NCBI RefSeq assembly: GCF_010725725.1 | Contig: NZ_AP022599.1 | Span: forward strand, 3,162,001 to 3,226,000 | Direction: 5' to 3' | DNA length: 64,000 bases | Source: Mycolicibacterium pulveris | Lineage (GTDB): Bacteria; Actinomycetota; Actinomycetes; Mycobacteriales; Mycobacteriaceae | In this document: piece by piece, positions 1-64,000 of the stretch | Position numbering within the stretch: position 1 is the first letter of the stretch | How the letters are laid out: each line of letters begins with the position of its first letter | Notes under the pieces: model-generated | Database searches by the model: none | The model's input: the letters and a program-made list of their open reading frames with translations, nothing else | Told to the model about the DNA's origin: nothing | Made by a program: the position numbers and the translations under genes

Positions 1-783
1 CCGGCTGTTGGAGCGCACGCCCAACAACACGTCCTCCCACGCCGGCACCGGCGGCTTGCCCTTGCGGGGCCGGGCCGACTTGGTGGGGGCAGGCGGCTCG
101 GGTTCGGGCGCGGCCTGCGACACCGGGGCCTGCTGCTCGGGCGGCGTCGGCTCCTCGTGGTCGAGCTCGGCGACGGGCGCGACGGGCCGCAGCGGCCGGG
201 CGAAGTCCGGATCGATGAGCTCACAGGCGGCGTCGTCGAACGCGGTCACCGTGCCGCCGTGGGCGCCGGGAGTGAACCGGAAGTGCGCCACGTTGTCGGA
301 CATGCCGGCCTTCCACGCCAGCTGCACGGTCCAGCGGCCGTCCTCGTTGCGCCACGCGTCCCAGTTGGTCGCGTCCGGATCCAGGCCCCTGGCGATCAGG
401 GCCGTCGTCACCGTCTCGAGAAGAGTCAGCACCGAGGGGCCGTCGGCCAGCACCGGATGGGCCGCGGTGGCCAACTCGGCGGCGCGCGCACGTTCCAGCA
501 GGACGGGGTGCGCGAACCGTTCGACGCGTTCGACGTCGACGCCGGCGGCGGCCGCGACCTGTTCGACGGATGCGCCCGCTCGAATCCTGGATTGAATCTC
601 TTTGGGACGCAGCACGTTCGGAACCTCTGAATCGCTTCGTGGTTGGCTCGACGCGGCCTTGTCGCCGCGCACGGCGGCCCGCAGCCGGTCGTCTGACAAA
701 AGGGCGAACTTCTCGCCGGAGTCGGCCTCGCAGACGATGTGTTTGCCGTCGACGTCAAGCCCAACGACTTTGAGTTCTCGCAT
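1..783 (-). CDS. sepH: Septation protein SepH (DUF3071), C-terminal end cut by window
   Basis: The frame is open from the ATG at 783 to the window edge, giving 261 residues. The N-terminus MRELKVVGLDVDGKHIVCE, the acidic 'EADSGEKFALLSDDRLRAA' stretch and a central helix-turn-helix-like part (PKEIQSRIRAGASVEQVAAA) are typical of the actinobacterial DUF3071/SepH family (Rv0883c in M. tuberculosis). SepH proteins bind FtsZ and stimulate its assembly at the division site. From about residue 210 the chain becomes rich in Pro, Glu and Ala, the family's disordered linker, and the C-terminal end lies outside the window. A strong ribosome binding site (GAGGAGG) precedes the ATG. The next gene upstream on the same strand is serC, 86 bp away. 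Confidence 0.9.
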   Translation of the reverse strand, partial: MRELKVVGLDVDGKHIVCEADSGEKFALLSDDRLRAAVRGDKAASSQPRSDSEVPNVLRPKEIQSRIRAGASVEQVAAAAGVDVERVERFAHPVLLERARAAELATAAHPVLADGPSVLTLLETVTTALIARGLDPDATNWDAWRNEDGRWTVQLAWKAGMSDNVAHFRFTPGAHGGTVTAFDDAACELIDPDFARPLRPVAPVAELDHEEPTPPEQQAPVSQAAPEPEPPAPTKSARPRKGKPPVPAWEDVLLGVRSNSR

Positions 784-869
784 GCCGACCTCCTCAGGGC
801 TAGCGCCAAGCCCGATCAACCGGACCCTACTGCGTTATCTCCCCGTTACCGCGTAGACACGCGGTGAGG

Positions 870-2642
<1,773 letters not shown>

Positions 2643-2785
2643 ACACGCTTTCCTTGTGACCCACGTCACGTTGTGGCGGTGCCTGCTGGCCGGGTCACTT
2701 CGCGCGAGCGGGCCTATCAAATATGCGATACCTGCGGTACTGTGTACATCTGCCCGGTTGATGTAAACCGCACAGGAGGCTTCGT
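2643..2785. promoter_or_regulatory. Intergenic region with possible promoter and small dyads for the diiron oxygenase operon
   Basis: The 143 bp before the AurF-like gene hold a TACTGT hexamer at 2738-2743 that could be a -10 element. There is a TACC-TGC-GGTA dyad just upstream and overlapping it, and a CGGTT-N6-AACCG dyad further down, before the AGGAGG ribosome binding site. The dyads are short, so a regulator site is only a possibility. Confidence 0.3.
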
Positions 2786-3811
2786 ATGGCCCGGACACGG
2801 ATCGTCAGGCGTTGGCGTCGCAACATGGAGATCGGCGACAGCCCCGAAGACAAGGCGTACGCCGAGTTGCTCAACACGCTCTCCGAGGGGTCGGTGCGAC
2901 GCAACTTCAACCCGTACACCGACATCGACTGGGATTCCCCGGAGTTCGAGGTCATCGACAACGACCCGCGCTGGATCCTGCCGGCCACCGACCCGTTCGG
3001 GCGCCATCCCTGGTATCGGTCACAGCCGATCGAGCGGCAGATCGAGATCGGGATGTGGCGGCAGGCCAACGTCGCCAAGGTGGGGCTGCACTTCGAGTCG
3101 ATCCTGATCCGTGGGCTGATGGAGTACGCGTTCTGGACGCCCAACGGATCGCCGGAATACCGGTACTGCCTGCACGAGGCGGTCGAAGAGTGCAACCACA
3201 CCATGATGTTTCAGGAGATGGTGAACCGCATCGGCGCCGACGTGCCCGGTATGCCGCGGCTGCTCAAGTGGGTTCAGCCGGTGATCCCGTTGGTCGCCGG
3301 GCCGCTGCCGATCCCGTTCTGGTTCGGCATCCTCGCCGGGGAAGAACCGATCGACCACACGCAGAAGAATGTGCTGCGGGAGGGCCGCAAGCTGCACCCG
3401 ATCATGGAACGGGTGATGGCGATCCACGTCGCCGAGGAGGCCCGCCACATCTCGTTCGCCCACGAGTACCTGCGCAAGCGGGTCCCGCACCTGCCGCGCC
3501 GCAAGCGGTTCTGGTTGTCGCTGTATGTTCCGCTGGTCATGCGGATCCTGTGCTCGGCGATCATCGTTCCGCCGCGGGCGTTCTGGAAGGAGTTCGACAT
3601 TCCGCGCTCGGTGCGTAAGGAAGTGTTCTTCCGCTCGCCGGAGTCGCGCCAGATGCTGCGCGACATGTTCGGTGACGTTCGGATGCTGTGCCACGACACC
3701 GGGTTGATGAACCCGGTCGCGAAGCTGATGTGGCGGATCTGCAAGATCGACGGCCCGCCAAGCCGCTACCGCAGCGAGCCGGCCCGCCAGCACGTCGTCG
3801 CCGCCGCGTAA
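2786..3811 (+). CDS. Diiron oxygenase of the AurF/ferritin-like type (Rv0885 homologue)
   Basis: 341 residues. Two carboxylate-histidine motifs expected for a four-helix-bundle diiron centre are visible: HEAVEECNHTMMFQEM near residue 132 and HVAEEARHISFAHEY near residue 214, separated by a hydrophobic proline-rich stretch (VIPLVAGPLPIPFWFGIL). This pattern fits the AurF (p-aminobenzoate N-oxygenase) family. The substrate is unknown in mycobacteria. A good AGGAGG site precedes the ATG. The gene lies 23 bp before fprB in the same direction, so the ferredoxin-reductase protein FprB is an attractive electron donor for this oxygenase; that link is inference from position. Confidence 0.82.
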   Translation: MARTRIVRRWRRNMEIGDSPEDKAYAELLNTLSEGSVRRNFNPYTDIDWDSPEFEVIDNDPRWILPATDPFGRHPWYRSQPIERQIEIGMWRQANVAKVGLHFESILIRGLMEYAFWTPNGSPEYRYCLHEAVEECNHTMMFQEMVNRIGADVPGMPRLLKWVQPVIPLVAGPLPIPFWFGILAGEEPIDHTQKNVLREGRKLHPIMERVMAIHVAEEARHISFAHEYLRKRVPHLPRRKRFWLSLYVPLVMRILCSAIIVPPRAFWKEFDIPRSVRKEVFFRSPESRQMLRDMFGDVRMLCHDTGLMNPVAKLMWRICKIDGPPSRYRSEPARQHVVAAA

Positions 3812-3834
3812 CCCCAAGGACGCGGGAGACTTTC

Positions 3835-5517
3835 GTGCCCCATGTGATCACCCAGTCGTGTTGTGGCGACGGGTCGTGTGTCTTCGCCTGCCCGGTGAAC
3901 TGCATCCACCCGACACCGGACGAACCCGGCTTCGCCACCGCCGAGATGCTCTACATCGATCCGGCGGCGTGCGTCGACTGCGGCGCATGTGTGTCGGCCT
4001 GCCCGGTCGGAGCGATCGTGCCGCACACCCGATTGACACCCGAGCAGCTGCCGTTCGTCGCGCTCAACGCCGCGTTCTATCCCGAGCGCGAGGGCAAGGT
4101 ACCCCCGACGTCCAAGCTGGCGCCCGTGCCGGACGCGCCGAGGATCGATCCGCGGCCCGGTGGGCCGCTGACGGTCGCGATCGTCGGTTCCGGGCCCGCG
4201 GCGATGTATGCCGCCGACGAGCTGCTCAGCCAGCGCGGTGTGCGGGTCAACGTCTTCGAGCGGCTGCCCGCCCCGTACGGCCTGGTGCGCGCGGGCGTGG
4301 CGCCCGATCACCAGAGCACCAAACGGGTGACGCGGTTGTTCGACAAGATCGCCGACCGCCGCGGGTTCACCTTCTACCTCAACGTCGAGGTGGGATCGGA
4401 CCTCACCCACGCCGAGTTGCTGGCTCACCACCACGCGGTGCTCTACGCTGTCGGCGCACCGAACGACCGCCGCCTCGACATCCACGGGATGGGATTGCCC
4501 GGCACCGGCACCGCCACCGAGATCGTCGCGTGGTACAACGGGCATCCCGAATTCGCCGGGTTGCCAGTCGATCTCGGACACGAGCGGGTGGTCCTCATCG
4601 GCAACGGCAACGTCGCGCTCGACGTCGCCCGAATCCTCACCACGGACCCCGAAAGGCTTGCGCGTACCGACATCGCCGATCACGCGCTGGCCGCGCTGCG
4701 CGACTCGAAGGTCGCCGAGGTGGTGGTCGCCGCCCGGCGCGGTCCCGCGGATTCGGCGTTCACGCTGCCGGAGTTGATCGGGCTGTCGGCGACCTGCGAT
4801 GTGGTGCTCGACGCCGCGGACCACGAACGTGTCGCCAAGGATCTGGCCGCGGCGACCGATTCGTTGACGCGCAACAAGTTGGAGGTCTTGAGCCGGCTCG
4901 GTGACGCCGCCGCCGCGGCCACCCGGCCGCGGATTCGGTTGGCCTACCAGTTGACGCCGCGACGGGTGCTCGGCGAGCGGCGCTCTGAAGGTGTCGAGTT
5001 CACCGTGACGGGCAGCGACGACGTCCGCCGGCTCGACGCCGGGTTGGTGCTGACCTCAATCGGCTACCGCGGCAGGCCGATTCGCGATCTCCCGTTCGAT
5101 GATGCCAAGGGTGTGGTGCCCAACGACGGCGGCCGGGTGCTCGACCCGTCGACGGGTGCGCCGGTGCGCGGCAGCTACGTGGCCGGCTGGATCAAACGCG
5201 GGCCGACCGGGTTCATCGGCACCAACAAGTCCTGCGCCGCCGAGACCGTGCACCACCTGGTCGCCGACTACAACGACGGCCTGTTGCCCGATCCCGCCCG
5301 GGCCAAACCCGCCGCGCTGGACCGGCTGGTCCGAAGCCGACGGCCCGACGTGGTGGACGCGGCGGGGTGGAAGGCGATCGACGCCGCGGAGATCGCGCGC
5401 GGTGGCGAGCAGCGTCCGCGCCGGAAGTTCACCGACGCCGCCGACATGGTCGCGGTCGCGGCCGACGCGCCGCCACCGCCGTTGCGCGAGCGCGTGCTGG
5501 CCGGTTTGCGGCGCTGA
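3835..5517 (+). CDS. fprB: Ferredoxin/ferredoxin-NADP reductase FprB
   Basis: 560 residues from the GTG at 3835 (M. tuberculosis FprB is 575). The N-terminus is a bacterial 7Fe/8Fe-type ferredoxin: Cys9, Cys10, Cys15, Cys19 and Cys23 in the first cluster region, then CVDCGACVSACP with Cys46, 49, 52 and 56. From about residue 110 it is an adrenodoxin-reductase-like flavoprotein, with VAIVGSGPAAMYAA as the FAD site and IGNGNVALDVARIL as the NADPH site. It transfers electrons from NADPH, via FAD and its own Fe-S clusters, to oxygenases or P450s. The ORF is open upstream to 3688, but that part overlaps the AurF-like gene and encodes no conserved sequence. Confidence 0.93.
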   Translation: MPHVITQSCCGDGSCVFACPVNCIHPTPDEPGFATAEMLYIDPAACVDCGACVSACPVGAIVPHTRLTPEQLPFVALNAAFYPEREGKVPPTSKLAPVPDAPRIDPRPGGPLTVAIVGSGPAAMYAADELLSQRGVRVNVFERLPAPYGLVRAGVAPDHQSTKRVTRLFDKIADRRGFTFYLNVEVGSDLTHAELLAHHHAVLYAVGAPNDRRLDIHGMGLPGTGTATEIVAWYNGHPEFAGLPVDLGHERVVLIGNGNVALDVARILTTDPERLARTDIADHALAALRDSKVAEVVVAARRGPADSAFTLPELIGLSATCDVVLDAADHERVAKDLAAATDSLTRNKLEVLSRLGDAAAAATRPRIRLAYQLTPRRVLGERRSEGVEFTVTGSDDVRRLDAGLVLTSIGYRGRPIRDLPFDDAKGVVPNDGGRVLDPSTGAPVRGSYVAGWIKRGPTGFIGTNKSCAAETVHHLVADYNDGLLPDPARAKPAALDRLVRSRRPDVVDAAGWKAIDAAEIARGGEQRPRRKFTDAADMVAVAADAPPPPLRERVLAGLRR

Positions 5518-5620
5518 CACGGCGCTTATTTGGCGCTTATCTGGCGCCGAAAGTTCGGTTCGTGACGGAATTCCGCCGATTCTCGTCATAAACCGTACGT
5601 TCGGCGGTATAGCAAACAGC

Positions 5621-8323
5621 ATGAACGCTTCGGCATACGTCGGTCGGGTCGGAAGTCTGGCAGTGGCGCTGGGGGTCGGTCTCGCGGTGGCCACCGGGTA
5701 CGGCTCGGGAACCGCGTGGGCCGATCCGTCCGAGCCGGGCGCGTCGAGCGCAGAGTCGGCGGCGTCGGAAGTGTCGAATGCCGGCAATGCGGAAGCGGCG
5801 GAACCGGCCGCGACGGAGGACGTCGACGCAGACGCCGAGCCGGAGGCCGAAGACGAGCCTGAGCCGGACCCCGAGGACGCATTCGAGCCGGAGCTCGATG
5901 ACGAGCCCGAACCCGAGTCGGGCATCGACGACGAGGTCGAAGCTGAGCCCGAGCCGGAGAGCGACGTCGAGCCCGCGATCGAGCAATCCGACGGCAGCGA
6001 CGGGACGGTCCCCGAAGAGCCCGACGAAGCGCACCCGGCCGCGATGAACAACACCGGCCGGCTCGACGTCGACGACGACATCGCCGACGAGGTGTCGGTC
6101 GATGAGCCCGCCGACGTCTCGATGCCCGCCACCGCCGAAGTGTCGATCACGTCGTCTGCCGCCCCGACCGAGTCGCCGAGCGCAGCGACGACCAACCCGC
6201 TGAACGCACCCGCGTTTCCCTCGCTTCGGCTGTGGCCCACCGCGTTCGACCCGGCCACCGCCATCACCTATGTGACGGGCATCGCGGTCAGCCTCGTCAA
6301 CGCCGTGCTGGCGCCGTTCACCGCCGGCCTGCCCGCACCGCCCAGCGGCCCGCCGACCGTGTGGACGCTGCTGGCGTGGGTGCGGCGCGAACTCTTCAAC
6401 ACCACGCCCAATATCTCGGCCGAACTGCCGCCCTACACACAGAGTCTCGTCGACGGCGAGGTGATCATCACCGGCAACGTCGGCATCACCGATCCCGACG
6501 GCGACCCGATGACCTTCACCGTCGTCGGCAGGCCGCTCAACGGCGGTGTGGTCGACGTCGACGCCGAGGGCAACTTCACCTACCGGCCGATGAACGCGAT
6601 GGCCGCGGTCGGCGGCTGGGACTCGTTCACGGTGGTGGCCGACGATCAGGCGGCGGGCCTGCACGTCCACGGTCTCGGCGGGCTGTTGCAGTTCGTGCCG
6701 ATCGTGGGCAACCTGGTGTACCCCGGTGGCGGGCACCGCGCGACCCGAACCATCACCGTCAACGTCACCCGCGTCGAGGGAGTCGATCTGTCCTTCCCTG
6801 ACGAATTCCATTGGGGCGTCGCACATTCGGGGTTCCAGGCTGAAGGAGGGCCCGGGGTTCCGATGGACGTGAACTCCGACTGGTACCGGTGGACGCACGA
6901 CCCGTTCAACCAGCTGTTGGGGTTGACCAGAGGGGTGCCGGAAGACGGGCCGGGTGCCTACCTCAAGTACGACGACGACGCCGAGCTGGCTCGCGAAGAG
7001 CTCGGCATGAACACTTTCCGGATGGGTATCGAGTGGAGCCGCATTTTCCCGAATTCCACTGCATCGGTGGATATTTCGGATGAAGGTGGCACGATCAGCC
7101 TGGCCGATCTGGAGGCGCTCGACGCGCTGGCCAACCAGGACGAGGTCGAGCATTACCGCAACGTGCTGGCGTCACTGCGCGCGCACGACCTCGAGCCCAT
7201 GGTCACCGTCACCCACTTCACCATGCCGGTGTGGGTGCACGACCCGGCCACGACGCGGCTACTGGTCCAGTTCGGGTTGCCCGCGCACTCGGCCGGCTGG
7301 CTGTCGCCGTCCACCCCCGTCGAGTTCGAGAAGTACGCGGCCTATCTGGCTTGGAAGTACGGCGATCAGGTCGACCACTGGGTGACGCTGAACGAACCGT
7401 TCCCGCCGATCCTCACCCAGTACCTGTCGCCGCCGATCCCCGGCAGCCCGATCCCGTACTGGCCACCGGGGATCGTGCGGCCCGACCTGGCCGCCACCTT
7501 CCTGGTCAACCAGGCCACGGGGCACGTGGCGGCCTACGACGCGATCCACAGTTGGGACACCACCTCGGCGACCGATGGGCAGCCCGCGGCGTTCGTCGGG
7601 TTCAGCAACAACATGATTCCCGCGCGCCCGGCCAACCCGAACAACCCGCTCGACGTGCAGGCCGCCGACGCGTGGAACCAGTACTACAACCACTGGTTCC
7701 CCAACGCCGTGATCGACGGGTGGGTGGACGCCAACTTCGACGGCATCAAGACACCTGACGAAATCCACCCCGGGTTCATGGACAAGGTCGACTTCCTGGG
7801 CGTGCAGTACTACGGCTCCTCACCGATGCAGGGCTTCGGGCTGGCGCCGATCCCGGGAATCCCGTTCCTGCAAGGCATTCCCGTCCAGTGCTCGCCGAGC
7901 TCGCCCTCGTGCAGCGACTTCAACCAGCCCACCGACCCGGGTGGGTTCCGCGAGGTGCTCGAGGTCGCGGCGTCCTACGGCAAGCCGCTCTGGATCACCG
8001 AGAACGGCATCGCCGACGCGGGTGACTCGAAACGACCGCCGTATCTGACCAACCACATCGCGGTCGTGCAGGACCTCGTCGCGCACGGCACGGACATCCG
8101 CGGCTACACGTACTGGTCGTTCGTCGACAACCTCGAGTGGGCGCACGGCTACGACCTGCACTTCGGGCTCTACGGATCCGATCCGACCACGCCCGAGCTC
8201 GAACGCACGCCGAAACCCGACAGCATCGCGGCCATCAGCGCCATCACCGGCACCAACGCGCTGCCGATCGGGCTGCTGGAGATGTACGTGCCCGGCGGGG
8301 CCGCGGCTACTGCATCTGCTTGA
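5621..8323 (+). CDS. Large acidic secreted protein with cadherin/VCBS-like repeat and GH1 beta-glucosidase domain
   Basis: 900 residues. A signal peptide is visible (GRVGSLAVALGVGLAVATG, cleavage near TAWA|DP). Residues about 35-160 are a low-complexity stretch dominated by Glu, Asp, Pro and Ala. Residues about 270-385 hold a cadherin-like 'GNVGITDPDGDPMTFTVVG' repeat often found in large exported proteins of fast-growing mycobacteria. From about residue 389 it is glycoside hydrolase family 1: FHWGVAHSGFQAEGG, GIEWSRIFPN, TLNEP with the acid/base Glu at about 592, and ITENG with the nucleophile Glu at about 794, closing with YWSFVDNLEWAHGY. A retaining beta-glycosidase acting outside the cell or on the cell surface is expected; the sugar substrate cannot be read from sequence. 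The frame runs on upstream to 5099, but that part is a shadow of fprB. The stop overlaps the convergent VOC gene by 17 bp. Confidence 0.85.
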   Translation: MNASAYVGRVGSLAVALGVGLAVATGYGSGTAWADPSEPGASSAESAASEVSNAGNAEAAEPAATEDVDADAEPEAEDEPEPDPEDAFEPELDDEPEPESGIDDEVEAEPEPESDVEPAIEQSDGSDGTVPEEPDEAHPAAMNNTGRLDVDDDIADEVSVDEPADVSMPATAEVSITSSAAPTESPSAATTNPLNAPAFPSLRLWPTAFDPATAITYVTGIAVSLVNAVLAPFTAGLPAPPSGPPTVWTLLAWVRRELFNTTPNISAELPPYTQSLVDGEVIITGNVGITDPDGDPMTFTVVGRPLNGGVVDVDAEGNFTYRPMNAMAAVGGWDSFTVVADDQAAGLHVHGLGGLLQFVPIVGNLVYPGGGHRATRTITVNVTRVEGVDLSFPDEFHWGVAHSGFQAEGGPGVPMDVNSDWYRWTHDPFNQLLGLTRGVPEDGPGAYLKYDDDAELAREELGMNTFRMGIEWSRIFPNSTASVDISDEGGTISLADLEALDALANQDEVEHYRNVLASLRAHDLEPMVTVTHFTMPVWVHDPATTRLLVQFGLPAHSAGWLSPSTPVEFEKYAAYLAWKYGDQVDHWVTLNEPFPPILTQYLSPPIPGSPIPYWPPGIVRPDLAATFLVNQATGHVAAYDAIHSWDTTSATDGQPAAFVGFSNNMIPARPANPNNPLDVQAADAWNQYYNHWFPNAVIDGWVDANFDGIKTPDEIHPGFMDKVDFLGVQYYGSSPMQGFGLAPIPGIPFLQGIPVQCSPSSPSCSDFNQPTDPGGFREVLEVAASYGKPLWITENGIADAGDSKRPPYLTNHIAVVQDLVAHGTDIRGYTYWSFVDNLEWAHGYDLHFGLYGSDPTTPELERTPKPDSIAAISAITGTNALPIGLLEMYVPGGAAATASA

Positions 8324-8762
8324 CCGCTTGGTCGATCTCCTCCTGGCTGACTTCGCGCACCGGCTGACCCAGCGACCACATGTGACCGAACGGGTCGCGC
8401 ACCTCGCCGTACCGGTCGCCCCAGAACATGTCGTCGAGCGGCATGACGACGGTGGCGCCGGCGTCGACGGCCTGCTGGAACTTGGCGTCCACATCCGTGA
8501 CGGTGAGGTGGATGGTGACCGGCGAGCCGCCCAACGCCTCCGGCGTCACCGACTTGCCGTCGTTCATGTCGGGGAAGTCGTCGTTGAGCATGACCATCGT
8601 CCCGTTGATCCGCAGCGCGGCGTGGAACAACCGCTTGCCGTCGGGCGCGGGCACCCGGCCCAGTTCCTCGGCGTCGAACGCCTTGACGTAGAAATCGATC
8701 GCCGCCGCGCCGTCGCTGACTGTGAGCATCGGGGATACGGCGGGCTGAACTTCAATTGCCAT
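8307..8762 (-). CDS. VOC/glyoxalase-fold protein (Rv0887c homologue)
   Basis: 151 residues starting at the ATG at 8762, behind an AGGAG site. The sequence has the two beta-alpha-beta-beta-beta modules of the vicinal oxygen chelate fold and resembles the PhnB/YdcE-like group (AIDFYVKAFDAEELGR, PVTIHLTVTDVDAKFQQAVDAG, DRYGEVRDPFGHMWSLG). Members of this group bind small molecules or metals, and no reaction can be assigned. The frame is open upstream to 8849 but the extension is arginine/histidine-rich and unlikely. The gene converges on the GH1 gene with overlapping 3' ends. Confidence 0.85.
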   Translation of the reverse strand: MAIEVQPAVSPMLTVSDGAAAIDFYVKAFDAEELGRVPAPDGKRLFHAALRINGTMVMLNDDFPDMNDGKSVTPEALGGSPVTIHLTVTDVDAKFQQAVDAGATVVMPLDDMFWGDRYGEVRDPFGHMWSLGQPVREVSQEEIDQAVKQMQ

Positions 8763-8868
8763 GGGCACTCCTAGGTGTGTGATTTCGTGCGGGCGACGAT
8801 GTGCAGACCCGCCGCGCCGGCGGATCTCATCGCGCCCCGGCCCATGCAATCACCGGGCACCGACAAAT

Positions 8869-9693
8869 TCAGCCGGCGAAGACGCGCACCCAGTCCACGA
8901 GCATCTCGGCGGGGTAGTTGCCACCTGCGGGGTCACCGCCGCCGGAGCCGGCGACCGCGAGGTTGAGCACCGGGAACATCGAGTACCCCGGATGATTGAA
9001 CGGCCAGTGTTCGATCGAGTAGGCGGGCACCTCGAAGTACGGCTCTTTGCCCGGGGCGTAGTCCTGCCAGAAGTACATCCCCGCGTCGGTCCAGCTCATC
9101 CGCCAGGTGTGCCAATTGCTGTCCACCGGATAGGGCTGGGTGGCGAACGAGGTGCCGTCCAGCAGCGCGTGCACCGTGGACCCCGAGGGCCAGTCCTGGT
9201 TGCCGTACCACTCGACCAGGTCGACCTCCCCGCCGACCGCCGGATGGTCGTTCATCAGCCACCACGCCGGCCAACAGCCGTTGGTCAGGCAGTTGAACTT
9301 GATGCGGGCTTCCCAGGTGGTGTTGATCGGTCCCCACCACCGGCCCTGGACCTTGCCCGACACGTACTTGCCGTCGTCGTTGCGCGTCGCGCGGATGACG
9401 AGGTTGGAGTTGCCGTCGAGAAAGACGTGCTCGCGGCTGTCGCGGTACTGCCCCATGTTCTCCGGCCGGTCCCAGAACACCGGGTTCTTGATCGTTTCGC
9501 GGGCCTTGGCGATCGACCACTTCGACGGGTCGGGGGCTGAACCCGCAGGTCCATCGAACTCGTCGACGAACAGGAACGCCCCGGTCTGGCCGGCCGGCGC
9601 CGGTTGCGCGTGGACTCTGGGCAGGGGCACAGCCGTCGCCAACAGGCCGAATCCGGTCATCAGCATCATCTTGCGGCGGTCAATCTGCGGCAT
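8869..9693 (-). CDS. Exported glycoside hydrolase family 16 (beta-glucanase-like)
   Basis: 274 residues. The N-terminus IDRRKMMLMTGFGLLATAVP has paired arginines followed by a hydrophobic stretch and an A-x-A-like site (VHAQ), so export by Sec or Tat is likely. The GH16 catalytic signature is intact: GGEVDLVEWYG with Glu156 as nucleophile and Glu161 as acid/base. Aromatic residues in GRWWGPINTTWEARIKF and WPAWWLMND line the usual glucan cleft. Hydrolysis of beta-1,3/1,4-linked glucans is the family's general activity; a related exported GH16 (Rv0315) exists in M. tuberculosis. It stands close to the secreted GH1 protein, which suggests a local set of extracellular glycan-active enzymes. Confidence 0.88.
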   Translation of the reverse strand: MPQIDRRKMMLMTGFGLLATAVPLPRVHAQPAPAGQTGAFLFVDEFDGPAGSAPDPSKWSIAKARETIKNPVFWDRPENMGQYRDSREHVFLDGNSNLVIRATRNDDGKYVSGKVQGRWWGPINTTWEARIKFNCLTNGCWPAWWLMNDHPAVGGEVDLVEWYGNQDWPSGSTVHALLDGTSFATQPYPVDSNWHTWRMSWTDAGMYFWQDYAPGKEPYFEVPAYSIEHWPFNHPGYSMFPVLNLAVAGSGGGDPAGGNYPAEMLVDWVRVFAG

Positions 9694-9757
9694 CCGACCA
9701 CCTTAGAAGCCCGGGCAGGGGTTTTGCGGAATTTCGCCGCGCCCAAGTGTCGCCGGG

Positions 9758-10366
9758 TCACACCACCGAGAACGACGGCGGCAGGCCCGCGCGGCCCGTC
9801 AGCGCCAGCAGCACCGCCTCACCGTGCCCGGTCGCGACGGCCACCTGCGTCGCCAACTCCGCCGCCTCGGTGAGCACCTCGGGCGGCAGCACCAGCGGAA
9901 TGTCAACGGCGCGAGCGATATCCAACCCGTGCACGGCCAGCTCGAATACCCGGGTCGGCAGATAGGTGTACAGCCGGATGCCCAATCCGCCGATCACCTC
10001 GATCAGCGGGTCGTCGACGGTCTGCAGGTCGCGCAGGGCCTGTGTCATCAACGCGTCGACCGCACCGGCCGGGTCGTCCCCGAGGGCCCTGCCGGCCTGC
10101 CGTCCCCGTTCGGCGACCGCGGCCGGGTCGATGCCCAGCGCCGACGCGCTGACCCGCACGTAGTACTCCGCGGCGGTGGTGACGTCCTCGGATTTCGCGG
10201 TGGTCTTCAGGTAGCTGCTGACGGTGCTCAGCGAACGCGAGGCGTGTCCGACGAGCGCGCGGACATCCCAGTCGCCCAGGCCCAGCGTGTCCCATGCGTC
10301 GGGCGGGATCTCCCGGACCAGATCCACGAAACACCTTGCCGCCGAGGCGAAGACCGCTGTCCTCAC
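9758..10366 (-). CDS. Mycothiol-dependent maleylpyruvate isomerase-like (DinB-fold) protein
   Basis: 202 residues from a GTG at 10366, whose last two bases overlap the citA stop (GTGA). The N-terminal DinB-like metal-binding domain shows the family pattern: LGDWDVRALVGHASRS with the first metal histidine and, near residue 140, FELAVHGLDIARA with the Glu-x3-His pair. Relatives are mycothiol-dependent metalloenzymes; the substrate here is unknown. The longer frame to 10486 is shadow sequence inside citA. The tight overlap with citA implies co-transcription and translational coupling. Confidence 0.83.
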   Translation of the reverse strand: MRTAVFASAARCFVDLVREIPPDAWDTLGLGDWDVRALVGHASRSLSTVSSYLKTTAKSEDVTTAAEYYVRVSASALGIDPAAVAERGRQAGRALGDDPAGAVDALMTQALRDLQTVDDPLIEVIGGLGIRLYTYLPTRVFELAVHGLDIARAVDIPLVLPPEVLTEAAELATQVAVATGHGEAVLLALTGRAGLPPSFSVV

Positions 10367-11493
10367 GGCGTCACGACTTGGTCCCACCCCTCCACCGACT
10401 CCGGGGACCGCGGTGGGGGCCCGACGTAGATCGCCGACGGCCGCACCAGCTTGCCGAGCCGCTTCTGCTCGAGGATGTGCGCACACCAGCCCGCGGTGCG
10501 TCCGCAGGTGAACATGGCGGGCATCATCTTGGTCGGCACCTGCGCGAAGTCCAGGATCACCGCCGCCCAGAACTCGACGTTGGTCTCGATGGCCCGGTCG
10601 GGTCGGCGCTCCCGCAGCTCGGCCAGCGCGGCCTGCTCCAGCGCGGCGGCCACCTCGTAGCGCGGCGCCTCCAGCCGTTTGGCGGTGGCCCGCAGCACCC
10701 GCGCCCGCGGATCCTCGGCCCGGTACACGCGGTGACCGAAGCCCATCAGCTTCTCGTTGCGGTCCAGGATGCCTTTGACCACCGCCCGCGCGTCACCGGT
10801 CTTCTCGGCTTCCTCGATCATCGGGATCACCCGCGCCGGCGCACCGCCGTGCAGCGGACCGCTCATCGCACCGATCGCCCCGGACAGCGCGGCGGCCACA
10901 TCCGCGCCGGTCGACGCGATCACCCGCGCAGTAAACGTCGACGCGTTCATCCCGTGCTCGGCGGCCGACACCCAGTAGGCGTCAATGGCCTCGACGTGTC
11001 TGGGGTCGGGCTCACCCTGCCAACGGGTCATGAAACGCGCTGTCACCGTGGCGCATTCGTCGATCGTGCGCTGCGGAACGGCGGGCTGGTAGATGCCGCG
11101 CGCCGACTGCGCGACGTAGGACAGCGCCATCACCGACGCGCGGGCCAGTTGGTCGCGCGCGGTCGCGTCGTCGATGTCCAACAGCGGGGAATACCCCCAG
11201 ATCGGGGCGAGCATCGCCAGCCCGGCCTGCACGTCCACGCGCACGTCGCCGCTGTGGATCGGCAACGGAAACGGCTCTGCGGGCGGCAGACCCGAACCGA
11301 ACTTGCCGTCGACCAGCAGCCCCCACACGTCGCCGAACGTCACCCGGTGGCCCACCAGATCCTCGATGTCCACCCCGCGGTACCGCAGCGCACCACCGTC
11401 TTTGTCCGGCTCGGCGATCTCGGTGGTGAAGGCCACGACGCCTTCGAGTCCAGGTACGAAGTCCTCGGGCACCAGAGGGGACTGGCTAGTCAT
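10363..11493 (-). CDS. citA: Citrate synthase-family protein CitA
   Basis: 376 residues (M. tuberculosis CitA, Rv0889c, is 373). Citrate synthase fold with the two expected histidines in EHGMNAST and LMGFGHRVYR. At the place of the third catalytic residue, the aspartate of the usual NVDFY motif, this protein reads NVEFW, so Glu replaces Asp; the GltA2 protein in the same window keeps NVDFY. CitA may therefore be a slower or specialised citrate/2-methylcitrate synthase; its true role is not settled by sequence. It is divergent from pdxH and overlaps the downstream DinB-fold gene. Confidence 0.9.
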   Translation of the reverse strand: MTSQSPLVPEDFVPGLEGVVAFTTEIAEPDKDGGALRYRGVDIEDLVGHRVTFGDVWGLLVDGKFGSGLPPAEPFPLPIHSGDVRVDVQAGLAMLAPIWGYSPLLDIDDATARDQLARASVMALSYVAQSARGIYQPAVPQRTIDECATVTARFMTRWQGEPDPRHVEAIDAYWVSAAEHGMNASTFTARVIASTGADVAAALSGAIGAMSGPLHGGAPARVIPMIEEAEKTGDARAVVKGILDRNEKLMGFGHRVYRAEDPRARVLRATAKRLEAPRYEVAAALEQAALAELRERRPDRAIETNVEFWAAVILDFAQVPTKMMPAMFTCGRTAGWCAHILEQKRLGKLVRPSAIYVGPPPRSPESVEGWDQVVTP

Positions 11494-11564
11494 GGGGCGA
11501 TTCTCGCACTCGCGTCGCCCCCGTCGTCTACCGGTTCAGCGCACCTCGGCGAACCCGCGCGGCG

Positions 11565-11570
11565 TAGCGT
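11565..11570 (+). promoter_or_regulatory. -10 element of a likely leaderless pdxH promoter
   Basis: TAGCGT fits the mycobacterial -10 consensus TANNNT and lies 6 nt before the GTG start at 11577. This geometry places transcription start at the first base of the start codon. No ribosome binding site precedes the GTG. Confidence 0.6.
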
Positions 11571-11576
11571 GATCGC

Positions 11577-12260
11577 GTGACACAGCAGGACGACGAGCAC
11601 TTGGCGAGGATGCGGGTGGAGTACGGCTCAGTGGAGAAAGACGGCAGCCCGGACCTGGACAGCGACTGGCTCGGTGCCGATCCGACGACCGGATGGGTCG
11701 AACTGCTGCGCAACTGGTTGGCCGACGCCGAACGCGCAGGCGTTGCGGAACCCAACGCCATGGTCCTCGGCACGGTCGACGGCGACGGCAGGCCGGTGAC
11801 CCGGGCGGTGCTGTGCAAGAGCATCGACGAGACCGGCATCACGTTCTTCACCAACTACGACTCGGCCAAGGGCGAACACTTGGCCGCCACCCCGTATGCG
11901 TCGGCCACCTTTCCGTGGTTTCTGCTCGGCCGCCAGGTCCACATCCGCGGCCCGGTGCGCAAGGTCTCGACCGAGCAGACGATCGCCTACTGGGCCCTGC
12001 GGCCCCGGGGCTCACAGCTGGGTGCATGGGCGTCACAGCAGTCCAGGCCGATCGCCTCGCGTGCGGAGTTGCTGGAACAGATGGCCGAGATCACAGCGCG
12101 GTTTACTGACCAGGCCGAGATTCCGGTCCCGCCGAACTGGGGCGGATACCTGATCGCTCCCGAGGTGGTGGAGTTCTGGCAAGGGCGTGAAGACCGGTTG
12201 CATAACCGGATTCGGGTCATCTTGGGTGCCCAGGCACGCGTCGAGCGGCTGCAGCCCTGA
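11577..12260 (+). CDS. pdxH: Pyridoxamine 5'-phosphate oxidase
   Basis: 227 residues from a GTG start. FMN-dependent oxidase of the PNPOx family, which oxidises pyridoxine/pyridoxamine 5'-phosphate to PLP. Recognisable family blocks are [35 protein letters not shown] (FMN contact), [57 protein letters not shown] and the C-terminal [15 protein letters not shown], which closes the PLP/FMN sites. Full length for the family. It is transcribed divergently from citA; its likely leaderless promoter is listed separately. Confidence 0.93.
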
Positions 12261-12363
12261 CACCGCCGCCGCTATCAGATGGCCGACACTGCCAAACGGT
12301 TTCCGGGGTCGAACTTCGGGCGGCGCCAACTTTCTAAGGGCGCTCATATCTTTGCCGGATAGC

Positions 12364-13023
12364 ATGCCTTTCGTGGCTGATGGGACGGGGGAACCGCGGC
12401 TCGGCCTGCGTGAGCGCAAGAAGCAACGGACCCGCGCGATGTTGTTGGACGCCGCCATCGAGCTGTGCCGGCGGCAGGGCTTCGAGCGAACAACCGTCGA
12501 TCAGATCGCTGCGATCGCCGATGTCTCACCGCGCACCTTCAGCCGATACTTCGCCACCAAGGACGCCATCGCGTTCGCGTTGATCGACGAGGCGATCGAC
12601 GTCGCCGCTGTCGAACTGGCCGGCCAGCCCACGACCATCAGCCACCTCGAGGCCCTGCACAGGGCATACGTGGGGATGTACAAGAACGCCGCGAGCGCCG
12701 GGCCGGGTGGATTGTCCGCGGACCGGCTGCTCTGCAGCGTGCGGATCATCATGACGTCGCCGGCCCTGCGCCAGGCCGCGCTGGAGTACCGCCCCCATGC
12801 CGTCAACGTCGAACTGGCCAAACGCATGGGCGTGGACACCGAGGACCGCACCCTGCGGTTGCTGTCCTCGGTATGGGGAGCGATCGTCATGACCGCGCTG
12901 GCCGACCTCGCCGACGAGCAACTCGACTGGGAGCAGCTCGGCATCGACGACATCGTCGTCCGCCTCGAAGACACGTTCGCCGAGTTCACCGGCCTGATGT
13001 CTGAGGTTGTGGAACTCGTGTGA
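12364..13023 (+). CDS. TetR-family transcriptional regulator
   Basis: 219 residues from the ATG at 12364. The N-terminal helix-turn-helix is clear: RKKQRTRAMLLDAAIELCRR then TTVDQIAAIADVSPRTFSRYF, the TetR recognition helix with a preserved YF. The C-terminal ligand domain (MftR-like C-terminal type) is not informative about the inducer. A GTG at 12373 is an alternative start and has TAGCAT 7 nt upstream, so a leaderless mRNA beginning there is equally possible; neither start has a clear ribosome binding site. It stands 99 bp before gltA2 in the same direction, so regulation of gltA2 is a reasonable guess. Confidence 0.87.
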   Translation: MPFVADGTGEPRLGLRERKKQRTRAMLLDAAIELCRRQGFERTTVDQIAAIADVSPRTFSRYFATKDAIAFALIDEAIDVAAVELAGQPTTISHLEALHRAYVGMYKNAASAGPGGLSADRLLCSVRIIMTSPALRQAALEYRPHAVNVELAKRMGVDTEDRTLRLLSSVWGAIVMTALADLADEQLDWEQLGIDDIVVRLEDTFAEFTGLMSEVVELV

Positions 13024-13122
13024 GTGTTGCCGCCCCCGCCCGGGCAGGACAGCTCGGATGGGACTACCTTTTGTAGGACATACTGTCTGTCGTTCATGCC
13101 CCGCAGCGAAGAAGGGATCCCC

Positions 13123-14430
13123 GTGGCCGATAACCCAAGTAGTGGAGGCCAGAAAGCCGCCCTCTCCTACCCCGGCGGCGAGATTGACCTCGACATCGTT
13201 TCTGCAACCGAGGGGGCGGACGGCGTCGCACTGGGCTCGCTGCTGGCGAAGACGGGCTACACCACCTACGACGAGGGCTTCGTCAACACCGCGTCCACCA
13301 AGAGCTCCATCACCTACATCGACGGCGAGGCCGGGATCCTGCGGTACCGCGGCTACCCGATCGAGCAACTCGCGGAGAAGTCGAACTTCATCGAGGTTAG
13401 CTACCTGCTGATCTACGGCGAGTTGCCGACACCCGAGCAGCTCGACAAATTCACCGGCCACATCCAGCGGCACACCCTGCTGCACGAGGACCTCAAACGG
13501 TTCTTCGACGGCTTCCCGCGCAACGCACACCCGATGCCGGTGGTCTCCAGCGCGGTCAACGCGCTCAGCGCCTACTACCAGGATTCGTTGGATCCGTTCG
13601 ACGACGAGCAGGTCCAGCTGTCCACCATCCGGCTGCTGGCCAAGCTGCCGACCATCGCGGCCTACGCCTACAAGAAGTCGGTCGGCCAGCCGTTCCTGTA
13701 TCCGGACAACTCGATGAGCTTGGTCGAGAACTTCCTGCGGATGACGTTCGGCCTGCCCGCCGAGCCCTACGAGGTCGATCCGGAACTGGTGCGGGCCCTG
13801 GACATGTTGTTCATCCTGCACGCCGATCATGAGCAGAACTGCTCGACGTCGACGGTGCGGCTGGTGGGCTCCTCGCAGGCCAACCTGTTCACCTCGATCT
13901 CCGGCGGTATCAACGCGCTGTGGGGCCCGCTGCACGGCGGCGCCAACCAGGCCGTGCTCGAGATGCTGGAGAAGATCCGTCTTGCCGACGGCGACGTGCA
14001 CGACTTCGTCAAGAAGGTCAAGAACCGAGAGGACGGTGTGAAGCTGATGGGCTTCGGGCACCGGGTCTACAAGAACTACGACCCGCGGGCACGCATCGTC
14101 AAGGAGCAGGCCGACAAGATCCTCGGCAAGATCGGCGGCGACGACGAACTGCTGCACATCGCCAAGTCGCTGGAGGAGGTCGCGCTCACCGACGACTTCT
14201 TCATCGAGCGGAAGCTCTATCCGAACGTCGACTTCTACACCGGCGTGATCTACCGGGCGATGGGCTTCCCGACGCGGATGTTCACCGTGCTGTTCGCGCT
14301 GGGCCGGCTGCCGGGCTGGATCGCGCACTGGCGCGAGATGCACGACGAGGGCAGCGGCAAGATCGGCCGTCCGCGCCAGATCTACACCGGCTACACCGAA
14401 CGCGACTACGTCGGCCTCGACAACCGCTGA
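13123..14430 (+). CDS. gltA2: Citrate synthase GltA2 (type II)
   Basis: 435 residues (431 in M. tuberculosis Rv0896). It condenses acetyl-CoA with oxaloacetate to citrate, entering the TCA cycle. The catalytic triad is complete: His in ILHADHEQNCST, His in LMGFGHRVYKNYDPRA and Asp in NVDFYTGV. The GTG at 13123, preceded by GAAGGGA, gives the N-terminus VADNPSSGG, which lines up with the known GltA2 start; an ATG at 13096 is a second candidate, and a TACTGT hexamer at 13081-13086 may be the -10 element. An upstream CTAC-N5-GTAG dyad (about 13061-13075) might be an operator. Confidence 0.93.
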   Translation: MADNPSSGGQKAALSYPGGEIDLDIVSATEGADGVALGSLLAKTGYTTYDEGFVNTASTKSSITYIDGEAGILRYRGYPIEQLAEKSNFIEVSYLLIYGELPTPEQLDKFTGHIQRHTLLHEDLKRFFDGFPRNAHPMPVVSSAVNALSAYYQDSLDPFDDEQVQLSTIRLLAKLPTIAAYAYKKSVGQPFLYPDNSMSLVENFLRMTFGLPAEPYEVDPELVRALDMLFILHADHEQNCSTSTVRLVGSSQANLFTSISGGINALWGPLHGGANQAVLEMLEKIRLADGDVHDFVKKVKNREDGVKLMGFGHRVYKNYDPRARIVKEQADKILGKIGGDDELLHIAKSLEEVALTDDFFIERKLYPNVDFYTGVIYRAMGFPTRMFTVLFALGRLPGWIAHWREMHDEGSGKIGRPRQIYTGYTERDYVGLDNR

Positions 14431-14442
14431 CATCCCTTCGCG

Positions 14443-14496
14443 AGCAGACACTTAGCCCCCCTTTTCCGGGCGTTTCAGGGGGTTTACGCGTCTGCT
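14443..14496. repeat. Palindromic repeat, family B copy 1 (possible terminator of gltA2)
   Basis: Arms AGCAGAC (14443-14449) and GTCTGCT (14490-14496) flank inner C-rich and G-rich tracts (14456-14461 and 14478-14482). The 54-bp element can fold into a long hairpin between gltA2 and the exporter gene. It resembles the element at 49014-49065 in both arms (GAG-AGAC, CCCCCC, TTTCAGGGG, CGCGT). Confidence 0.65.
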
Positions 14497-14506
14497 GGAC
14501 GACATC

Positions 14507-15925
14507 GTGACCGCACGGCGCAAGGCCATCATCTTGATGTCCTGCTGCCTGAGCCTGTTGATCGTGTCGATGGACGCGACGATCGTCAACGTCGCGATCC
14601 CCAGCATCCGCGCTGACCTCAACGCGTCGGCGGCGCAGTTGCAGTGGATCATCGACATCTACACCTTGGTGCTGGCGTCGCTGCTGTTGCTCTCCGGTGC
14701 CGCCGCGGACCGCTTCGGCCGCAAGCGCACCTTCCAGCTCGGCTTGACGGTGTTCGCGCTGGCATCGCTGCTGTGCAGCGTCGCGCCGAACATCGAGACG
14801 TTGATCGCCGCTCGGCTGTTGCAGGCCATCGGCGGTTCGATGCTGAACCCGGTGGCGATGTCGATCATCACGCAGGTGTTCACCGGCCGCGTGGAGCGGG
14901 CCCGCGCGATCGGAATCTGGGGCGGTGTGGTCGGCATCTCGATGGCGCTGGGTCCGATCGTCGGTGGTGCGCTGATCGAATACGTCGGCTGGCGTTCGGT
15001 GTTCTGGATCAACCTGCCGATCTGCGCGGTGGCCATCGTGTTGACGGCAATCTTTGTGCCCGAGTCGAAGTCGATGATGATGCGCGACGTCGACCCGGTC
15101 GGTCAAGGCTTGGGCATGGCCTTCCTGTTCGGCATCGTCTACGTGCTCATCGAAGGGCCGGTGATGGGGTGGACCGACGGCCGCACCATCGCGGTACTGG
15201 CCGCGGCGACGCTGGCGTTCATCGGCTTTCTGATGTGGGAGGGCCGCCGCCGCGACCCGTTCATCGACCTGCGGTTCTTCCGCAGCGTCCCGTTCACATC
15301 GGCCACCGTGATCGCGGTGTGCTCCTTCGCCGCGTGGGGGGCGTTCCTGTTCATGATGTCGCTGTACCTGCAGGGCGAGCGCGGTTTCTCCGCCCTGCAC
15401 ACGGGGTTGATCTACCTGCCGATCGCCATTGGCGCGTTGGTGTTTTCACCGCTGTCCGGCCGGCTGGTGGGGCGATTCGGGAGCCGACCGTCGCTGCTTG
15501 TCTCGGGCGCGCTGATCACGCTGTCGGTGCTGATGCTGACCCGGCTCAGCGCGACCACCCCGGTGTGGCACATGCTGGTCGTCTTCGCCGTGTTCGGTAT
15601 CGGCTTCGCGATGGTCAACGCGCCGATCACCAACGCCGCGGTCAGCGGGATGCCGACCGACCGGGCAGGCGCGGCGTCGGCGATCGCGTCGACCAGCCGG
15701 CAAGTCGGGGTGAGTGTCGGTGTGGCCCTGTGCGGTTCGGTCGCGGGGCCCGCACTGGCGGGTGTGGGCGCGGACTTCGCCATGGCGGCCCGCCCGTTGT
15801 GGTACATCTGCACGGCCTTCGGGTTAGTCATCGTGGCACTGGGCCTGTATTCGACGTCCGAACGGGCGTTGTGTTCGGCCGAGCGGCTCGCCCCGCTGAT
15901 CGCCGAACCCGATGCCGCGAAATAG
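14507..15925 (+). CDS. MFS drug exporter, DHA2 (14-TM EmrB/QacA-like) family
   Basis: 472 residues starting at a GTG. Many hydrophobic segments span the whole chain. Motif A is GAAADRFGRKRTF after the second helix, and motif C, typical of antiporters, is GISMALGPIVGGAL. The N-terminal SMDATIVNVAIPSIRADL is the DHA2 signature in the first helix. Proton-driven efflux of drugs or metabolites is the family role; no substrate can be named. It follows gltA2 after a palindromic repeat and converges with the oxidoreductase gene. Confidence 0.9.
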   Translation: MTARRKAIILMSCCLSLLIVSMDATIVNVAIPSIRADLNASAAQLQWIIDIYTLVLASLLLLSGAAADRFGRKRTFQLGLTVFALASLLCSVAPNIETLIAARLLQAIGGSMLNPVAMSIITQVFTGRVERARAIGIWGGVVGISMALGPIVGGALIEYVGWRSVFWINLPICAVAIVLTAIFVPESKSMMMRDVDPVGQGLGMAFLFGIVYVLIEGPVMGWTDGRTIAVLAAATLAFIGFLMWEGRRRDPFIDLRFFRSVPFTSATVIAVCSFAAWGAFLFMMSLYLQGERGFSALHTGLIYLPIAIGALVFSPLSGRLVGRFGSRPSLLVSGALITLSVLMLTRLSATTPVWHMLVVFAVFGIGFAMVNAPITNAAVSGMPTDRAGAASAIASTSRQVGVSVGVALCGSVAGPALAGVGADFAMAARPLWYICTAFGLVIVALGLYSTSERALCSAERLAPLIAEPDAAK

Positions 15926-15953
15926 CATTCCGGGCCGTTGATCACCGGATTTC

Positions 15954-15967
15954 GCAGCCCTGGCTGC
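15954..15967. terminator. Short hairpin between convergent genes
   Basis: GCAGCC-CT-GGCTGC is a perfect short stem at the 3' end of the exporter gene that touches the stop codon of the convergent oxidoreductase gene. The stem is only six pairs and there is no long T tract, so a terminator role is tentative. Confidence 0.3.
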
Positions 15968-17508
15968 TATTTGGGCGGGAGTTCGAGCACCGCCATCGCG
16001 GCGTTGTGTCCGCCGATGCCCGACACCGCACCGCCCCGACGGGCCCCCGACCCGCACAACAGGATCCGTTCGTGCGCTGTCGCCACACCCCAACGTCGCG
16101 CCGGGCTGTCCAGAGGTTCGTCGTCCTCGGCGAACGGCCAGGACAATGCACCGTGGAAGATGTTGCCAGCGGTCATTCCCAGTGACCGCTCCAAGTCGGC
16201 CGTCGTCTTGGTCTCGATGCACAGCCGACCCGCCGAATCCTCCATCAGCACATCCTGAATAGGTTCGGCCAAAACGGAATTCAACGAGTTCAGGGCGGCA
16301 GAGGTCAGCGCGTCGCGCATCCGGTCGGGCCCACCGGAGGCGATCAGGCTGTGCGGGGTGTGCAGCCCAAACACCGTCATCGTCTGCGCACCCGAAGCGC
16401 GCAGCTCGTCGGACAGGATCGTCGGGTCGGTCAGCGAATGGCAATAGATCTCGCACGGCAGCGGATCGGGAACCAGCCCGTGGCTGGCGCGCAGGTACGC
16501 CGAATCCAGTTGGCGCAGAGTCTCGTTGATGTGGAACGTCCCGCCGAACGCCTGCTCGGCAGAGACGGCGTCGTCCCGCAGCCGGGGCAGCCTGTGCAAC
16601 ATCAGGTTGACCTTGACCTGAGATCCCGGCGTCATGTCCGGCTCGGGCTCGCCGAGCAGCCGTGCCAGTACCGCCGGTGTCACGTTGGCCAACACCACAT
16701 CGGCATGGGCCACATGCTCGTCGCCGTTGCGCCGGTAGCGCACCTGCCCGTCGGGGTCTATCGTGTAAACATCTGCGCCGCAGATGATTTCCGCACCGTG
16801 ACCCGCTGCGGCAGCAGCTAACGCGCCGCTGACGGCGCCCATCCCGCCGACGGGCACATCCCAGTCGCCGGTGCCGCCGCCCAGCAGGTGATAAAGGAAG
16901 CAGATGTTCTGGATCAACGACGGATCGTCGGTGCGGGCGAACGTGCCGATCAGCGCGTCGGTGGCGATGACCCCGCGCACCAGATCGTGAGAGACCGCCC
17001 CGCTGATCGCATGCCCGATCGGCTCGTCGACCATCATCTGCCAGGCACCCTCGTCGCCGACGAGCGTGCGGGCCTGTCCGCGCGTCATCATCGGCTGCAA
17101 CAGCGTCGGCCACAACCGTGACGTGACGGCGCCGCAGCGGCGGTAGAACTCCGCGAACCCCGCCTCGTCGGCCGCCGCGTCGACCGCGTCGAACGTCGAC
17201 GCCGGCCCGACCAGCAGGCCCGTCCGCCCGCCGGTCGCCGGGTCGGGCGTGTAGGACAAATAGCGGCGACGCACCAGACGCACCCGCGCGGAAAGGTCCT
17301 CGATGATGCGGCGGGGCAGCAGGCTGACCAGATACGAGTAGCGCGACAACCGGGCGTCGACGCCGTCGAAGGCATGCGCGGATACCGCCGCGCCGCCAAC
17401 GTGGTCGAGCCGCTCCAACACCTGTACTCGCCGCCCGGCCCGTGCCAGATACGCCGCGGCCACCAGGCCGTTGTGCCCGCCCCCGACGACGACGGCATCG
17501 TATGTCAC
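15967..17508 (-). CDS. FAD-dependent phytoene desaturase/amine-oxidase-like oxidoreductase (Rv0897c homologue)
   Basis: 513 residues. N-terminal dinucleotide-binding fold YDAVVVGGGHNGLVAAAYLA followed by the acidic residue in VLERLDHVGGAA; a second FAD block (GVATAHERILLCGSGARRGGAVSGIGG) lies at the C-terminus, as in the carotenoid-desaturase and pyridine-nucleotide oxidoreductase superfamily. The substrate is unknown. The start at 17508 lies 3 bp after the DUF2630 stop codon, so the two genes form an operon, an arrangement I recall from Rv0897c-Rv0898c. Confidence 0.85.
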   Translation of the reverse strand: MTYDAVVVGGGHNGLVAAAYLARAGRRVQVLERLDHVGGAAVSAHAFDGVDARLSRYSYLVSLLPRRIIEDLSARVRLVRRRYLSYTPDPATGGRTGLLVGPASTFDAVDAAADEAGFAEFYRRCGAVTSRLWPTLLQPMMTRGQARTLVGDEGAWQMMVDEPIGHAISGAVSHDLVRGVIATDALIGTFARTDDPSLIQNICFLYHLLGGGTGDWDVPVGGMGAVSGALAAAAAGHGAEIICGADVYTIDPDGQVRYRRNGDEHVAHADVVLANVTPAVLARLLGEPEPDMTPGSQVKVNLMLHRLPRLRDDAVSAEQAFGGTFHINETLRQLDSAYLRASHGLVPDPLPCEIYCHSLTDPTILSDELRASGAQTMTVFGLHTPHSLIASGGPDRMRDALTSAALNSLNSVLAEPIQDVLMEDSAGRLCIETKTTADLERSLGMTAGNIFHGALSWPFAEDDEPLDSPARRWGVATAHERILLCGSGARRGGAVSGIGGHNAAMAVLELPPK

Positions 17509-17511
17509 AGC

Positions 17512-17760
17512 TCAGCCGAGGTAGCCCTCGACCTCGTCCGGAGGCCGGACCTGGGCTTCGCGAGGATCGCCGCCGGCGTCGCGCAGCGCGCGTCGTTGCC
17601 GCAGCAGATCCCAGCACTGGTCGAGCGCGATCTCCACGGCGCGCAGCCGCCGGTGCTCCTCGGACTCGTCGATCTCGCGGTGCTGAAGCTTGCTGCGCAG
17701 CTCTTGCTCCTCGGCGACCAGCTTGTTGACCTGAGCGAGAATGTCTTGGTCCGTCGTCAC
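17512..17760 (-). CDS. DUF2630 small coiled-coil protein (Rv0898c homologue)
   Basis: 82 residues from the GTG at 17760. Highly charged and helical (ILAQVNKLVAEEQELRSKL, HRRLRAVEIALDQCWDLLRQ), with conserved RDAGGDP near the end, matching the actinobacterial DUF2630 family. The function is unknown; the predicted coiled coil suggests protein-protein contacts. First gene of an operon with the FAD oxidoreductase and divergent from the FKBP gene, 31 bp away, so the two promoters overlap. Confidence 0.85.
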   Translation of the reverse strand: MTTDQDILAQVNKLVAEEQELRSKLQHREIDESEEHRRLRAVEIALDQCWDLLRQRRALRDAGGDPREAQVRPPDEVEGYLG

Positions 17761-17778
17761 TCGTCCAGTCTGCCCGAC

Positions 17779-17784
17779 TAGCTT
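17779..17784 (+). promoter_or_regulatory. -10 element of a likely leaderless FKBP promoter
   Basis: TAGCTT matches TANNNT and ends 7 nt before the GTG at 17792, which would make the start codon the first bases of the mRNA. Confidence 0.5.
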
Positions 17785-17791
17785 GGACGCG

Positions 17792-18166
17792 GTGAGTGCA
17801 ACTTCAGGGCAGAAGCCCGAGATCGAGTTTCCCGACGGACCACCGCCCGCCGACCTGGTCGTCACCGACCTGGTCGTCGGCGACGGCGCGGAGGCGGTGC
17901 CCGGCGGCACCGTCGAAGTGCATTACGTCGGCGTCGAGTTCGACACCGGCGAAGAGTTCGACAGCTCGTGGAACCGCGGCGAGTCGATCGAGTTTCCGTT
18001 GCGCGGACTGATCCAGGGCTGGCAGGACGGCATCCCCGGCATGCGGGTCGGCGGCCGCCGCCAACTCGTCATCCCGCCTGAGCAGGCCTACGGTCCCGCC
18101 GGCGGTGGGCACCGGCTGTCGGGCAAGACGCTGATCTTCGTCATCGACCTGCTGGCCACCCGCTAG
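17792..18166 (+). CDS. FKBP-type peptidyl-prolyl cis-trans isomerase
   Basis: 124 residues from the GTG at 17792. Complete single FKBP domain: GGTVEVHYVGVEFDTGEEFD, FPLRGLIQGWQDGIPGMRVG, RRQLVIPPEQAYG and TLIFVIDLL. The residues forming the active-site pocket (Y, F, D, V-I, W, Y) are in place. No signal peptide, so it acts in the cytosol as a folding catalyst. It ends just before a 57-bp palindromic repeat and converges with prrB. Confidence 0.9.
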   Translation: MSATSGQKPEIEFPDGPPPADLVVTDLVVGDGAEAVPGGTVEVHYVGVEFDTGEEFDSSWNRGESIEFPLRGLIQGWQDGIPGMRVGGRRQLVIPPEQAYGPAGGGHRLSGKTLIFVIDLLATR

Positions 18167-18174
18167 GTCCCCGC

Positions 18175-18231
18175 CGAACGTTCCTTACCGCTCGAATATC
18201 CGTCGAAATTTCGAGCGGTAAGGAACGTTCG
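18175..18231. repeat. 57-bp palindromic repeat, family A copy 1 (intergenic)
   Basis: Two perfect 22-bp inverted arms (18175-18196 and 18210-18231; core GAACGTTCCTTACCGCTCGA) separated by 13 bp. It lies between the convergent FKBP and prrB genes and can form a bidirectional terminator-like hairpin. The same arms with the same 13-bp spacing recur at 53681-53737 inside a coding sequence. Confidence 0.9.
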
Positions 18232-18243
18232 CGCAAAAGTGAT

Positions 18244-19590
18244 TCAGTCCCGCACGCCGGGCAGCTTCAACAGCAACCGAGCCCCACCGAGCGGGCTCTC
18301 GGTCAATGTCGCTGTACCACCGTGCAATTCGGCCTGCTGGGCGACGAGCGCCAGGCCGAGCCCCGAGCCGGAGTGCGACGCCGTAGACCCGCGGGAGAAT
18401 CGGTCGAACACGACGTCGCGCTCTTCCTCCGGAACGCCGACCCCGTCGTCGTCGATGGCGATCTCCACACCCTCGCGCGAGCTGACCGCCGAAAGCTGTA
18501 CCCGTGTCGCGCCGCCGTGCTTGACCGCGTTGGCGATCGCGTTGTCCACCGCGAGCCGCAGCCCGGCGGGCAGCCCGACGATGATCACCGTCGGCGCCGG
18601 CACCAGCGACACGTCGAGGTCGGGATACACCCGCATCGCGTCGTGGGCGGCGCGGTCGAGCAGTTCGGTGATGTCGACAGGCACGTGGTCATCCGACGTC
18701 GACAGCTCGCCCTGCGCCAGCCGCTCCAGGGCGCTGAGCGTGGCCTCGATACGCGACTGGGTGCGGATGACGTCGTTGACGACCTCCTTGCGTTGCTCCT
18801 CGGGCAGATCCAGCGTGGCGAGCACCTCGAGGTTGGTGCGCATCGCGGTCAACGGGGTGCGGAGTTCGTGCGCGGACACCGACGCGAAATCCCGCGCCGA
18901 CGCCAGCGCCGCCTTCGTTCGGTCCTGCTCGTTCCAGATGCGTTGCAGCATGCCCTTCATGGCGTCGGCGATCTCGACGGCCTCGGTGGCGCCCCGGACG
19001 TCGATGTCCGGGTCGGCGTCTCCGGCGTCGATGGCCCGGGTCTGCTGGGCCAGCCGTTTGAACGGCCGCACCGCGAACGCGGCCAGCACCCACCCGCCGA
19101 GCGTCGCCGCGCCGATCGCCAGCGTGCAGATGATGATCACCCGCCGATGCAGGTTGTTGATGTCGGCGATGGTCGCGTCGTAGGTGGCGCCGACGGCCAC
19201 TGACATGGGGCCGGGGTAGTAGGGGATGTCGACCGTGCGCACCCGGTAGCGCACCCCGTCGACGTAGGTGTCGGCGTAGCCGGAGTCCAGCGGCGGCAGC
19301 ACGACGTTGGAGTTGGACGCCACCTGGTCGCCGCGGCGCACGGTGATCACGACATCCTGGTTGTTCGGCGACTTGGGGATCTCCTCGAGGCCCTGCGGCA
19401 GCAGCGGAATCACGAACCCGGCGGCCTCATCCAGGCGGCGGTCCAGCCGTTCGTTCCACGCATCGGTGATGCCGAACCACACCACGGTTCCGGCGATGAC
19501 GACGACGATCGCGCCGGCGATCGCACTGGTCAATGCCACGCGCTGGCGCAGTGACGGGGTCCGCCGGAAGATCCGGGACAGCAGGTCCAT
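18244..19590 (-). CDS. prrB: Sensor histidine kinase PrrB
   Basis: 448 residues (446 in M. tuberculosis Rv0902c). Two membrane segments (about residues 15-38 and 148-168) bracket an extracytoplasmic sensor region. A HAMP-like linker follows, then the H-box FASVSAHELRTPLTAMR with the phospho-accepting histidine, the N-box NAIANAVKHGG, and G-boxes DDDGVGVP and GSGLGLALV. It phosphorylates PrrA. The ATG at 19590 overlaps the prrA stop (a GTG one codon earlier also fits), so the two genes are translationally coupled. Confidence 0.93.
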   Translation of the reverse strand: MDLLSRIFRRTPSLRQRVALTSAIAGAIVVVIAGTVVWFGITDAWNERLDRRLDEAAGFVIPLLPQGLEEIPKSPNNQDVVITVRRGDQVASNSNVVLPPLDSGYADTYVDGVRYRVRTVDIPYYPGPMSVAVGATYDATIADINNLHRRVIIICTLAIGAATLGGWVLAAFAVRPFKRLAQQTRAIDAGDADPDIDVRGATEAVEIADAMKGMLQRIWNEQDRTKAALASARDFASVSAHELRTPLTAMRTNLEVLATLDLPEEQRKEVVNDVIRTQSRIEATLSALERLAQGELSTSDDHVPVDITELLDRAAHDAMRVYPDLDVSLVPAPTVIIVGLPAGLRLAVDNAIANAVKHGGATRVQLSAVSSREGVEIAIDDDGVGVPEEERDVVFDRFSRGSTASHSGSGLGLALVAQQAELHGGTATLTESPLGGARLLLKLPGVRD

Positions 19591-20291
19591 CACTGTGTCC
19601 GCAGCACAAACCCCACGCCGCGCACGGTGTGCAGAAGCCGAGGTGCGCCGCCGGCCTCGAGCTTGCGGCGCAGGTAGCCGATGAACACGTCGACGACGTT
19701 GGTGTCAGCGGCGAAGTCATAGCCCCACACCAGCTCGAGCAGCTGTGCCCGCGACAGCACCGCGGTCTTGTGCTCGGCCAGCACGGCCAGCAGGTCGAAT
19801 TCACGCTTGGTCAGGTCGACGTCGACACCGTTGACGCGCGCCCTGCGGCCGGGGATGTCGACCTCCAGCGGGCCGACCTGGATGGTCTCGGAGGAGAACG
19901 TCGCCGTTGACCCGCGCCGGCGCAGCAGCGCCTTGACCCGCGCGACCAGCTCGGCCAGCACGAACGGTTTGACCAGGTAGTCGTCCGCCCCGGCCTCCAG
20001 CCCGGCGACCCGGTCGTCGACCGAACTGCGCGCCGACAGCACGCAGACCGGGACGTCGTTGTCCATCGCGCGCAACGCGGTGACGACGCTGACGCCGTCC
20101 AGCACCGGCATGTTGATGTCGAGCACGATCGCGTCCGGTCTGGTCTCCGTCGCGCTGCGCAGCGCTTCCGCGCCGTCGACGGCGGTCGCCACGTCGAACC
20201 CGGACAGCCGCAGGCCACGCTCGAGCGAGGCCAGCACGTCGGGGTCGTCGTCGACGACGAGCACCCGGGGCGATGCAGCAGCACTTTCCAT
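19590..20291 (-). CDS. prrA: Response regulator PrrA (OmpR family)
   Basis: 233 residues. Receiver domain with acidic pocket VVDDDPD, phospho-acceptor Asp58 in [11 protein letters not shown] and conserved Lys in YLVKPF. The C-terminal winged helix has the OmpR pattern [28 protein letters not shown] and [14 protein letters not shown]. Established work on mycobacteria links PrrAB to essential growth, respiration and redox adaptation. The frame extends to 20393, but [16 protein letters not shown] at 20291 matches the family. The region upstream is shared with the divergent ABC exporter promoter. Confidence 0.94.
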
Positions 20292-20393
20292 ATCCACAAT
20301 CTTGCCTGAAATGGCGGGCGAACCGCGGGAAGCTGCGCATTCGGCCCTGCTGATCTGCTCAGATGCGGCCCGCCACGCCGCCCGCCGGAACAT

Positions 20394-20424
20394 TTGACCT
20401 CATCTTTTGTTGAGGTTCTACGGT
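20394..20424 (+). promoter_or_regulatory. SoxR-box-like MerR-type promoter of the ABC exporter, leaderless
   Basis: A -35 TTGACC (20394-20399) and -10 TACGGT (20419-20424) are separated by 19 bp, the over-long spacer characteristic of promoters activated by MerR-family proteins. Within the spacer lies the dyad ACCTCA-N8-TGAGGT (20397-20416), which has the length and half-sites of a SoxR box apart from one central base. Six bases separate the -10 from the ATG at 20431, so the transcript is predicted to be leaderless. No merR/soxR gene is in the window. Confidence 0.7.
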
Positions 20425-20430
20425 GAATTC

Positions 20431-22323
20431 ATGACTATCGAGACGGTCGCCCGGCAAACGCTGTACCGGCAGACGCACGCTCGCGGTGGCGACCTGCGCT
20501 CGCTGGCCAACCGGGCGCTGCTGCGCCGGATCTGGCGGTTCGCGCAGCGCCATCACCGCAAACTGTGGGTGTTCGTCGCCGCCAGCGTGGTGAGCGCGCT
20601 GCTCACCGTGGCGACACCGCTGCTGGCCGGCAAGGTGGTCGACGCGATCGTCGCCGGGGCCGCGCCGCGCGTCGTGGTGCTTCTGGCGGCCGTGATCGCG
20701 CTGGTCGCTGTCGCCGAGGCGGCGGTGACGTTGGGGACGCGCTGGTTGTCGTCGAACATCGGCGAAGGACTGATCTTCGACCTGCGCACCGCGGTGTTCG
20801 ACCACGTGCAGAAGATGCCGATCGCGTTTTTCACCCGCACCCGCACCGGCGCACTGGTCAGCCGGTTGGGCAACGACGTGATCGGTGCGCAGCGGGCGTT
20901 CTCCGACACCCTTTCGGGCATCGTGTCCAACGTCGTGACGTTGACGTTGACGCTGGCGGTGATGCTGTCGATCTCGTGGCAGGTCACGTTGCTGTCGCTG
21001 CTGTTGATGCCGCTCTTCACGGTGCCCGCGCGACGCATCGGCGCCAAGATGGCGGATTTGTCGCGTGAGAAGACAATTCACAACGCGACGATGAACACCC
21101 AAATGACAGAACGGTTTTCCGCACCGGGCGCCACGTTGGTGAAGCTGTTCGGCAGCCCGGCGACCGAATCGTACGAGTTCGGTGTCCGTGCCGGGCGGGT
21201 GCGCGACATCGGGGTGAAAACCACGATGCTGCAGTCGGTGTTCATGAACTCGCTGACCCTGATGTCGGCGTTGGCGTTGGCGCTGGTGTACGGGCTCGGC
21301 GGGTGGCTGGCTATCGGTGGGCATCTGCAGGCGGGCGCGATCGTCGCGCTGGCGCTGCTGTTGACACGGCTGTACGCGCCGTTGACGGCGCTGGCCAACG
21401 CGCACGTCGAAATCGCCAGTGCGCTGGTGTCTTTCGAGCGGGTCTTCGAGGTGCTCGATGTCGTTCCGCTGATTCAGGAGCGGCGCGACGCCGTCGACGT
21501 GCCCGACGGCCCGGTCACCGTGGAGTTCCGTGACGTGCGGTTCTCCTACCCATCGGCCGACAAGGTGTCGCTGGCCTCGCTGGAGGAGGTCGCGGTGCTG
21601 GACACCCGCGGCGGAGACGAAGTGCTGCACGGTGTTTCGTTCACCGCGCACCCTGGACAGGTGGTGGCTTTGGTCGGCTCCTCGGGTGCGGGCAAGTCGA
21701 CGATGGCGTCGCTGATCGCGCGCCTTTACGACGTCGACTCCGGTGCGATCACGCTGAACGGCGTCGATGTGCGCGACGTGAGGTTCGCGTCGCTGCAGGA
21801 CACCGTCGGCGTGGTCACCCAGGACGGGCACCTGTTCCACGAGTCCATCCGGTCGAATCTGCGGCTCGCCGCAGCCGACGCCACCGACGTCCAGCTGTGG
21901 GACGCGCTCGAACGCGCCCGGCTGGCCGACGTCGTCGCCGCCATGCCCGATGGGCTCGACACCGTGGTGGGCGAGCGCGGTTACCGGCTCTCCGGCGGGC
22001 AGCGGCAACGGCTCACCATCGCGCGCCTGCTGCTGGGCTCGCCGCGGGTGGTGGTGCTCGACGAGGCCACCGCATCGCTGGACTCGTCGTCGGAGGCGGC
22101 CGTCCAGCAAGCACTCGACGCGGCGCTGGCCGGGCGCACATCGATCGTGATCGCCCATCGGCTGTCCACGGTGCGCGCGGCCGATGTGATCCTGGTCGTC
22201 GAGGACGGCCGCATCGTCGAGCAGGGCAGCCACGACCAGCTGCTGGCGCGGGGTGGACGCTACGCCGAGCTGTACGAGACCCAGTTCGGCGAGCAGGCCG
22301 CGCGGGAGTGGCCCGCTGCATGA
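20431..22323 (+). CDS. ABC exporter, fused membrane and ATPase domains
   Basis: 630 residues. Type IV (ABC-B-like) transmembrane domain over about residues 40-340 with six hydrophobic segments, followed by a complete nucleotide-binding domain: Walker A LVGSSGAGKST, Q-loop in VGVVTQDGHLF, signature YRLSGGQRQR, Walker B VVVLDEATASLD with catalytic Glu, and H-loop AHRLST. All catalytic residues are present, so a homodimer is expected. Export of a hydrophobic or redox-active small molecule would suit the SoxR-like promoter. An alternative start at 20407 would lie inside the promoter dyad and is rejected. Confidence 0.9.
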   Translation: MTIETVARQTLYRQTHARGGDLRSLANRALLRRIWRFAQRHHRKLWVFVAASVVSALLTVATPLLAGKVVDAIVAGAAPRVVVLLAAVIALVAVAEAAVTLGTRWLSSNIGEGLIFDLRTAVFDHVQKMPIAFFTRTRTGALVSRLGNDVIGAQRAFSDTLSGIVSNVVTLTLTLAVMLSISWQVTLLSLLLMPLFTVPARRIGAKMADLSREKTIHNATMNTQMTERFSAPGATLVKLFGSPATESYEFGVRAGRVRDIGVKTTMLQSVFMNSLTLMSALALALVYGLGGWLAIGGHLQAGAIVALALLLTRLYAPLTALANAHVEIASALVSFERVFEVLDVVPLIQERRDAVDVPDGPVTVEFRDVRFSYPSADKVSLASLEEVAVLDTRGGDEVLHGVSFTAHPGQVVALVGSSGAGKSTMASLIARLYDVDSGAITLNGVDVRDVRFASLQDTVGVVTQDGHLFHESIRSNLRLAAADATDVQLWDALERARLADVVAAMPDGLDTVVGERGYRLSGGQRQRLTIARLLLGSPRVVVLDEATASLDSSSEAAVQQALDAALAGRTSIVIAHRLSTVRAADVILVVEDGRIVEQGSHDQLLARGGRYAELYETQFGEQAAREWPAA

Positions 22324-22441
22324 CCCCACCGTGTTGCGCCGAGATCGACGTTCGGCACGTTTCTACTCGACTTTTCCCGCCCGTTTGTCCCTTTCGGCGA
22401 GGAAGGGTTAACCGGTTGCCGCCCATGGGAAGATCTACTAA

Positions 22442-24394
22442 GTGGTTGACGCCGTAACCCTGCGCTCTGCGCCCGCTATCGCCCCGCCGCCGCAGCGCCG
22501 ACGCACCAGCTCGGACCTGTGGCGGCTGCTGCCGTACCTGCTGCCGTACCGGGCGCGCTGGATCGCGATGGTCACCGTCGCGATCGCCAGCCTTTCGGCG
22601 ACGATCGCCGTTCCGCTGATGACCAAGGCCGTCATCGACGGGCCGGTCCGCGAGCAGGACCCGCAGGGGCTGTGGCTGCTCGGCAGCGCGGCCATGGGCA
22701 TCGGCGTGTGCGAGGCCGTGCTGTGGTTCATCCGCCGCTGGCTGGCGGCCCGCGCCACGATGGGGGTGGAGGCCGACATCCGCAAGGACCTCTACGCCCG
22801 GCTGCAGATCCTGCCGATGAGCTTTCACGGCCGGTGGCAGTCCGGCCAGCTGCTCTCGCGAATCATGAACGACCTCGGCACAATTCGTCGGTTCATGTCG
22901 TTCGGTCTGCTGTTTCTGCTGCTGAACACGCTGCAGATCACCGTGGTGACCGCGATCCTGCTGGTGATGTACTGGCCGCTGGGCGTGGTCGTGATGCTGT
23001 CGATCGTCCCGATCGCCGGCACCGTGCTGCACTTCCAGCGCGAATACACCCGGCTGTCGCGGCTGGCGCAGGACCAGTCCGGCCACGTCGCAACCCATGT
23101 CGAGGAGTCCGCGCTCGGGGTGCGGGTGGTGAAGTCGTTCGGCCGCGAGGACTACGTCTACGACCGGTTCGACGAGCAGCTCACCAGCCTCTACGACACG
23201 CAGGTCAACCGGGTGGTGGTGTCGGCGAAGTTCTGGACCCTGCTGGAGGTCATCCCGAACCTGACGCTGATCGTGGTGCTCGGGTTCGGCGCCTACGCCG
23301 CCGGCCACGGCTACGTGACGATGGGCACGCTGGTCGCGTTCATCACGATGATGCTGTCGCTGGTGTGGCCGATCGCGTCGCTGGGCTTTCTGCTGTCGAT
23401 GACGCAGGAGTCGTTCACCGCGGCCAATCGGATCGCCGAGATCTTCGACGCACCAATAGAAATCACCGACGGCCCGCACCGCGAGCCGCCCCGCGGAGCA
23501 CGCTTGGAGCTCATCGACGTGGGCTTCCGGTTTCCCGATACGCCCGCTACCCCCGACGACTGGGCGCTGCGGCACGTCAACGCCGTCGTCGAACCCGGCG
23601 AGACGATGGCGCTGGTCGGCGCCACCGGGTCGGGCAAGTCGGTGCTCACCGCGCTGCTGTCGCGGCTCTACGACGTCACCGAGGGCGAGATCCGCATCGA
23701 CGGCCGCGACATCCGCGACTTTTCGCTGTCGGCGCTGCGCCGCACCGTGGCCACCGCGTTCGAGGACCCGACGCTGTTCTCGATGTCGGTGGCGGAGAAC
23801 CTGACGCTGGGCCGGTCCGTGGACAACCCGGCCACTGACGAGGAGATCGCCGAGGCCGTCGAGGTCGCCGCGGCGCAGTTCGTCTACGACCTGCCGTTCG
23901 GCCTGGACACCCGCATCGGCGAGCAGGGCATGAGCCTGTCGGGCGGGCAGCGGCAACGGCTGTCGCTGGCCCGGGCGATCCTCGCGAAGCCCAAGATCCT
24001 CGTGCTCGACGACACCCTTTCGGCGCTGGACGTGCACACCGAGGCCGTCGTCGAGGAGGCGCTGACCCGGGTGCTGCACGACGTGACCGCCATCGTCGTC
24101 GCGCACCGCGCGTCGACGGTACTGATCGCCGACAAGGTCGCGCTGCTGCAGAAGGTCGACGGCTACGGCACCATCACCCACATCGGCACGCACGCTCAGC
24201 TGCTCGCCACCGTCCCGGAGTACCGCTACCTGCTGGCCGCCGACGACGAGCTCGACGACGGCGCCGAACGCGTCGGCGCCTGGCAGGACGACGAGGACCG
24301 CAGCCGGCTCGGCCTGGCCTACGAGGAGCAGGAGGCGCTGGACCGCGACCGCGTCACGCAGCGGTTCGTCACCACGGAATCCGAGGGCCGATGA
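22442..24394 (+). CDS. ABC exporter subunit with degenerate catalytic site (heterodimer partner 1)
   Basis: 650 residues from a GTG. Exporter membrane domain (about residues 35-330) and nucleotide-binding domain. Walker A VGATGSGKSV and the signature MSLSGGQRQR are normal, but Walker B reads LVLDDTLSALD, so Asp replaces the catalytic Glu. This is typical of the degenerate half of heterodimeric exporters such as TM287/288 or BmrCD. The C-terminal tail (about residues 600-650) is acidic. It overlaps the next ABC gene by ATGA, in line with 1:1 expression of a heterodimer. Multidrug or lipid export is likely; the substrate is unknown. Confidence 0.9.
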   Translation: MVDAVTLRSAPAIAPPPQRRRTSSDLWRLLPYLLPYRARWIAMVTVAIASLSATIAVPLMTKAVIDGPVREQDPQGLWLLGSAAMGIGVCEAVLWFIRRWLAARATMGVEADIRKDLYARLQILPMSFHGRWQSGQLLSRIMNDLGTIRRFMSFGLLFLLLNTLQITVVTAILLVMYWPLGVVVMLSIVPIAGTVLHFQREYTRLSRLAQDQSGHVATHVEESALGVRVVKSFGREDYVYDRFDEQLTSLYDTQVNRVVVSAKFWTLLEVIPNLTLIVVLGFGAYAAGHGYVTMGTLVAFITMMLSLVWPIASLGFLLSMTQESFTAANRIAEIFDAPIEITDGPHREPPRGARLELIDVGFRFPDTPATPDDWALRHVNAVVEPGETMALVGATGSGKSVLTALLSRLYDVTEGEIRIDGRDIRDFSLSALRRTVATAFEDPTLFSMSVAENLTLGRSVDNPATDEEIAEAVEVAAAQFVYDLPFGLDTRIGEQGMSLSGGQRQRLSLARAILAKPKILVLDDTLSALDVHTEAVVEEALTRVLHDVTAIVVAHRASTVLIADKVALLQKVDGYGTITHIGTHAQLLATVPEYRYLLAADDELDDGAERVGAWQDDEDRSRLGLAYEEQEALDRDRVTQRFVTTESEGR

Positions 24395-26232
24395 CCGCCG
24401 TGGCGGGCCGGGCCGACCCCGGATGGCGCGGCACGTTCGACGAGGAGCAACCCGACGACCTGCCGATCGACGAGAGCGTGCCGCGGCGCCGCGAGGCCCG
24501 GCTGCTGCTCTGGTCGCTGTTGCGGCCCTACCGCGTGACCGTCGCGCTGCTCGCGGTGGTCGTCGTGGTGGAAAACGTTGCCCGCCTTCTGGTTCCGCTG
24601 CTGGTGCAGCGCGGCATCGACCACGGCATCCCGCCGATCGTCGAGGGCGGACCCGCGCACACGCTGCTGACGATCGTCGCGGCTCTCGGGGTGGTGGTAC
24701 TGATCCAGGCCACCAGCCGGATGTTCTTTCTGCGCCGGTCGGGTCGCATCGGGCAGAGGGTGCTGCTGGAGTTGCGGCGCCGGGTGTTTCGGCACTTCCA
24801 GCGTCTCGATATCGCCTTTCACGAGCGCTACACGTCGGGGCGGGTGGTCAGCCGCTCCACCAACGACGTCGAGGCCATCCAGGACATGCTGGAAACCGGT
24901 TTCGACAGCCTCGTCACCGCCGTGCTCACCCTCTTCGGCACCGCGATCCTGCTCGTGACGCTGGACTGGCGCCTGGGCCTGATGTGCCTGGGCGCCTTCC
25001 CCGTCCTGGTCGCGTTGGTGTGGTGGTTCCGCGAGGAGTCGGCCAAGACCTACCGCAAGGTCCGCGAGAGCGCCGCGCTGGTGATCGTGCAGTTCGTCGA
25101 GACCATGACCGGCATCAAGGCCGTGCAGGCGTACCGTCGCGAACCGCGCAACCAGCAGATCTTCGAAGACATCGCCGATCGCTACAAGGACGACAACGAA
25201 AAGACCTTCCGTCTGCTGGCGATCTTCATGCCCGGCGTCAAACTGGTCGGCAACATCACCACCGGCGTCGTCCTGCTCTATGGCGGCTACCGGGTGCTGG
25301 GCGGCCAGATGACGATCGGTACCCTGACCGCGTTCCTGCTGTACCTGCGGATGTTCTTCGAGCCGATGCAGGAGATCAGCCAGTTCTTCAACACCTTCCA
25401 ATCCGCCGCCTCCGCGCTGGAGAAGCTCGCCGGTGTGCTCGCGCAGCGGCCCGGCATCAAGGACCCCGAGCACCCCGTCCCGATCGATCACGTGCGCGGC
25501 GAGATCTCCTTGGTCGACGTGCGATTCGAGTACGTGCCGGGCCGCCCGGTGCTGCCCGGCCTGAGCCTCGACGTGCCCGCCGGGCAGACGGTCGCGCTGG
25601 TCGGCACCACGGGCGCGGGCAAGACGACGATCGCCAAGCTGATCGCCCGGTTCTATGACCCGACATCTGGCGCGGTGAAGCTGGACGGTATCGATCTGCG
25701 CGACGTCTCGCAGTCGCAGCTGCGCCGCCACGTCGTGATGGTCACCCAGGAGAACTTCATGTTCGACGGCACCATCGCCGACAACATCCGGTTCGGCAGG
25801 CCCGACGCCAGCGACGCGGAGGTGGCGGCCGCGGCCGCGGCGGTGGGCGTCGACGGGTTCATCGAATCGCTGCCCGACGGCTACGACACCGATGTCGCCA
25901 CGCGCGGCGGCCGGCTCTCGGCGGGGCAGCGTCAGCTCGTCGCGTTCGCGCGGGCGTTCCTGGCCGACCCCGCGGTGCTGATCCTCGACGAGGCGACGTC
26001 GTCGCTGGACATTCCCAGCGAGCGGATGGTGCAGCGTGCCCTGGAGACGGTGCTCGCCGATCGCACGGCGCTGGTGATCGCGCACCGGTTGTCGACCGTG
26101 CAGATCGCCGACCGGGTGCTGGTGCTCCAACACGGCCGCATCGTCGAAGACGGCGCTCCCGCGGACCTCATCGCCCGCGACGACGGCCGCTACGCCGCGC
26201 TGCACCGGGCGTGGGTGCAGTCACTGGCCTGA
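24391..26232 (+). CDS. ABC exporter subunit (heterodimer partner 2)
   Basis: 613 residues. N-terminal membrane domain with six hydrophobic segments, then a nucleotide-binding domain with Walker A VGTTGAGKTT, Walker B LILDEATSSLD carrying the catalytic Glu, and H-loop AHRLST. The ABC signature is altered to RLSAGQRQL. In a heterodimer, the altered signature of this subunit would face the Asp-type Walker B of the partner, leaving one full and one degenerate ATP site. The start overlaps the preceding gene (ATGA). It ends 2 bp from the convergent epoxide hydrolase gene. Confidence 0.9.
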   Translation: MTAVAGRADPGWRGTFDEEQPDDLPIDESVPRRREARLLLWSLLRPYRVTVALLAVVVVVENVARLLVPLLVQRGIDHGIPPIVEGGPAHTLLTIVAALGVVVLIQATSRMFFLRRSGRIGQRVLLELRRRVFRHFQRLDIAFHERYTSGRVVSRSTNDVEAIQDMLETGFDSLVTAVLTLFGTAILLVTLDWRLGLMCLGAFPVLVALVWWFREESAKTYRKVRESAALVIVQFVETMTGIKAVQAYRREPRNQQIFEDIADRYKDDNEKTFRLLAIFMPGVKLVGNITTGVVLLYGGYRVLGGQMTIGTLTAFLLYLRMFFEPMQEISQFFNTFQSAASALEKLAGVLAQRPGIKDPEHPVPIDHVRGEISLVDVRFEYVPGRPVLPGLSLDVPAGQTVALVGTTGAGKTTIAKLIARFYDPTSGAVKLDGIDLRDVSQSQLRRHVVMVTQENFMFDGTIADNIRFGRPDASDAEVAAAAAAVGVDGFIESLPDGYDTDVATRGGRLSAGQRQLVAFARAFLADPAVLILDEATSSLDIPSERMVQRALETVLADRTALVIAHRLSTVQIADRVLVLQHGRIVEDGAPADLIARDDGRYAALHRAWVQSLA

Positions 26233-26234
26233 CC

Positions 26235-27347
26235 TCAATGCCGGAAGCCGTCGAAGAACGTCGCGACGTCGTCGACGAAGAGCTCGGGCTGTTCGAACGC
26301 GCCGAAATGGCCGCCGCGCGGCATCGTCGTCCAGTGCGTGACGTTGTAGTTGTTCTCACACCAGCTACGCGGGGAGCGCAGGATCTCCTTGGGGAACGCC
26401 GCGACACCGGTGGGCACCTGTACCGGCTCGCTGTCGCCGAAGCTGGCGAAGCTCTCCCAGTACAGCCGCGCGGACGAGGCGCCCGACGCGGTCGCCCAGT
26501 AGAGCATCACGTTGTCGAGCAGCTCGTCTCGGCTCAGCACGTTCTCCGGATGGCCGTCGCAGTCCATCCACGACCAGAACTTCTCGACGATCCACGCCAG
26601 TTGCCCCACGGGCGAGTCGACCAGCCCGTAGCCCAGCGTCTGCGGCCGGGTCATCTGTTGCTTGGAGTAGCCCGAATCCCACTTCTGGTAATAGTCCAGC
26701 CGCTCGAGCGCGGCCAGCTCGTCCTCGGTCGGGTTGGAGAGATCACCGGGCTGCCCGAGCGGCATGTTGAGGTGGATCGCGACGCACCCGTTGCCGCCGG
26801 CGGCGTCGCGGCCGAGCTGGGTGGTGACGGCCGCTCCCCAGTCGCCGCCCTGGGCGCCGTACCGCTCGTAGCCGAGCCGGCCCATCAGCGTGGCCCACGC
26901 CGCGGCGATCTTCTCGACGCCCCACCCGGTTCGTGACGGCTTTCCGGAGAAGCCGTAGCCGGGCAGCGACGGGCACACGACGTCGAACCCGCGCTCGGTG
27001 AGCGGCTCGATCACCTTGTGGAACTCGACGACCGAACCGGGCCAGCCGTGGGTGATCAGCAGCGGGAACGCGTCGTCGCGGCCCGACCGCTGGTGAATGA
27101 AATGGATTGTGAGCCCGTCGATCTCGGTGGTGAAGTGGTCGAAGCGGTTCAGCGCGGCTTCGCGGGCCCGCCAGTCATAGGTGTGCGCCCAGTAGTCGGC
27201 CAGCTCGCGGGTGTAGGCCAGCGGAATCCCTTGGCTCCAGTCGTCGACAGTTTCGGCCTCCGGCCACCGCGTGCGGGTCAACCGCTCGCGCAGGTCATCG
27301 AGGTCGGAGTCGGGCACGGCGATGCGAAACGGAGTGATTGCGGCCAT
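26235..27347 (-). CDS. Epoxide hydrolase (alpha/beta hydrolase with EHN N-terminal domain)
   Basis: 370 residues. The N-terminal EHN segment is clear (ITPFRIAVPDSDLDDLRERL, TRWPEA, WSQGIPLAYTRELADYW), followed by the alpha/beta-hydrolase core: oxyanion HGWPGS, nucleophile Asp in GAQGGDWGAAV and catalytic His in PRGGHFGAFEQPE. Opens epoxides to diols by a covalent ester intermediate. Mycobacteria carry many such paralogues, used for detoxification or lipid metabolism. The start at 27347 gives the family N-terminus; the frame extends upstream to 27524 without conservation. Confidence 0.9.
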   Translation of the reverse strand: MAAITPFRIAVPDSDLDDLRERLTRTRWPEAETVDDWSQGIPLAYTRELADYWAHTYDWRAREAALNRFDHFTTEIDGLTIHFIHQRSGRDDAFPLLITHGWPGSVVEFHKVIEPLTERGFDVVCPSLPGYGFSGKPSRTGWGVEKIAAAWATLMGRLGYERYGAQGGDWGAAVTTQLGRDAAGGNGCVAIHLNMPLGQPGDLSNPTEDELAALERLDYYQKWDSGYSKQQMTRPQTLGYGLVDSPVGQLAWIVEKFWSWMDCDGHPENVLSRDELLDNVMLYWATASGASSARLYWESFASFGDSEPVQVPTGVAAFPKEILRSPRSWCENNYNVTHWTTMPRGGHFGAFEQPELFVDDVATFFDGFRH

Positions 27348-27412
27348 GCCGCATGCTCCCACGAATACGGCTGTGTGGTGTCGCCGTTTCCCGGCCCGGG
27401 TATCCCTGTGCC

Positions 27413-27661
27413 ATGACCATCTCGACCGACGATGTGCGCCGATTGCTGCACGCCGAGGACAAGAACGCCGTCTTGGTGTTGGTGGAGGGCCGCACCGAGG
27501 TGATCGGCGCGGGGCAGCTGGCATCGGAGAAATACCGCGGCGCGTTGGAGGTGATCTCGCGTGAGGACCTGCTGGGCCGGGTCAGCGCGGAGGCCTCCGA
27601 GCGCGAGCTGAGCGAGCAGGCCGCCATCCTGGACTCCGCGGTCTCCGAGCTGGGCGGCTGA
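27413..27661 (+). CDS. Small conserved hypothetical protein
   Basis: 82 residues from the ATG at 27413, acidic, with no signal peptide or membrane segment. The first half looks like a small beta-rich unit (AVLVLVEGRTEVIGAGQL), the second is helical (SAEASERELSEQAAILDSAVSEL). I do not recognise the family. Codon usage fits the window, with G/C in most third positions, which supports it being a real gene. A TATCCC hexamer 6 nt upstream could be a weak leaderless -10. It is divergent from the epoxide hydrolase and convergent with the next hypothetical gene. Confidence 0.6.
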   Translation: MTISTDDVRRLLHAEDKNAVLVLVEGRTEVIGAGQLASEKYRGALEVISREDLLGRVSAEASERELSEQAAILDSAVSELGG

Positions 27662-27667
27662 ACCCGC

Positions 27668-28372
27668 CTACGCCTCGATCTCGCCTGCGATCCGGCGCTC
27701 GATGCTGGCCCTGGTCACCGCCGGCAGCACGACCAGGCCGTCGAGTTCCTTCTGGGCCCGGGCATAGGCGCTCTTGCGTTCCTCCTGGGTGGCCCCGCGG
27801 TCGGTCGCCAGCCGCAGCAGGTGCTGGGCCCGGTCCAGCCGGTCCTGGTCCTCGGCGGAGAAGTCGCTGCGCCGCCGGCGTATCGCCTCGGCTTCGGCCA
27901 CGTCGAACGCTGCCACGTAGTCATGCACCGCGTCCCGGTACTCGAGCTGGGCGGCGCGGTCACCGAGGATGTCGTCGACGGTGTCGGGTCGCAGCAGGTC
28001 GGCGCGGCTGCGGGCCTTGTGGAAGGCGATGGTCAACGGATCACGCAGATCGGTCATCAGCGGGAAGTCCAACAGCTTGGCGATGTCGATCTCGTAGTCC
28101 AGCCAGCGGGCGTCGGTGCGGTCGTGGCGCTGCAGCACCTTCGTCATCTCGCGACGGTTGATTCCTTCGTTCTCCCGTGTCCTTCCGGCCGCCTCGGCCA
28201 GCGCGATCTTGGCCTGCTGTTTGATGCGGTAGCGCTCGAGCCGGCGCTCCGCACGGCGCTCGTTGGCTGCGGCGATCGCCCGCACGCTGCCCCCGATCGC
28301 CCCGCCGAGCGGAAAGATCAGCCACCAGAAGTTCCCCGCGAAATGAAGCAGAGATTCCACAAACGCCAGCAT
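27668..28372 (-). CDS. Hypothetical protein with one N-terminal membrane helix and a charged helical body
   Basis: 234 residues. Residues 1-33 contain one hydrophobic segment (LLHFAGNFWWLIFPLGGAIGG); the rest is strongly charged and helical, with arginine-rich ANERRAERRLERYRIKQQAK directly after the membrane segment, suggesting a cytoplasmic domain anchored to the inner membrane. I recognise no catalytic motif. It lies 43 bp downstream of accD3 in the same direction and may be co-transcribed with it. Confidence 0.7.
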   Translation of the reverse strand: MLAFVESLLHFAGNFWWLIFPLGGAIGGSVRAIAAANERRAERRLERYRIKQQAKIALAEAAGRTRENEGINRREMTKVLQRHDRTDARWLDYEIDIAKLLDFPLMTDLRDPLTIAFHKARSRADLLRPDTVDDILGDRAAQLEYRDAVHDYVAAFDVAEAEAIRRRRSDFSAEDQDRLDRAQHLLRLATDRGATQEERKSAYARAQKELDGLVVLPAVTRASIERRIAGEIEA

Positions 28373-28415
28373 GCCACTTGTCGCCGACTGCCAGCATCGG
28401 CCAAATCGCGACGCC

Positions 28416-29885
28416 TTACAGCCCGATGTTCCGGTACCGCCGCAACCGGGTGTTCAGCCTTTCGGCGTCGGGGATCGATCGCAGCGTGTGAAGTTCGTTG
28501 GCGATGGTGGCCGACAGCCGTTGGGTGAACTCCACCGGCTCGTCGGCGGCATCCATGCGTTCGGGCACGATCGCGTCGACGATCCCGTGGCGCAGCAAGT
28601 CTGCCGAGCGAATCCCTTGTGCCGCAGCCAGCTCCGGTGCATGGGCGATGTCGCGGAACACGATCGCGCTGGCTCCCTCCGGCGGCAGCGGCGCCAACCA
28701 GCCGTGCAACGCGGCCAGCACCCGGTCGGCGGGCACCATCGCCAACGCCGGCCCGCCGCTGCCCTGGCCCAGCAACACCGACACCGTCGGGGTGTCCAGC
28801 GTGACGAGTTCGGCCAGACACCGTGCGATTTCGCCGGCCAGCCCGCCCTGTTCGGCTTCGACGGTGAGCGCGGGCCCCGCGGTGTCGATGACCAGCACCA
28901 GGGGAAGCTTCAGGCCGGCGGCCAACGCCATGCCCCGGCGGGCCTCCCGCAATGCCGCGGGTCCGACCATGCCGCCGACCACCCGCTGCTGGCCGAGGAC
29001 GACGGCGGGCTGGCCGGCGAAGCGGGCCAGCGCCAGCAGCGTCGTGGCCGCCTCGCCGTGACCGGTCCCCGACAGCAGCACCTGGTCGGTGGTCCCGTGC
29101 CGCAACAGATATCCGACGCCGGGCCGGTCGGGCCGCCGCGAGGCCTGCACCGACTCCCACGCCGGCACGTCGGGCAGCCGTTCAGGCTCGGGTGCGGGCG
29201 GTGGCGGTTCCGCCGGATCGGCGACCACCCGCAGCGTGCGGTCGAGCGTCGCGCGCAGCGCGTCCAGCGGGACCACGGCGTCGACGACCCCGTGCCGTTC
29301 GAGGTTCTCGGCGGTCTGGATGCCCGGCGGGAACGGTTCGCCATAGAGATGTTCGTAGACCCGCGGGCCGAGGAAGCCGATCAGCGCTTCGGGCTCTGCG
29401 GCGGTGACGTGGCCCAGCGACCCCCACGACGCGAACACGCCGCCGGTCGTCGGGTTGCGTAGGTATACCAGGTACGGCAGGTGCGCTTTCTTGTGCAGCT
29501 CGACGGCGGCCGCGATCTTGACCATCTGCAGAAACGCGACCGTTCCTTCCTGCATGCGGGTGCCCCCCGAACTCGGCGATGCCACCAACGGCAGCCGCTC
29601 GGCCGTGGCCCGTTGCACCGCCGTGGTGATGCGCTCAGCGGCCGCCACTCCGATCGAGCCGGCGAGAAAGTCGAACTCGCACATCACCAACGCGACACGG
29701 CGGCCGAAGATCGTGCCCTCGCCGGTGACCACCGACTCGTCGAGGCCGGTCTTCGCCGCGGCGGCGGCCAGTTCGCGACGGTAGGAGTCGGTGGTCGCGA
29801 TCTGCAGAGGCTGGGTGTCCCAGCTGTGAAACGAGCCGTCGTCGAGGACGGCATCGCGCAGGGCAAGGGCGCCGATACGGCTCAC
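28416..29885 (-). CDS. accD3: Acyl-CoA carboxylase carboxyltransferase subunit AccD3
   Basis: 489 residues from a GTG start (M. tuberculosis AccD3, Rv0904c, is 495). It carries both carboxyltransferase halves in one chain; the N-terminal half has SPSSGGTRMQEGTVAFLQM and TGGVFASWGSLGHVTAAEP (oxyanion-type glycines), and the C-terminal half has QRVVGGMVGPAALREARRGM and DTAGPALTVEAEQGGLAGEI. It transfers carboxyl groups from biotin to an acyl-CoA; the acyl substrate of AccD3 is not established. Its first ~440 bp are duplicated as a decayed copy at 38533-38938, and the sequence now upstream of it belongs to the intervening cluster, so its original promoter has probably been separated. Confidence 0.9.
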   Translation of the reverse strand: MSRIGALALRDAVLDDGSFHSWDTQPLQIATTDSYRRELAAAAAKTGLDESVVTGEGTIFGRRVALVMCEFDFLAGSIGVAAAERITTAVQRATAERLPLVASPSSGGTRMQEGTVAFLQMVKIAAAVELHKKAHLPYLVYLRNPTTGGVFASWGSLGHVTAAEPEALIGFLGPRVYEHLYGEPFPPGIQTAENLERHGVVDAVVPLDALRATLDRTLRVVADPAEPPPPAPEPERLPDVPAWESVQASRRPDRPGVGYLLRHGTTDQVLLSGTGHGEAATTLLALARFAGQPAVVLGQQRVVGGMVGPAALREARRGMALAAGLKLPLVLVIDTAGPALTVEAEQGGLAGEIARCLAELVTLDTPTVSVLLGQGSGGPALAMVPADRVLAALHGWLAPLPPEGASAIVFRDIAHAPELAAAQGIRSADLLRHGIVDAIVPERMDAADEPVEFTQRLSATIANELHTLRSIPDAERLNTRLRRYRNIGL

Positions 29886-29906
29886 CCGATGAGGCTAACG
29901 CGGGCC
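29441..29906. repeat. Left direct repeat: 5' part of accD3 plus upstream 21 bp
   Basis: This 466-bp stretch matches 38533-38938 at high identity by eye, apart from small indels and one larger deletion in the right copy. Matching begins at CGCCGGTCGTCGGGTTGCG and ends after the GACGCGGGCC/AACGCGGGCC stretch upstream of the start codon. The two copies bracket the MFS-E1-SDR-ATP-grasp-HK-RR block in direct orientation. Confidence 0.88.
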
Positions 29907-29996
29907 GCTCGCGCCCAGCGGGTCCTCCGATTGTAGGAGGGCGCCTCATCACCTACTGGGCGTGATCACAGGATGTTCGCGCAGGTGAGCGCTTTT

Positions 29997-30002
29997 TACG
30001 GT
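29997..30002 (+). promoter_or_regulatory. -10 element of a likely leaderless promoter for the six-gene cluster
   Basis: TACGGT, 6 nt before the GTG at 30009, has the same sequence and spacing as the -10 of the ABC exporter at 20419. A CCTCC-N7-GGAGG dyad about 60 bp further upstream could be a regulator site or terminator. No good -35 is visible. Confidence 0.5.
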
Positions 30003-30008
30003 CATTGC

Positions 30009-31244
30009 GTGACCACAACACTCGCCACCACGAACCAGGGCCCGGCGCCGGAGATCACGGCGGACGAAGGCTACCCGCCGGCGATCTGGGTGCTCCTGGG
30101 AGGCAATTTCCTGGTGCGCGCCCTGGGGTTCGCGTACCCGTTCATGGCGTACCACGTCGCTCATCGCGGGCATGGGGCCACCGCGGTCGGCGCGGTCCTG
30201 GCGGCCTTCGGCGTGGGCTGGGTGGTCGGGCAGCTCGTGTGCGGCTCGCTGGTCGACCGCATCGGCGGACGCACCACCCTGATCGCCTCGATGCTGGTCA
30301 CGGCGGTGCTGCTGACGTTGCTTGCGGGGGCCCACAGCGTGTTCGCGCTGCTGGTCGGGGCCGTACTGGCCGGCGTGGTGTACGACGCCCCACGTCCGGT
30401 CGTCTCCGCCGCGATCACGGAGCTGATTTCCGATCCCGAGAAGCGCGCGAAGGTCGACGCCTTGCGGTACGGATGCGTGATGAACGCCGGGGCCGCCATC
30501 ACCGGCGGGCTGGGCGGGCTCCTTGCCGACCGGATCGGCACCCCGACGCTCTATCTGGTCAACGCGGCCGCGTGCGCGGCTTTCGCTCTGGTGGCGCTGG
30601 CCTACATTGCGCCCGATGTGCGCCGCCCCGCGCCGCCGACGAAGTCCACGTACCGTGACGCGTTCTCCGACTCGCGACTGCTCCTGCTGCTGGCGTCGAG
30701 TGTGGGGACGCTGACCGCGCTCTGGGGCCTGTACGCCGCGATGCCGATGCTGATGACCGCCGCCGGGCTCGACGTCGGTTCCTACGGTCTCGCCCAGCTG
30801 GCCAACGCGCTGGCCGTCGTCGTGCTCACCCCGCTCATCACGCCGTGGCTGAGTGCGCGCGTGGCCTCGCGTCCGCGACTGGACATCTTGGCGGTCGCGA
30901 CGCTGTGGGTGACCGTGTGCATGGCGATGGCGAGCTTCGCCCACACGTCCACCGAGTTCAGTGTGGCCGCGGCGGCCTGTGCCCCCGGGGAAATCGCCTG
31001 GTTCGTCGTCGGCGCCGGCATCGTGCACCGCATCGCCCCGCCGGCGCTGCGCGGGTGCTACCACGGCCTGTGGGGAATGGCGTTGGCCGTCGCAGCGGTC
31101 ACCGCACCGATCCTGGCGTCGTACAGCCTGAGCCGCGGTGGACCGTCCCTCATGGCGATCGCCGTCCTGGTCGTCGGTGTGACCGGCGCGGCACTGTGCG
31201 CGCCGCTCGCTCAAGCACTGGAATTAAGGAGTCATGCGAAATGA
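30009..31244 (+). CDS. MFS transporter, probable exporter of the cluster product
   Basis: 411 residues from the GTG at 30009 (an ATG at 29973 would add 12 residues). Twelve hydrophobic segments are apparent. Motif A-like GSLVDRIGGRTTL lies between the second and third helices, and YDAPRPVVSAAITELI with ADRIGTP follows further on, as in single-polypeptide drug/metabolite exporters. It is the first gene of a translationally coupled series: its stop overlaps the next start as ATGA. In small biosynthetic clusters such a transporter usually exports the product and provides self-protection; that role is inference here. Confidence 0.85.
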   Translation: MTTTLATTNQGPAPEITADEGYPPAIWVLLGGNFLVRALGFAYPFMAYHVAHRGHGATAVGAVLAAFGVGWVVGQLVCGSLVDRIGGRTTLIASMLVTAVLLTLLAGAHSVFALLVGAVLAGVVYDAPRPVVSAAITELISDPEKRAKVDALRYGCVMNAGAAITGGLGGLLADRIGTPTLYLVNAAACAAFALVALAYIAPDVRRPAPPTKSTYRDAFSDSRLLLLLASSVGTLTALWGLYAAMPMLMTAAGLDVGSYGLAQLANALAVVVLTPLITPWLSARVASRPRLDILAVATLWVTVCMAMASFAHTSTEFSVAAAACAPGEIAWFVVGAGIVHRIAPPALRGCYHGLWGMALAVAAVTAPILASYSLSRGGPSLMAIAVLVVGVTGAALCAPLAQALELRSHAK

Positions 31245-32236
31245 TCGGCACCACAACACGATTCATCGATGAGAAAACCGACCTGCTCGAACTCTATCGC
31301 CGCATGTGCGTCCTGCGCGAGCTCGACATCGTGCTGGAGGAACTGCGCGCCGAGGGCCTGGTCAAGGGGCCGATGCATGTGGGATTCGGCCAGGAGGCCG
31401 CGGGTATCGGCGCCACCGCCGCGCTACGTGACGGCGATATCACCACAGCGACGCATCGGCCCCACGCCCAGTATGTCGGCCTCGGCCTTCCGCTCGGTCC
31501 GACGGTCGCCGAGATGATGGGCCGCGCCGACGGCCAGTGCGGCGGCCGCGGGGGACACATGCTCATCGCCGATCCGGACTACGGGCTGCTCGCTCCCTCG
31601 GGCATCATCGGCCATTCGCTGCTGTTGGCCGTCGGTCATGGATACGCGCAGCGGCTGGCCGGCGACGGCCGCGTCACGCTCTGCGTCACCGGGGATGGGG
31701 CCGTGAACTCCGGCGCTTTCAACGAGGCGGTGAACATGGCCGCGCTCTGGCGGCTGCCCGTCGTGATCTTCGTCGAGAACAACCAATACGCGTTGAGCGT
31801 GCGCCTCGACCGGCACGTGCGGGAGACCGAGTTGTACCGCCGCGGTTGGGGATACGGCATACCCGGGGTTCGGGTCGACGGCAACGACGTCGAAGCCGTG
31901 CACCGTTGCGTGGCCAGGGCCGTGGCACGAGCCCGCGCCGGTCAAGGACCCACGCTGGTCGAAGCCGTCACCTACCGCGCCGCGGTGTTCTCCGGGGCCG
32001 ACCGTGGCGGGTACCGGGACCCCGCCGAGGGGGCCGGGTTCACCGATCCGCTGCGCCTGGCACGCGGCCGGCTGATCGATGAAGGCACCAGCCCTGATCG
32101 CGTCGACGCCACCGAACGCGCGGCTCGCCGAGAGGTCGACGACGCCGTCGCGTTCGCCAAGGCCAGCCCGTGGCCAGACCCCGCAGAACTCAGCGACATC
32201 GCAACGAAATGGGACGGAAGGGAGCCCCGGTCATGA
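31241..32236 (+). CDS. TPP-dependent 2-oxoacid/acetoin dehydrogenase E1, alpha subunit
   Basis: 331 residues. The E1-alpha pattern is complete: MHVGFGQEAAGIGATAALRDGD, HRPHAQYVGLG, GRGGHMLIADPDYGLL, then the thiamine-diphosphate/magnesium motif GDGAVNSGAFNEAVNMAALW...VENN. It resembles AcoA/PdhA-type subunits that decarboxylate a 2-oxoacid or cleave acetoin to form an enamine-TPP intermediate. No E2 (lipoyl acyltransferase) or E3 gene is nearby, so the acyl acceptor is unknown. An AAGGAG site lies 9 nt before the ATG, and both ends overlap neighbours by 4 bp. Confidence 0.88.
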   Translation: MIGTTTRFIDEKTDLLELYRRMCVLRELDIVLEELRAEGLVKGPMHVGFGQEAAGIGATAALRDGDITTATHRPHAQYVGLGLPLGPTVAEMMGRADGQCGGRGGHMLIADPDYGLLAPSGIIGHSLLLAVGHGYAQRLAGDGRVTLCVTGDGAVNSGAFNEAVNMAALWRLPVVIFVENNQYALSVRLDRHVRETELYRRGWGYGIPGVRVDGNDVEAVHRCVARAVARARAGQGPTLVEAVTYRAAVFSGADRGGYRDPAEGAGFTDPLRLARGRLIDEGTSPDRVDATERAARREVDDAVAFAKASPWPDPAELSDIATKWDGREPRS

Positions 32237-33252
32237 ACCGCATGACATACGCGCAAGCGCTGAACGATGCGCTGCGCCTGGAGATGCGACGCGACGAGCG
32301 TGTCATCGTGCTCGGCCAGGACGTGGCGGTGTACGGCGGAATCTTCGGCGCCACCCAGGGTCTGCTCGACGAGTTCGGCCCCACCCGCGTGGTGGACACC
32401 CCGATTTCCGAGAACGGCATCGTCGGCGCCGCGATCGGCATGGCGATGTCGGGCCTGCGACCGGTCGTCGAGATCATGTACAGCGATTTTCTCTGCCTGG
32501 CCATGGACAGCCTCGCCAACGGAGCGTCGGTTTTCCCCTTCGTCACCCAGGGTCGTGTCACCGTGCCGCTCGTGGTGCGCACGCAGGGCGGTCCCGGCGG
32601 GAACGCGGGACCTCAGCACTCGAAGTCCCTCGAGCAGTGGACGGCGCACCTGCCGGGAATTCACACCGTCCTGCCCAGCAGCCCCGCCGACGCCAAGGGC
32701 CTGCTCACCTCGGCGCTGCGGTCGCCGGACCCGGTCATTCTGTTCGAACACAAGAAGCTGTACGGCACTGAGGGTTTGGTCCCCGAGGGGGAGCACGTCA
32801 CGCCCCTGGGAACGGCGGCCGTCGTGCAGGAGGGGACCGACGTCACCATCGTCGCGGTCTCCGGCATGGTGCGGCACGCACTGGACGCGGCGGCCGAGCT
32901 GTCGACGCGCGGCGTGAGCGCCGAGGTGGTGGACGTCCGCTCGCTGCGGCCTCTCGACACCGCCACGCTCGTCGCCTCGGCGCGCAAGACCGGCCATGTC
33001 GTGGTGGCCGCCGAGACCTGGCTGCGGTACGGGCCTACCGCGGAGATCGCCGCCGTCATCATGGCGGAGGCGTTCGAGGAACTGCGCGCGCCCGTCGCCC
33101 GTGTCGGTGCGGCGGCGGTGCCGTATCCGGCGAGTCCCGCCCTCGAGCCCGCGGTGCTCGGCGGTGCCGACGACATCGTGCGCGCCGCCCACACCCTCTT
33201 GACGACTCGCATGATGCGCACCCACCGAGCCGAATTGAGGCGCAGCGCATGA
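32233..33252 (+). CDS. TPP-dependent 2-oxoacid/acetoin dehydrogenase E1, beta subunit
   Basis: 339 residues. Typical E1-beta: VIVLGQDVAVYGGIFGATQG, RVVDTPISENGIVGAAIGMA with the Glu that activates TPP, RPVVEIMYSDFLCLAMDSLAN, TQGGPGGNAGPQHSKSLEQW and a C-terminal transketolase domain (VVDVRSLRPLDTATLV). It forms an alpha2beta2 heterotetramer with the preceding gene product. The ATGA overlap on both sides ensures coupled synthesis. Compared with PDH-type E1-beta nothing essential appears missing, so the enzyme is likely active. Confidence 0.88.
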   Translation: MNRMTYAQALNDALRLEMRRDERVIVLGQDVAVYGGIFGATQGLLDEFGPTRVVDTPISENGIVGAAIGMAMSGLRPVVEIMYSDFLCLAMDSLANGASVFPFVTQGRVTVPLVVRTQGGPGGNAGPQHSKSLEQWTAHLPGIHTVLPSSPADAKGLLTSALRSPDPVILFEHKKLYGTEGLVPEGEHVTPLGTAAVVQEGTDVTIVAVSGMVRHALDAAAELSTRGVSAEVVDVRSLRPLDTATLVASARKTGHVVVAAETWLRYGPTAEIAAVIMAEAFEELRAPVARVGAAAVPYPASPALEPAVLGGADDIVRAAHTLLTTRMMRTHRAELRRSA

Positions 33253-34013
33253 CCGGTCGCTTCGCAGACAAAGTCGTCCTGGTCACCGGTGCAGGCACCG
33301 GGATAGGACGGGCAACCGCATGCCGCTTCGCGCAAGAGGGCGCGACGGTGGTCGTCGCCGGCCGACGGCTCGAACCTCTGCGGGAAACGGTGTCGCTCAT
33401 CGAGTCTGACGGCGGAAAGGCCCAGGCTTTTCAGGTCGACGTGACCCGCGAAGACGATGTCGCTCGCCTCATCGACACAATCGTCATCCGCAACGGCGGG
33501 TTGGATGCCGCCTGCAACAACGCCGGAGTACCGGGGTCGGGGAAGGCGTCCGACCGCTACGACCTGGACCACTGGCGGCGGATCGTGGACACCAACCTGC
33601 AAGGCGTTTGGCTGTCGATGAAGCACGAAATCGCCCATATGCGCGCCAATGCCGGGGGTGCCATCGTCAACGTGGCCTCGATTGCCGGCATCGTCGGCTA
33701 TTACCACTCGGCCCCCTACACCGCCAGCAAGCACGGCGTGGTGGGGCTCAGCCGGGCAGCCGCCATCGATCACGCCACGGAGGGGATCCGCGTGAATGCC
33801 GTCTGCCCGGGGCCGATCTCGACCCCGATGCTGATCGAAGCCAAGGCCGCACGGGGACCGGCGGCCGACGACTTCTACCTATCCCACATTCCGATGGGAC
33901 GACTCGGCCGACCGGAAGAGGTCGCCCATGCAGTGGTGTGGCTCGCTTCAACCGAAGCGGCCTACGTGACAGGCCAGGCATTGGCCGTAGACGGAGGATG
34001 GACAGCCCAATGA
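33249..34013 (+). CDS. Short-chain dehydrogenase/reductase of the cluster
   Basis: 254 residues, classical SDR. Cofactor motif VLVTGAGTGIGRATA with basic residues after the second strand (VAGRRLEPL, suggesting NADP(H)), NNAGVPG, catalytic Ser in NVASIAGIVG and Tyr-x3-Lys in APYTASKHG. Late motif CPGPISTPM. It probably reduces a ketone made by the E1 enzyme or oxidises an alcohol on the way to the product; the precise substrate is unknown. It compares with the SDR of bacilysin-type clusters in context only. ATGA overlaps link it to both neighbours. Confidence 0.87.
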   Translation: MTGRFADKVVLVTGAGTGIGRATACRFAQEGATVVVAGRRLEPLRETVSLIESDGGKAQAFQVDVTREDDVARLIDTIVIRNGGLDAACNNAGVPGSGKASDRYDLDHWRRIVDTNLQGVWLSMKHEIAHMRANAGGAIVNVASIAGIVGYYHSAPYTASKHGVVGLSRAAAIDHATEGIRVNAVCPGPISTPMLIEAKAARGPAADDFYLSHIPMGRLGRPEEVAHAVVWLASTEAAYVTGQALAVDGGWTAQ

Positions 34014-35314
34014 TGACACCGAACACAACAATCCCGATGAACCACAACCGCTCTCGACACATCGTGCTGGTCGACACCTATGGGGCGGCGTCGCGCCTTG
34101 CGCCGGCCTTCCAGGCCGTGGGGTACACCCCCATCCGGGTGCAGAGCACTGCCGAGGTCCCCACGGTTTACCGCGGCCGTCCCGACCGGTTCCCGTTCGT
34201 CGCCGACATCGTCCACCGCGGCGACCTCGCCGACACGGTGAACGCGCTGCTGCCGTTCGAACCCGTCGCCGTCATTCCCGGCTGCGAACCGGGCGTGGAA
34301 TTGGCCGATGCGCTGAGCGAGGCGCTGAACCCGCTGACCGGCGCGCCGACCAACGGCACGGCGCTGAGCTCGGCGCGGCGCAACAAGTTCGAGATGATCG
34401 AGCGGATCAAATCGCAAGGGCTGCAAGGAGCTCGCCAGATCCTCGTCGAGAGCGAGGAACAGCTACGCAAATGGCACACCCAGCTCGGCGGCATGGCGAT
34501 TCTCAAGCCGCTGCGCAGCTCGTCCAATGACGGCGTCACCTGGTGCGCCACCCCGGACGACTCCGTACGGGCGTTCCGCAGGCTCAACGGGCGGGAGAAC
34601 ATCAACTCGGAGGCCGCCGACGGTGTCGTCGCACAGGAATACCTCGTCGGTGCTGAATACCTGGTCAACACGATGAGCCACGACGGCCGGCACCACGTCA
34701 CCGACATCTGGCGGACCCATCGCATCAGTGCGAACGGCGCGTGCGACCTCATGGTGGCCTGCCAGATCATGCCCGCCACCGGCGAAGTGCAGGACAAGCT
34801 CATCCCGTACGCGTTCGACGTGCTCGATGCGCTCGGCATCCGCCATGGCGCAGGACACGTCGAGATCAAGACCACGCCCGCCGGCCCCTCCCTCGTCGAA
34901 GTGGGGGCGCGGATGGCCGGGCAGGACATCCCCGGGTTCGCGGCTCTCGCGATCGGCGAGTCGCAGGTCGACTGGATGGTGGACGCCTATGTACGCCCAC
35001 AACGGTTCAGGCAACGCTGCGGGCGCCCGTATCACCTGCAGCGAAGCTTCGCCTGGGCCAAGATGGTCGCCCCGCGCAGTGGAACGTTGGTTTCCTATCG
35101 CGGTCTGCAAGCCATCAAGGAGCTGGAGAGCTTCCGCGACATCGCGTTTCAGGTTCACCCCGGACAACAACTGCAACGAACCGTCGACGACAGCACCTAC
35201 CCCGTCACGGTGACGCTGATGCACGAGGTGGACGACATCCTGCTTCGTGACCTCTGGACGCTGCGCTACATCGACGGTGAGCACTTCTACGAACTGAAAG
35301 GAAACGCATCATGA
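34010..35314 (+). CDS. ATP-grasp ligase 1 (L-amino-acid ligase-like)
   Basis: 434 residues. ATP-grasp fold: N-terminal Rossmann-like domain (IVLVDTYGAASRLAPAF), the nucleotide-binding lysine in MAILKPLRSSSNDG, QEYLVGAEYLVNTM, and the metal-binding strand GHVEIKTTPAGPSLVEVGARMAG with two acidic residues. The C-terminal extension (about residues 340-434) resembles that of dipeptide-forming ligases such as BacD-like enzymes. Expected chemistry is amide formation between a carboxylate, activated as an acyl phosphate, and an amine. Two adjacent ATGs overlap the SDR stop; the first (34010) gives the standard 4-base overlap. Confidence 0.85.
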   Translation: MMTPNTTIPMNHNRSRHIVLVDTYGAASRLAPAFQAVGYTPIRVQSTAEVPTVYRGRPDRFPFVADIVHRGDLADTVNALLPFEPVAVIPGCEPGVELADALSEALNPLTGAPTNGTALSSARRNKFEMIERIKSQGLQGARQILVESEEQLRKWHTQLGGMAILKPLRSSSNDGVTWCATPDDSVRAFRRLNGRENINSEAADGVVAQEYLVGAEYLVNTMSHDGRHHVTDIWRTHRISANGACDLMVACQIMPATGEVQDKLIPYAFDVLDALGIRHGAGHVEIKTTPAGPSLVEVGARMAGQDIPGFAALAIGESQVDWMVDAYVRPQRFRQRCGRPYHLQRSFAWAKMVAPRSGTLVSYRGLQAIKELESFRDIAFQVHPGQQLQRTVDDSTYPVTVTLMHEVDDILLRDLWTLRYIDGEHFYELKGNAS

Positions 35315-36564
35315 TCGTCGTCCTGTCCCTGTACCGTCCGCGGTTGGAGAATTTTCTCGACGCCCAAGGCGAAAAGATCCTCGCCCTGATTCCGGATTCC
35401 ATGCGCACCGCGCGCGAAGCCGGCGACCCGGGCTATCCCATCAGGACTATCGACCAATGGGATAACTACAACGAGCTCACCCGCCTCGCAGGAGAATTCG
35501 AAAGCCTCGGGGTGACGGCCGTCGCCACCATCGACGAGCCGTGTATCCGCGCCGCCGCCTTTCTGAGAGACCTGTTGGGGCTGCCCGGTCAGGACCACCA
35601 AAGCGCGGTCGCATGCACCGACAAGTCGGTGATGAAGCGGCGCCTGGCCGCCGCCGGCATCCCGGTTGCCGAGCACCGCATCGTGCACAGCGTCGCCGAG
35701 ATCCGTGAATTCCTCGACGAGATCGGCGACGCCATCGTCGTCAAACCTCGGAGTGGTTTCGGCACGATCAACACCCACCGGGTCGGTCCGCACGATTTCG
35801 ACGACCTCGCCGCGGCGGGCGCGTTCGCACCGCCGCGCGACCTGCCGGCGTACTTCTGGTCCACGTCCATGACCTCAGACCTCGGCTCGGTCAGCTACCT
35901 GGTCGAGCGTTACGTCGACGTGGTCGCCGAGTACCACTGCGAGCTGATGCTGCACGAGGGCGAGGAAGTGCACTGCCTGGCGGCCCGCTACGCCAACCCG
36001 GTCCTGGCGGACCACGCGGTCGGATCGGTGTGGCTGCATCACCGCTCCGACGAGGCCGCCGAGGTGCGCAAGCTCACCCGCGCGGCGGCTACGGCGTTGG
36101 GCGTGACACACGGTTTCGGGCACTGCGAAGTCTTGCGCGACCGAAGCGGCCGGTGGTTTGTCGGTGAGTTCGGCTCTCGCCCCGGCGGATCGATGATTCC
36201 CCGCTCCCTGAAGCTGAGTTACGGGATCGACAACCTGGCGCTGCTGGCCGATCAGCTCTCCGGGCGCAGGCCCCGCAACCAGACACCGCCAAGGCGTGTT
36301 CCCGGCGCGATTGCGTGGCTCGCCATACCCGTCGAATCCGGCGTGATCACCGACATGCCCGATGAGGCACAGCTGCTCAGCCTGCCGGGAGTCATCGATG
36401 CCGAAATCGTCATGCGGCCGGGGGATTCCACCAAGGGCCTGACATCCGGCGCGATGTTTCACGCCGCCTACATCTTCTGTGTCGGCGAAAACGCGCAGGA
36501 GGCCGAAGACCTCGCCAAACATGCTCAGCGGGCGTGCCGTATCGCGGTCGACCCCGCGGCGTGA
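35311..36564 (+). CDS. ATP-grasp ligase 2 (carboxylate-amine ligase-like)
   Basis: 417 residues, only distantly similar to ligase 1, so not a recent duplicate. N-terminal part about 1-110, DKSVMKRRLAAAGIPVAEH at the start of the grasp, ATP lysine in AIVVKPRSGFGTINTH, YLVERYVDVVAEYHCELML, metal-binding GHCEVLRDRSGRWFVGEFGSRPGG and a C-terminal subdomain (GAIAWLAIPVESG...DAEIVMRPGDSTKG) like that of peptide-forming ATP-grasp enzymes. It probably adds a second amide bond or couples a different amino acid. The start overlaps ligase 1 by ATGA. It is the last gene of the coupled series; the next gene begins 58 bp later. Confidence 0.85.
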   Translation: MIVVLSLYRPRLENFLDAQGEKILALIPDSMRTAREAGDPGYPIRTIDQWDNYNELTRLAGEFESLGVTAVATIDEPCIRAAAFLRDLLGLPGQDHQSAVACTDKSVMKRRLAAAGIPVAEHRIVHSVAEIREFLDEIGDAIVVKPRSGFGTINTHRVGPHDFDDLAAAGAFAPPRDLPAYFWSTSMTSDLGSVSYLVERYVDVVAEYHCELMLHEGEEVHCLAARYANPVLADHAVGSVWLHHRSDEAAEVRKLTRAAATALGVTHGFGHCEVLRDRSGRWFVGEFGSRPGGSMIPRSLKLSYGIDNLALLADQLSGRRPRNQTPPRRVPGAIAWLAIPVESGVITDMPDEAQLLSLPGVIDAEIVMRPGDSTKGLTSGAMFHAAYIFCVGENAQEAEDLAKHAQRACRIAVDPAA

Positions 36565-36622
36565 CGGTCGGCGATACCGTAGAACCCCGGTAAAGGCGGT
36601 CGAGTTTTGCGAGGGTGACGCG

Positions 36623-37828
36623 ATGACGGCTATCAGCGCTGACGTCGATGGCAGTGACGTGCGCGAAATCCGGGAGAACCATCAACTGCTATCGGTGCGG
36701 GCCGCCGCGTTGCTTCGGCTGGCGGTGGTCGGGCTCATGGCCGGCGCCATGGTGCTCGGCACCCACGCGCACGAATGGTGGGCGCAATCGGTCCTGCTCG
36801 TCACCTACGGTGCCGGCGCCATCTGGGTGGCGGTGTTGGCGTTCCGGAAGGGAACGTCGGCAGCCCATCCCACCACCCAGACGGTCGTCGCGGTCGTCGA
36901 CGTCGCCGCGATCTGCATCTTCGAGCTGCTGTCGGACGGTGGATACACCCCGCTGGCGGTGATGGTCTTGCTGGCGCTGCTGGTGGTGCTGGAGGTGTCG
37001 GCACGCCGGGCCGCGGTCATCCTCGCTGTCAGCGCGGTGGCTTTCGCCGCCGTCGTGGTCTTCGACCCGGTGATGTTGCCGGATCTCGGTTGGGCCAAGA
37101 CCCTTTTCGTCTGCGCGCTGTTCGCGTTTCTGTGCTGCACCGTTCTTGCCGTCGTCGCCACCCAGCAGCGCCACCTAGGTGAAATCGAGCGGCTCAGCGC
37201 GTCACGTCGGGCGCTGCTCGCCGACACCATGACGGCCTATGACAGTGAGCGGCGGCAGCTCTCGGAGACCCTGCACGACGGACCGCTGCAACTGGTGATG
37301 GCCGCGCGGTTCGACATCAGCGAAGCGGCGAAAGCATCCACCGACGACCGTTTGCACCGCGCGTTGAGCAGCCTGCGTGAGGTCATCGGCCACATGCGCG
37401 AGGCGACGTTTCTGCTCCATCCGGCGGTGCTCGACCGGGCCGGTCTCGCCGAAGCCACCCAGAAACTGGCGTCGATCACCGAAAACCGCTCCGGCATTGA
37501 CATCTCGGCAGTGGTTGACTACCCGGTCCGCTCCTCGATCGACCCCCTGGTCTTTGCCGTGATGCGCGAGCTGGTCTCCAACGTGGAGCGACATTCTGGT
37601 GCGGCCAAGGCCCGCATCGAGCTCCGCGCGGTCGACCGCATGTGTCGCCTCGATGTGGTGGACGACGGCGGGGGAGTCTCGCCGGAGACGTTGAGCCGCC
37701 GGCTGGCCGAAGGGCACATCGGCATCGCATCGCACCGGACGCGCGTCGAAGCCGCAGGCGGCAGAATGACATTCATACCGACAGCGGTGGGCACCCACGT
37801 GCGGGTCGAAGTGCCGTTACTCCAGTAG
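36623..37828 (+). CDS. NarL-type sensor histidine kinase
   Basis: 401 residues. N-terminal membrane domain with about five or six hydrophobic segments (residues 25-165) and little outside the membrane. Dimerisation/phospho-acceptor helix RRQLSETLHDGPLQLVM with His218, then the ATPase domain: N-box MRELVSNVERHSG, DDGGGVSPE and GHIGIASHRTRVEAAGG. Belongs to the HisKA_3 group that pairs with LuxR-type regulators. It follows ATP-grasp 2 by 58 bp in the same direction, so it may be read through from the cluster; a GAGGG site precedes the ATG. Its 3' end overlaps the convergent regulator gene by 12 bp. Confidence 0.88.
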   Translation: MTAISADVDGSDVREIRENHQLLSVRAAALLRLAVVGLMAGAMVLGTHAHEWWAQSVLLVTYGAGAIWVAVLAFRKGTSAAHPTTQTVVAVVDVAAICIFELLSDGGYTPLAVMVLLALLVVLEVSARRAAVILAVSAVAFAAVVVFDPVMLPDLGWAKTLFVCALFAFLCCTVLAVVATQQRHLGEIERLSASRRALLADTMTAYDSERRQLSETLHDGPLQLVMAARFDISEAAKASTDDRLHRALSSLREVIGHMREATFLLHPAVLDRAGLAEATQKLASITENRSGIDISAVVDYPVRSSIDPLVFAVMRELVSNVERHSGAAKARIELRAVDRMCRLDVVDDGGGVSPETLSRRLAEGHIGIASHRTRVEAAGGRMTFIPTAVGTHVRVEVPLLQ

Positions 37829-38455
37829 TCGGCGCCGCATCGCCTCCGCGACGGCGGCGGCGCGGTCCGACACTCCCAGCTTCTCGTATAGGTGCTGCAC
37901 GTGGGTACGGACCGTGGTCGGTGCGAGGTGCAGTTTGGTGGCGATCTGAGGTACCGACAGCCCGTCCGCCATCATCCGGACGGTTTCGAGTTCCCGGGGC
38001 GACAGCAGGGCGGCATCCCCCTTGGCCCGCTGCTTGATTTCGTTCGCGAGCCCGCTGGCCAACTGCGTCGGAACGTATCCGTCGCCCTTGGCGCAGCTGA
38101 CGATCGCCGCAACGATCTCGCTGCTGTCCGACTCCTTGGTGAGATAGCCGCTGGCGCCGGCGGACAGGGCCTTGTACACCAGCGGGGCGTCATCGAATGC
38201 GCTGAGCAGGACGACTTGGGTCGGCAGATCGTCGCGTGCCACCGCGTTCGCGACGTCGAGGCCGTCGAGCTCCGGCATCTGGAAGTCGAGCAGCGCGACC
38301 GCCGGCCGGTGCTCCCGGATGGCGGCAAGCGCGCCACGGCCGTCGCTGACCTCGGCAACGACCTGTATCCGGCCGCTCTCTTTCAACGCCCGCACAACGC
38401 CGGTCCGATACACCGGGTGGTCATCGGCGACGACGACGGTGATGTCCCCGATCAT
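37817..38455 (-). CDS. NarL/LuxR-family response regulator
   Basis: 212 residues. Receiver domain: VVVADDHPVYRTGV, phospho-acceptor Asp57 in ALLDFQMPELDG, LLSAFDD and YLTKES. C-terminal LuxR helix-turn-helix: LSPRELETVRMMADGLSVPQIATKL and APTTVRTHVQHLYEKLGVSDR. It most likely partners the adjacent kinase, although the two genes face each other and overlap at their 3' ends, an unusual arrangement for a cognate pair. Probable regulator of the neighbouring cluster. Confidence 0.9.
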   Translation of the reverse strand: MIGDITVVVADDHPVYRTGVVRALKESGRIQVVAEVSDGRGALAAIREHRPAVALLDFQMPELDGLDVANAVARDDLPTQVVLLSAFDDAPLVYKALSAGASGYLTKESDSSEIVAAIVSCAKGDGYVPTQLASGLANEIKQRAKGDAALLSPRELETVRMMADGLSVPQIATKLHLAPTTVRTHVQHLYEKLGVSDRAAAVAEAMRRRLLE

Positions 38456-38532
38456 GGCGCAATTTTGGCACCGGTACGGCGACTTTTTTGCGTTTGCACT
38501 GATTGCGTGCTGGCCGGCCCGCGCGCAGCGAT

Positions 38533-38917
38533 CGCCGGTCGTCGGGTTGCGAAGCTATACTAAGTACGGCAGGTGCGCTTTTTGTGCAGCTCGACGGCGG
38601 CCGCGATCTTGACCATCTGCAGAAACGCGACCGTTCCTTCCTGCATGCGGATGCCACCCGAAATCGGCGATGCCACCAACGGCAGTCGCTCGGCCGTGGC
38701 CCGTCGCACCGCCATGGTGATGCCATGGTGATGCGCTCAGCGGCCGCCACTGCGATCGAGCCGGGCGAAAACCCGCACGTCACCAATGCCACGCGGCGAT
38801 CAGGTCGCGACGATACGAGTCGGTGGTCGCGATCTGCGGAGGCTGGGTGTCCCAGCTGTGAAGCGATCCGTCGTCGAGGACGGCATCACGCAAGGCAGTG
38901 GCGCCGATACGGCTCAC
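38533..38917 (-). pseudogene. Decayed 5' fragment of accD3
   Basis: The stretch matches the first ~440 bp of accD3 (29441-29885) at about 90% identity by eye in alignable parts and in the same orientation. It carries clear lesions: a 1-bp deletion in the CTTTCTTGTG run, an 11-bp tandem duplication (GCCATGGTGAT repeated near 38708-38730), several small deletions and a roughly 60-bp deletion near 38797-38801. The position equivalent to the accD3 start codon is 38915-38917, and similarity continues upstream to 38938. The rest of the gene is absent; instead the response-regulator gene begins 78 bp away. No function is expected. The remaining intergenic bases 38456-38532 hold nothing I recognise. 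Confidence 0.88.
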
Positions 38918-38938
38918 CCGATGAGGCTGACGCGGGCC
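38533..38938. repeat. Right direct repeat (decayed accD3 5' copy)
   Basis: Partner of 29441-29906. The left end of this copy abuts cluster DNA and its right end continues into the CIRCE-promoter region. This is the order predicted if a circular molecule carrying an accD3 5' fragment integrated by one crossover, restoring the full gene on the left. Confidence 0.85.
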
Positions 38939-38984
38939 ACCGCCGTCCCAGATCAACCGATTCGCGAACTACGCGGCGACGAGC

Positions 38985-39016
38985 CATAATTAGCACTCGT
39001 GAGGCAAGAGTGCTAA
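38985..39016 (+). promoter_or_regulatory. CIRCE operator (HrcA site) and promoter of the GT4-debranching operon
   Basis: TTAGCACTC (38990-38998), nine bases, then GAGTGCTAA (39008-39016): a perfect match to the CIRCE consensus TTAGCACTC-N9-GAGTGCTAA. A CATAAT hexamer at 38985-38990 is a plausible -10, so the operator would cover the transcription start, as at groE promoters. In bacteria CIRCE is bound by the heat-shock repressor HrcA. The glycosyltransferase start codon lies 36 bp downstream of the element behind GAGGAGGAA. Confidence 0.92.
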
Positions 39017-39052
39017 CGCCGCGGGGAGGGCAGAGAGACTAGAGGAGGAACA

Positions 39053-40231
39053 GTGAGCCCCACCAATTTCGTCAACGAGCGTCAAGTCGACGAACCGGCC
39101 ATCGAGTCAGCCATCGAGCCGATGCGCATCGTGCTCGTCGCACCGCCTTACTTCGACGTTCCACCGAAAAGCTACGGGGGCACCGAGGCCGTCGTCGCCG
39201 ACCTGGCTGACGCCCTGGTGAAACGCGGACACGACGTGACGCTGCTGGGTGCAGGCGAGCCGGGCACCGCGGCCGAGTTCGTTCCGCTGTGGGACCGCAC
39301 GCTTCCCGACCGTCTCGGCCAGCCGTACCCGGAGATCATGCACGCGCTCAAGACGCGGCGCGCGATCGAGCAGATCGTCAAGAACGACGGCATCGACATC
39401 ATCCACGAGCACACGTTCGCCGGTCCGCTCAACGCCGCGCTGTACCGGACGCTCGGGTTGCCGACCGTGGTCACCATGCACGGGCCGATCGACGAGGATC
39501 TGTATCCGTTCTATCGTGAGCTCGGCGAAGACGTCGGCCTCATCGCGATCAGTGACCGACAGCGTGAGCTGGCCCCCGATCTGAACTGGGTTGGCCGCGT
39601 CCATAATTCACTGCGCATCGACGATTGGCCGTTCCGAAGCGACAAGGGCGACTACGCGTTGTTCCTCGGGCGGTACGCCCCGTACAAGGGCGCCCACCTG
39701 GCGCTGGACGCCGCACACGCGGCCCGGATCCCACTGGTGCTGGCGGCCAAGTGCGACGAGCCCGCCGAGCAGGCGTACTTCGACGAATACGTGCGCCCAC
39801 GGCTGACCGAGAACGACCACGTATTCGGCCAGGCCGACGCCGACGACAAGCGCAAACTGTTGGCAGGCGCGCGCTGCGTGCTGTTCCCGATCCAATGGGA
39901 GGAACCGTTCGGGATGGTGATGATCGAGGCCATGGCGTGCGGCACCCCGGTGGTGGCGCTGCGCGGCGGCGCGGTGCCGGAGGTGATCGCCGACGGTGTG
40001 ACCGGGTTCGTGTGTGATCGGCCCGACGAGCTTGCGCAGGCCATCGCAGAGGTCGACACGCTGGATCCGGCCGCCTGCCGCCGACATGTCGCCGCGCACT
40101 TCGGGTTCGGCCACTTCGGTTCGGGTTACGAACGCATCTACCGCGAGGTGGTCGACGCGGCGCGCGGTCAGCAACCGCTCGCGATGCGTCAGATCGTCAC
40201 GCCGACCAGGTCGAGGCGCGGACGCATATGA
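39053..40231 (+). CDS. GT4-family glycosyltransferase
   Basis: 392 residues from the GTG at 39053, with a strong GAGGAGGAA site. GT-B fold: N-terminal domain PMRIVLVAPPYFDVPPKSYG with the acceptor-side glycine-rich loop YGGTEAVVADLADALVKRGHDV, and C-terminal nucleotide-sugar domain with FLGRYAPYKGAHLALDAA and the E-x7-E motif EEPFGMVMIEAMACGTPVV. A retaining glycosyltransferase acting in the cytoplasm; donor and acceptor are unknown. It overlaps the debranching-enzyme gene by ATGA, pointing to alpha-glucan or other glycoside metabolism. The CIRCE operator upstream predicts heat induction. Confidence 0.88.
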   Translation: MSPTNFVNERQVDEPAIESAIEPMRIVLVAPPYFDVPPKSYGGTEAVVADLADALVKRGHDVTLLGAGEPGTAAEFVPLWDRTLPDRLGQPYPEIMHALKTRRAIEQIVKNDGIDIIHEHTFAGPLNAALYRTLGLPTVVTMHGPIDEDLYPFYRELGEDVGLIAISDRQRELAPDLNWVGRVHNSLRIDDWPFRSDKGDYALFLGRYAPYKGAHLALDAAHAARIPLVLAAKCDEPAEQAYFDEYVRPRLTENDHVFGQADADDKRKLLAGARCVLFPIQWEEPFGMVMIEAMACGTPVVALRGGAVPEVIADGVTGFVCDRPDELAQAIAEVDTLDPAACRRHVAAHFGFGHFGSGYERIYREVVDAARGQQPLAMRQIVTPTRSRRGRI

Positions 40232-42354
40232 CCGCCCCGTCCGCTCTCAACGCAGGCGAACCGGCCAGTCTGGGGTTCGGCGGCGACGCGGTGACCCTGG
40301 TGGAGGGCGCCACCTTCTGCCGGTCCGACTACGACGGCGACGTGCAGGAGGGCCGCTCACACGGGCTGTTCTTCCGCGACTCCCGGGTGCTGTCCCGGTG
40401 GGAACTGCGCGTCGACGGCCGGCCGCCCGAGCCGTTATCCGTCGAAATGCCCGAGGCGTTCGCCGCGCATTTCGTTTCGCGTCGGGCACCGCTGGCCGGG
40501 CTGGCCGACAGCACGCTGCTGGTGGTGCGCGAACGGTTGGTGGCCGACGGGATGCGGGAGACGATCTCGCTGCAGAACCTCGGCACCGAACCCACCGTGG
40601 TGGCCGTGGAACTGCACGCGGACGCCGACTTCGCCGACCTGTTCGCGGTCAAGGAGGGCCGCCCGGCCCCCAGCAGCGCCGAGATGACCGTCGTCAGCGG
40701 CGAACTCGTCCTTCGGGACCGCACCGACCACGTGCGCGGTCTGGTCGTGTCGGCGTCGGGGGACCCGACCGTGGTACCGGGGACGTTCAGCTGGCGCATC
40801 GTCATTCCGCCGCGCCAGCGGTGGCAGACCGAGGTCGTCGCACAGCCGACGTGGTCCAACCAGAGCGTCAAGAGCCGCTTCCGGTCGGGCGAGCTTCTCG
40901 AGTCCAGCGCGCCCGCACAAAAGCTGCAGGCATGGCGCGGCACCGCCACCAAGGTCGACCCCGACCACAGGGTGCTCGCAGAAGTGTTGCGGCGCACCGA
41001 AAGCGACCTCGGCGCGCTGTTGATCCACGACGAAGCCGGCGAGAAGAGACCGTTCGTCGCGGCGGGTGCCCCCTGGTACATGACGCTGTTCGGCCGCGAC
41101 AGCATCCTCACGGCGTGGATGTCGTTGCCGGTGGACTACGGGTTGTCGCTGGGCACTTTGGAGCAGCTGGCCGAGACCCAGGGCCGTGACGTCGATCCGG
41201 TCACCGAGGAGCAGCCCGGGCGGATCATGCACGAGTTGCGCCGCGGACCGCTCAGCGCCGCGGTACTCGGCGGCCCCGTCTACTACGGCGCGGTGGACGC
41301 GACGCCGCTGTTCGTCATGCTGCTCACCGAAAGCTGGCGCTGGGGTGCCGACGAGCACGTGATCCGGTTGCTGGTGCCGGCCGCCGACGCGGCGCTGGAC
41401 TGGGCCGCGCGGTACGGCGACCGCGACGGTGACGGCTTCATCGAGTACCAACGGGCGACCGACCGCGGGCTGGTCAACCAGGGCTGGAAGGACAGCTTCG
41501 ACGGGATCAACTACGCGAACGGGCGAATCGCCGAACCGCCGATCGCGCTTTGTGAGGTCCAGGGCTACCAGTACGCCGCCCTGCTGGCCCGTGCCGAGCT
41601 GGCCGAGGCGTTCGGTGAGGCGGCGACCGCCAAGCGGTTGCGCACTCGGGCGCAGACGCTGCGGGCCAAGTTCCTCGACGCGTTCTGGCTGCCCGACCGC
41701 GGTTGGTACGCGCTCGCGCTGGACGGCGACAAGCGGCCCGTCGACTCGCTGACCAGCAACATCGGTCACTGCCTGTGGACGGGCATCGCCGCGGACGAGC
41801 ACGTGGAGTCGATCGTGAAACAGCTGGGGACCGACGAGATGGACTCCGGCTTCGGCCTGCGCACCCTGGCCACCTCGATGGGCGCCTACAACCCCATGAG
41901 CTACCACAACGGTTCGGTGTGGCCGCACGACACCGCGATCGTCGTCGCGGGCCTGATGCGCTATCGGCACGTGCCCGGCGCGGTGGATCTCGCCGAACGA
42001 TTGGCGACCGGGCTGCTCGACGCGGCCGCCGCGTTCGGCGGCCGACTACCCGAATTGTATTGCGGTTTCTCGCGTTCGGAGTTCCGCTCACCGGTGCCCT
42101 ATCCGACGTCGTGCTCACCTCAGGCCTGGGCCAGCGCCGCACCGCTGCTGCTGGTGCGGGCATTCCTCGGGCTGGACCCGCACGTGCCGGACCGGCGGAT
42201 CGTGGTGACCCCGAAGCTCCCGGAGTCCTGGGGCCGCATCTCGCTGACCGAGCTGACGCTGGGCGAGGCGACCGTGAACATCGAAGCCCAGGGCGACGAG
42301 GTCAAGGTCAGCGGCGTGCCCGACGGCTGGGACGTGGTCACCCCGCAGGGTTGA
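40228..42354 (+). CDS. Amylo-alpha-1,6-glucosidase/glycogen debranching-type enzyme
   Basis: 708 residues. The N-terminal beta-sandwich (GDE_N_bis type) is recognisable in LVEGATFCRSDYDGDVQEGRSHGLFFRDSRVLSRWEL. The remainder is an (alpha/alpha)6-barrel like GH15/GH63/GH133 members: APWYMTLFGRDSILTAWMSL, YGDRDGDGFIEYQRATDRGLVNQGWKDS with candidate acidic residues, NIGHCLWTGI and YHNGSVWPHDTAIV. Expected to hydrolyse alpha-1,6 or related glucosidic bonds in glycogen or glycosides; the exact bond is uncertain. The start overlaps the glycosyltransferase gene, so both are under the CIRCE promoter. The pair is absent between accD3 and echA6 in M. tuberculosis as I recall. Confidence 0.86.
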   Translation: MTAPSALNAGEPASLGFGGDAVTLVEGATFCRSDYDGDVQEGRSHGLFFRDSRVLSRWELRVDGRPPEPLSVEMPEAFAAHFVSRRAPLAGLADSTLLVVRERLVADGMRETISLQNLGTEPTVVAVELHADADFADLFAVKEGRPAPSSAEMTVVSGELVLRDRTDHVRGLVVSASGDPTVVPGTFSWRIVIPPRQRWQTEVVAQPTWSNQSVKSRFRSGELLESSAPAQKLQAWRGTATKVDPDHRVLAEVLRRTESDLGALLIHDEAGEKRPFVAAGAPWYMTLFGRDSILTAWMSLPVDYGLSLGTLEQLAETQGRDVDPVTEEQPGRIMHELRRGPLSAAVLGGPVYYGAVDATPLFVMLLTESWRWGADEHVIRLLVPAADAALDWAARYGDRDGDGFIEYQRATDRGLVNQGWKDSFDGINYANGRIAEPPIALCEVQGYQYAALLARAELAEAFGEAATAKRLRTRAQTLRAKFLDAFWLPDRGWYALALDGDKRPVDSLTSNIGHCLWTGIAADEHVESIVKQLGTDEMDSGFGLRTLATSMGAYNPMSYHNGSVWPHDTAIVVAGLMRYRHVPGAVDLAERLATGLLDAAAAFGGRLPELYCGFSRSEFRSPVPYPTSCSPQAWASAAPLLLVRAFLGLDPHVPDRRIVVTPKLPESWGRISLTELTLGEATVNIEAQGDEVKVSGVPDGWDVVTPQG

Positions 42355-42367
42355 CCACTCCGCTCGC

Positions 42368-42373
42368 TAGGGT
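42368..42373 (+). promoter_or_regulatory. -10 element of a likely leaderless echA6 promoter
   Basis: TAGGGT lies 6 nt before the ATG at 42380 and just after the stop of the debranching-enzyme gene, so echA6 has its own promoter although the genes are only 25 bp apart. Confidence 0.55.
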
Positions 42374-42379
42374 GGCGAC

Positions 42380-43114
42380 ATGATTGGTGTGACCCGCGAC
42401 GGCCAGGTGTTGACGCTGGAGATGCAGCGCGCCGAAAGCCGCAACGCGCTGAACGGCGAGCTCGTCGACGGCCTGCGTGAAGCGATCGAGAAGGCCGCAA
42501 CCGAGGAAGTCCGCGCGATCGTGTTGACCGGGCAGGGCGCGGTATTCAGCTCGGGCGCCGACCTGTCCGACCCCTCCGGGGTAGCCGACGAGCTGCCCGA
42601 CAAGGCCAAGGCCCTCAACCTCGCCATCGACAAGGCCCCGGTTCCGGTCATCGGCGCGATCAACGGGCCCGCGATCGGCGCCGGTGTCATTCTCTCGATG
42701 ATCTGCGATCTTCGGGTCGTGGCGCCCGAGGCGTACTTCCAGTTTCCAGTCGCGAAATACGGTCTGGCACTGGATAACTGGAGCATCAGGCGGTTGACAT
42801 CGCTGGTCGGTGCCGGCCGGGCACGGGGCATGCTGCTGGCCGCCGAGCGGCTCACCGCCGACGCCGCGCTGCACACCGGGATGGCCAATCGCATTGGCAC
42901 ACTGGCCGATGCGCAGGAATGGGCCGCGGAGATCGCGGGCTACGCCCCGCTCGCGTTGCAGCACGCCAAACGGGTACTCAACGACGATGGCGCGTACGAG
43001 GACCCGTGGCCGGAACATCAGGAGCTGTTCGATCGCGCCTGGGCGAGCCAGGACGTCATCGAGGCCCAGGTCGCGCGGATCGAGAAGCGGCCACCGAGGT
43101 TCCAGGGAGCCTGA
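42380..43114 (+). CDS. echA6: EchA6, crotonase-fold fatty acyl-CoA binding protein
   Basis: 244 residues, the size of M. tuberculosis EchA6 (Rv0905). Crotonase fold with [17 protein letters not shown], the oxyanion segment [10 protein letters not shown] and [26 protein letters not shown]. The positions that hold the two catalytic glutamates of true enoyl-CoA hydratases are not visible as such ([20 protein letters not shown]). This agrees with published work in which EchA6 lacks hydratase activity and carries acyl-CoA to the FAS-II system for mycolic acid synthesis. The stop is immediately followed by the next gene's ATG. Confidence 0.92.
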
Positions 43115-44230
43115 ATGATCCGCACGGCGTTGCGCTTCGGGCTCGGGACGGCCTCGCTGCTGGCCGGGAGCTGGGTGTTGCGCGCGCTGAACGGTGCACC
43201 CGTCGCGCTGGGCGCCTCACCCACCGAGATCGAGGCCGTGGCCAGGCGCTCGCCGAACTACCGCGACGGCGTCTTCGTCAACCTCGATCCCGCCTCGACG
43301 ATCAACCTCGACCGCGAGCAGCAACAGCTGCTGCTGCGCGAACTGCTCGGCTCCCGCGACACCGGGAAGCCCGCCCGCCCCGTGCCGGTGGTGGAGCCCG
43401 CCGCCGCCGGCGACGAGCCGCTCGCGCTGGCGGTGTCCTGGTTCGGCCACTCCTCGGCGCTGATCGACATCGACGGCTACCGGGTGCTCACCGATCCGGT
43501 GTGGAGCCGACGCTGCTCGCCGTCGCGGCGAGTGGGGCCGGAGCGGCTGCACGAAGTCCCTGCCCCGCTGGAAGCGCTGCCGTCCGTCGACGCGGTGCTG
43601 ATCAGCCACGACCATTACGACCACCTCGACATCGAGACCATCGTCGGGTTGGCCCGCACCCAGCGGGCACCGTTCGTGGTGCCGCTGGGCGTCGGCGCTC
43701 ACCTGCGCAAGTGGGGCATCCCGCAGAGCCGCATCGTCGAGCTGGACTGGTACGACAGCCACCAGATCGGTGAGCTGCGGTTGGTGTGCACCCCGGCGCG
43801 GCACTTCTCGGGCCGGCTGTTCGCCCGCGACACCACGCTGTGGGCGTCCTGGGTGATCACCGGCCCGCAACATCGCGCGTTCTTCGGCGGCGACACCGGC
43901 TACACCAAGAGCTTCCCCGAAATCGGGGTGGACCACGGGCCCTTCGACCTGACCCTGCTGCCGATCGGCGCCTACCACCCGGCCTGGCCCGACATCCACA
44001 TGAACCCCGAGGAGGCCGTCCGCGCCCACCTCGACGTCGCCGAGGCCGACTCCGGCCTGCTGGTGCCCATCCACTGGGCGACGTTTCGGCTGGCCCCCCA
44101 CCCCTGGGCGGAGCCGGTCGAACGGCTGGTCCAAGCGGCGGGCAGCGAGCGCGTCCGGATCGCCGTGCCCAAGCCGGGCCAACGCGTCGATCCCGCGACG
44201 ACGTCCTTCGAGCCGTGGTGGCGGCTCTGA
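43115..44230 (+). CDS. Metallo-beta-lactamase-fold hydrolase (NAPE-PLD-like, Rv0906 homologue)
   Basis: 371 residues starting directly after the echA6 stop. The N-terminus (ALRFGLGTASLLAGSWVLRAL) is a signal sequence or membrane anchor. The zinc motif is complete: HSSALIDIDGYRVLTDP, the HxHxDH-type SHDHYDHLD, a histidine in TPARHFSGR, GGDTGY with the bridging Asp, and PIHWATF with the last histidine. Resembles N-acylphosphatidylethanolamine phospholipase D-like enzymes, so a phosphodiesterase acting on lipids at the membrane is plausible; substrate unproven. Confidence 0.88.
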   Translation: MIRTALRFGLGTASLLAGSWVLRALNGAPVALGASPTEIEAVARRSPNYRDGVFVNLDPASTINLDREQQQLLLRELLGSRDTGKPARPVPVVEPAAAGDEPLALAVSWFGHSSALIDIDGYRVLTDPVWSRRCSPSRRVGPERLHEVPAPLEALPSVDAVLISHDHYDHLDIETIVGLARTQRAPFVVPLGVGAHLRKWGIPQSRIVELDWYDSHQIGELRLVCTPARHFSGRLFARDTTLWASWVITGPQHRAFFGGDTGYTKSFPEIGVDHGPFDLTLLPIGAYHPAWPDIHMNPEEAVRAHLDVAEADSGLLVPIHWATFRLAPHPWAEPVERLVQAAGSERVRIAVPKPGQRVDPATTSFEPWWRL

Positions 44231-44254
44231 TCCGCGCTGCCCGGCGTCGGTCTG

Positions 44255-44327
44255 CGCCGCGATTTCTGCCTCAGGGCTGTTGTTCGTCGGCTACCCACGA
44301 CCCTGCTGCAGAAATCGATGCGGCGGA
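44255..44327. repeat. Imperfect palindromic repeat, family C
   Basis: GCGATTTCTGC (within 44255-44269) is mirrored by GCAGAAATCGATGCGGCG (44308-44325). Inner CAGGG (44272-44276) pairs with CCCTG (44301-44305). The element occupies the gap between the metallo-hydrolase gene and the beta-lactamase-like gene and could act as a terminator of the echA6 transcript. Confidence 0.6.
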
Positions 44328-44370
44328 CGCCCGCTGGCGCGTATGACGGGCCCAGCGGGAAGGCACCCGT

Positions 44371-44376
44371 TACGGT
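44371..44376 (+). promoter_or_regulatory. -10 element of a likely leaderless promoter for the beta-lactamase-like gene
   Basis: TACGGT ends 7 nt before the ATG at 44384. It is the third occurrence in the window of TACGGT placed 6-7 nt before a start codon. Confidence 0.5.
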
Positions 44377-44383
44377 TCACGTC

Positions 44384-45964
44384 ATGAGTTCACTGGTCAG
44401 AGCCGTGGTCGCGGTGTTGCTGTTGACGCTGGGGGTGGGCTGCGCGTCGGAATCGACTCCGCAGGCGCCGTCGGCTCCCGCGCAGGCCGACGTGCCGCCA
44501 CCGCTGGTCCCGGCGATGGCATTGCCGGAGAACGCCGTCGAGGATGCCGTCGCGAAACTCGACGGCATCGCCGAGCGGTTGCTGTCCGAGTCCGGGGTCC
44601 CTGGCATGGCGGTGGCTGTGGTGCACGCCGGAGAAACCGTGTACGCGAAGGGCTTCGGCGTCAAGAAGGTAGGGGAGGACGGCGCGCAGAACCAGGTCGA
44701 CGCCGACACCGTGTTTCAGCTGGCGTCGCTGTCCAAACCGCTGGCGGCGACGGTGGTGGCCCACCAGGTCGGTGTCGGCGCGATCGGCTGGGACACCCCG
44801 ATCGTGACCGAGCTGCCGTGGTTCGCGCTCTCGGATCCGGTCGTCACGCAGATGGTCACCATCGGCGACATGCTCGCGCACCGCTCCGGCCTGCCCGATC
44901 ACGCGGGCGACCAGCTCGAGGACATCGGGTACGACCGCAGGCAGGTGCTCGAGCGGCTGCGGCATCTTCCGCTGGACCCGTTCCGGATCTCTTACGCCTA
45001 CACCAACTTCGGGTTCACCGCGGGGGCCGAGGCGGTGGCCGAAGGTGCTGGCAAGCCGTGGGAGCAGCTCGCCGACGAGGTGCTGTTCGAGCCGCTGGGC
45101 ATGGCGTCGACGAGCTACCGGTTCGCCGACTACGCCGACCGCCCGAACCGGGCCGTCGGCCACATCCACGCCGACGGGCGCTACCAACCGACCTACGTCC
45201 GCGACGCCGATCCGGAAGCGCCCGCGGGCGGGGCCAGCGCGTCGGCCAACGACATGACGCGCTGGCTGGCGATGGTGCTGGCCAACGGATCCCACGCCGG
45301 CAAGCAGCTCGTCGCCGCCGAGGCACTGCTGCCCGCGCTGACACCGCAGATCGTCTCGAGCCGGGCGACCGAGCCCGCGATGCGGTCGGGCTTCTACGGG
45401 TACGGCTTCAACGTCGGCACGACGTCGGGCGCGCGGACGGAGCTGAGCCATTCCGGCGCGTTCCTGCTCGGGGCGGCCACCAACTTCCTGATCCTGCCGT
45501 CGGCAGACGTGGCCATCGTCGCGCTCACCAACGGCACACCCTCCGGCGTGCCGGAGGCGCTGACCGCCGAGTTCGCCGACCTCGTCCAGTTCGGCGAGGT
45601 CCGCGAGGACTGGTACGGGCTCTACAGCAAGGTTTTCGCCGAGATGATCAACCCGGAGGGCTCGTTGGCGGGTAAGCAACCACCCGCCGATCCCGCACCT
45701 GCCGCGCCGCTGTCGTCGTACGTCGGCACCTACCACAACGACTACTGGGGTCCGGCCACGGTCACCGAGGTCGACGGCGGCCTGCAGCTCACCCTCGGCA
45801 CCAAGTTCGATGCGCGACTGTCACATTGGGACGGCAACACCTTCACCTACACCTGGGTGTCGGAGAACTTCCCGCCGGGTTCCGTCGGCGAGGTCACCTT
45901 CGACGGCGACACGCTCACCATCGCGGACTACGACGAGTTCGGCATGGGAGCATTCCTCCGGTGA
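44384..45964 (+). CDS. Serine beta-lactamase/esterase-like lipoprotein (Rv0907 homologue)
   Basis: 526 residues. Signal peptide with a likely lipidation cysteine ([13 protein letters not shown]; Gly at -3 is unusual). Penicillin-binding/class C beta-lactamase fold: active-site S-x-x-K in [10 protein letters not shown], second element Y-x-N in [11 protein letters not shown], and [13 protein letters not shown] as the H/K-x-G equivalent. A small C-terminal beta domain (about residues 445-526) follows, as in D-aminopeptidase-like members. Probably an extracytoplasmic esterase or peptidase rather than a resistance determinant. The final stop overlaps ctpE as GTGA. Confidence 0.87.
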
Positions 45965-48354
45965 CCGCTGTGATCGCCGCAGGGCTGACCGAAGCCGAAG
46001 TCGCCCAGCGCATTGCGGACGGGAAGACCAACGACGTCCCGACCAGGGCCGCGCGCAGCGTGGCCGACATCGTGCGCGCCAACGTGTTCACCCGCATCAA
46101 CGCGATCCTCAGTGTGCTGCTGATCATCGTGCTGTCCACCGGATCGGTGATCAACGGTGCGTTCGGGCTGCTGATCATCGCCAACAGCGCCATCGGCATG
46201 ATCCAGGAACTGCGGGCCAAACAGACACTGGACAAGCTGGCCATCGTCGGGCAGACCAAGCCGCTGGTGCGCAGGCGGTCCGGCGGGGTCTCCGCCGCGA
46301 AACCCTTGCCGCCCAACGAGGTGGTTCTCGACGACATCATCGAACTCGGGCCCGGCGACCAGATCGTCGTCGACGGCGAAGTCGTCGAGGAGTCCAACCT
46401 CGAAGTCGACGAGTCGCTGCTCACCGGTGAAGCCGACCCGATCGCCAAAGACCCCGGCGACCCGGTGATGTCGGGCAGCTTCGTGATCGCCGGCACCGGC
46501 GCGTACCGGGCCACCAAGGTCGGCCGCGAGGCCTACGCGGCCAAACTCGCCGAGGAGGCCAGCAAGTTCACGCTGGTCAATTCCGAACTGCGCACCGGCA
46601 TCAACAAGATCCTGCAGTTCATCACGTATCTGCTGATTCCCGCGGGCCTGCTGATCATCTACACGCAGCTGTTCACCACCGGTGCGGGGTGGAACCAGGC
46701 GGTGCTGCGGATGGTGGGCGCGCTGGTGCCGATGGTGCCCGAGGGCCTGGTGCTCATGACATCGATAGCGTTCGCGGTGGGGGTGATCCGGCTGGGGCGC
46801 CGGCAGTGCCTGGTCAACGAGCTGCCTGCCATCGAGGGACTGGCCCGCGTGGACGTGGTGTGCGCCGACAAGACCGGCACCCTGACCGAAAACGGTATGC
46901 GGGTAGCCGATCTCAAGAAGTTCGACGAACGCGCGGCCGCCGACGTGCTGGCCCAATTGGCCGCGGACGACCCCAGGCCCAACGCCAGCATGCAGGCGAT
47001 CGTGGAGGCCTACCGGATGCCGCCGGGGTGGACCGCCACGGCCATCGCGCCGTTCAAATCGTCCACCAAATGGAGCGGGGTGTCCTACGGCGAGCACGGC
47101 AACTGGGTGATCGGCGCGCCCGACGTGCTGCTCGAACCGGGCTCACCGGCGGCCGAGCAGGCCGAAGAGATCGGTGCGCGCGGACTGCGGGTGCTGCTGC
47201 TGGGGTCCAGCGACCTGCCCGTCGACCACCCCGAGGCACCCGGATGTGTCACGCCCGTGGCGTTGGTGGTGCTCGAACAGCGGATCCGCCCCGACGCCCG
47301 CGACACGCTCGAATACTTTGCGTCGCAGAAGGTTTCGATCAAGGTCATCTCGGGTGACAACGCGGTGTCGGTCGGCGCGGTGGCAGAGTCGCTCGGCCTG
47401 CACGGGCAGGCCATCGACGCCCGCGAGCTGCCCGACGAACCCGAGCGGCTGGCGGACAGCCTCCAGGAATACACGACGTTCGGCCGGGTGCGGCCCGATC
47501 AGAAGCGCGCGATGGTGCACGCCCTGCAGTCGCGGGGTCACACGGTCGCGATGACGGGCGACGGGGTCAACGACGTGTTGGCGCTCAAGGACGCCGACAT
47601 CGGCGTGGCGATGGGTTCGGGCAGTTCAGCGACGCGGGCGGTGGCCCAGATCGTGCTGTTGGACAACAAGTTCGCCACGCTGCCGTACGTCGTCGGCGAA
47701 GGCAGGCGGGTGATCGGCAACATCGAACGCGTCTCCAACCTGTTCCTGACCAAGACGGTGTACTCGGTGCTGCTGGCCATCCTGGTGGGCCTGGCCGGGC
47801 TGTCGTCGAGGTTCTTCGGTTCCGATCCGCTGCTGTACCCGTTCCAGCCCATCCACGTCACGATCGCGGCCTGGTTCACCATCGGCATCCCGGCGTTCAT
47901 CCTGTCGCTGGCGCCCAACAACGAGCGCGCACAACCCGGTTTCGTGCGCCGGGTGATGACGGCGGCGCTGCCGTCGGGTCTGGTGGTCGGCATCGCGACG
48001 TTCAGCTCGTATCTGGCTGCCTACCAGGGTCGGGAGGCCACCCCGGCGGAACAGACCCAGGCGTCGACGGCGGCGCTGATCACGCTGCTGGTGTCGGCGG
48101 TGTGGGTGCTCGCCGTGGTGGCCCGGCCCTACCAGTGGTGGCGGGTCGCACTGGTTGTGGTGTCGGGTGCGGCGTATGTGGTGATCTTCGCGATCCCGCT
48201 GGCCCGGGAGTTGTTCATGCTGGACCCCTCGAACGTCAAGACGACGTCGATCGGGCTGGTGATCGGTCTGCTCGGGGCGGCCGCGATCGAGGTGATCTGG
48301 TGGGTGCAGGGTGCGGTGCTCGGAGAACGCCGACGGTTGTGGCTCTCGGAGTAG
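45961..48354 (+). CDS. ctpE: P-type ATPase CtpE (calcium transporter)
   Basis: 797 residues, the same length as M. tuberculosis CtpE (Rv0908). P-type features: LLTGEADP in the actuator domain, the phosphorylation motif [19 protein letters not shown], and the hinge [21 protein letters not shown]. About ten membrane helices, with [13 protein letters not shown] in the ion path. Published work in M. smegmatis supports CtpE as a calcium uptake pump in the plasma membrane. The GTG at 45961 overlaps the preceding stop; the upstream open frame to 45826 is shadow. Confidence 0.93.
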
Positions 48355-48357
48355 GGT
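48352..48357 (+). promoter_or_regulatory. -10 element within the ctpE stop region, leaderless promoter for the Rv0909 homologue
   Basis: TAGGGT, whose TAG is the ctpE stop codon, ends 7 nt before the ATG at 48365. The small-protein gene can therefore be transcribed independently of ctpE. Confidence 0.55.
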
Positions 48358-48364
48358 GGAGTCC

Positions 48365-48553
48365 ATGGCATTTCTCGACAAGGTGAAGAATCTGCTGGCC
48401 CGCAACGCGGACAAGGTGGACACCGCGATCGACAAGGCCGGTGACATCGTCGACCAGAAGACGCAGGGCAAGTACGCTCAGCACGTTGACAAGGCGCAGG
48501 ACACCGCCAGGAAGTACGTCAACAAGAGCAATCCGCAGAACCCGCAGAATTGA
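48365..48553 (+). CDS. Small antitoxin-like protein (Rv0909 homologue, DUF antitoxin type)
   Basis: 62 residues, lysine- and aspartate-rich and helical: FLDKVKNLLARNADKVDTAI then DKAGDIVDQKTQGKYAQHVD. This is the MT0933-like antitoxin family. In M. tuberculosis the homologous pair Rv0909/Rv0910 has been described as an antitoxin-toxin module. The two genes are separated by 3 bp here, and the tandem amphipathic repeats in this protein resemble a group of small stress proteins too. The leaderless promoter just upstream should express both. Confidence 0.85.
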   Translation: MAFLDKVKNLLARNADKVDTAIDKAGDIVDQKTQGKYAQHVDKAQDTARKYVNKSNPQNPQN

Positions 48554-48556
48554 CGT

Positions 48557-49000
48557 ATGGCGAAACTTTCTGTTTCCGTGGACGTTCCGCTGCCACCGGA
48601 GCAGGCTTGGCAGTGCGCATCTGATCTGTCCCGCTACCGGGAATGGTTGAGCATTCACCGGGTGTGGCGCAGCAAGCTGCCCGAGACGTTGGAGAAGGGC
48701 ACCACGCTGGAATCCATCGTCGAGGTCAAGGGCATGCCCAACCGGATCAAGTGGACCATCGTCCACTTCAAGCCGCCGGAGGCGATGACGCTCAACGGCG
48801 ACGGCAAGGGCGGCGTCAAGGTCAAGCTGATCGGCAAGGTCAAACCCGCGCCGAACGGTACGGAGGCGTCGACGGTGACGTTCGACGTGCACCTGGGCGG
48901 GCCTGCGCTGTTCGGCCCGATCGGCATGGTGGTGGCCGGCGCGCTGCGCGGCGACATCCGCGAGTCGCTCGAGCGGTTCAAGCTGGTGTTCGCCGCGTAA
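48557..49000 (+). CDS. SRPBCC (START-like) fold protein, Rv0910-type toxin homologue
   Basis: 147 residues. Helix-grip fold with the usual opening LSVSVDVPLPPEQAWQCASDLSRYREWLSIHR and an alternating beta-strand middle (TTLESIVEVKGMPNRIKWTIV), ending in the long C-terminal helix LRGDIRESLERFKLVF. Such proteins bind hydrophobic ligands in a central cavity; Rv0910 was described as a growth-inhibiting partner of Rv0909. A toxin role here is by homology only. Confidence 0.85.
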   Translation: MAKLSVSVDVPLPPEQAWQCASDLSRYREWLSIHRVWRSKLPETLEKGTTLESIVEVKGMPNRIKWTIVHFKPPEAMTLNGDGKGGVKVKLIGKVKPAPNGTEASTVTFDVHLGGPALFGPIGMVVAGALRGDIRESLERFKLVFAA

Positions 49001-49013
49001 CCATCTCCCCGGC

Positions 49014-49065
49014 GAGAAGACGCGTATACCCCCCGAGACCGCGGATTTCAGGGGTTTTCGCGTTC
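49014..49065. repeat. Palindromic repeat, family B copy 2 (between convergent genes)
   Basis: ACGCGTATACCCC (about 49020-49032) pairs imperfectly with GGGGTTTTCGCGT (49051-49063). The element sits between the convergent Rv0910-type and ERG2-like genes and may terminate both. It shares sequence with the element at 14443-14496. Confidence 0.65.
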
Positions 49066-49107
49066 CCCTACCTGCGGTGTGGGCTCAGCTCGCGGGCCGA
49101 ACTGCTT

Positions 49108-49683
49108 TCAGCGGTGCAGCCGGCGGCGGACCAACTTGGTGAACTCGACCGCCGACCGGCGCACCGACTCGAACTCCAACGACACCAACAGCGTGTCCAC
49201 CATCGCGAACGGCAGCGTGGTGGCCACGGCTCCGCGGCCGTATTCGAGGTGCCAGGAGCCGGGATGAATGGTCAGCCCCCTGGCGTGCCCTTTCTCCAGG
49301 CACGCGTGCTCACCGGGGCGCAGCGTCGTCCCGACGAGGTCGTCGGACTCCAGGTCGTAGGAGTCGATCTGGCCTGCCAGCAGGAACTTGTGGATCTGCA
49401 CCCGCTTGTAGCGGCCCGAAAAGCCTTGTGTGCCTGTGGGCGACCCGAAGATGACGATGTACTCGCGCGGGCTGAAGTACAGGAAGCGGACCTTGCCGAG
49501 TATCCCGCCGGCCCGGCTGCCCACCCAGCGGCTCGGCGTCGGATCGATCAGGTCGGGGTATTCGGCGGCCAGCAGTTCGATGGCGCGGTTGATCAGCTCA
49601 CCGCCGTCCAGCGGCAGGCCGACGACCTCCTTGGCGACCTTGGCGAGCACGTCGGGATCGAGCTTGTAGGCAACCATCGTCAC
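49108..49683 (-). CDS. ERG2/sigma-1-receptor-like protein (sterol delta8-delta7 isomerase family)
   Basis: 191 residues from a GTG at 49683 overlapping the previous stop (an ATG at 49677 is also possible). The chain lines up by eye with the human sigma-1 receptor/fungal ERG2 cupin-like fold: REYIVIFGSPTGTQGFSGRY, TLRPGEHACLEKGHARG and the hallmark LEYGRGAVATTLPFAMVDTL, which keeps the conserved Glu of the EYGRG motif. The second acidic residue (human Asp126) appears to be Lys in the segment QIHKFLLAG. The N-terminal membrane helix of the eukaryotic proteins is missing. It is the last gene of an operon of acyl-CoA synthetases and dehydrogenases, suggesting sterol- or terpenoid-related chemistry. 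Whether it isomerises double bonds is unknown. Confidence 0.78.
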   Translation of the reverse strand: MTMVAYKLDPDVLAKVAKEVVGLPLDGGELINRAIELLAAEYPDLIDPTPSRWVGSRAGGILGKVRFLYFSPREYIVIFGSPTGTQGFSGRYKRVQIHKFLLAGQIDSYDLESDDLVGTTLRPGEHACLEKGHARGLTIHPGSWHLEYGRGAVATTLPFAMVDTLLVSLEFESVRRSAVEFTKLVRRRLHR

Positions 49684-50351
49684 CCACTCAGGCCACAGGC
49701 TTGTTGCACGGCTTCGCGGATCGGCGTATCACCCGAAATCACTTCGAAAGTCCGGCAAGCCGTGCCCGGCGTGTCGAGCACCGCCAGCAGCACCGCGGCC
49801 ACATCCTCACGGGGGATGCGCCCCCGGCCGGTGCGCTCGGCGATCGTCACCGTCCCGGTGCCGGGGTCGTCGGTCAGCAACCCGGGCCGCACCACCGTGG
49901 TGTCCAGGTTGGTGCGGGCGCGCACATTGTCGTCGGCGGCGCCCTTGGCGCGCAGATAGGCCACGAACACCGGATCGCCGGCATCGTCGGGGGCCTCGGC
50001 GTCGGCGCCCATCGCCGAAATCATCACGTAGCGACGCACTCCGGCGGCCTCGGCCGCATCGGCCAACAGGATCGCCGCAGCCCGGTCGACGGTGTCCTTG
50101 CGCGCGGCTCCGCTCCCGGGGCCCGCACCGGCGGCGAACACCACCGCGTCGGCGCCGCGCAGCTGTGCCGCGACGTCGTCGACCGAGGCGTGCTCCAAGT
50201 CCAGCACCACCGGTTGCGCGCCGAGCTGTTCCAGCGCCGCGGAATGATCCGGGTTGCGGATGATGCCCGCGACCGAGTCGCCGCGCTGGGTGAGCATGCG
50301 TTCCAGGATTCGGGCGATCTTGCCGTGGCCGCCGGCGACGATGACGTGCAT
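49680..50351 (-). CDS. NAD(P)-binding protein, atypical SDR (NmrA/YwnB-like)
   Basis: 223 residues. N-terminal MHVIVAGGHGKIARILERML is the glycine-rich dinucleotide motif of atypical SDRs, with Arg in GIIRNPDH suggesting NADP(H). Middle block VVFAAGAGPGSG and RYVMISAMGAD, then YLRAKGAADDNVR with a Lys but no classical Tyr-x3-Lys, and VVRPGLLTDDPGTG. It may be a reductase or a redox-sensing protein. It lies 10 bp after the second acyl-CoA synthetase and overlaps the ERG2-like gene by GTGA. Confidence 0.83.
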   Translation of the reverse strand: MHVIVAGGHGKIARILERMLTQRGDSVAGIIRNPDHSAALEQLGAQPVVLDLEHASVDDVAAQLRGADAVVFAAGAGPGSGAARKDTVDRAAAILLADAAEAAGVRRYVMISAMGADAEAPDDAGDPVFVAYLRAKGAADDNVRARTNLDTTVVRPGLLTDDPGTGTVTIAERTGRGRIPREDVAAVLLAVLDTPGTACRTFEVISGDTPIREAVQQACGLSG

Positions 50352-50361
50352 ACCGGCGATC

Positions 50362-51813
50362 CTAGGTGGCCAGCCGGGCGCGCAGCTCGCGCTTGAGCAC
50401 CTTGCCGTAGCTGTTCTTCGGCAGCTCGTCGATGAACTCGTAGCGTTTGGGCCGCTTGAACCGGGCGATGCGCTCGAGCAGGTGCGCGTCCAACTCGCCC
50501 GCCGAGGCCGACCCGACGATGAATGCGACCACGACCTCGCCCCACTCCTCGTCCGGGGCTCCGACGACCCCGGCCTCGGTGACCCCGGGGTGTTCGAGCA
50601 GCGCCTCTTCCACCTCGCGCGGATAGATGTTGCTGCCGCCGCTGATCACCACGTCCTTGGAGCGGTCCCGCAGCGTGAGGTAGCCCCGCTCGTCGAATGA
50701 GCCCATGTCGCCGGTGTGCAGCCACCCGTTCTTCAGCGTCGCCCCGGTGGCCTCCGGGTTGTTCCAGTAGCCCGACATGACAACGTCACCGCGGCAGACG
50801 ATCTCGCCGATCTCACCGGTGTCGGCCCGGGTGCCGTCGGCGCGCAGCACCGCGACGTCGACGCCGGAGCGCGGATAGCCGACGGAGCCGAGGATCGCGT
50901 CGTCGGCGTCGATGTGGTCTTCGCGGCGCAGGCCGGTGATCGTCATCGGGGCCTCGCCCTGCCCGTAGAGTTGCACGAAGATCGGGCCGAACGCGGCCAT
51001 CGCCTTCTTGAGGCTGTCGACGTACATCGGTCCGCCGCCGTAGACCACGGTGCGCAGGTTGCGCGGGCAGGCGCGGCCCGTCTGCACCAGCCGCTGGACC
51101 ATGGTGGGCGCCAGGAACGCGCTGCAGCCGGGATGGTGCTCGCAGAGGTCGAGGAACTCGTCGGGTTCGAACGCCGCGGACTCCGGCAGCACCTGCCGGG
51201 CGCCGCGCAGCACGTACGGCGGGATGTAGAGTCCCGACCCGTGCGACATCGGCGCACCGTGCACCAGGCTGCAATCGGCATCCGGGGAGTCGAAATCGGC
51301 CAGATGCGCGACGGTCATCGCCATCAGGTTGCGGTGCGACAGCATCGCGCCTTTGGACCGCCCGGTGGTCCCGCTGGTGTAGAAGAGCCACGCCAGCGCC
51401 GCCGGGTCGGTGTCGGTCGGCGCGGCGATGGGCGACGCGTCCAGGCGCTGCGAATAGCTTGTGCCGCCGATGACTTCGACGTCTGACAGCCCTTCGGAAA
51501 GCTTGGGCGAGGCGAACACGAGCGCTGCCCCGGAGTCCTCGAGGATCTGCTCCATCTCGCGCGGGTGCAGCTTGTAGTTCAGCGGCACGTAGACACACTC
51601 CGCCGCCCAGACGGCGAACATCAACTCGATGATCTCCGGGCGGTTCTCGCTGGCGACGGCGACGCGGGTGCCGGGCGGCCCCAGCGTCGTGGCCAGGCGC
51701 AGCGCCCGGTCCCTCAACTCCTTCCAGGTATGCAGTTGGCGCTCACCGCAATACACCGCACCGCGGTCAGCGTGCCGGCTGGCGGCCTGGTCGAGCAGTC
51801 CGAACAGGTTCAC
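50362..51813 (-). CDS. Acyl-CoA synthetase (AMP-forming), copy 2 of the operon
   Basis: 483 residues from a GTG. ANL superfamily: P-loop YTSGTTGRSKGAMLSHRN, VQLYGQGEAPMT (A5 motif), LHTGDMGSFDERGYLTLRDR with the ribose-binding Asp, SKDVVISGGSNIYPREVEE, and the C-terminal catalytic lysine in PKNSYGKVLKRELR. It activates a carboxylic acid to acyl-AMP and then acyl-CoA. Within this operon it probably acts on an intermediate of the same catabolic route as the other synthetase. It starts 4 bp after the SDR stop. Confidence 0.88.
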   Translation of the reverse strand: MNLFGLLDQAASRHADRGAVYCGERQLHTWKELRDRALRLATTLGPPGTRVAVASENRPEIIELMFAVWAAECVYVPLNYKLHPREMEQILEDSGAALVFASPKLSEGLSDVEVIGGTSYSQRLDASPIAAPTDTDPAALAWLFYTSGTTGRSKGAMLSHRNLMAMTVAHLADFDSPDADCSLVHGAPMSHGSGLYIPPYVLRGARQVLPESAAFEPDEFLDLCEHHPGCSAFLAPTMVQRLVQTGRACPRNLRTVVYGGGPMYVDSLKKAMAAFGPIFVQLYGQGEAPMTITGLRREDHIDADDAILGSVGYPRSGVDVAVLRADGTRADTGEIGEIVCRGDVVMSGYWNNPEATGATLKNGWLHTGDMGSFDERGYLTLRDRSKDVVISGGSNIYPREVEEALLEHPGVTEAGVVGAPDEEWGEVVVAFIVGSASAGELDAHLLERIARFKRPKRYEFIDELPKNSYGKVLKRELRARLAT

Positions 51814-51817
51814 GGCC

Positions 51818-52591
51818 TCACCTCGCCACCCACTCGGAATTCAGCGCGAAGTCCGACAGGTACTTGGTCGAACTCCATCCGCCGTCGACAACGATGGTCT
51901 GCCCGTTGATGAAACTCGCGCCGTCCGAACACAGGAACGCCACGGTGCTCGCCACGTCATCGACCTCGCCGAGCCGCGGATACGGCGTCATCTCGGTGTT
52001 GATCTTGCGGAACCGCTCGTCCTCGAGACGGCTGGCCACCATCGGGGTCAGCGTCACCCCGGGCGCGACGGCGTTACAGCGGATGCCCTGCGGGCCGTAC
52101 TGACAGGCGATGTGCTGGGTCAGCGACGTCAGCCCGCCCTTGGCCGCCGAGTACGCCCCGCCGCGCAACCCACCGACGACCGCGAACGTCGACGTCACGT
52201 TGACGATCGCCGAGCCGGGTTTCATGTGCACGATCGCGTCGCGCGCCAGCCGGAACGGCGCCCGCAGCATCAAACCCAGGAAATAGTCCAGTGTTTCGTC
52301 GTCGGTCTCGTGCAGCGGCTTGGGGCTGCCGACCCCGGCATTGTTGACGAGGAAGTCGATGCGGCCCCACCGGTCCAGGGCGGTCTGCACGATCCGCTGC
52401 GGCGCGTCATCGGTGGTCAGGTCGACGGCGACGGTGGCCACCCGGTCCGGATCCCCGATCGCGGCTTGCAGTTCGGCGAGCCTGCTCTCGTCGCGGCCGG
52501 TGCCGACGACGGCGATGCCCGCCTCGGCGAGCTTGGTCGCGCAGCCGAAGCCGATGCCGCTACTTGCCCCCGTCACGATCGCTACCTGCAT
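51818..52591 (-). CDS. Short-chain dehydrogenase/reductase
   Basis: 257 residues. VAIVTGASSGIGFGCATKL, TGRDESRL, NNAGVGSPKP, catalytic Ser in VNVTSTFAVVGG, Tyr-x3-Lys in GAYSAAKGGLTSL, and late motif APGVTLTPM with a tail that continues to SEWVAR. It oxidises or reduces a hydroxyl/ketone group, probably on a CoA-bound or cyclic intermediate. The ATG at 52591 follows GGGTGGA and overlaps the preceding acyl-CoA synthetase by 10 bp, so translation is coupled. Confidence 0.88.
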   Translation of the reverse strand: MQVAIVTGASSGIGFGCATKLAEAGIAVVGTGRDESRLAELQAAIGDPDRVATVAVDLTTDDAPQRIVQTALDRWGRIDFLVNNAGVGSPKPLHETDDETLDYFLGLMLRAPFRLARDAIVHMKPGSAIVNVTSTFAVVGGLRGGAYSAAKGGLTSLTQHIACQYGPQGIRCNAVAPGVTLTPMVASRLEDERFRKINTEMTPYPRLGEVDDVASTVAFLCSDGASFINGQTIVVDGGWSSTKYLSDFALNSEWVAR

Positions 52592-54216
52592 GTCGATCCA
52601 CCCCCGCTCGTGAGCGTTGCCTGAATTTGATGTTTGAGAATCTTGCCCGCGTCGTTCTTCGGCAGGTTGTCCCACACCACGACCTGCTCGGGAATCTTGA
52701 ACTTCGCCAGCCCTTCACGCAGCAGCAGGTCGCGCAGCCCATCCAGGTCCGGCGGCGGCTGATCCGATGCGACGATCACCGCGCACGCCCGCTCGCCGGT
52801 GCGCTCGTCGGGCACACCGACCACGGCGATCTCGGCGATGCCGGGATGCGTGGCGAGGAGGTCCTCGACCTCCTTGGGGGAGATGTTCTCGCCGTTGCGG
52901 ATGATGATGTCCTTCGCGCGGCCGGTGACCACCACGTGATCGTCGACCCAGCGACCCAGATCCCCTGTGCGGAAATAGCCTTCGTCGTCGAACGCTGCGA
53001 CCTCGTCGTCGGCATGCAGATAGCCGACGAGCATCTGCGGGCCGCGCGCGCGGATCTCGCCGTCGACCAGCTTGACGTCGGCGATGCCGGGTCGGCCGTC
53101 GGTGTCGGCCGCGTGCTCGACGCTGTTCAGCGAGCCCACGGTCGTGACCGGCACCTCGGTGGAGCCGTAAACCCGTGACACCGCGGCGCTCTCGAGGTAG
53201 TCGGTGGCTCGCCGGATCAACGACGGCGGCACGGAGGCGCCTCCGCAGATGAACACCTTCAGGTCGGGCAGCCGCGTGTCGGCCTTCTCCGCCGCGGCCA
53301 ACAGCCCGACGAGAAACGGTGTGGCCCCGGCCATGTGCGTGATGCGCTCCTTGTGCATCAACGACACGGCTTGATCGGGGTTCCAGCGATCCATCAACAC
53401 CGCCGTGCTGCCCAGCAGCAGCGGGCATTCGAACGCATAGATCGACCCGCCGATATGCGCGATCGGCGACGGCACGAGGAAGGTGTCACCGGGCTCGACG
53501 CGCCAGTTGTCGCCGATCTGGCGGATCAGCGCGTGAATCGAGTTGTGGGTGTGCAGAACCCCTTTGGGCCGGCCGGTGGTGCCCGACGTGTAGAGGATCA
53601 TGCGCACGGCGTCGGGGTTGAGCACCGGTAACACCGTCGTGCCCGGCTCTTCGAGCAGCGAGGTGTACGGTGTGTGCCCGCGAACGTTCCTTACCGCTCG
53701 AAGTTCCGGCGATTCTTCGAGCGGTAAGGAACGTTCGGCGCCCCCACCAGCGCCCCCATCCCGCACCACAACCACTTCCGGCGGTGCGGCCATCGCCGCG
53801 GTGACCCGCTCCAGCATGGCGGCGTAATCGTGGTTGCCGAATACCGAGGGTATGAAGATCGCCCTGGTGTCGGCGTCGGAGAGGATGAACTGCAGTTCCC
53901 GGTCGCGCAGCGAGGGCAGGATCGGGTTCACCACCATGCCGGCCAAGGTCGCGCCCAGGTAGACGACGGCCGCCTCGTGCCAGTTCGGCAGCATGAACGA
54001 CACCACGCTGCCCGCGGGCATGCGCGAGGTGAGCGCATGCGCCAGCGCGGTGGCCTGCTCGTGCAGGCCCTGACAGTCCAGCCGAATATCGCCGTCCACC
54101 AACACCGTTCGCTGCGGTGTGGTCTTGGCCGCGTTCCGAAGGGAGTCGGCCAGGGTCTCGTGCACCCACAGCCCACGCCGATAGGCGTCGGCCGCGCGGG
54201 CCTCGTCGACCCTCAC
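52582..54216 (-). CDS. Acyl-CoA synthetase (AMP-forming), copy 1, with in-frame palindromic repeat
   Basis: 544 residues from a GTG at 54216 overlapping the gntR stop (GTGA). ANL superfamily: YTSGTTGRPKGVLHTHNS, VYGSTEVPVTTVG, FRTGDLGRWVDDHVVVTGR, AKDIIIRNGENISPKEVEDLL and the catalytic lysine in PKNDAGKILKHQ. Residues about 160-179 (AERSLPLEESPELRAVRNVR) are encoded by a 57-bp palindromic repeat, located shortly before the P-loop at about residue 200, in a region that is variable in the family, so the enzyme may still work. The longer frame upstream to 55227 is shadow of gntR and the propeller gene. Confidence 0.87.
   Translation of the reverse strand: MRVDEARAADAYRRGLWVHETLADSLRNAAKTTPQRTVLVDGDIRLDCQGLHEQATALAHALTSRMPAGSVVSFMLPNWHEAAVVYLGATLAGMVVNPILPSLRDRELQFILSDADTRAIFIPSVFGNHDYAAMLERVTAAMAAPPEVVVVRDGGAGGGAERSLPLEESPELRAVRNVRGHTPYTSLLEEPGTTVLPVLNPDAVRMILYTSGTTGRPKGVLHTHNSIHALIRQIGDNWRVEPGDTFLVPSPIAHIGGSIYAFECPLLLGSTAVLMDRWNPDQAVSLMHKERITHMAGATPFLVGLLAAAEKADTRLPDLKVFICGGASVPPSLIRRATDYLESAAVSRVYGSTEVPVTTVGSLNSVEHAADTDGRPGIADVKLVDGEIRARGPQMLVGYLHADDEVAAFDDEGYFRTGDLGRWVDDHVVVTGRAKDIIIRNGENISPKEVEDLLATHPGIAEIAVVGVPDERTGERACAVIVASDQPPPDLDGLRDLLLREGLAKFKIPEQVVVWDNLPKNDAGKILKHQIQATLTSGGGSTCR
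53681..53737. repeat. 57-bp palindromic repeat, family A copy 2, inside a coding sequence
   Basis: Perfect 22-bp arms at 53681-53702 and 53716-53737 around a 13-bp spacer; the arms are identical to those at 18175-18231, while the spacers differ. 57 bp equals 19 codons, so the reading frame of the acyl-CoA synthetase is kept. Confidence 0.92.
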
Positions 54217-54962
54217 GGGGCGGCCTGCCCCTTGATGCGGCGCATGGTCATCGTGTGCCGGTAGCGCGATGACGGATGGGTGTTGATGGTGACCTGCGCG
54301 ATCTCCCCGTCCGACGTCTTGTACGTGCGCCGCATCTCCAAAGCGGCGGTGCCTGCTCGCATCCGCAGCGCGTCGGCCAGGGTGTCGGTGGCGGCGACGG
54401 CCGAGATCTCCTGGTGCACCTCGACGATGCTCACCCCGAACAGGTCCTCGATCAGGGGGAAGATCGGTCCGGAATGGCGTTGCAGCAGTCGGCCCACCGC
54501 GGCGAACGCGCGGTTGATGTAGTACTCGGTCACGCAGACCGGGGTGCTGCTCGCGTCGGCCCGCCGGTGCCCGCGCACGGCGAGCCACTGCGAGCCGGCC
54601 GCCAACCCGGTCTTGTCGGCGAGTTCGTCGTCGATGGTGACCATCGCGTTGAACTCGATCTCCAGCTGCGCACCCGCGGCGAACGCGAGCAGGTCGTCGA
54701 TCGACATCACGTCCTGGGCATAGGAATTCGCCGCGGGACGCGGCACCACGAGCGTGCCCGCGCGCGGCCGGGATGCGACCAGGTTGTCGTCGCGCAGCCT
54801 GCGCAGCGCCTCGCGGATGGTGTAGCGGCTGACCTCGAACCGCTCGCACAGCTGCTGCTCGGTGGGAAGTTGTGATCCCACCGGATACACCCCGTCGACG
54901 ATCTCCTTCCGCAGGGTGCGTGCCACCTGCAGGTACCGGTGGTCGGCGGGGTTGACGGTCAT
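54213..54962 (-). CDS. GntR-family regulator with UTRA ligand domain
   Basis: 249 residues. Winged helix at the N-terminus: LRKEIVDGVYPVGSQLPTEQ, LCERFEVSRYTIREALRRL and ASRPRAGTLVVP. The C-terminal UTRA domain (about residues 85-245) is recognised by ITYYINRA-like VTEYYINRAFAAVG and the closing MRRTYKTSDGEIAQVTI. UTRA regulators bind small effectors, often pathway intermediates. It sits second in the operon it probably controls (autoregulation), with ATGA overlap to the propeller gene; two matching dyads lie in the intergenic region ahead of the operon. Confidence 0.9.
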   Translation of the reverse strand: MTVNPADHRYLQVARTLRKEIVDGVYPVGSQLPTEQQLCERFEVSRYTIREALRRLRDDNLVASRPRAGTLVVPRPAANSYAQDVMSIDDLLAFAAGAQLEIEFNAMVTIDDELADKTGLAAGSQWLAVRGHRRADASSTPVCVTEYYINRAFAAVGRLLQRHSGPIFPLIEDLFGVSIVEVHQEISAVAATDTLADALRMRAGTAALEMRRTYKTSDGEIAQVTINTHPSSRYRHTMTMRRIKGQAAP

Positions 54963-56581
54963 GTCCCGGTCCGGCGCAGCGCCAGCACACTTCCGTCGCC
55001 GTCGGCCGCGACGTACAGCGTGCCGTCGGCTCCCATGGTGATGCCCGCGAACGGACCCTGAGGTCCCGAGAACGGCGGCATTCCCTTGAGCGGCTTGGGC
55101 TCCACGCCGGGCGGAGCGCCGACCGGAAGGCCCGAGGCGATCGTGGTGCGCACCTTGCTGCCCAGGTCGAACGCGACGAGCTCTTTGGCTCCGGCGTCGA
55201 CGATGTAGAGGACGCCGTCAGCGACATGGATTCCCTGCGGCCGCTGCAGCCCGTCGACGACCGTTTCGGACGAATCGGTCAGCCGCACCACCCGGCCGGC
55301 GCCGGATTCGGCGACCAGCGGGCGCCCGTCGCCGTCGAACACGACCCCCACCGGATCCTGTAGCCCCGACGCCAGCACCTCGGTGCTGCCTGACCGCAGC
55401 GAGTGCACCCGGCCGGTGCCGAGTTCGGCGAACACGATGTCGCCGTCGGGCCCGACCGCGACGCCGTAGAGCTGGTCGAATCCATCAGCGAGATAATCGG
55501 TCTCGCCGTCGGCGGGGCGGTACCGGCCGATCTGGCCGCCGGAGGTGGCGACTACGAAGGCGCCCGCCCCAACGGGTGCCAATCCGCGCAGGAAGCCGGG
55601 ATAGCCCGGCGTGAACAGCATTCCGACGGTCCGTAGCGACCCGTGGGATTCGACGGCATAGAAGTAGGTGCCGTCGGCGACGTAGAGGGTGCCGTCGTCG
55701 CCGACCGCCAGATCCAGCGGCCAGTTCAGGCCACCGGGCAGCACCGTACGGGTCTGGCCGGTGCTGGAGATCTCGGTGAGCTCACCGGTGAAGTTGGAGA
55801 CCACCACCCGATCGCCGACCAACGTGAGGTTGTCCAGCCCCGGGGTGAGCTGCGCCAGCAGCGTCTTGTCACCCGTGCGCGGGTCGATGCGCAGCACCTG
55901 CCCGCTGGCCACCTGGGTCGACACGATAAAGCCCTGCGGGTCGAACTTCACCGCATCCGGAACGCCCAGATCCGCGGTAACCCGTTGCGGCTCAGCATGT
56001 TCACCGGCGTTCGGGTCGACGCGCCAGATCTCGTTGGCTGTCATCAGCGGGTAGTACAGCCAGCCGTCTGGGCCGACCTCCATCGCGTTGGGCGAGGCGA
56101 GATCGGTCAGCAGAATCTGTGCGGCGCCGGTGGCGCGATCGAGTTCCATCAACCGCCCGCCGTCACGGCACTCGTTGATGAACAGCCGGTCCTGATACAC
56201 GGTGATGCCGTTGGCGCAGGGCAGGTCGTCGCGCAGCACGCGGGTCTGGCCGCGGGGATCGCGCACGCTGACCCGTCCGTCCATCACCTCGGTGGCGTAT
56301 AGGTTGCCGCTGGTGTCGAAGGCGACGTCGTCGGGTGCCACGATGTCGCCGCCCTTGGCGCTGATGGTGGCCAGTTGGCCGGTGCCCAGATCTAGGGCGC
56401 TGATCTGGCTTCCGGTCACCTGAGCGACGTAGACGCGTCCGTCGGGTCCGGTGCGCAGACCGTTGGCGCCGAACAATCGGCTCGGGGCGGTGAGGCGCTG
56501 CAGCTGCCAGCCCTCGGTGACGGTCGGATTCGGCCCGGTGTAGCGGGCCTGTGGGAGCGACCCCGTCGCGGATGGCGTCAT
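54959..56581 (-). CDS. SMP-30/NHL-type beta-propeller protein
   Basis: 540 residues from the ATG at 56581, preceded by CGAGGTC; a TTG at 56599 is an unlikely alternative. Repeated blades of the pattern G-x-DG-x-L/V-Y-V-A (LRTGPDGRVYVAQVTG, DVAFDTSGNLYATEV, EVGPDGWLYYPL, AVGDDGTLYVADGTY, AVGPDGDIVFAELG, TMGADGTLYVAAD) indicate a propeller of two joined six-bladed halves, similar to gluconolactonase/SMP-30 proteins. No signal peptide is clear. It might hydrolyse a lactone produced by the Baeyer-Villiger monooxygenase of the divergent operon, an attractive but unproven role. First gene of the minus operon. Confidence 0.82.
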   Translation of the reverse strand: MTPSATGSLPQARYTGPNPTVTEGWQLQRLTAPSRLFGANGLRTGPDGRVYVAQVTGSQISALDLGTGQLATISAKGGDIVAPDDVAFDTSGNLYATEVMDGRVSVRDPRGQTRVLRDDLPCANGITVYQDRLFINECRDGGRLMELDRATGAAQILLTDLASPNAMEVGPDGWLYYPLMTANEIWRVDPNAGEHAEPQRVTADLGVPDAVKFDPQGFIVSTQVASGQVLRIDPRTGDKTLLAQLTPGLDNLTLVGDRVVVSNFTGELTEISSTGQTRTVLPGGLNWPLDLAVGDDGTLYVADGTYFYAVESHGSLRTVGMLFTPGYPGFLRGLAPVGAGAFVVATSGGQIGRYRPADGETDYLADGFDQLYGVAVGPDGDIVFAELGTGRVHSLRSGSTEVLASGLQDPVGVVFDGDGRPLVAESGAGRVVRLTDSSETVVDGLQRPQGIHVADGVLYIVDAGAKELVAFDLGSKVRTTIASGLPVGAPPGVEPKPLKGMPPFSGPQGPFAGITMGADGTLYVAADGDGSVLALRRTGT

Positions 56582-56606
56582 GACCTCGGACGTTATCAAG
56601 CTCTAT

Positions 56607-56618
56607 TAGTCCAGACAA
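56607..56618 (-). promoter_or_regulatory. Operator-like dyad, minus-operon side
   Basis: On the minus strand this reads TTGTCTGGACTA followed by ATAGAG, close to the plus-strand site at 56703-56714 followed by ATAGCG. The two sites point outward toward the two divergent genes. Probable binding site of the GntR/UTRA regulator encoded in the operon. Confidence 0.55.
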
Positions 56619-56677
56619 TAGCCTTCATTACCAGCTCAGCCACTCTTGACTGACAGATCGGCCCTGCGGAATAGTGT

Positions 56678-56692
56678 TCTGCAATATGCAGA
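56678..56692. promoter_or_regulatory. Perfect dyad TCTGCA-ATA-TGCAGA in the divergent promoter region
   Basis: A 15-bp perfect inverted repeat between the two GntR-like sites, upstream of a possible TATCTT -10 element (56699-56704). It may bind a second regulator. No family can be assigned. Confidence 0.4.
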
Positions 56693-56702
56693 GCACCGTA
56701 TC

Positions 56703-56714
56703 TTGTCCGGACAA
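56703..56714 (+). promoter_or_regulatory. Operator-like palindrome TTGTCCGGACAA, plus-operon side
   Basis: A perfect 12-bp palindrome 5 bp before the GTG start at 56720, in the position of a repressor site near the transcription start. It pairs with the related site at 56607-56618; together they fit TTGTCYGGACWAATAGMG. Confidence 0.6.
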
Positions 56715-56719
56715 ATAGC

Positions 56720-57565
56720 GTGACCGAGCTTCTGAGGCTGGACGGCCGCATCGTCGTGGTGTCGGGGGCCGGTGGCGGCGGCATCGGCACCACCGTGACC
56801 CGGATGGCCGCGCAGGCCGGCGCCACGGTGGTGGCGGTCAGCCGGTCCAAGGAGAACCTCGACGAACACGTCGCGCCGCTGGCCGCGCAGGGGCTGGCGG
56901 TGGTGCCGGTGGCCGCCGACGCGTCGACCGACGAGGGCATCGACACCGTGCTGGATCAGGTGCGCCGCACCGAGGGCACCCTGTACGGCCTTGTCAACAT
57001 CGCGGGCGGCGCGGCGCCCGCGACGTGGATGCCCGCCACCCGGGTGACCCGCGACGACTGGCGGGCGTTGTTCGCCGCCAACCTCGAAACGGCGTTCTTC
57101 ATGGGCCGGGCCGTCGCCGCCGAGATCCGACAACAGGGCAACCCCGGGTCGATCGTGTCGGTGTCGTCGATCAGCGGCATGAACACGGCGCCCTTCCATA
57201 TCGCCTACGGCACCGCCAAGGCCGCCGTCGCCGCGATGACGCGCACGATGGCCGTCGAGCTGGCGCTCGACAACATCCGCGTCAACGCCGTGGCGCCGGG
57301 AGTGACCGAAACGGCCGCGTCGCGCACCTACGTCGACGAGGACCCAGACCGTGACCGTCGCGCGATCGCGATGGGCCGTCGCGGCCGGCCGGAGGAACAG
57401 GCGGGCGCGATCCTGTTTCTGCTGTCCGACCTGTCGAGCTACATCACCGGTCAGACATTGCTCGTCGACGGTGGGCTGAACCTCAAGTGGACGCATCTGG
57501 ACGCCGACAACACCTCGTTGTTCCTCAAAGACGAATCCTTCCGCACCGAGATCAAGCGGTTTTAG
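56720..57565 (+). CDS. Short-chain dehydrogenase/reductase, first gene of catabolic operon
   Basis: 281 residues from a GTG. Cofactor motif VVVSGAGGGGIGTTVTRMAA, with an unusual extra glycine; SRSKENL suggests NADP(H). Catalytic Ser in VSVSSISGMN and Tyr-x3-Lys in HIAYGTAKAAV, late motif APGVTETAA and C-terminal extension (residues 250-281). Likely acts on an alcohol/ketone of the cyclic substrate, preparing it for the Baeyer-Villiger enzyme. The Rieske gene follows after 8 bp with an AGGAGAA ribosome binding site. Confidence 0.87.
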   Translation: MTELLRLDGRIVVVSGAGGGGIGTTVTRMAAQAGATVVAVSRSKENLDEHVAPLAAQGLAVVPVAADASTDEGIDTVLDQVRRTEGTLYGLVNIAGGAAPATWMPATRVTRDDWRALFAANLETAFFMGRAVAAEIRQQGNPGSIVSVSSISGMNTAPFHIAYGTAKAAVAAMTRTMAVELALDNIRVNAVAPGVTETAASRTYVDEDPDRDRRAIAMGRRGRPEEQAGAILFLLSDLSSYITGQTLLVDGGLNLKWTHLDADNTSLFLKDESFRTEIKRF

Positions 57566-57573
57566 GAGAACCC

Positions 57574-58944
57574 ATGACCGATCTGGAAACACAAGTCGCC
57601 GACGAGCTTTCCGAGCCGATGACGATTCCCGTGGAGGCCTACATATCCGAGGAGTACGCCCGCGCGGAACGCGACAGGCTATGGCGCAGGGTCTGGCAGC
57701 AGGTCGGCCGGGTCGAGGAGCTTCCCGAGGTGGGCAGCTATCTGACCTACGACATCCTCGACGACTCGATCATCATCGTGCGCACCGGGCCCAACGAGTT
57801 TCGGGCGCACCACAACGTGTGCATGCACCGCGGCCGCCGGCTCGTCGACACCCCGGAGGGCGCGAAGAACGCCTGCGGGCGGGCCCGCAAGTCCTTCGTG
57901 TGCGGATTCCACGGCTGGACATACGGTCTCGACGGCGCCTGCACCCACATCCGCGAACAGGACGACTGGAAGGGCGCACTGACACCGCAGAACACCCACC
58001 TCGTTCCCGTTCAGGTGGACACCTGGGGCGGGTGGCTGTTCATCAACATGGACCCCGACTGCGAACCGTTGGCCGACTACCTGTTCCCCGCGGCCAAGAT
58101 CCTCGACCCGTTCGGGCTGGAGAAGATGCGCTACCGCTGGCGCAAGTGGCTGTACTTCGACTGCAACTGGAAGGTCGCGCTGGAGGCCTTCAACGAGACC
58201 TACCACGTGTTCACCACCCACCCGGAGTTCAACAAGTTCGGTGAGTTCAGGGGCTGGGCCAAGGCGCAGGGCAAGCACAGCAACATCGGCTACGACGCGC
58301 CGAAAGACATGGAGGCCACCAAGTCCAAGATCCGGTTGGGCACCGGTGACGATCCCCGCGTCTCCACCGCCGAGATGCAGATGTACACCTGGGAGCAGAC
58401 CAACGCCACCACCACCGAGACTCTGGTCAACGCCGCCAAGCGTCTGGTGGACGAACTGCCCGAGGGCACCCCGCCGGACAAGGTCCTCGAGCACTGGCTG
58501 GCCTCGGCCCGTCGCGACGACGAGGCTCGCGGGGTGATCTGGCCGACCATCCCGGCCGACATCCTCGGGCAGGCGGGCACCGCGTGGCAGATCTTCCCGA
58601 ACTTCCAGATCGGCCAGGGTCTGACCACCGCGCTGTGCTACAGCGCGAAACCGCATCCCAGCTACGATCCCAACAAGTGCATCTTCGAAGTCGCCACGTT
58701 CGAGCTGTTCCCTAAAGGCCAAGAACCGCAGACCGAGTGGGAGTACACGCCCAAGGACAGCCCGAACTGGCTCTCTGTGCTGCCGCAGGACTTCTCCAAC
58801 ATGGCCGCGGTGCAGCAGGGCATGAAGTCGCTCGGCTTTCCCGGCACCAGGCCCAACCCCTATCGCGAACGCAGCACCGTCAACCTCCACTACCAACTGT
58901 CCAGATACATGGGCACCGGCGAACCACAGGAGCTTTCAGACTGA
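57574..58944 (+). CDS. Rieske non-heme iron oxygenase, alpha subunit
   Basis: 456 residues. Rieske cluster: first pair C-x-H in NVCMHRGRRL, second pair C-x2-H in VCGFHGWTYG, with a 20-odd residue insertion between them. Mononuclear iron site: EAFNETYHVFTTHPEF supplies two histidines, and an acidic residue near LPQDFSNMAAVQ is the likely third ligand. It hydroxylates a C-H bond or forms a diol using electrons from a reductase not encoded here. Homotrimeric alpha-only enzymes of this kind act on terpenoids, steroids and aromatics. The stop overlaps the next start as TGATG. Confidence 0.9.
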   Translation: MTDLETQVADELSEPMTIPVEAYISEEYARAERDRLWRRVWQQVGRVEELPEVGSYLTYDILDDSIIIVRTGPNEFRAHHNVCMHRGRRLVDTPEGAKNACGRARKSFVCGFHGWTYGLDGACTHIREQDDWKGALTPQNTHLVPVQVDTWGGWLFINMDPDCEPLADYLFPAAKILDPFGLEKMRYRWRKWLYFDCNWKVALEAFNETYHVFTTHPEFNKFGEFRGWAKAQGKHSNIGYDAPKDMEATKSKIRLGTGDDPRVSTAEMQMYTWEQTNATTTETLVNAAKRLVDELPEGTPPDKVLEHWLASARRDDEARGVIWPTIPADILGQAGTAWQIFPNFQIGQGLTTALCYSAKPHPSYDPNKCIFEVATFELFPKGQEPQTEWEYTPKDSPNWLSVLPQDFSNMAAVQQGMKSLGFPGTRPNPYRERSTVNLHYQLSRYMGTGEPQELSD

Positions 58945-60803
58945 TGACCGAGACACTTGGTACCTCCGCACAGCCGTGCGGTCCGACGGACACCCCCGAC
59001 GACGTCGACATCGATGCGCTGCGGGAGAAGTACGCCCAGGAGCGCGCCAAGCGACTGCGTCCGGAAGGCTCCAAGCAGTACGTCGAGCTGACCGACGACT
59101 TCGCGGGCTACTACGAAGTCGACCCCTACACGCCGGTCACGCCGCGTGACCCGATCACCGAGGACATCGACGTCGCGGTGCTGGGCGGTGGCTTCGGCGG
59201 ACTGCTGTCCGCGGCGTACCTGAAGAAGGCCGGGGTGGACGACGTCCGCATCATCGAACTCGGCGGCGACTTCGGCGGGGTCTGGTACTGGAACCGCTAT
59301 CCGGGGATCCAGTGCGACAACGAATCCTATTGCTACATCCCGATGCTCGAAGAGCTCGACTTCATGCCGTCGAAGAAGTTCGCCGACGGCACCGAGATCT
59401 ACGAGCACTGCCGGCGCATCGGAAAGCACTTCGGGCTCTACGACGGCGCGATCTTCTCCACCCAGGTGCGCAACCTGAGCTGGGACGAGGAGATCAACCG
59501 GTGGCGGATCAGCACCAACCGCGACGACGACATCCGCGCCCGCTTCGTCGTCATGGCCTCCGGTCCGTTCCACCGGCCGAAACTGCCTGGCATCCCAGGC
59601 ATCAAGGACTTCAAGGGGCACAGCTTCCACTCGTCGCGGTGGGACTACGACTACACCGGCGGTGACAGCACCGGAAACCTGCACAAGCTGGCCGACAAGC
59701 GGGTCGCGGTCGTCGGCACCGGCGCCACCGCCATCCAGATCGTCCCGTATCTGGCCAAGGACTGCCAGCACCTGTATGTGTTTCAACGCACCCCGTCCAC
59801 GGTCGACGAACGCAACAACGCGCCGACGGATCCGGAGTGGGTGAAGTCGCTGAAGCCCGGCTGGCAGAAGGAGCGGCAGCGCAACTTCCACGCCTGGACC
59901 TTCGAGGGCATGGCGTTGGGCCAGCCGGATCTGGTGTGCGACTTCTGGACTGAGCTGGGCCGCAACACCGCCGCACGGGTGATGGCGCTCGAGGATCCGG
60001 CGTCGCTGACCCCCGAGCAGTTCATGGCGATCCGTGAGGAAGAGGACTACAAGATCATGGAGCGGCTACGCCGCCGGATCGCCGAGATCGTGAAGGACCC
60101 CGACACCGCGGAGGCGCTCAAGCCCTACTACCGCTTCCTGTGCAAGCGACCGCTGTCCAACGACGAGTATTTACCCACCTTCAACCGGCCCAACGTCACC
60201 CTGGTCGACGTGTCGGAATCCAAAGGCGTCGAACGGATCACGGAGAAGGGCCTGGTCGCCAACGGCCAGGAGTACGAGGTCGACTGCATCATCTACGCCA
60301 GCGGCTTCGAGATCACCACCGACATCAGCAGGCGGTATTCGATCGAGGCCATCGAGGGCCGCGACGGGCTGTCGCTCTACGACTACTGGCGCGACGGGTA
60401 CAAGACCCTGCACGGCATGACCAGCCGTGGCTTCCCCAACCAGTTCTACACCGGTTTCACGCAAGTCGGCATCTCGGCGAACATCGCGTCGAACTACGAA
60501 CTGCAGGGTGAGCACATCGCCCACATCATCGCCGAGGCGCTGAAGCGCGGCGCCACCACGGTGGAGCCGACGCAAGAGGCTCAGGACCAGTGGTGCCAGA
60601 CGATCCGCGACACCGCCGTCGACACCTCGGCCTTCGACGCGTCCTGCACGCCCGGCTACTACAACAACGAAGGCGGTGGCGGCGGGGAGGGGCTGCGGTC
60701 CCATCTCGGCGAGCCCTACGGCCCGGGCTTCTATGCGTTCGGCGACCTGCTCAAAGAGTGGCGCGACAAGGGTGACCTAGATGGGCTCGTCCTCGGAACC
60801 TAG
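58944..60803 (+). CDS. Baeyer-Villiger monooxygenase (flavin-containing)
   Basis: 619 residues from the ATG at 58944. FAD motif DVAVLGGGFGGLLSAAYL, the BVMO fingerprint FKGHSFHSSRWDY (F-x-G-x3-H-x3-W-D), NADPH motif VAVVGTGATAIQIVPYL and C-terminal IYASGFEITT. An N-terminal extension of about 70 residues (EKYAQERAKRL) is like that in the cyclopentadecanone/phenylacetone monooxygenase group. It inserts oxygen next to a ketone to give an ester or lactone. The 3' end overlaps the next gene's predicted start by 23 bp and touches a palindromic repeat. Confidence 0.92.
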   Translation: MTETLGTSAQPCGPTDTPDDVDIDALREKYAQERAKRLRPEGSKQYVELTDDFAGYYEVDPYTPVTPRDPITEDIDVAVLGGGFGGLLSAAYLKKAGVDDVRIIELGGDFGGVWYWNRYPGIQCDNESYCYIPMLEELDFMPSKKFADGTEIYEHCRRIGKHFGLYDGAIFSTQVRNLSWDEEINRWRISTNRDDDIRARFVVMASGPFHRPKLPGIPGIKDFKGHSFHSSRWDYDYTGGDSTGNLHKLADKRVAVVGTGATAIQIVPYLAKDCQHLYVFQRTPSTVDERNNAPTDPEWVKSLKPGWQKERQRNFHAWTFEGMALGQPDLVCDFWTELGRNTAARVMALEDPASLTPEQFMAIREEEDYKIMERLRRRIAEIVKDPDTAEALKPYYRFLCKRPLSNDEYLPTFNRPNVTLVDVSESKGVERITEKGLVANGQEYEVDCIIYASGFEITTDISRRYSIEAIEGRDGLSLYDYWRDGYKTLHGMTSRGFPNQFYTGFTQVGISANIASNYELQGEHIAHIIAEALKRGATTVEPTQEAQDQWCQTIRDTAVDTSAFDASCTPGYYNNEGGGGGEGLRSHLGEPYGPGFYAFGDLLKEWRDKGDLDGLVLGT

Positions 60804-61773
60804 CGATTTGTGTGCGTCTGAGCGCGCTGAGCCCTCGTCTTCGCACCCAAATCGCAGGTTGAGATTCGACGGCCGCGTCGCCGTCGTCACCGGAGCCGGT
60901 CGCGGACTGGGTCGCTCCTACGCCATGCTGCTGGCCGAGCGCGGCGCCAAGGTCGTCGTCAACGATCCCGGCGGCAGCATCACCGGCAGCGGTTCCGACG
61001 CGGGGCCCGCCGAGGACGTGGTGCGCGAAATCGCCGCGTCCGGCGGGGAAGCGGTGGCCAACACCGACTCCGTCGCCACGCCGGACGGCGGCAAGGCGAT
61101 CATCGACGCCGCACTCGAACGCTACGGCCGTGTCGACATCCTCATCCACAACGCCGGCAACGTCCGTCGCGCGGCGTTGCGACAGATGAGCTACGACGAC
61201 TTCGACGCCGTCGTGGACGTCCACCTGCGTGGTGCGTTCCATGTGGTGCGGCCTGCGTTCCCACACATGTGCGACGCCGGCTACGGCCGTATCGTGTTGA
61301 CCTCGTCCATCGGCGGCTTGTACGGCAACCATCAGGTTGCCAACTACGCGGCGGCCAAGGCCGGGGTCATCGGGCTGTCCAACGTCGCCGCGATGGAAGG
61401 CGCCGCCGACGGCGTCACCAGCAATGTCATCGTGCCCGCCGCCGTGACCCGTATGGCCGAAGGCATTGACACGTCGGCATATCCGCCGATGGGACCGGAG
61501 CTGGTCGCCCCGGCGGTGGGCTGGCTCGCGCACGAGACGTGCTCGGTCACCGGCGAGGTGTTCATCGCGTTGGCCGGACGGGTCGCCAGGGCGTTCATCG
61601 CCGAAACCCCCGGCGTATACCGGGCGTCGTGGTCCGTCGAGGATGTCGCCGAGCAGATCGCGACCATCCGCGACACCTCCAACCCGCTGACCTTCCCCGT
61701 GGTGCCCGACGGGCACGGGGATCACATCCGGTACAGCTTCGCGATGGCCACCCAGGGAGCGCTTCATGGCTAG
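60781..61773 (+). CDS. SDR similar to 3-hydroxyacyl-CoA dehydrogenase (MFE-2/17beta-HSD4-like)
   Basis: 330 residues if started at the ATG at 60781, which has AAGGGTG upstream. The core begins at FDGRVAVVTGAGRGLGRSYA; NDPGGSITGSGSD and EDVVREI are typical of the peroxisomal multifunctional enzyme-2 type. Catalytic Ser in VLTSSIGGLYG and Tyr-x3-Lys in ANYAAAKAGVIG. Residues about 8-25 (SDLCASERAEPSSSHPN) are encoded by a palindromic repeat; a TTG at 60859 would give the standard N-terminus LRFDGRV and is a real alternative start. It probably oxidises a beta-hydroxyacyl-CoA in ring degradation. Overlaps the CoA-transferase gene by 8 bp. Confidence 0.85.
   Translation: MGSSSEPSDLCASERAEPSSSHPNRRLRFDGRVAVVTGAGRGLGRSYAMLLAERGAKVVVNDPGGSITGSGSDAGPAEDVVREIAASGGEAVANTDSVATPDGGKAIIDAALERYGRVDILIHNAGNVRRAALRQMSYDDFDAVVDVHLRGAFHVVRPAFPHMCDAGYGRIVLTSSIGGLYGNHQVANYAAAKAGVIGLSNVAAMEGAADGVTSNVIVPAAVTRMAEGIDTSAYPPMGPELVAPAVGWLAHETCSVTGEVFIALAGRVARAFIAETPGVYRASWSVEDVAEQIATIRDTSNPLTFPVVPDGHGDHIRYSFAMATQGALHG
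60803..60855. repeat. Palindromic repeat, family D, at the start of an SDR coding sequence
   Basis: GCGATTTGTGTGCG (60803-60816) and CGCACCCAAATCGC (60842-60855) are inverted with one mismatch around a 25-bp centre that holds AGCGCGCT. It begins at the last base of the BVMO stop codon and runs into the predicted N-terminal coding part of the next gene. Confidence 0.75.
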
Positions 61774-62923
61774 CGGTCCGCTCAAAGGTATCCGTGTCGT
61801 CGACCTCACCGCGATGGTGATGGGTCCCTACTGCACCCAGATCATGGCCGACATGGGTGCCGACGTGATCAAAGTCGAGCCGCCGCAAGGCGATAACACC
61901 CGATACATCTCGGTGGGCCCGGCACCCGGGATGAGTGGTGTGTTCGTCAACGTCAACCGCGGCAAGCGCAGCGTCGTCATCGACCTGCAGACCGACGCGG
62001 GCAGGACCGCGATGCGTGCCCTGATCCAAACGGCCGACGTGTTCATCCACTCGATGCGGTCGAAGGCCATCACCAAGCTGGGGCTCGACTATCAGAGCGT
62101 CGCCGAGATCAACCCCTCGATCGTCTACACCAACTGCTACGGCTACAGCAGGCGCGGGCCGGAACGCGACCGGCCCGCCTACGACGACACCATCCAGGCC
62201 GAGTGCGGAATCCCCGCCGTGCAACAACAACTCACCGGCGAAGCCGACTATGTCGGCACCATCATGGCCGACAAGGTGGCCGGCCTGACCGCGCTGTACG
62301 CGACGACCATGGCGCTGTTTCATCGCGAGCGCACGGGAGAGGGGCAGGAGGTCGAGGTCGCCATGTTCGAGACCATGGCGGCGTTCATGCTGGTCGAACA
62401 TGCCAACGGCGCCATGTTCGACCCACCCCTCGGGCCGGCGGTGTATCCCCGCACGGTGGCGCCCAACCGCAGGCCCTACCGCACCCGGGACGGCTACATC
62501 GCCGCGCTGATCTACAACGACAAGCATTGGGATGCGTTCGTCGACGCGGTGAAGCCCGCATGGGTCAACGATTCTTACGCGACCCTGGAGTCACGGGCCC
62601 GCGACATCGACACCGTGTACGGGTTGCTGGCCGAGACGATGAAGGAACGCACCACCGCCGAATGGTTGAAGTTGTTCGGTGAGCTGGAGATTCCGGCGGC
62701 ACCGCTGAACTCGCCCGACGCGTTGTTCGACAATGCGCACTTGAACGAGGTGGGGTTGTTCGAGACCGTCGACACGCCGCACGGTCCGGTGCGCTTTCCC
62801 GGTGTGCCGACGTGGTTTTCGCGCACGCCGGGCGCCGTCGCGGGCCCGGCCCCCGAACTCGGCGCGGACACCGCGGAGGTGCTCGAGGAACTGGGTTTGG
62901 CAGGTGCCGACCATGCGCTTTGA
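61766..62923 (+). CDS. CaiB/BaiF (family III) CoA transferase
   Basis: 385 residues. Typical N-terminus LKGIRVVDLTAMVMGPYCTQIMADMGADVIKVEPP, then NRGKRSVVIDLQTDAGR, and the catalytic Asp in DRPAYDDTIQAECG. The C-terminal half has GDGY-like RTRDGYIAALIYNDKHW. Exchanges CoA between an acyl-CoA and a free acid by a glutamyl/aspartyl-CoA type mechanism. In this operon it could activate the acid released from the lactone. Overlaps both neighbours by 8-11 bp. Confidence 0.9.
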   Translation: MASGPLKGIRVVDLTAMVMGPYCTQIMADMGADVIKVEPPQGDNTRYISVGPAPGMSGVFVNVNRGKRSVVIDLQTDAGRTAMRALIQTADVFIHSMRSKAITKLGLDYQSVAEINPSIVYTNCYGYSRRGPERDRPAYDDTIQAECGIPAVQQQLTGEADYVGTIMADKVAGLTALYATTMALFHRERTGEGQEVEVAMFETMAAFMLVEHANGAMFDPPLGPAVYPRTVAPNRRPYRTRDGYIAALIYNDKHWDAFVDAVKPAWVNDSYATLESRARDIDTVYGLLAETMKERTTAEWLKLFGELEIPAAPLNSPDALFDNAHLNEVGLFETVDTPHGPVRFPGVPTWFSRTPGAVAGPAPELGADTAEVLEELGLAGADHAL

Positions 62924-64000
62924 CATGGGCGAGAAGGCCGCGGCGCTGCGCGCCGAGCTGCGTTCGCTGGTGACGGACAATGTGCCGGAACACTATCTGG
63001 GCGCGTTCACCGACGACCCGGAGGATCTGGAGGTCGCGCAGCGGTTCTGCAGGCTGCTTGCCGAGCGCGAACTGCTGTGTCTGGCATGGCCGAAGGAGTT
63101 CGGCGGCGGCGGAGCATCGGTGTGGGAACAGACCGTGGTCCGCGAGGAGATGTGGGCGCACCACGAGCCCAGGGGCGCACAGTACATGGGTGTCAACTGG
63201 GTGGGTCCGATCATCATGCGCCACGGCACCGAAGAGCAGCAGCGCAAGCATCTGCCGCCGATCGCCCGCGGAGAGGTGATCTGGTGCCAGGGCTTCTCGG
63301 AACCGGAGGCGGGTTCGGATCTGGCGTCGCTGCGCACCAGCGCACGCCGAGATGACGACGGCTGGCTGGTCAACGGGCAGAAGATCTGGACGTCGTACGC
63401 GACGATGGCGCAGTGGTGCTTCCTGTTGGCGCGCACCTCGCACGGCGAACGTAAACAGCAGGGGCTCACGATCTTCCTTGTCCCCATGGATGCTCCGGGG
63501 ATTCAGGTCCGGCCGATCCGCACCATGTTGGGTCCGCATCATCTCAACGAGGTGTTCTTCGACGATCTGCGGGTCACCGAGGACGCCGTGCTCGGCACGG
63601 TGGACCAGGGCTGGTCGGTGGTGCAGGACGTGATGGCTTTCGAACGGGTCGGGATCGCGCGGTACGCGCGATGTGAACGGCTGCTGGCCGCCGCGCCCGT
63701 CGTGCTCGGCGACGGCTGGGAAGACCTGCCCGCCGAGCTGCGAGGCAGATGGGTGCGGATGCTGACGCACTGCCGCCGCGCGCGGCTGATGGCGTATCGC
63801 GTGGTGTCGCTGCAGAGCAGCGGTCGGATCCGACCCGGCGACGCCGCGGCGTACCGGATCGCGGTCACCAAGCTCGACCAGGACAGCGCCGAGGTGCTGA
63901 TGGACATCGCCGCCGAGGTGCCGCGCGATGCCCCGCGCGCCACCTGGTTCCTCGGCGAGGTCGACGATCACTGGCGCTACTCGCAGGCGTCGACGGTCTC
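62913..64000 (+). CDS. Acyl-CoA dehydrogenase, C-terminal end cut by window
   Basis: The frame is open from the ATG at 62913 to the window edge (362 complete codons). FAD/acyl-CoA signatures: AWPKEFGGGGASVWEQTVVREEM, WCQGFSEPEAGSDLASLRTSAR, NGQKIWTSYATMAQWCFLLART and TMLGPHHLNEVFFDDLRV; then MAFERVGIARYARCERLL at the start of the C-terminal helical domain. The missing C-terminus would hold the rest of the active site. Carries out alpha,beta-dehydrogenation of an acyl-CoA, the next step after CoA transfer in the proposed catabolic route. Homologous tandem genes may continue beyond the edge. Confidence 0.9.
   Translation, partial: MRFDMGEKAAALRAELRSLVTDNVPEHYLGAFTDDPEDLEVAQRFCRLLAERELLCLAWPKEFGGGGASVWEQTVVREEMWAHHEPRGAQYMGVNWVGPIIMRHGTEEQQRKHLPPIARGEVIWCQGFSEPEAGSDLASLRTSARRDDDGWLVNGQKIWTSYATMAQWCFLLARTSHGERKQQGLTIFLVPMDAPGIQVRPIRTMLGPHHLNEVFFDDLRVTEDAVLGTVDQGWSVVQDVMAFERVGIARYARCERLLAAAPVVLGDGWEDLPAELRGRWVRMLTHCRRARLMAYRVVSLQSSGRIRPGDAAAYRIAVTKLDQDSAEVLMDIAAEVPRDAPRATWFLGEVDDHWRYSQASTV

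What the first reader, a model, noticed from the sequence alone, without database searches (positions are those of the whole stretch)
30009..36564. Candidate undescribed biosynthetic system: MFS-E1alpha-E1beta-SDR-ATP-grasp-ATP-grasp
Six genes are joined by five successive 4-base ATGA overlaps, which signals one tightly stoichiometric pathway. The parts are a carbonyl-generating TPP enzyme, a reductase, two unlike amide-forming ligases and an exporter. The plan recalls bacilysin-type peptide clusters (SDR, ATP-grasp, MFS), but the E1 pair and the second ligase are not part of those. The product could be a small non-ribosomal di- or tripeptide containing an unusual keto- or hydroxy-amino acid.
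Basis: inference. Interest (0 to 1): 0.85.

Follow-up and report, generated by a model that had tools for sequence, protein, structure and literature searches.

The report
Mycobacterial peptide operon, relic in tuberculosis
A mycobacterium carries a compact set of genes that probably makes and exports a small, unusual peptide without the usual assembly-line enzymes, and the tuberculosis bacillus seems to have kept only a broken remnant of the same gene set.

Summary
In detail: six genes (MFS, E1alpha, E1beta, SDR, two ATP-grasp ligases; 30009-36564 +) joined by five successive ATGA overlaps; in 400 kb sampled from the same genome the longest such chain is three. The host is close to Mycolicibacterium elephantis. 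E1alpha-E1beta-SDR-AG1-AG2 recurs in that order in 6 of 396 genus genomes (a seventh is decayed), beside NarL-type regulator and kinase genes in 6 of 6, under purifying selection. In the window it is an island bracketed by a duplicated gene end, with empty sites in two relatives. Best reading: an NRPS-independent peptide pathway in which a stand-alone thiamine enzyme makes a carbonyl (acyloin-type) building block for two L-amino-acid ligases. Chemistry and product are inferred. It fails tests for bacilysin, ketomemicin, dapdiamide synthase and a complete 2-oxoacid dehydrogenase complex. Unexpected: in M. shinjukuense the module lies between genes matching M. tuberculosis Rv0843 and NarL (Rv0844c; about 131 of 137 receiver residues identical). 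E1alpha paralogues, one from M. tuberculosis among them, descend from the cluster's E1alpha and have lost the thiamine site, so Rv0842-Rv0845 looks like a relic. The M. tuberculosis genome itself could not be fetched. No paper on this gene set appeared in my open-licence searches.

The parts
30009..31244 (+). MFS exporter (PF07690)
   Evidence: Pfam 1.4e-33; 96% to M. elephantis, 52-62% to the five MFS genes near the cluster in L054, L055 and L056; dN/dS 0.168
31241..32236 (+). TPP-dependent dehydrogenase E1 alpha subunit, TPP motif intact (GDG...ENN)
   Evidence: PF00676 4.2e-60; motif alignment; 80-82% in the four diverged clusters; dN/dS 0.136
32233..33252 (+). TPP-dependent dehydrogenase E1 beta subunit; glutamate and histidine kept at the positions recalled as catalytic
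   Evidence: PF02779/PF02780; passes the PDH E1 beta subfamily model NF006667, 337 bits, cut-off 321; best PDB 3duf_B 3.8e-81; dN/dS 0.091
33249..34013 (+). classical short-chain dehydrogenase/reductase with Ser and Tyr-x3-Lys
   Evidence: PF13561 2.3e-63; best PDB 5x8h 2.2e-55; dN/dS 0.059
34010..35314 (+). ATP-grasp ligase 1 (AG1), PRK07206/DdaF-like L-amino-acid ligase
   Evidence: PF13535 1.5e-8; NF005543 321.6 bits, cut-off 302; best PDB 30vh L-amino acid ligase 5.2e-51; dN/dS 0.137
35311..36564 (+). ATP-grasp ligase 2 (AG2) with LAL_C2 domain
   Evidence: PF18603 37.1 bits, cut-off 29.4; profile best PDB 4wd3 L-amino acid ligase 9.5e-60; dN/dS 0.158
36623..37828 (+). histidine kinase with a hydrophobic, membrane-type N-terminal half (start inferred from an upstream GAGGG)
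   Evidence: PF02518 HATPase_c 2.7e-8 (scanned from 36608); HK homologues near the cluster in 5 of 5 other copies
37817..38455 (-). NarL-type response regulator
   Evidence: PF00072 and PF00196; best PDB 3eul, M. tuberculosis NarL, 4.5e-39
29441..29906 (.). left copy of the insertion scar: 5' end of the carboxyltransferase gene (28416-29885 -)
   Evidence: direct repeat families D1, D2, D4, D5; 87% and 91% to the right copy in two gapped pieces
38533..38938 (.). right copy of the scar: orphan 5' fragment of the carboxyltransferase gene
   Evidence: in two relatives the carboxyltransferase and the glycosyltransferase (39053 + in the window) are direct divergent neighbours

Best explanation
This is a genomic island carrying an NRPS-independent peptide-type biosynthetic unit with its own exporter and two-component regulator. 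Shown: anatomy, intact motifs, purifying selection, conserved order, insertion scar and empty sites, no E2 partner nearby. Inferred: the stand-alone E1alpha/E1beta decarboxylates a 2-oxo acid and, with no E2 to receive the acyl group, joins the activated aldehyde to an acceptor to give a hydroxy-ketone (acyloin-type) or related carbonyl building block; the SDR sets its redox state; AG1 and AG2 join it to amino acids with ATP as a di- or tripeptide-like product; the MFS protein exports it; the NarL-type pair controls expression. Evolution (inferred from tree and synteny): an ancestor of the M. tuberculosis-associated species and of the M. szulgai and M. basiliense type had this locus. E1alpha was duplicated and one copy lost its thiamine site; several lineages then lost most or all of the five-gene module. 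What remains, MFS + dead E1alpha + NarL-type regulator + kinase, matches M. tuberculosis Rv0842, Rv0843, Rv0844c, Rv0845.
For: Six intact ORFs, five overlaps. E1alpha-E1beta-SDR-AG1-AG2 in the same order in 6 of 396 genus genomes, NarL-type regulator and kinase beside it in 6 of 6. dN/dS 0.059-0.168 against M. elephantis, 0.10-0.24 M. lacus against M. riyadhense. E1alpha TPP motif kept in 13 of 13 cluster-type rows. Of the 38 best of the 120 listed E1alpha hits, 15 share a contig length with one of the 120 listed AG1 homologues, including Kitasatospora, Streptacidiphilus and Streptomyces; E1alpha and AG1 distances correlate, r 0.79, 18 pairs. Four E2 genes in the genome, the nearest about 548 kb away. 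Direct repeat and empty sites. Relic: ten E1alpha2 rows, M. tuberculosis P0085 among them, form a clade (100/100) nested in the mycobacterial cluster E1alpha (13-row clade 100/98), and 0 of 10 keep ENN. M. shinjukuense RR matches M. tuberculosis NarL at about 131 of 137 receiver residues (counted by eye). Order in L055: MFS+, E1alpha2+, [module], RR-, HK+, multicopper oxidase-; papers name Rv0842 transporter, Rv0843, Rv0844c NarL, Rv0845, Rv0846c oxidase. Intermediate L072 keeps AG1 alone of the five.
Against: No product, substrate or enzyme assay is known. E1 could still work with a distant E2, making acyl-CoA rather than an acyloin; E1beta passes an ordinary PDH E1 beta subfamily model. The E1alpha-AG1 link outside mycobacteria rests on equal contig lengths, not on seen neighbourhoods; AG2 shares a contig length with only 3 of 38 rows, one of them M. 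riyadhense, so AG2 may be a later addition. The MFS gene is directly joined in only 3 of 6 copies. The M. tuberculosis genome could not be fetched: its gene order comes from locus numbers in papers, one of which writes Rv0845c and two Rv0845; that P0085 is Rv0843 is recalled. Reviews state that NarL/NarS (narL-Rv0845) regulates nitrate metabolism in M. tuberculosis, so NarL has, or has gained, another role. E1alpha2 is still under moderate constraint (dN/dS 0.24, one pair), so it may not be mere debris; its stem in the tree is long (0.42).
Confidence: 0.65

Rival explanations
1. Carbonyl/acyloin catabolism: the E1 pair and SDR are an acetoin- or butanediol-type catabolic set, and the ATP-grasp proteins are unrelated passengers.
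For: Some public names for E1alpha homologues are 'acetoin:2,6-dichlorophenolindophenol oxidoreductase'; the SDR scores 240 bits with the meso-2,3-butanediol dehydrogenase model, cut-off 270.
Against: No E2 in or near the cluster; AG1 and AG2 keep their place directly after the SDR in 6 of 6 copies with overlaps or short gaps; AG1 shares contig lengths with E1alpha in other families; patchy distribution, 7 of 396.
Confidence: 0.08
2. The E1 pair is a resistance copy of the housekeeping 2-oxoacid dehydrogenase, protecting the producer from a product that attacks such enzymes; only the SDR and ligases make the product.
For: Natural products against 2-oxoacid dehydrogenases exist: dynaplanins (E2) and dehydrophos (PDH), as described in PMC9239090.
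Against: The cluster E1alpha is only 38-42% identical to the four other E1alpha of the same genome and belongs to a subfamily shared with Streptomycetaceae, not a recent duplicate, and no E2 accompanies it.
Confidence: 0.1
3. E1 with a housekeeping E2 supplies an unusual acyl-CoA or acyl starter, and the ligases make an acylated dipeptide.
For: Four E2 genes exist elsewhere in the genome; E1beta is a normal PDH-type beta subunit by model score.
Against: No CoA-dependent acyltransferase family among the six cluster proteins; ATP-grasp ligases use free acids (family knowledge).
Confidence: 0.15

Closest known systems
Ketomemicin (ktm) pseudopeptide clusters of actinobacteria (PMC11943689, passages read)
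   Same: NRPS-independent; carbon-carbon bond-forming enzyme plus one ATP-grasp peptide ligase plus a dehydrogenase. AG1 paralogues of mycobacteria sit in loci that resemble ktm (Pfam-checked in L129 only: PLP enzyme, HpcH/HpaI aldolase, MaoC dehydratase). Nine such second copies form a clade (100/100) beside the mycobacterial cluster AG1 (20-row group 100/99; the cluster side itself 86/83); the locus was seen for two of the nine (M. lacus, M. basiliense).
   Different: The window cluster has no aldolase, PLP acyltransferase, dehydratase or amidinotransferase; a TPP-dependent E1 pair takes the carbon-bond role and there is a second ligase.
Dapdiamide synthase DdaF / PRK07206 ATP-grasp family
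   Same: AG1 passes the PRK07206 subfamily cut-off (321.6 against 302 bits).
   Different: DdaF equivalog model 195.2 bits, cut-off 840: not DdaF.
Bacillus L-amino acid ligase of PDB 4wd3 (recalled as RizA of the rhizocticin maker)
   Same: Best solved relative of AG2 (profile 9.5e-60, single sequence 2e-30); AG2 has the LAL_C2 domain.
   Different: No phosphonate-type family among the 15 proteins scanned.
Bacilysin bac cluster
   Same: SDR, ATP-grasp and MFS present.
   Different: BacD model only 24.9 bits (cut-off 850) for AG2; no BacA/BacB-type family among the 15 proteins scanned; E1 pair and second ligase extra.
Stand-alone E1alpha/beta pairs in naphthyridinomycin and quinocarcin pathways (NapB/NapD, QncN/QncL; recalled, not tested)
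   Same: PDH-type E1 pair used in specialised metabolism without its own complex.
   Different: Those load a two-carbon unit on a carrier protein of an NRPS (recalled); no carrier or NRPS family among the 15 proteins scanned here.
M. tuberculosis Rv0842-Rv0846c (transporter, 'dehydrogenase', NarL, NarS, oxidase)
   Same: Order matches the flanks of the module in M. shinjukuense; strands match if Rv0845 is on the plus strand (two papers write Rv0845, one Rv0845c); NarL orthologue by receiver identity; E1alpha2 homologue P0085.
   Different: Five-gene module absent (inferred from consecutive locus numbers); E1alpha thiamine site lost.

Membership tests
L-amino-acid ligase (ATP-grasp) family | ATP-grasp domain and LAL C-terminal domain | tested here: inconclusive
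   AG2: PF18603 37.1 bits, over 29.4, but PF13535 19.4, under 27. AG1: PF13535 34.9, over 27, but PF18603 20.6, under the cut-off. The best PDB relatives of both are named L-amino acid ligases
L-amino-acid ligase (ATP-grasp) family | forms an amide bond between free amino acids | not testable with these tools
   needs an enzyme assay
PRK07206 ATP-grasp subfamily (function unnamed) | curated subfamily score | tested here: met
   AG1 321.6 bits, cut-off 302
Dapdiamide A synthase (DdaF) | curated equivalog score | tested here: not met
   195.2 bits, cut-off 840
Bacilysin cluster | BacD-type ligase | tested here: not met
   24.9 bits for AG2, cut-off 850; not listed for AG1
Bacilysin cluster | prephenate decarboxylase BacA and isomerase BacB | tested here: not met
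   no such family among the 15 proteins scanned between 22442 and 42351
Ketomemicin (ktm) cluster | aldolase, PLP C-acyltransferase, dehydratase, amidinotransferase beside the ligase | tested here: not met
   none among the 15 proteins scanned; gene list of ktm from PMC11943689
2-oxoacid dehydrogenase complex | E1 with its own E2 and E3 | tested here: not met
   no E2 in the cluster, nearest PF00198 gene about 548 kb away; E3 not searched genome-wide
2-oxoacid dehydrogenase complex | catalytic E1: TPP motif in alpha, Glu and His in beta | tested here: met
   (residue roles recalled); E1beta passes NF006667
NRPS-independent peptide clusters in general | conserved co-directional genes with ligase, tailoring enzyme and exporter, no NRPS module | tested here: met
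NRPS-independent peptide clusters in general | a peptide product | not testable with these tools
   needs metabolomics
Orthology of the M. shinjukuense cluster regulator with M. tuberculosis NarL | near identity of the receiver domain | tested here: met
   about 131 of 137 aligned residues identical to 3eul (counted by eye); the window's own regulator is of another subfamily, 56-57% to those in L053-L055

The most novel reading that the evidence does not exclude
A stand-alone PDH-type E1alpha/beta works as a carboligase that makes an acyloin-type amino acid, which two L-amino-acid ligases build into a secreted pseudopeptide: a new biosynthetic logic (thiamine carboligation plus double ATP-grasp ligation) whose E1-AG1 core is old enough to be shared by mycobacteria and Streptomycetaceae. 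The ancestor of the tubercle bacillus made such a compound; the NarL/NarS system served as its regulator, and M. tuberculosis now carries only exporter, a dead E1alpha and the regulator.
Probability: 0.33. Interest if true: 0.87.

Novelty: new variant of a known kind. Interest (0 to 1): 0.7.

Why it matters
If right, it adds a thiamine-enzyme route to the few known NRPS-independent peptide pathways, and it gives a concrete evolutionary origin for a puzzling locus of M. tuberculosis: a gene (Rv0843) that a metabolic model lists among alternative pyruvate dehydrogenase loci (PMC1925256) although the M. tuberculosis homologue seen here (P0085) lacks the thiamine motif, next to a regulator named for nitrate. 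It makes two questions directly testable in non-tuberculous laboratory strains: what the compound is, and what the NarL-type pair senses when its neighbouring operon is still there.

Tried and rejected
Bacilysin analogy: rejected by model scores. Acetoin catabolism: unlikely (see rivals). Ketomemicin membership: rejected for the window cluster, but AG1 paralogues in M. lacus, M. basiliense, M. szulgai and G239 lie in ktm-like loci. Dynaplanin (PMC9239090; abstract, outline, sections 6, 7, 8 and part 1 of section 10 read): different genes, kept only as an idea for a resistance rival. Plasmid collection: no close cluster (contexts). A class-wide sample of 325 genomes gave the E1alpha subfamily (E <= 1e-95) in 2, the host and M. 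lacus, so I could not look at Streptomycetaceae neighbourhoods and used contig lengths instead. That method misses true pairs (M. elephantis P0033 and M. shinjukuense P0047 found no partner), so 15 of 38 is a low count. The regulator alone is no marker: 282 of 396 genus genomes carry a homologue at E <= 1e-48. In one search I noted 16 of 38 shared contigs; the table gives 15 of 38. NCBIfam tables show 25 of 232 models for the SDR and 25 of 26 for the MFS; no equivalog cut-off is met among the rows shown, subfamily cut-offs are met by E1beta, SDR and AG1. Literature: no paper on this gene set in the listings (titles and abstract starts; one search showed 20 of 44; open-licence PubMed Central only). 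Three papers on the nearest relatives of M. tuberculosis (PMC8356964, PMC11361433, PMC11237670) have no mention of Rv084x, narL or ATP-grasp in their main text (word search only).


Full report
WHAT IS THERE. The domain calls agree: MFS_1; E1_dh; Transket_pyr plus Transketolase_C; adh_short_C2; ATP-grasp_4; LAL_C2 with a sub-threshold ATP-grasp_4. In 400 kb sampled from the same genome my crude ORF filter found 21 ATGA overlaps among 540 coding-like ORFs and no chain of more than three; the window has a chain of five. Right after AG2 come a histidine kinase with a hydrophobic N-terminal half (about 36623-37828 +) and a NarL-type response regulator (37817-38455 -). The genome is a single 5.48-Mb contig, and its AG2 is 94% identical to that of Mycolicibacterium elephantis DSM 44368.

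CONSERVATION. AG2 at E <= 1e-30 is found in 7 of 396 genus genomes. Protein identity is 63-82% in the four diverged copies. The seventh, G350 (L039), is decaying: 34 residues of AG1 and an AG2 split over two frames. The MFS gene is directly joined in three of six; in M. riyadhense and M. shinjukuense an MFS and an E1alpha paralogue stand in between (in M. riyadhense a kinase too), and in M. lacus such genes lie about 12 kb upstream. A NarL-type regulator and at least one kinase flank the module in six of six; the window's regulator is of another subfamily (56-57% to those of L053-L055, 80% to that of L056). All five exact overlaps are shared by the window and M. elephantis; the E1beta-SDR overlap is kept in six of six, while AG1-AG2 is separated by 28 and 55 bases in two. 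dN/dS is 0.059-0.168 for the six genes against M. elephantis and 0.10-0.24 for the five enzymes between M. lacus and M. riyadhense.

OUTSIDE MYCOBACTERIA. The best 38 of the 120 listed E1alpha hits (61% identity or more) include Kitasatospora (73%), Streptacidiphilus (72%) and Streptomyces (65-68%). For 15 of these 38 an AG1 homologue among the 120 listed has the same longest-contig length, down to contigs of 4183, 5776 and 6847 bases; equal length is taken as the same contig, an inference. AG2 shares a contig length with 3 of 38, one of them M. riyadhense. In the AG1 tree (44 rows of my choice) the E1alpha-linked AG1 of both groups fall in one 33-row group (100/99) that also holds nine mycobacterial second copies and three unlinked rows. 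E1alpha and AG1 distances correlate over 18 pairs (r 0.79, 0 of 2000 shuffles as high; shared species history is not removed). AG2-like ligases (36-42%) also stand beside MFS genes in Microtetraspora, Hamadaea and Catellatospora.

AN ISLAND. The 5' end of the carboxyltransferase gene upstream is repeated behind the regulator (29441-29906 and 38533-38938; 87% over 273 and 91% over 146 aligned bases), in M. elephantis too. In two relatives (L109, L110; their genomes have no AG2 hit of this kind) carboxyltransferase and glycosyltransferase are direct divergent neighbours. Of the six loci, four were examined; the other two of the four (L111, L113) show no carboxyltransferase within 1.5 kb. So roughly 29.9-38.5 kb entered at this place and duplicated a gene end.

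HOW IT PROBABLY WORKS. Shown: E1alpha has the GDG...ENN thiamine motif; E1beta has the glutamate and histidine at the positions recalled as catalytic, by alignment with 3duf; the SDR has Ser and Tyr-x3-Lys; no E2 lies in the cluster (four PF00198 genes in the genome, the nearest about 548 kb away). AG1 is nearest to PDB 30vh and AG2 to 4wd3, both called L-amino acid ligases. E1beta passes an ordinary PDH E1 beta subfamily model, so nothing in its sequence score sets it apart from complex-bound enzymes. Inferred: 2-oxo acid decarboxylation and transfer to an acceptor (acyloin-type), redox adjustment, two ATP-driven amide bonds, export. In mycobacteria, paralogues of AG1 (64-66%) sit in other loci (L128-L131); in L129 Pfam shows a class I/II aminotransferase-fold PLP enzyme, an HpcH/HpaI aldolase, a MaoC dehydratase and a methyltransferase beside it. 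That set resembles the ketomemicin clusters described in PMC11943689 (passages read) and suggests that this ligase family accepts carbonyl-bearing pseudopeptide partners, which fits an E1-made ketone. This is a lead, not a test.

THE RELIC. Five more genomes (G015, G023, G137 = M. szulgai, G185 = M. basiliense, G239) carry an E1alpha paralogue (E1alpha2) with MFS, kinase, NarL-type regulator and kinase but without the full module. G023 keeps AG1 alone in the gap, an intermediate. In the E1alpha tree (27 rows of my choice) the ten E1alpha2 rows, with M. decipiens P0071 and M. tuberculosis P0085, form one clade (100/100, long stem 0.42) inside the mycobacterial cluster E1alpha (13-row clade 100/98). 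None of the ten keeps ENN, and one keeps GDG; all 13 cluster-type rows keep both. In human PDH the second Asn of ENN binds the metal (recalled). E1alpha2 is still moderately constrained (dN/dS 0.24 for one pair). In M. shinjukuense the gene order is MFS+, E1alpha2+, [E1alpha, E1beta, SDR, AG1, AG2], RR-, HK+, multicopper oxidase-. Papers name Rv0842 a transporter and Rv0846c an oxidase (PMC3207917), Rv0843 an alternative pyruvate dehydrogenase locus (PMC1925256) and the NarL pair Rv0844c with Rv0845c (PMC8965865) or Rv0845 (PMC5309233; PMC8044303 also writes Rv0845) (passages only). The M. shinjukuense regulator matches the solved M. tuberculosis NarL receiver at about 131 of 137 residues. M. 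decipiens, M. lacus, M. riyadhense and M. shinjukuense are described as the M. tuberculosis-associated phylotype (PMC10906988, passages). So the tubercle bacillus appears to have lost the five-gene module from exactly this gap. Against an over-simple reading: reviews state that this pair regulates nitrate metabolism in M. tuberculosis (PMC8199190, PMC5309233), another text counts narL among the less well understood systems (PMC8044303), and I could not fetch the M. tuberculosis genome.

VERDICT. Real, conserved, inserted as an island and under selection; a new variant of the NRPS-independent ATP-grasp peptide clusters, not a member of the described ones tested. Product unknown. The link to narL and Rv0843 is the surprising part and is testable without touching the pathogen.

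Noticed in passing
L128 6129-10806, L129 8593-13454, L130 6854-10825, L131 2915-6886: Ketomemicin-like loci in M. lacus, M. basiliense, G239 and M. szulgai: PLP enzyme, HpcH/HpaI aldolase, MaoC dehydratase, AG1 paralogue, and in L128/L129 a methyltransferase. Pfam checked for L129 only; the others by likeness of their first residues; my ORF list shows no separate MaoC gene in L128.
   Followed up: partly
L040 8665-11260, L041 6817-9281, L042 9938-12618, L043 9995-12180, L044 9317-12516: Two-gene units of an AG2-like ligase (36-42%) and an MFS transporter in Microtetraspora, Hamadaea and Catellatospora.
   Followed up: no
L036 10703-13224: Streptomyces goshikiensis plasmid with two adjacent ATP-grasp genes in a cluster with an FkbO/Hyg5-type chorismatase, a tyrosine aminomutase and a thiamine enzyme.
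   Followed up: no
L114, L115: Two Streptomyces plasmids share a cluster with an AG1-like ligase (51-52%) divergent from an MFS gene, beside EgtB-like, asparagine synthetase and glutamine synthetase genes.
   Followed up: no
L039 9693-11237: Decaying copy of the cluster in Mycobacterium sp. 852002-50816: AG1 reduced to 34 residues, AG2 split over two frames.
   Followed up: partly
L045 6096-18590: Rathayibacter iranicus: an ATP-grasp gene next to an AG2-like ligase (40%), followed by a large protein, two ABC transporter-like ORFs and a PKS-like ORF (by likeness only).
   Followed up: no
L053 13058-14814: Transposase-like ORFs between regulator and second kinase in M. lacus, where the MFS/E1alpha2 part lies about 12 kb away; judged from the sequence only.
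   Followed up: no
L055 3108-4604: A family 2 glycosyltransferase (Pfam) lies between two MFS genes upstream of E1alpha2 in M. shinjukuense; similar-looking ORFs stand in L071 and L072. It may belong to the ancestral locus.
   Followed up: partly
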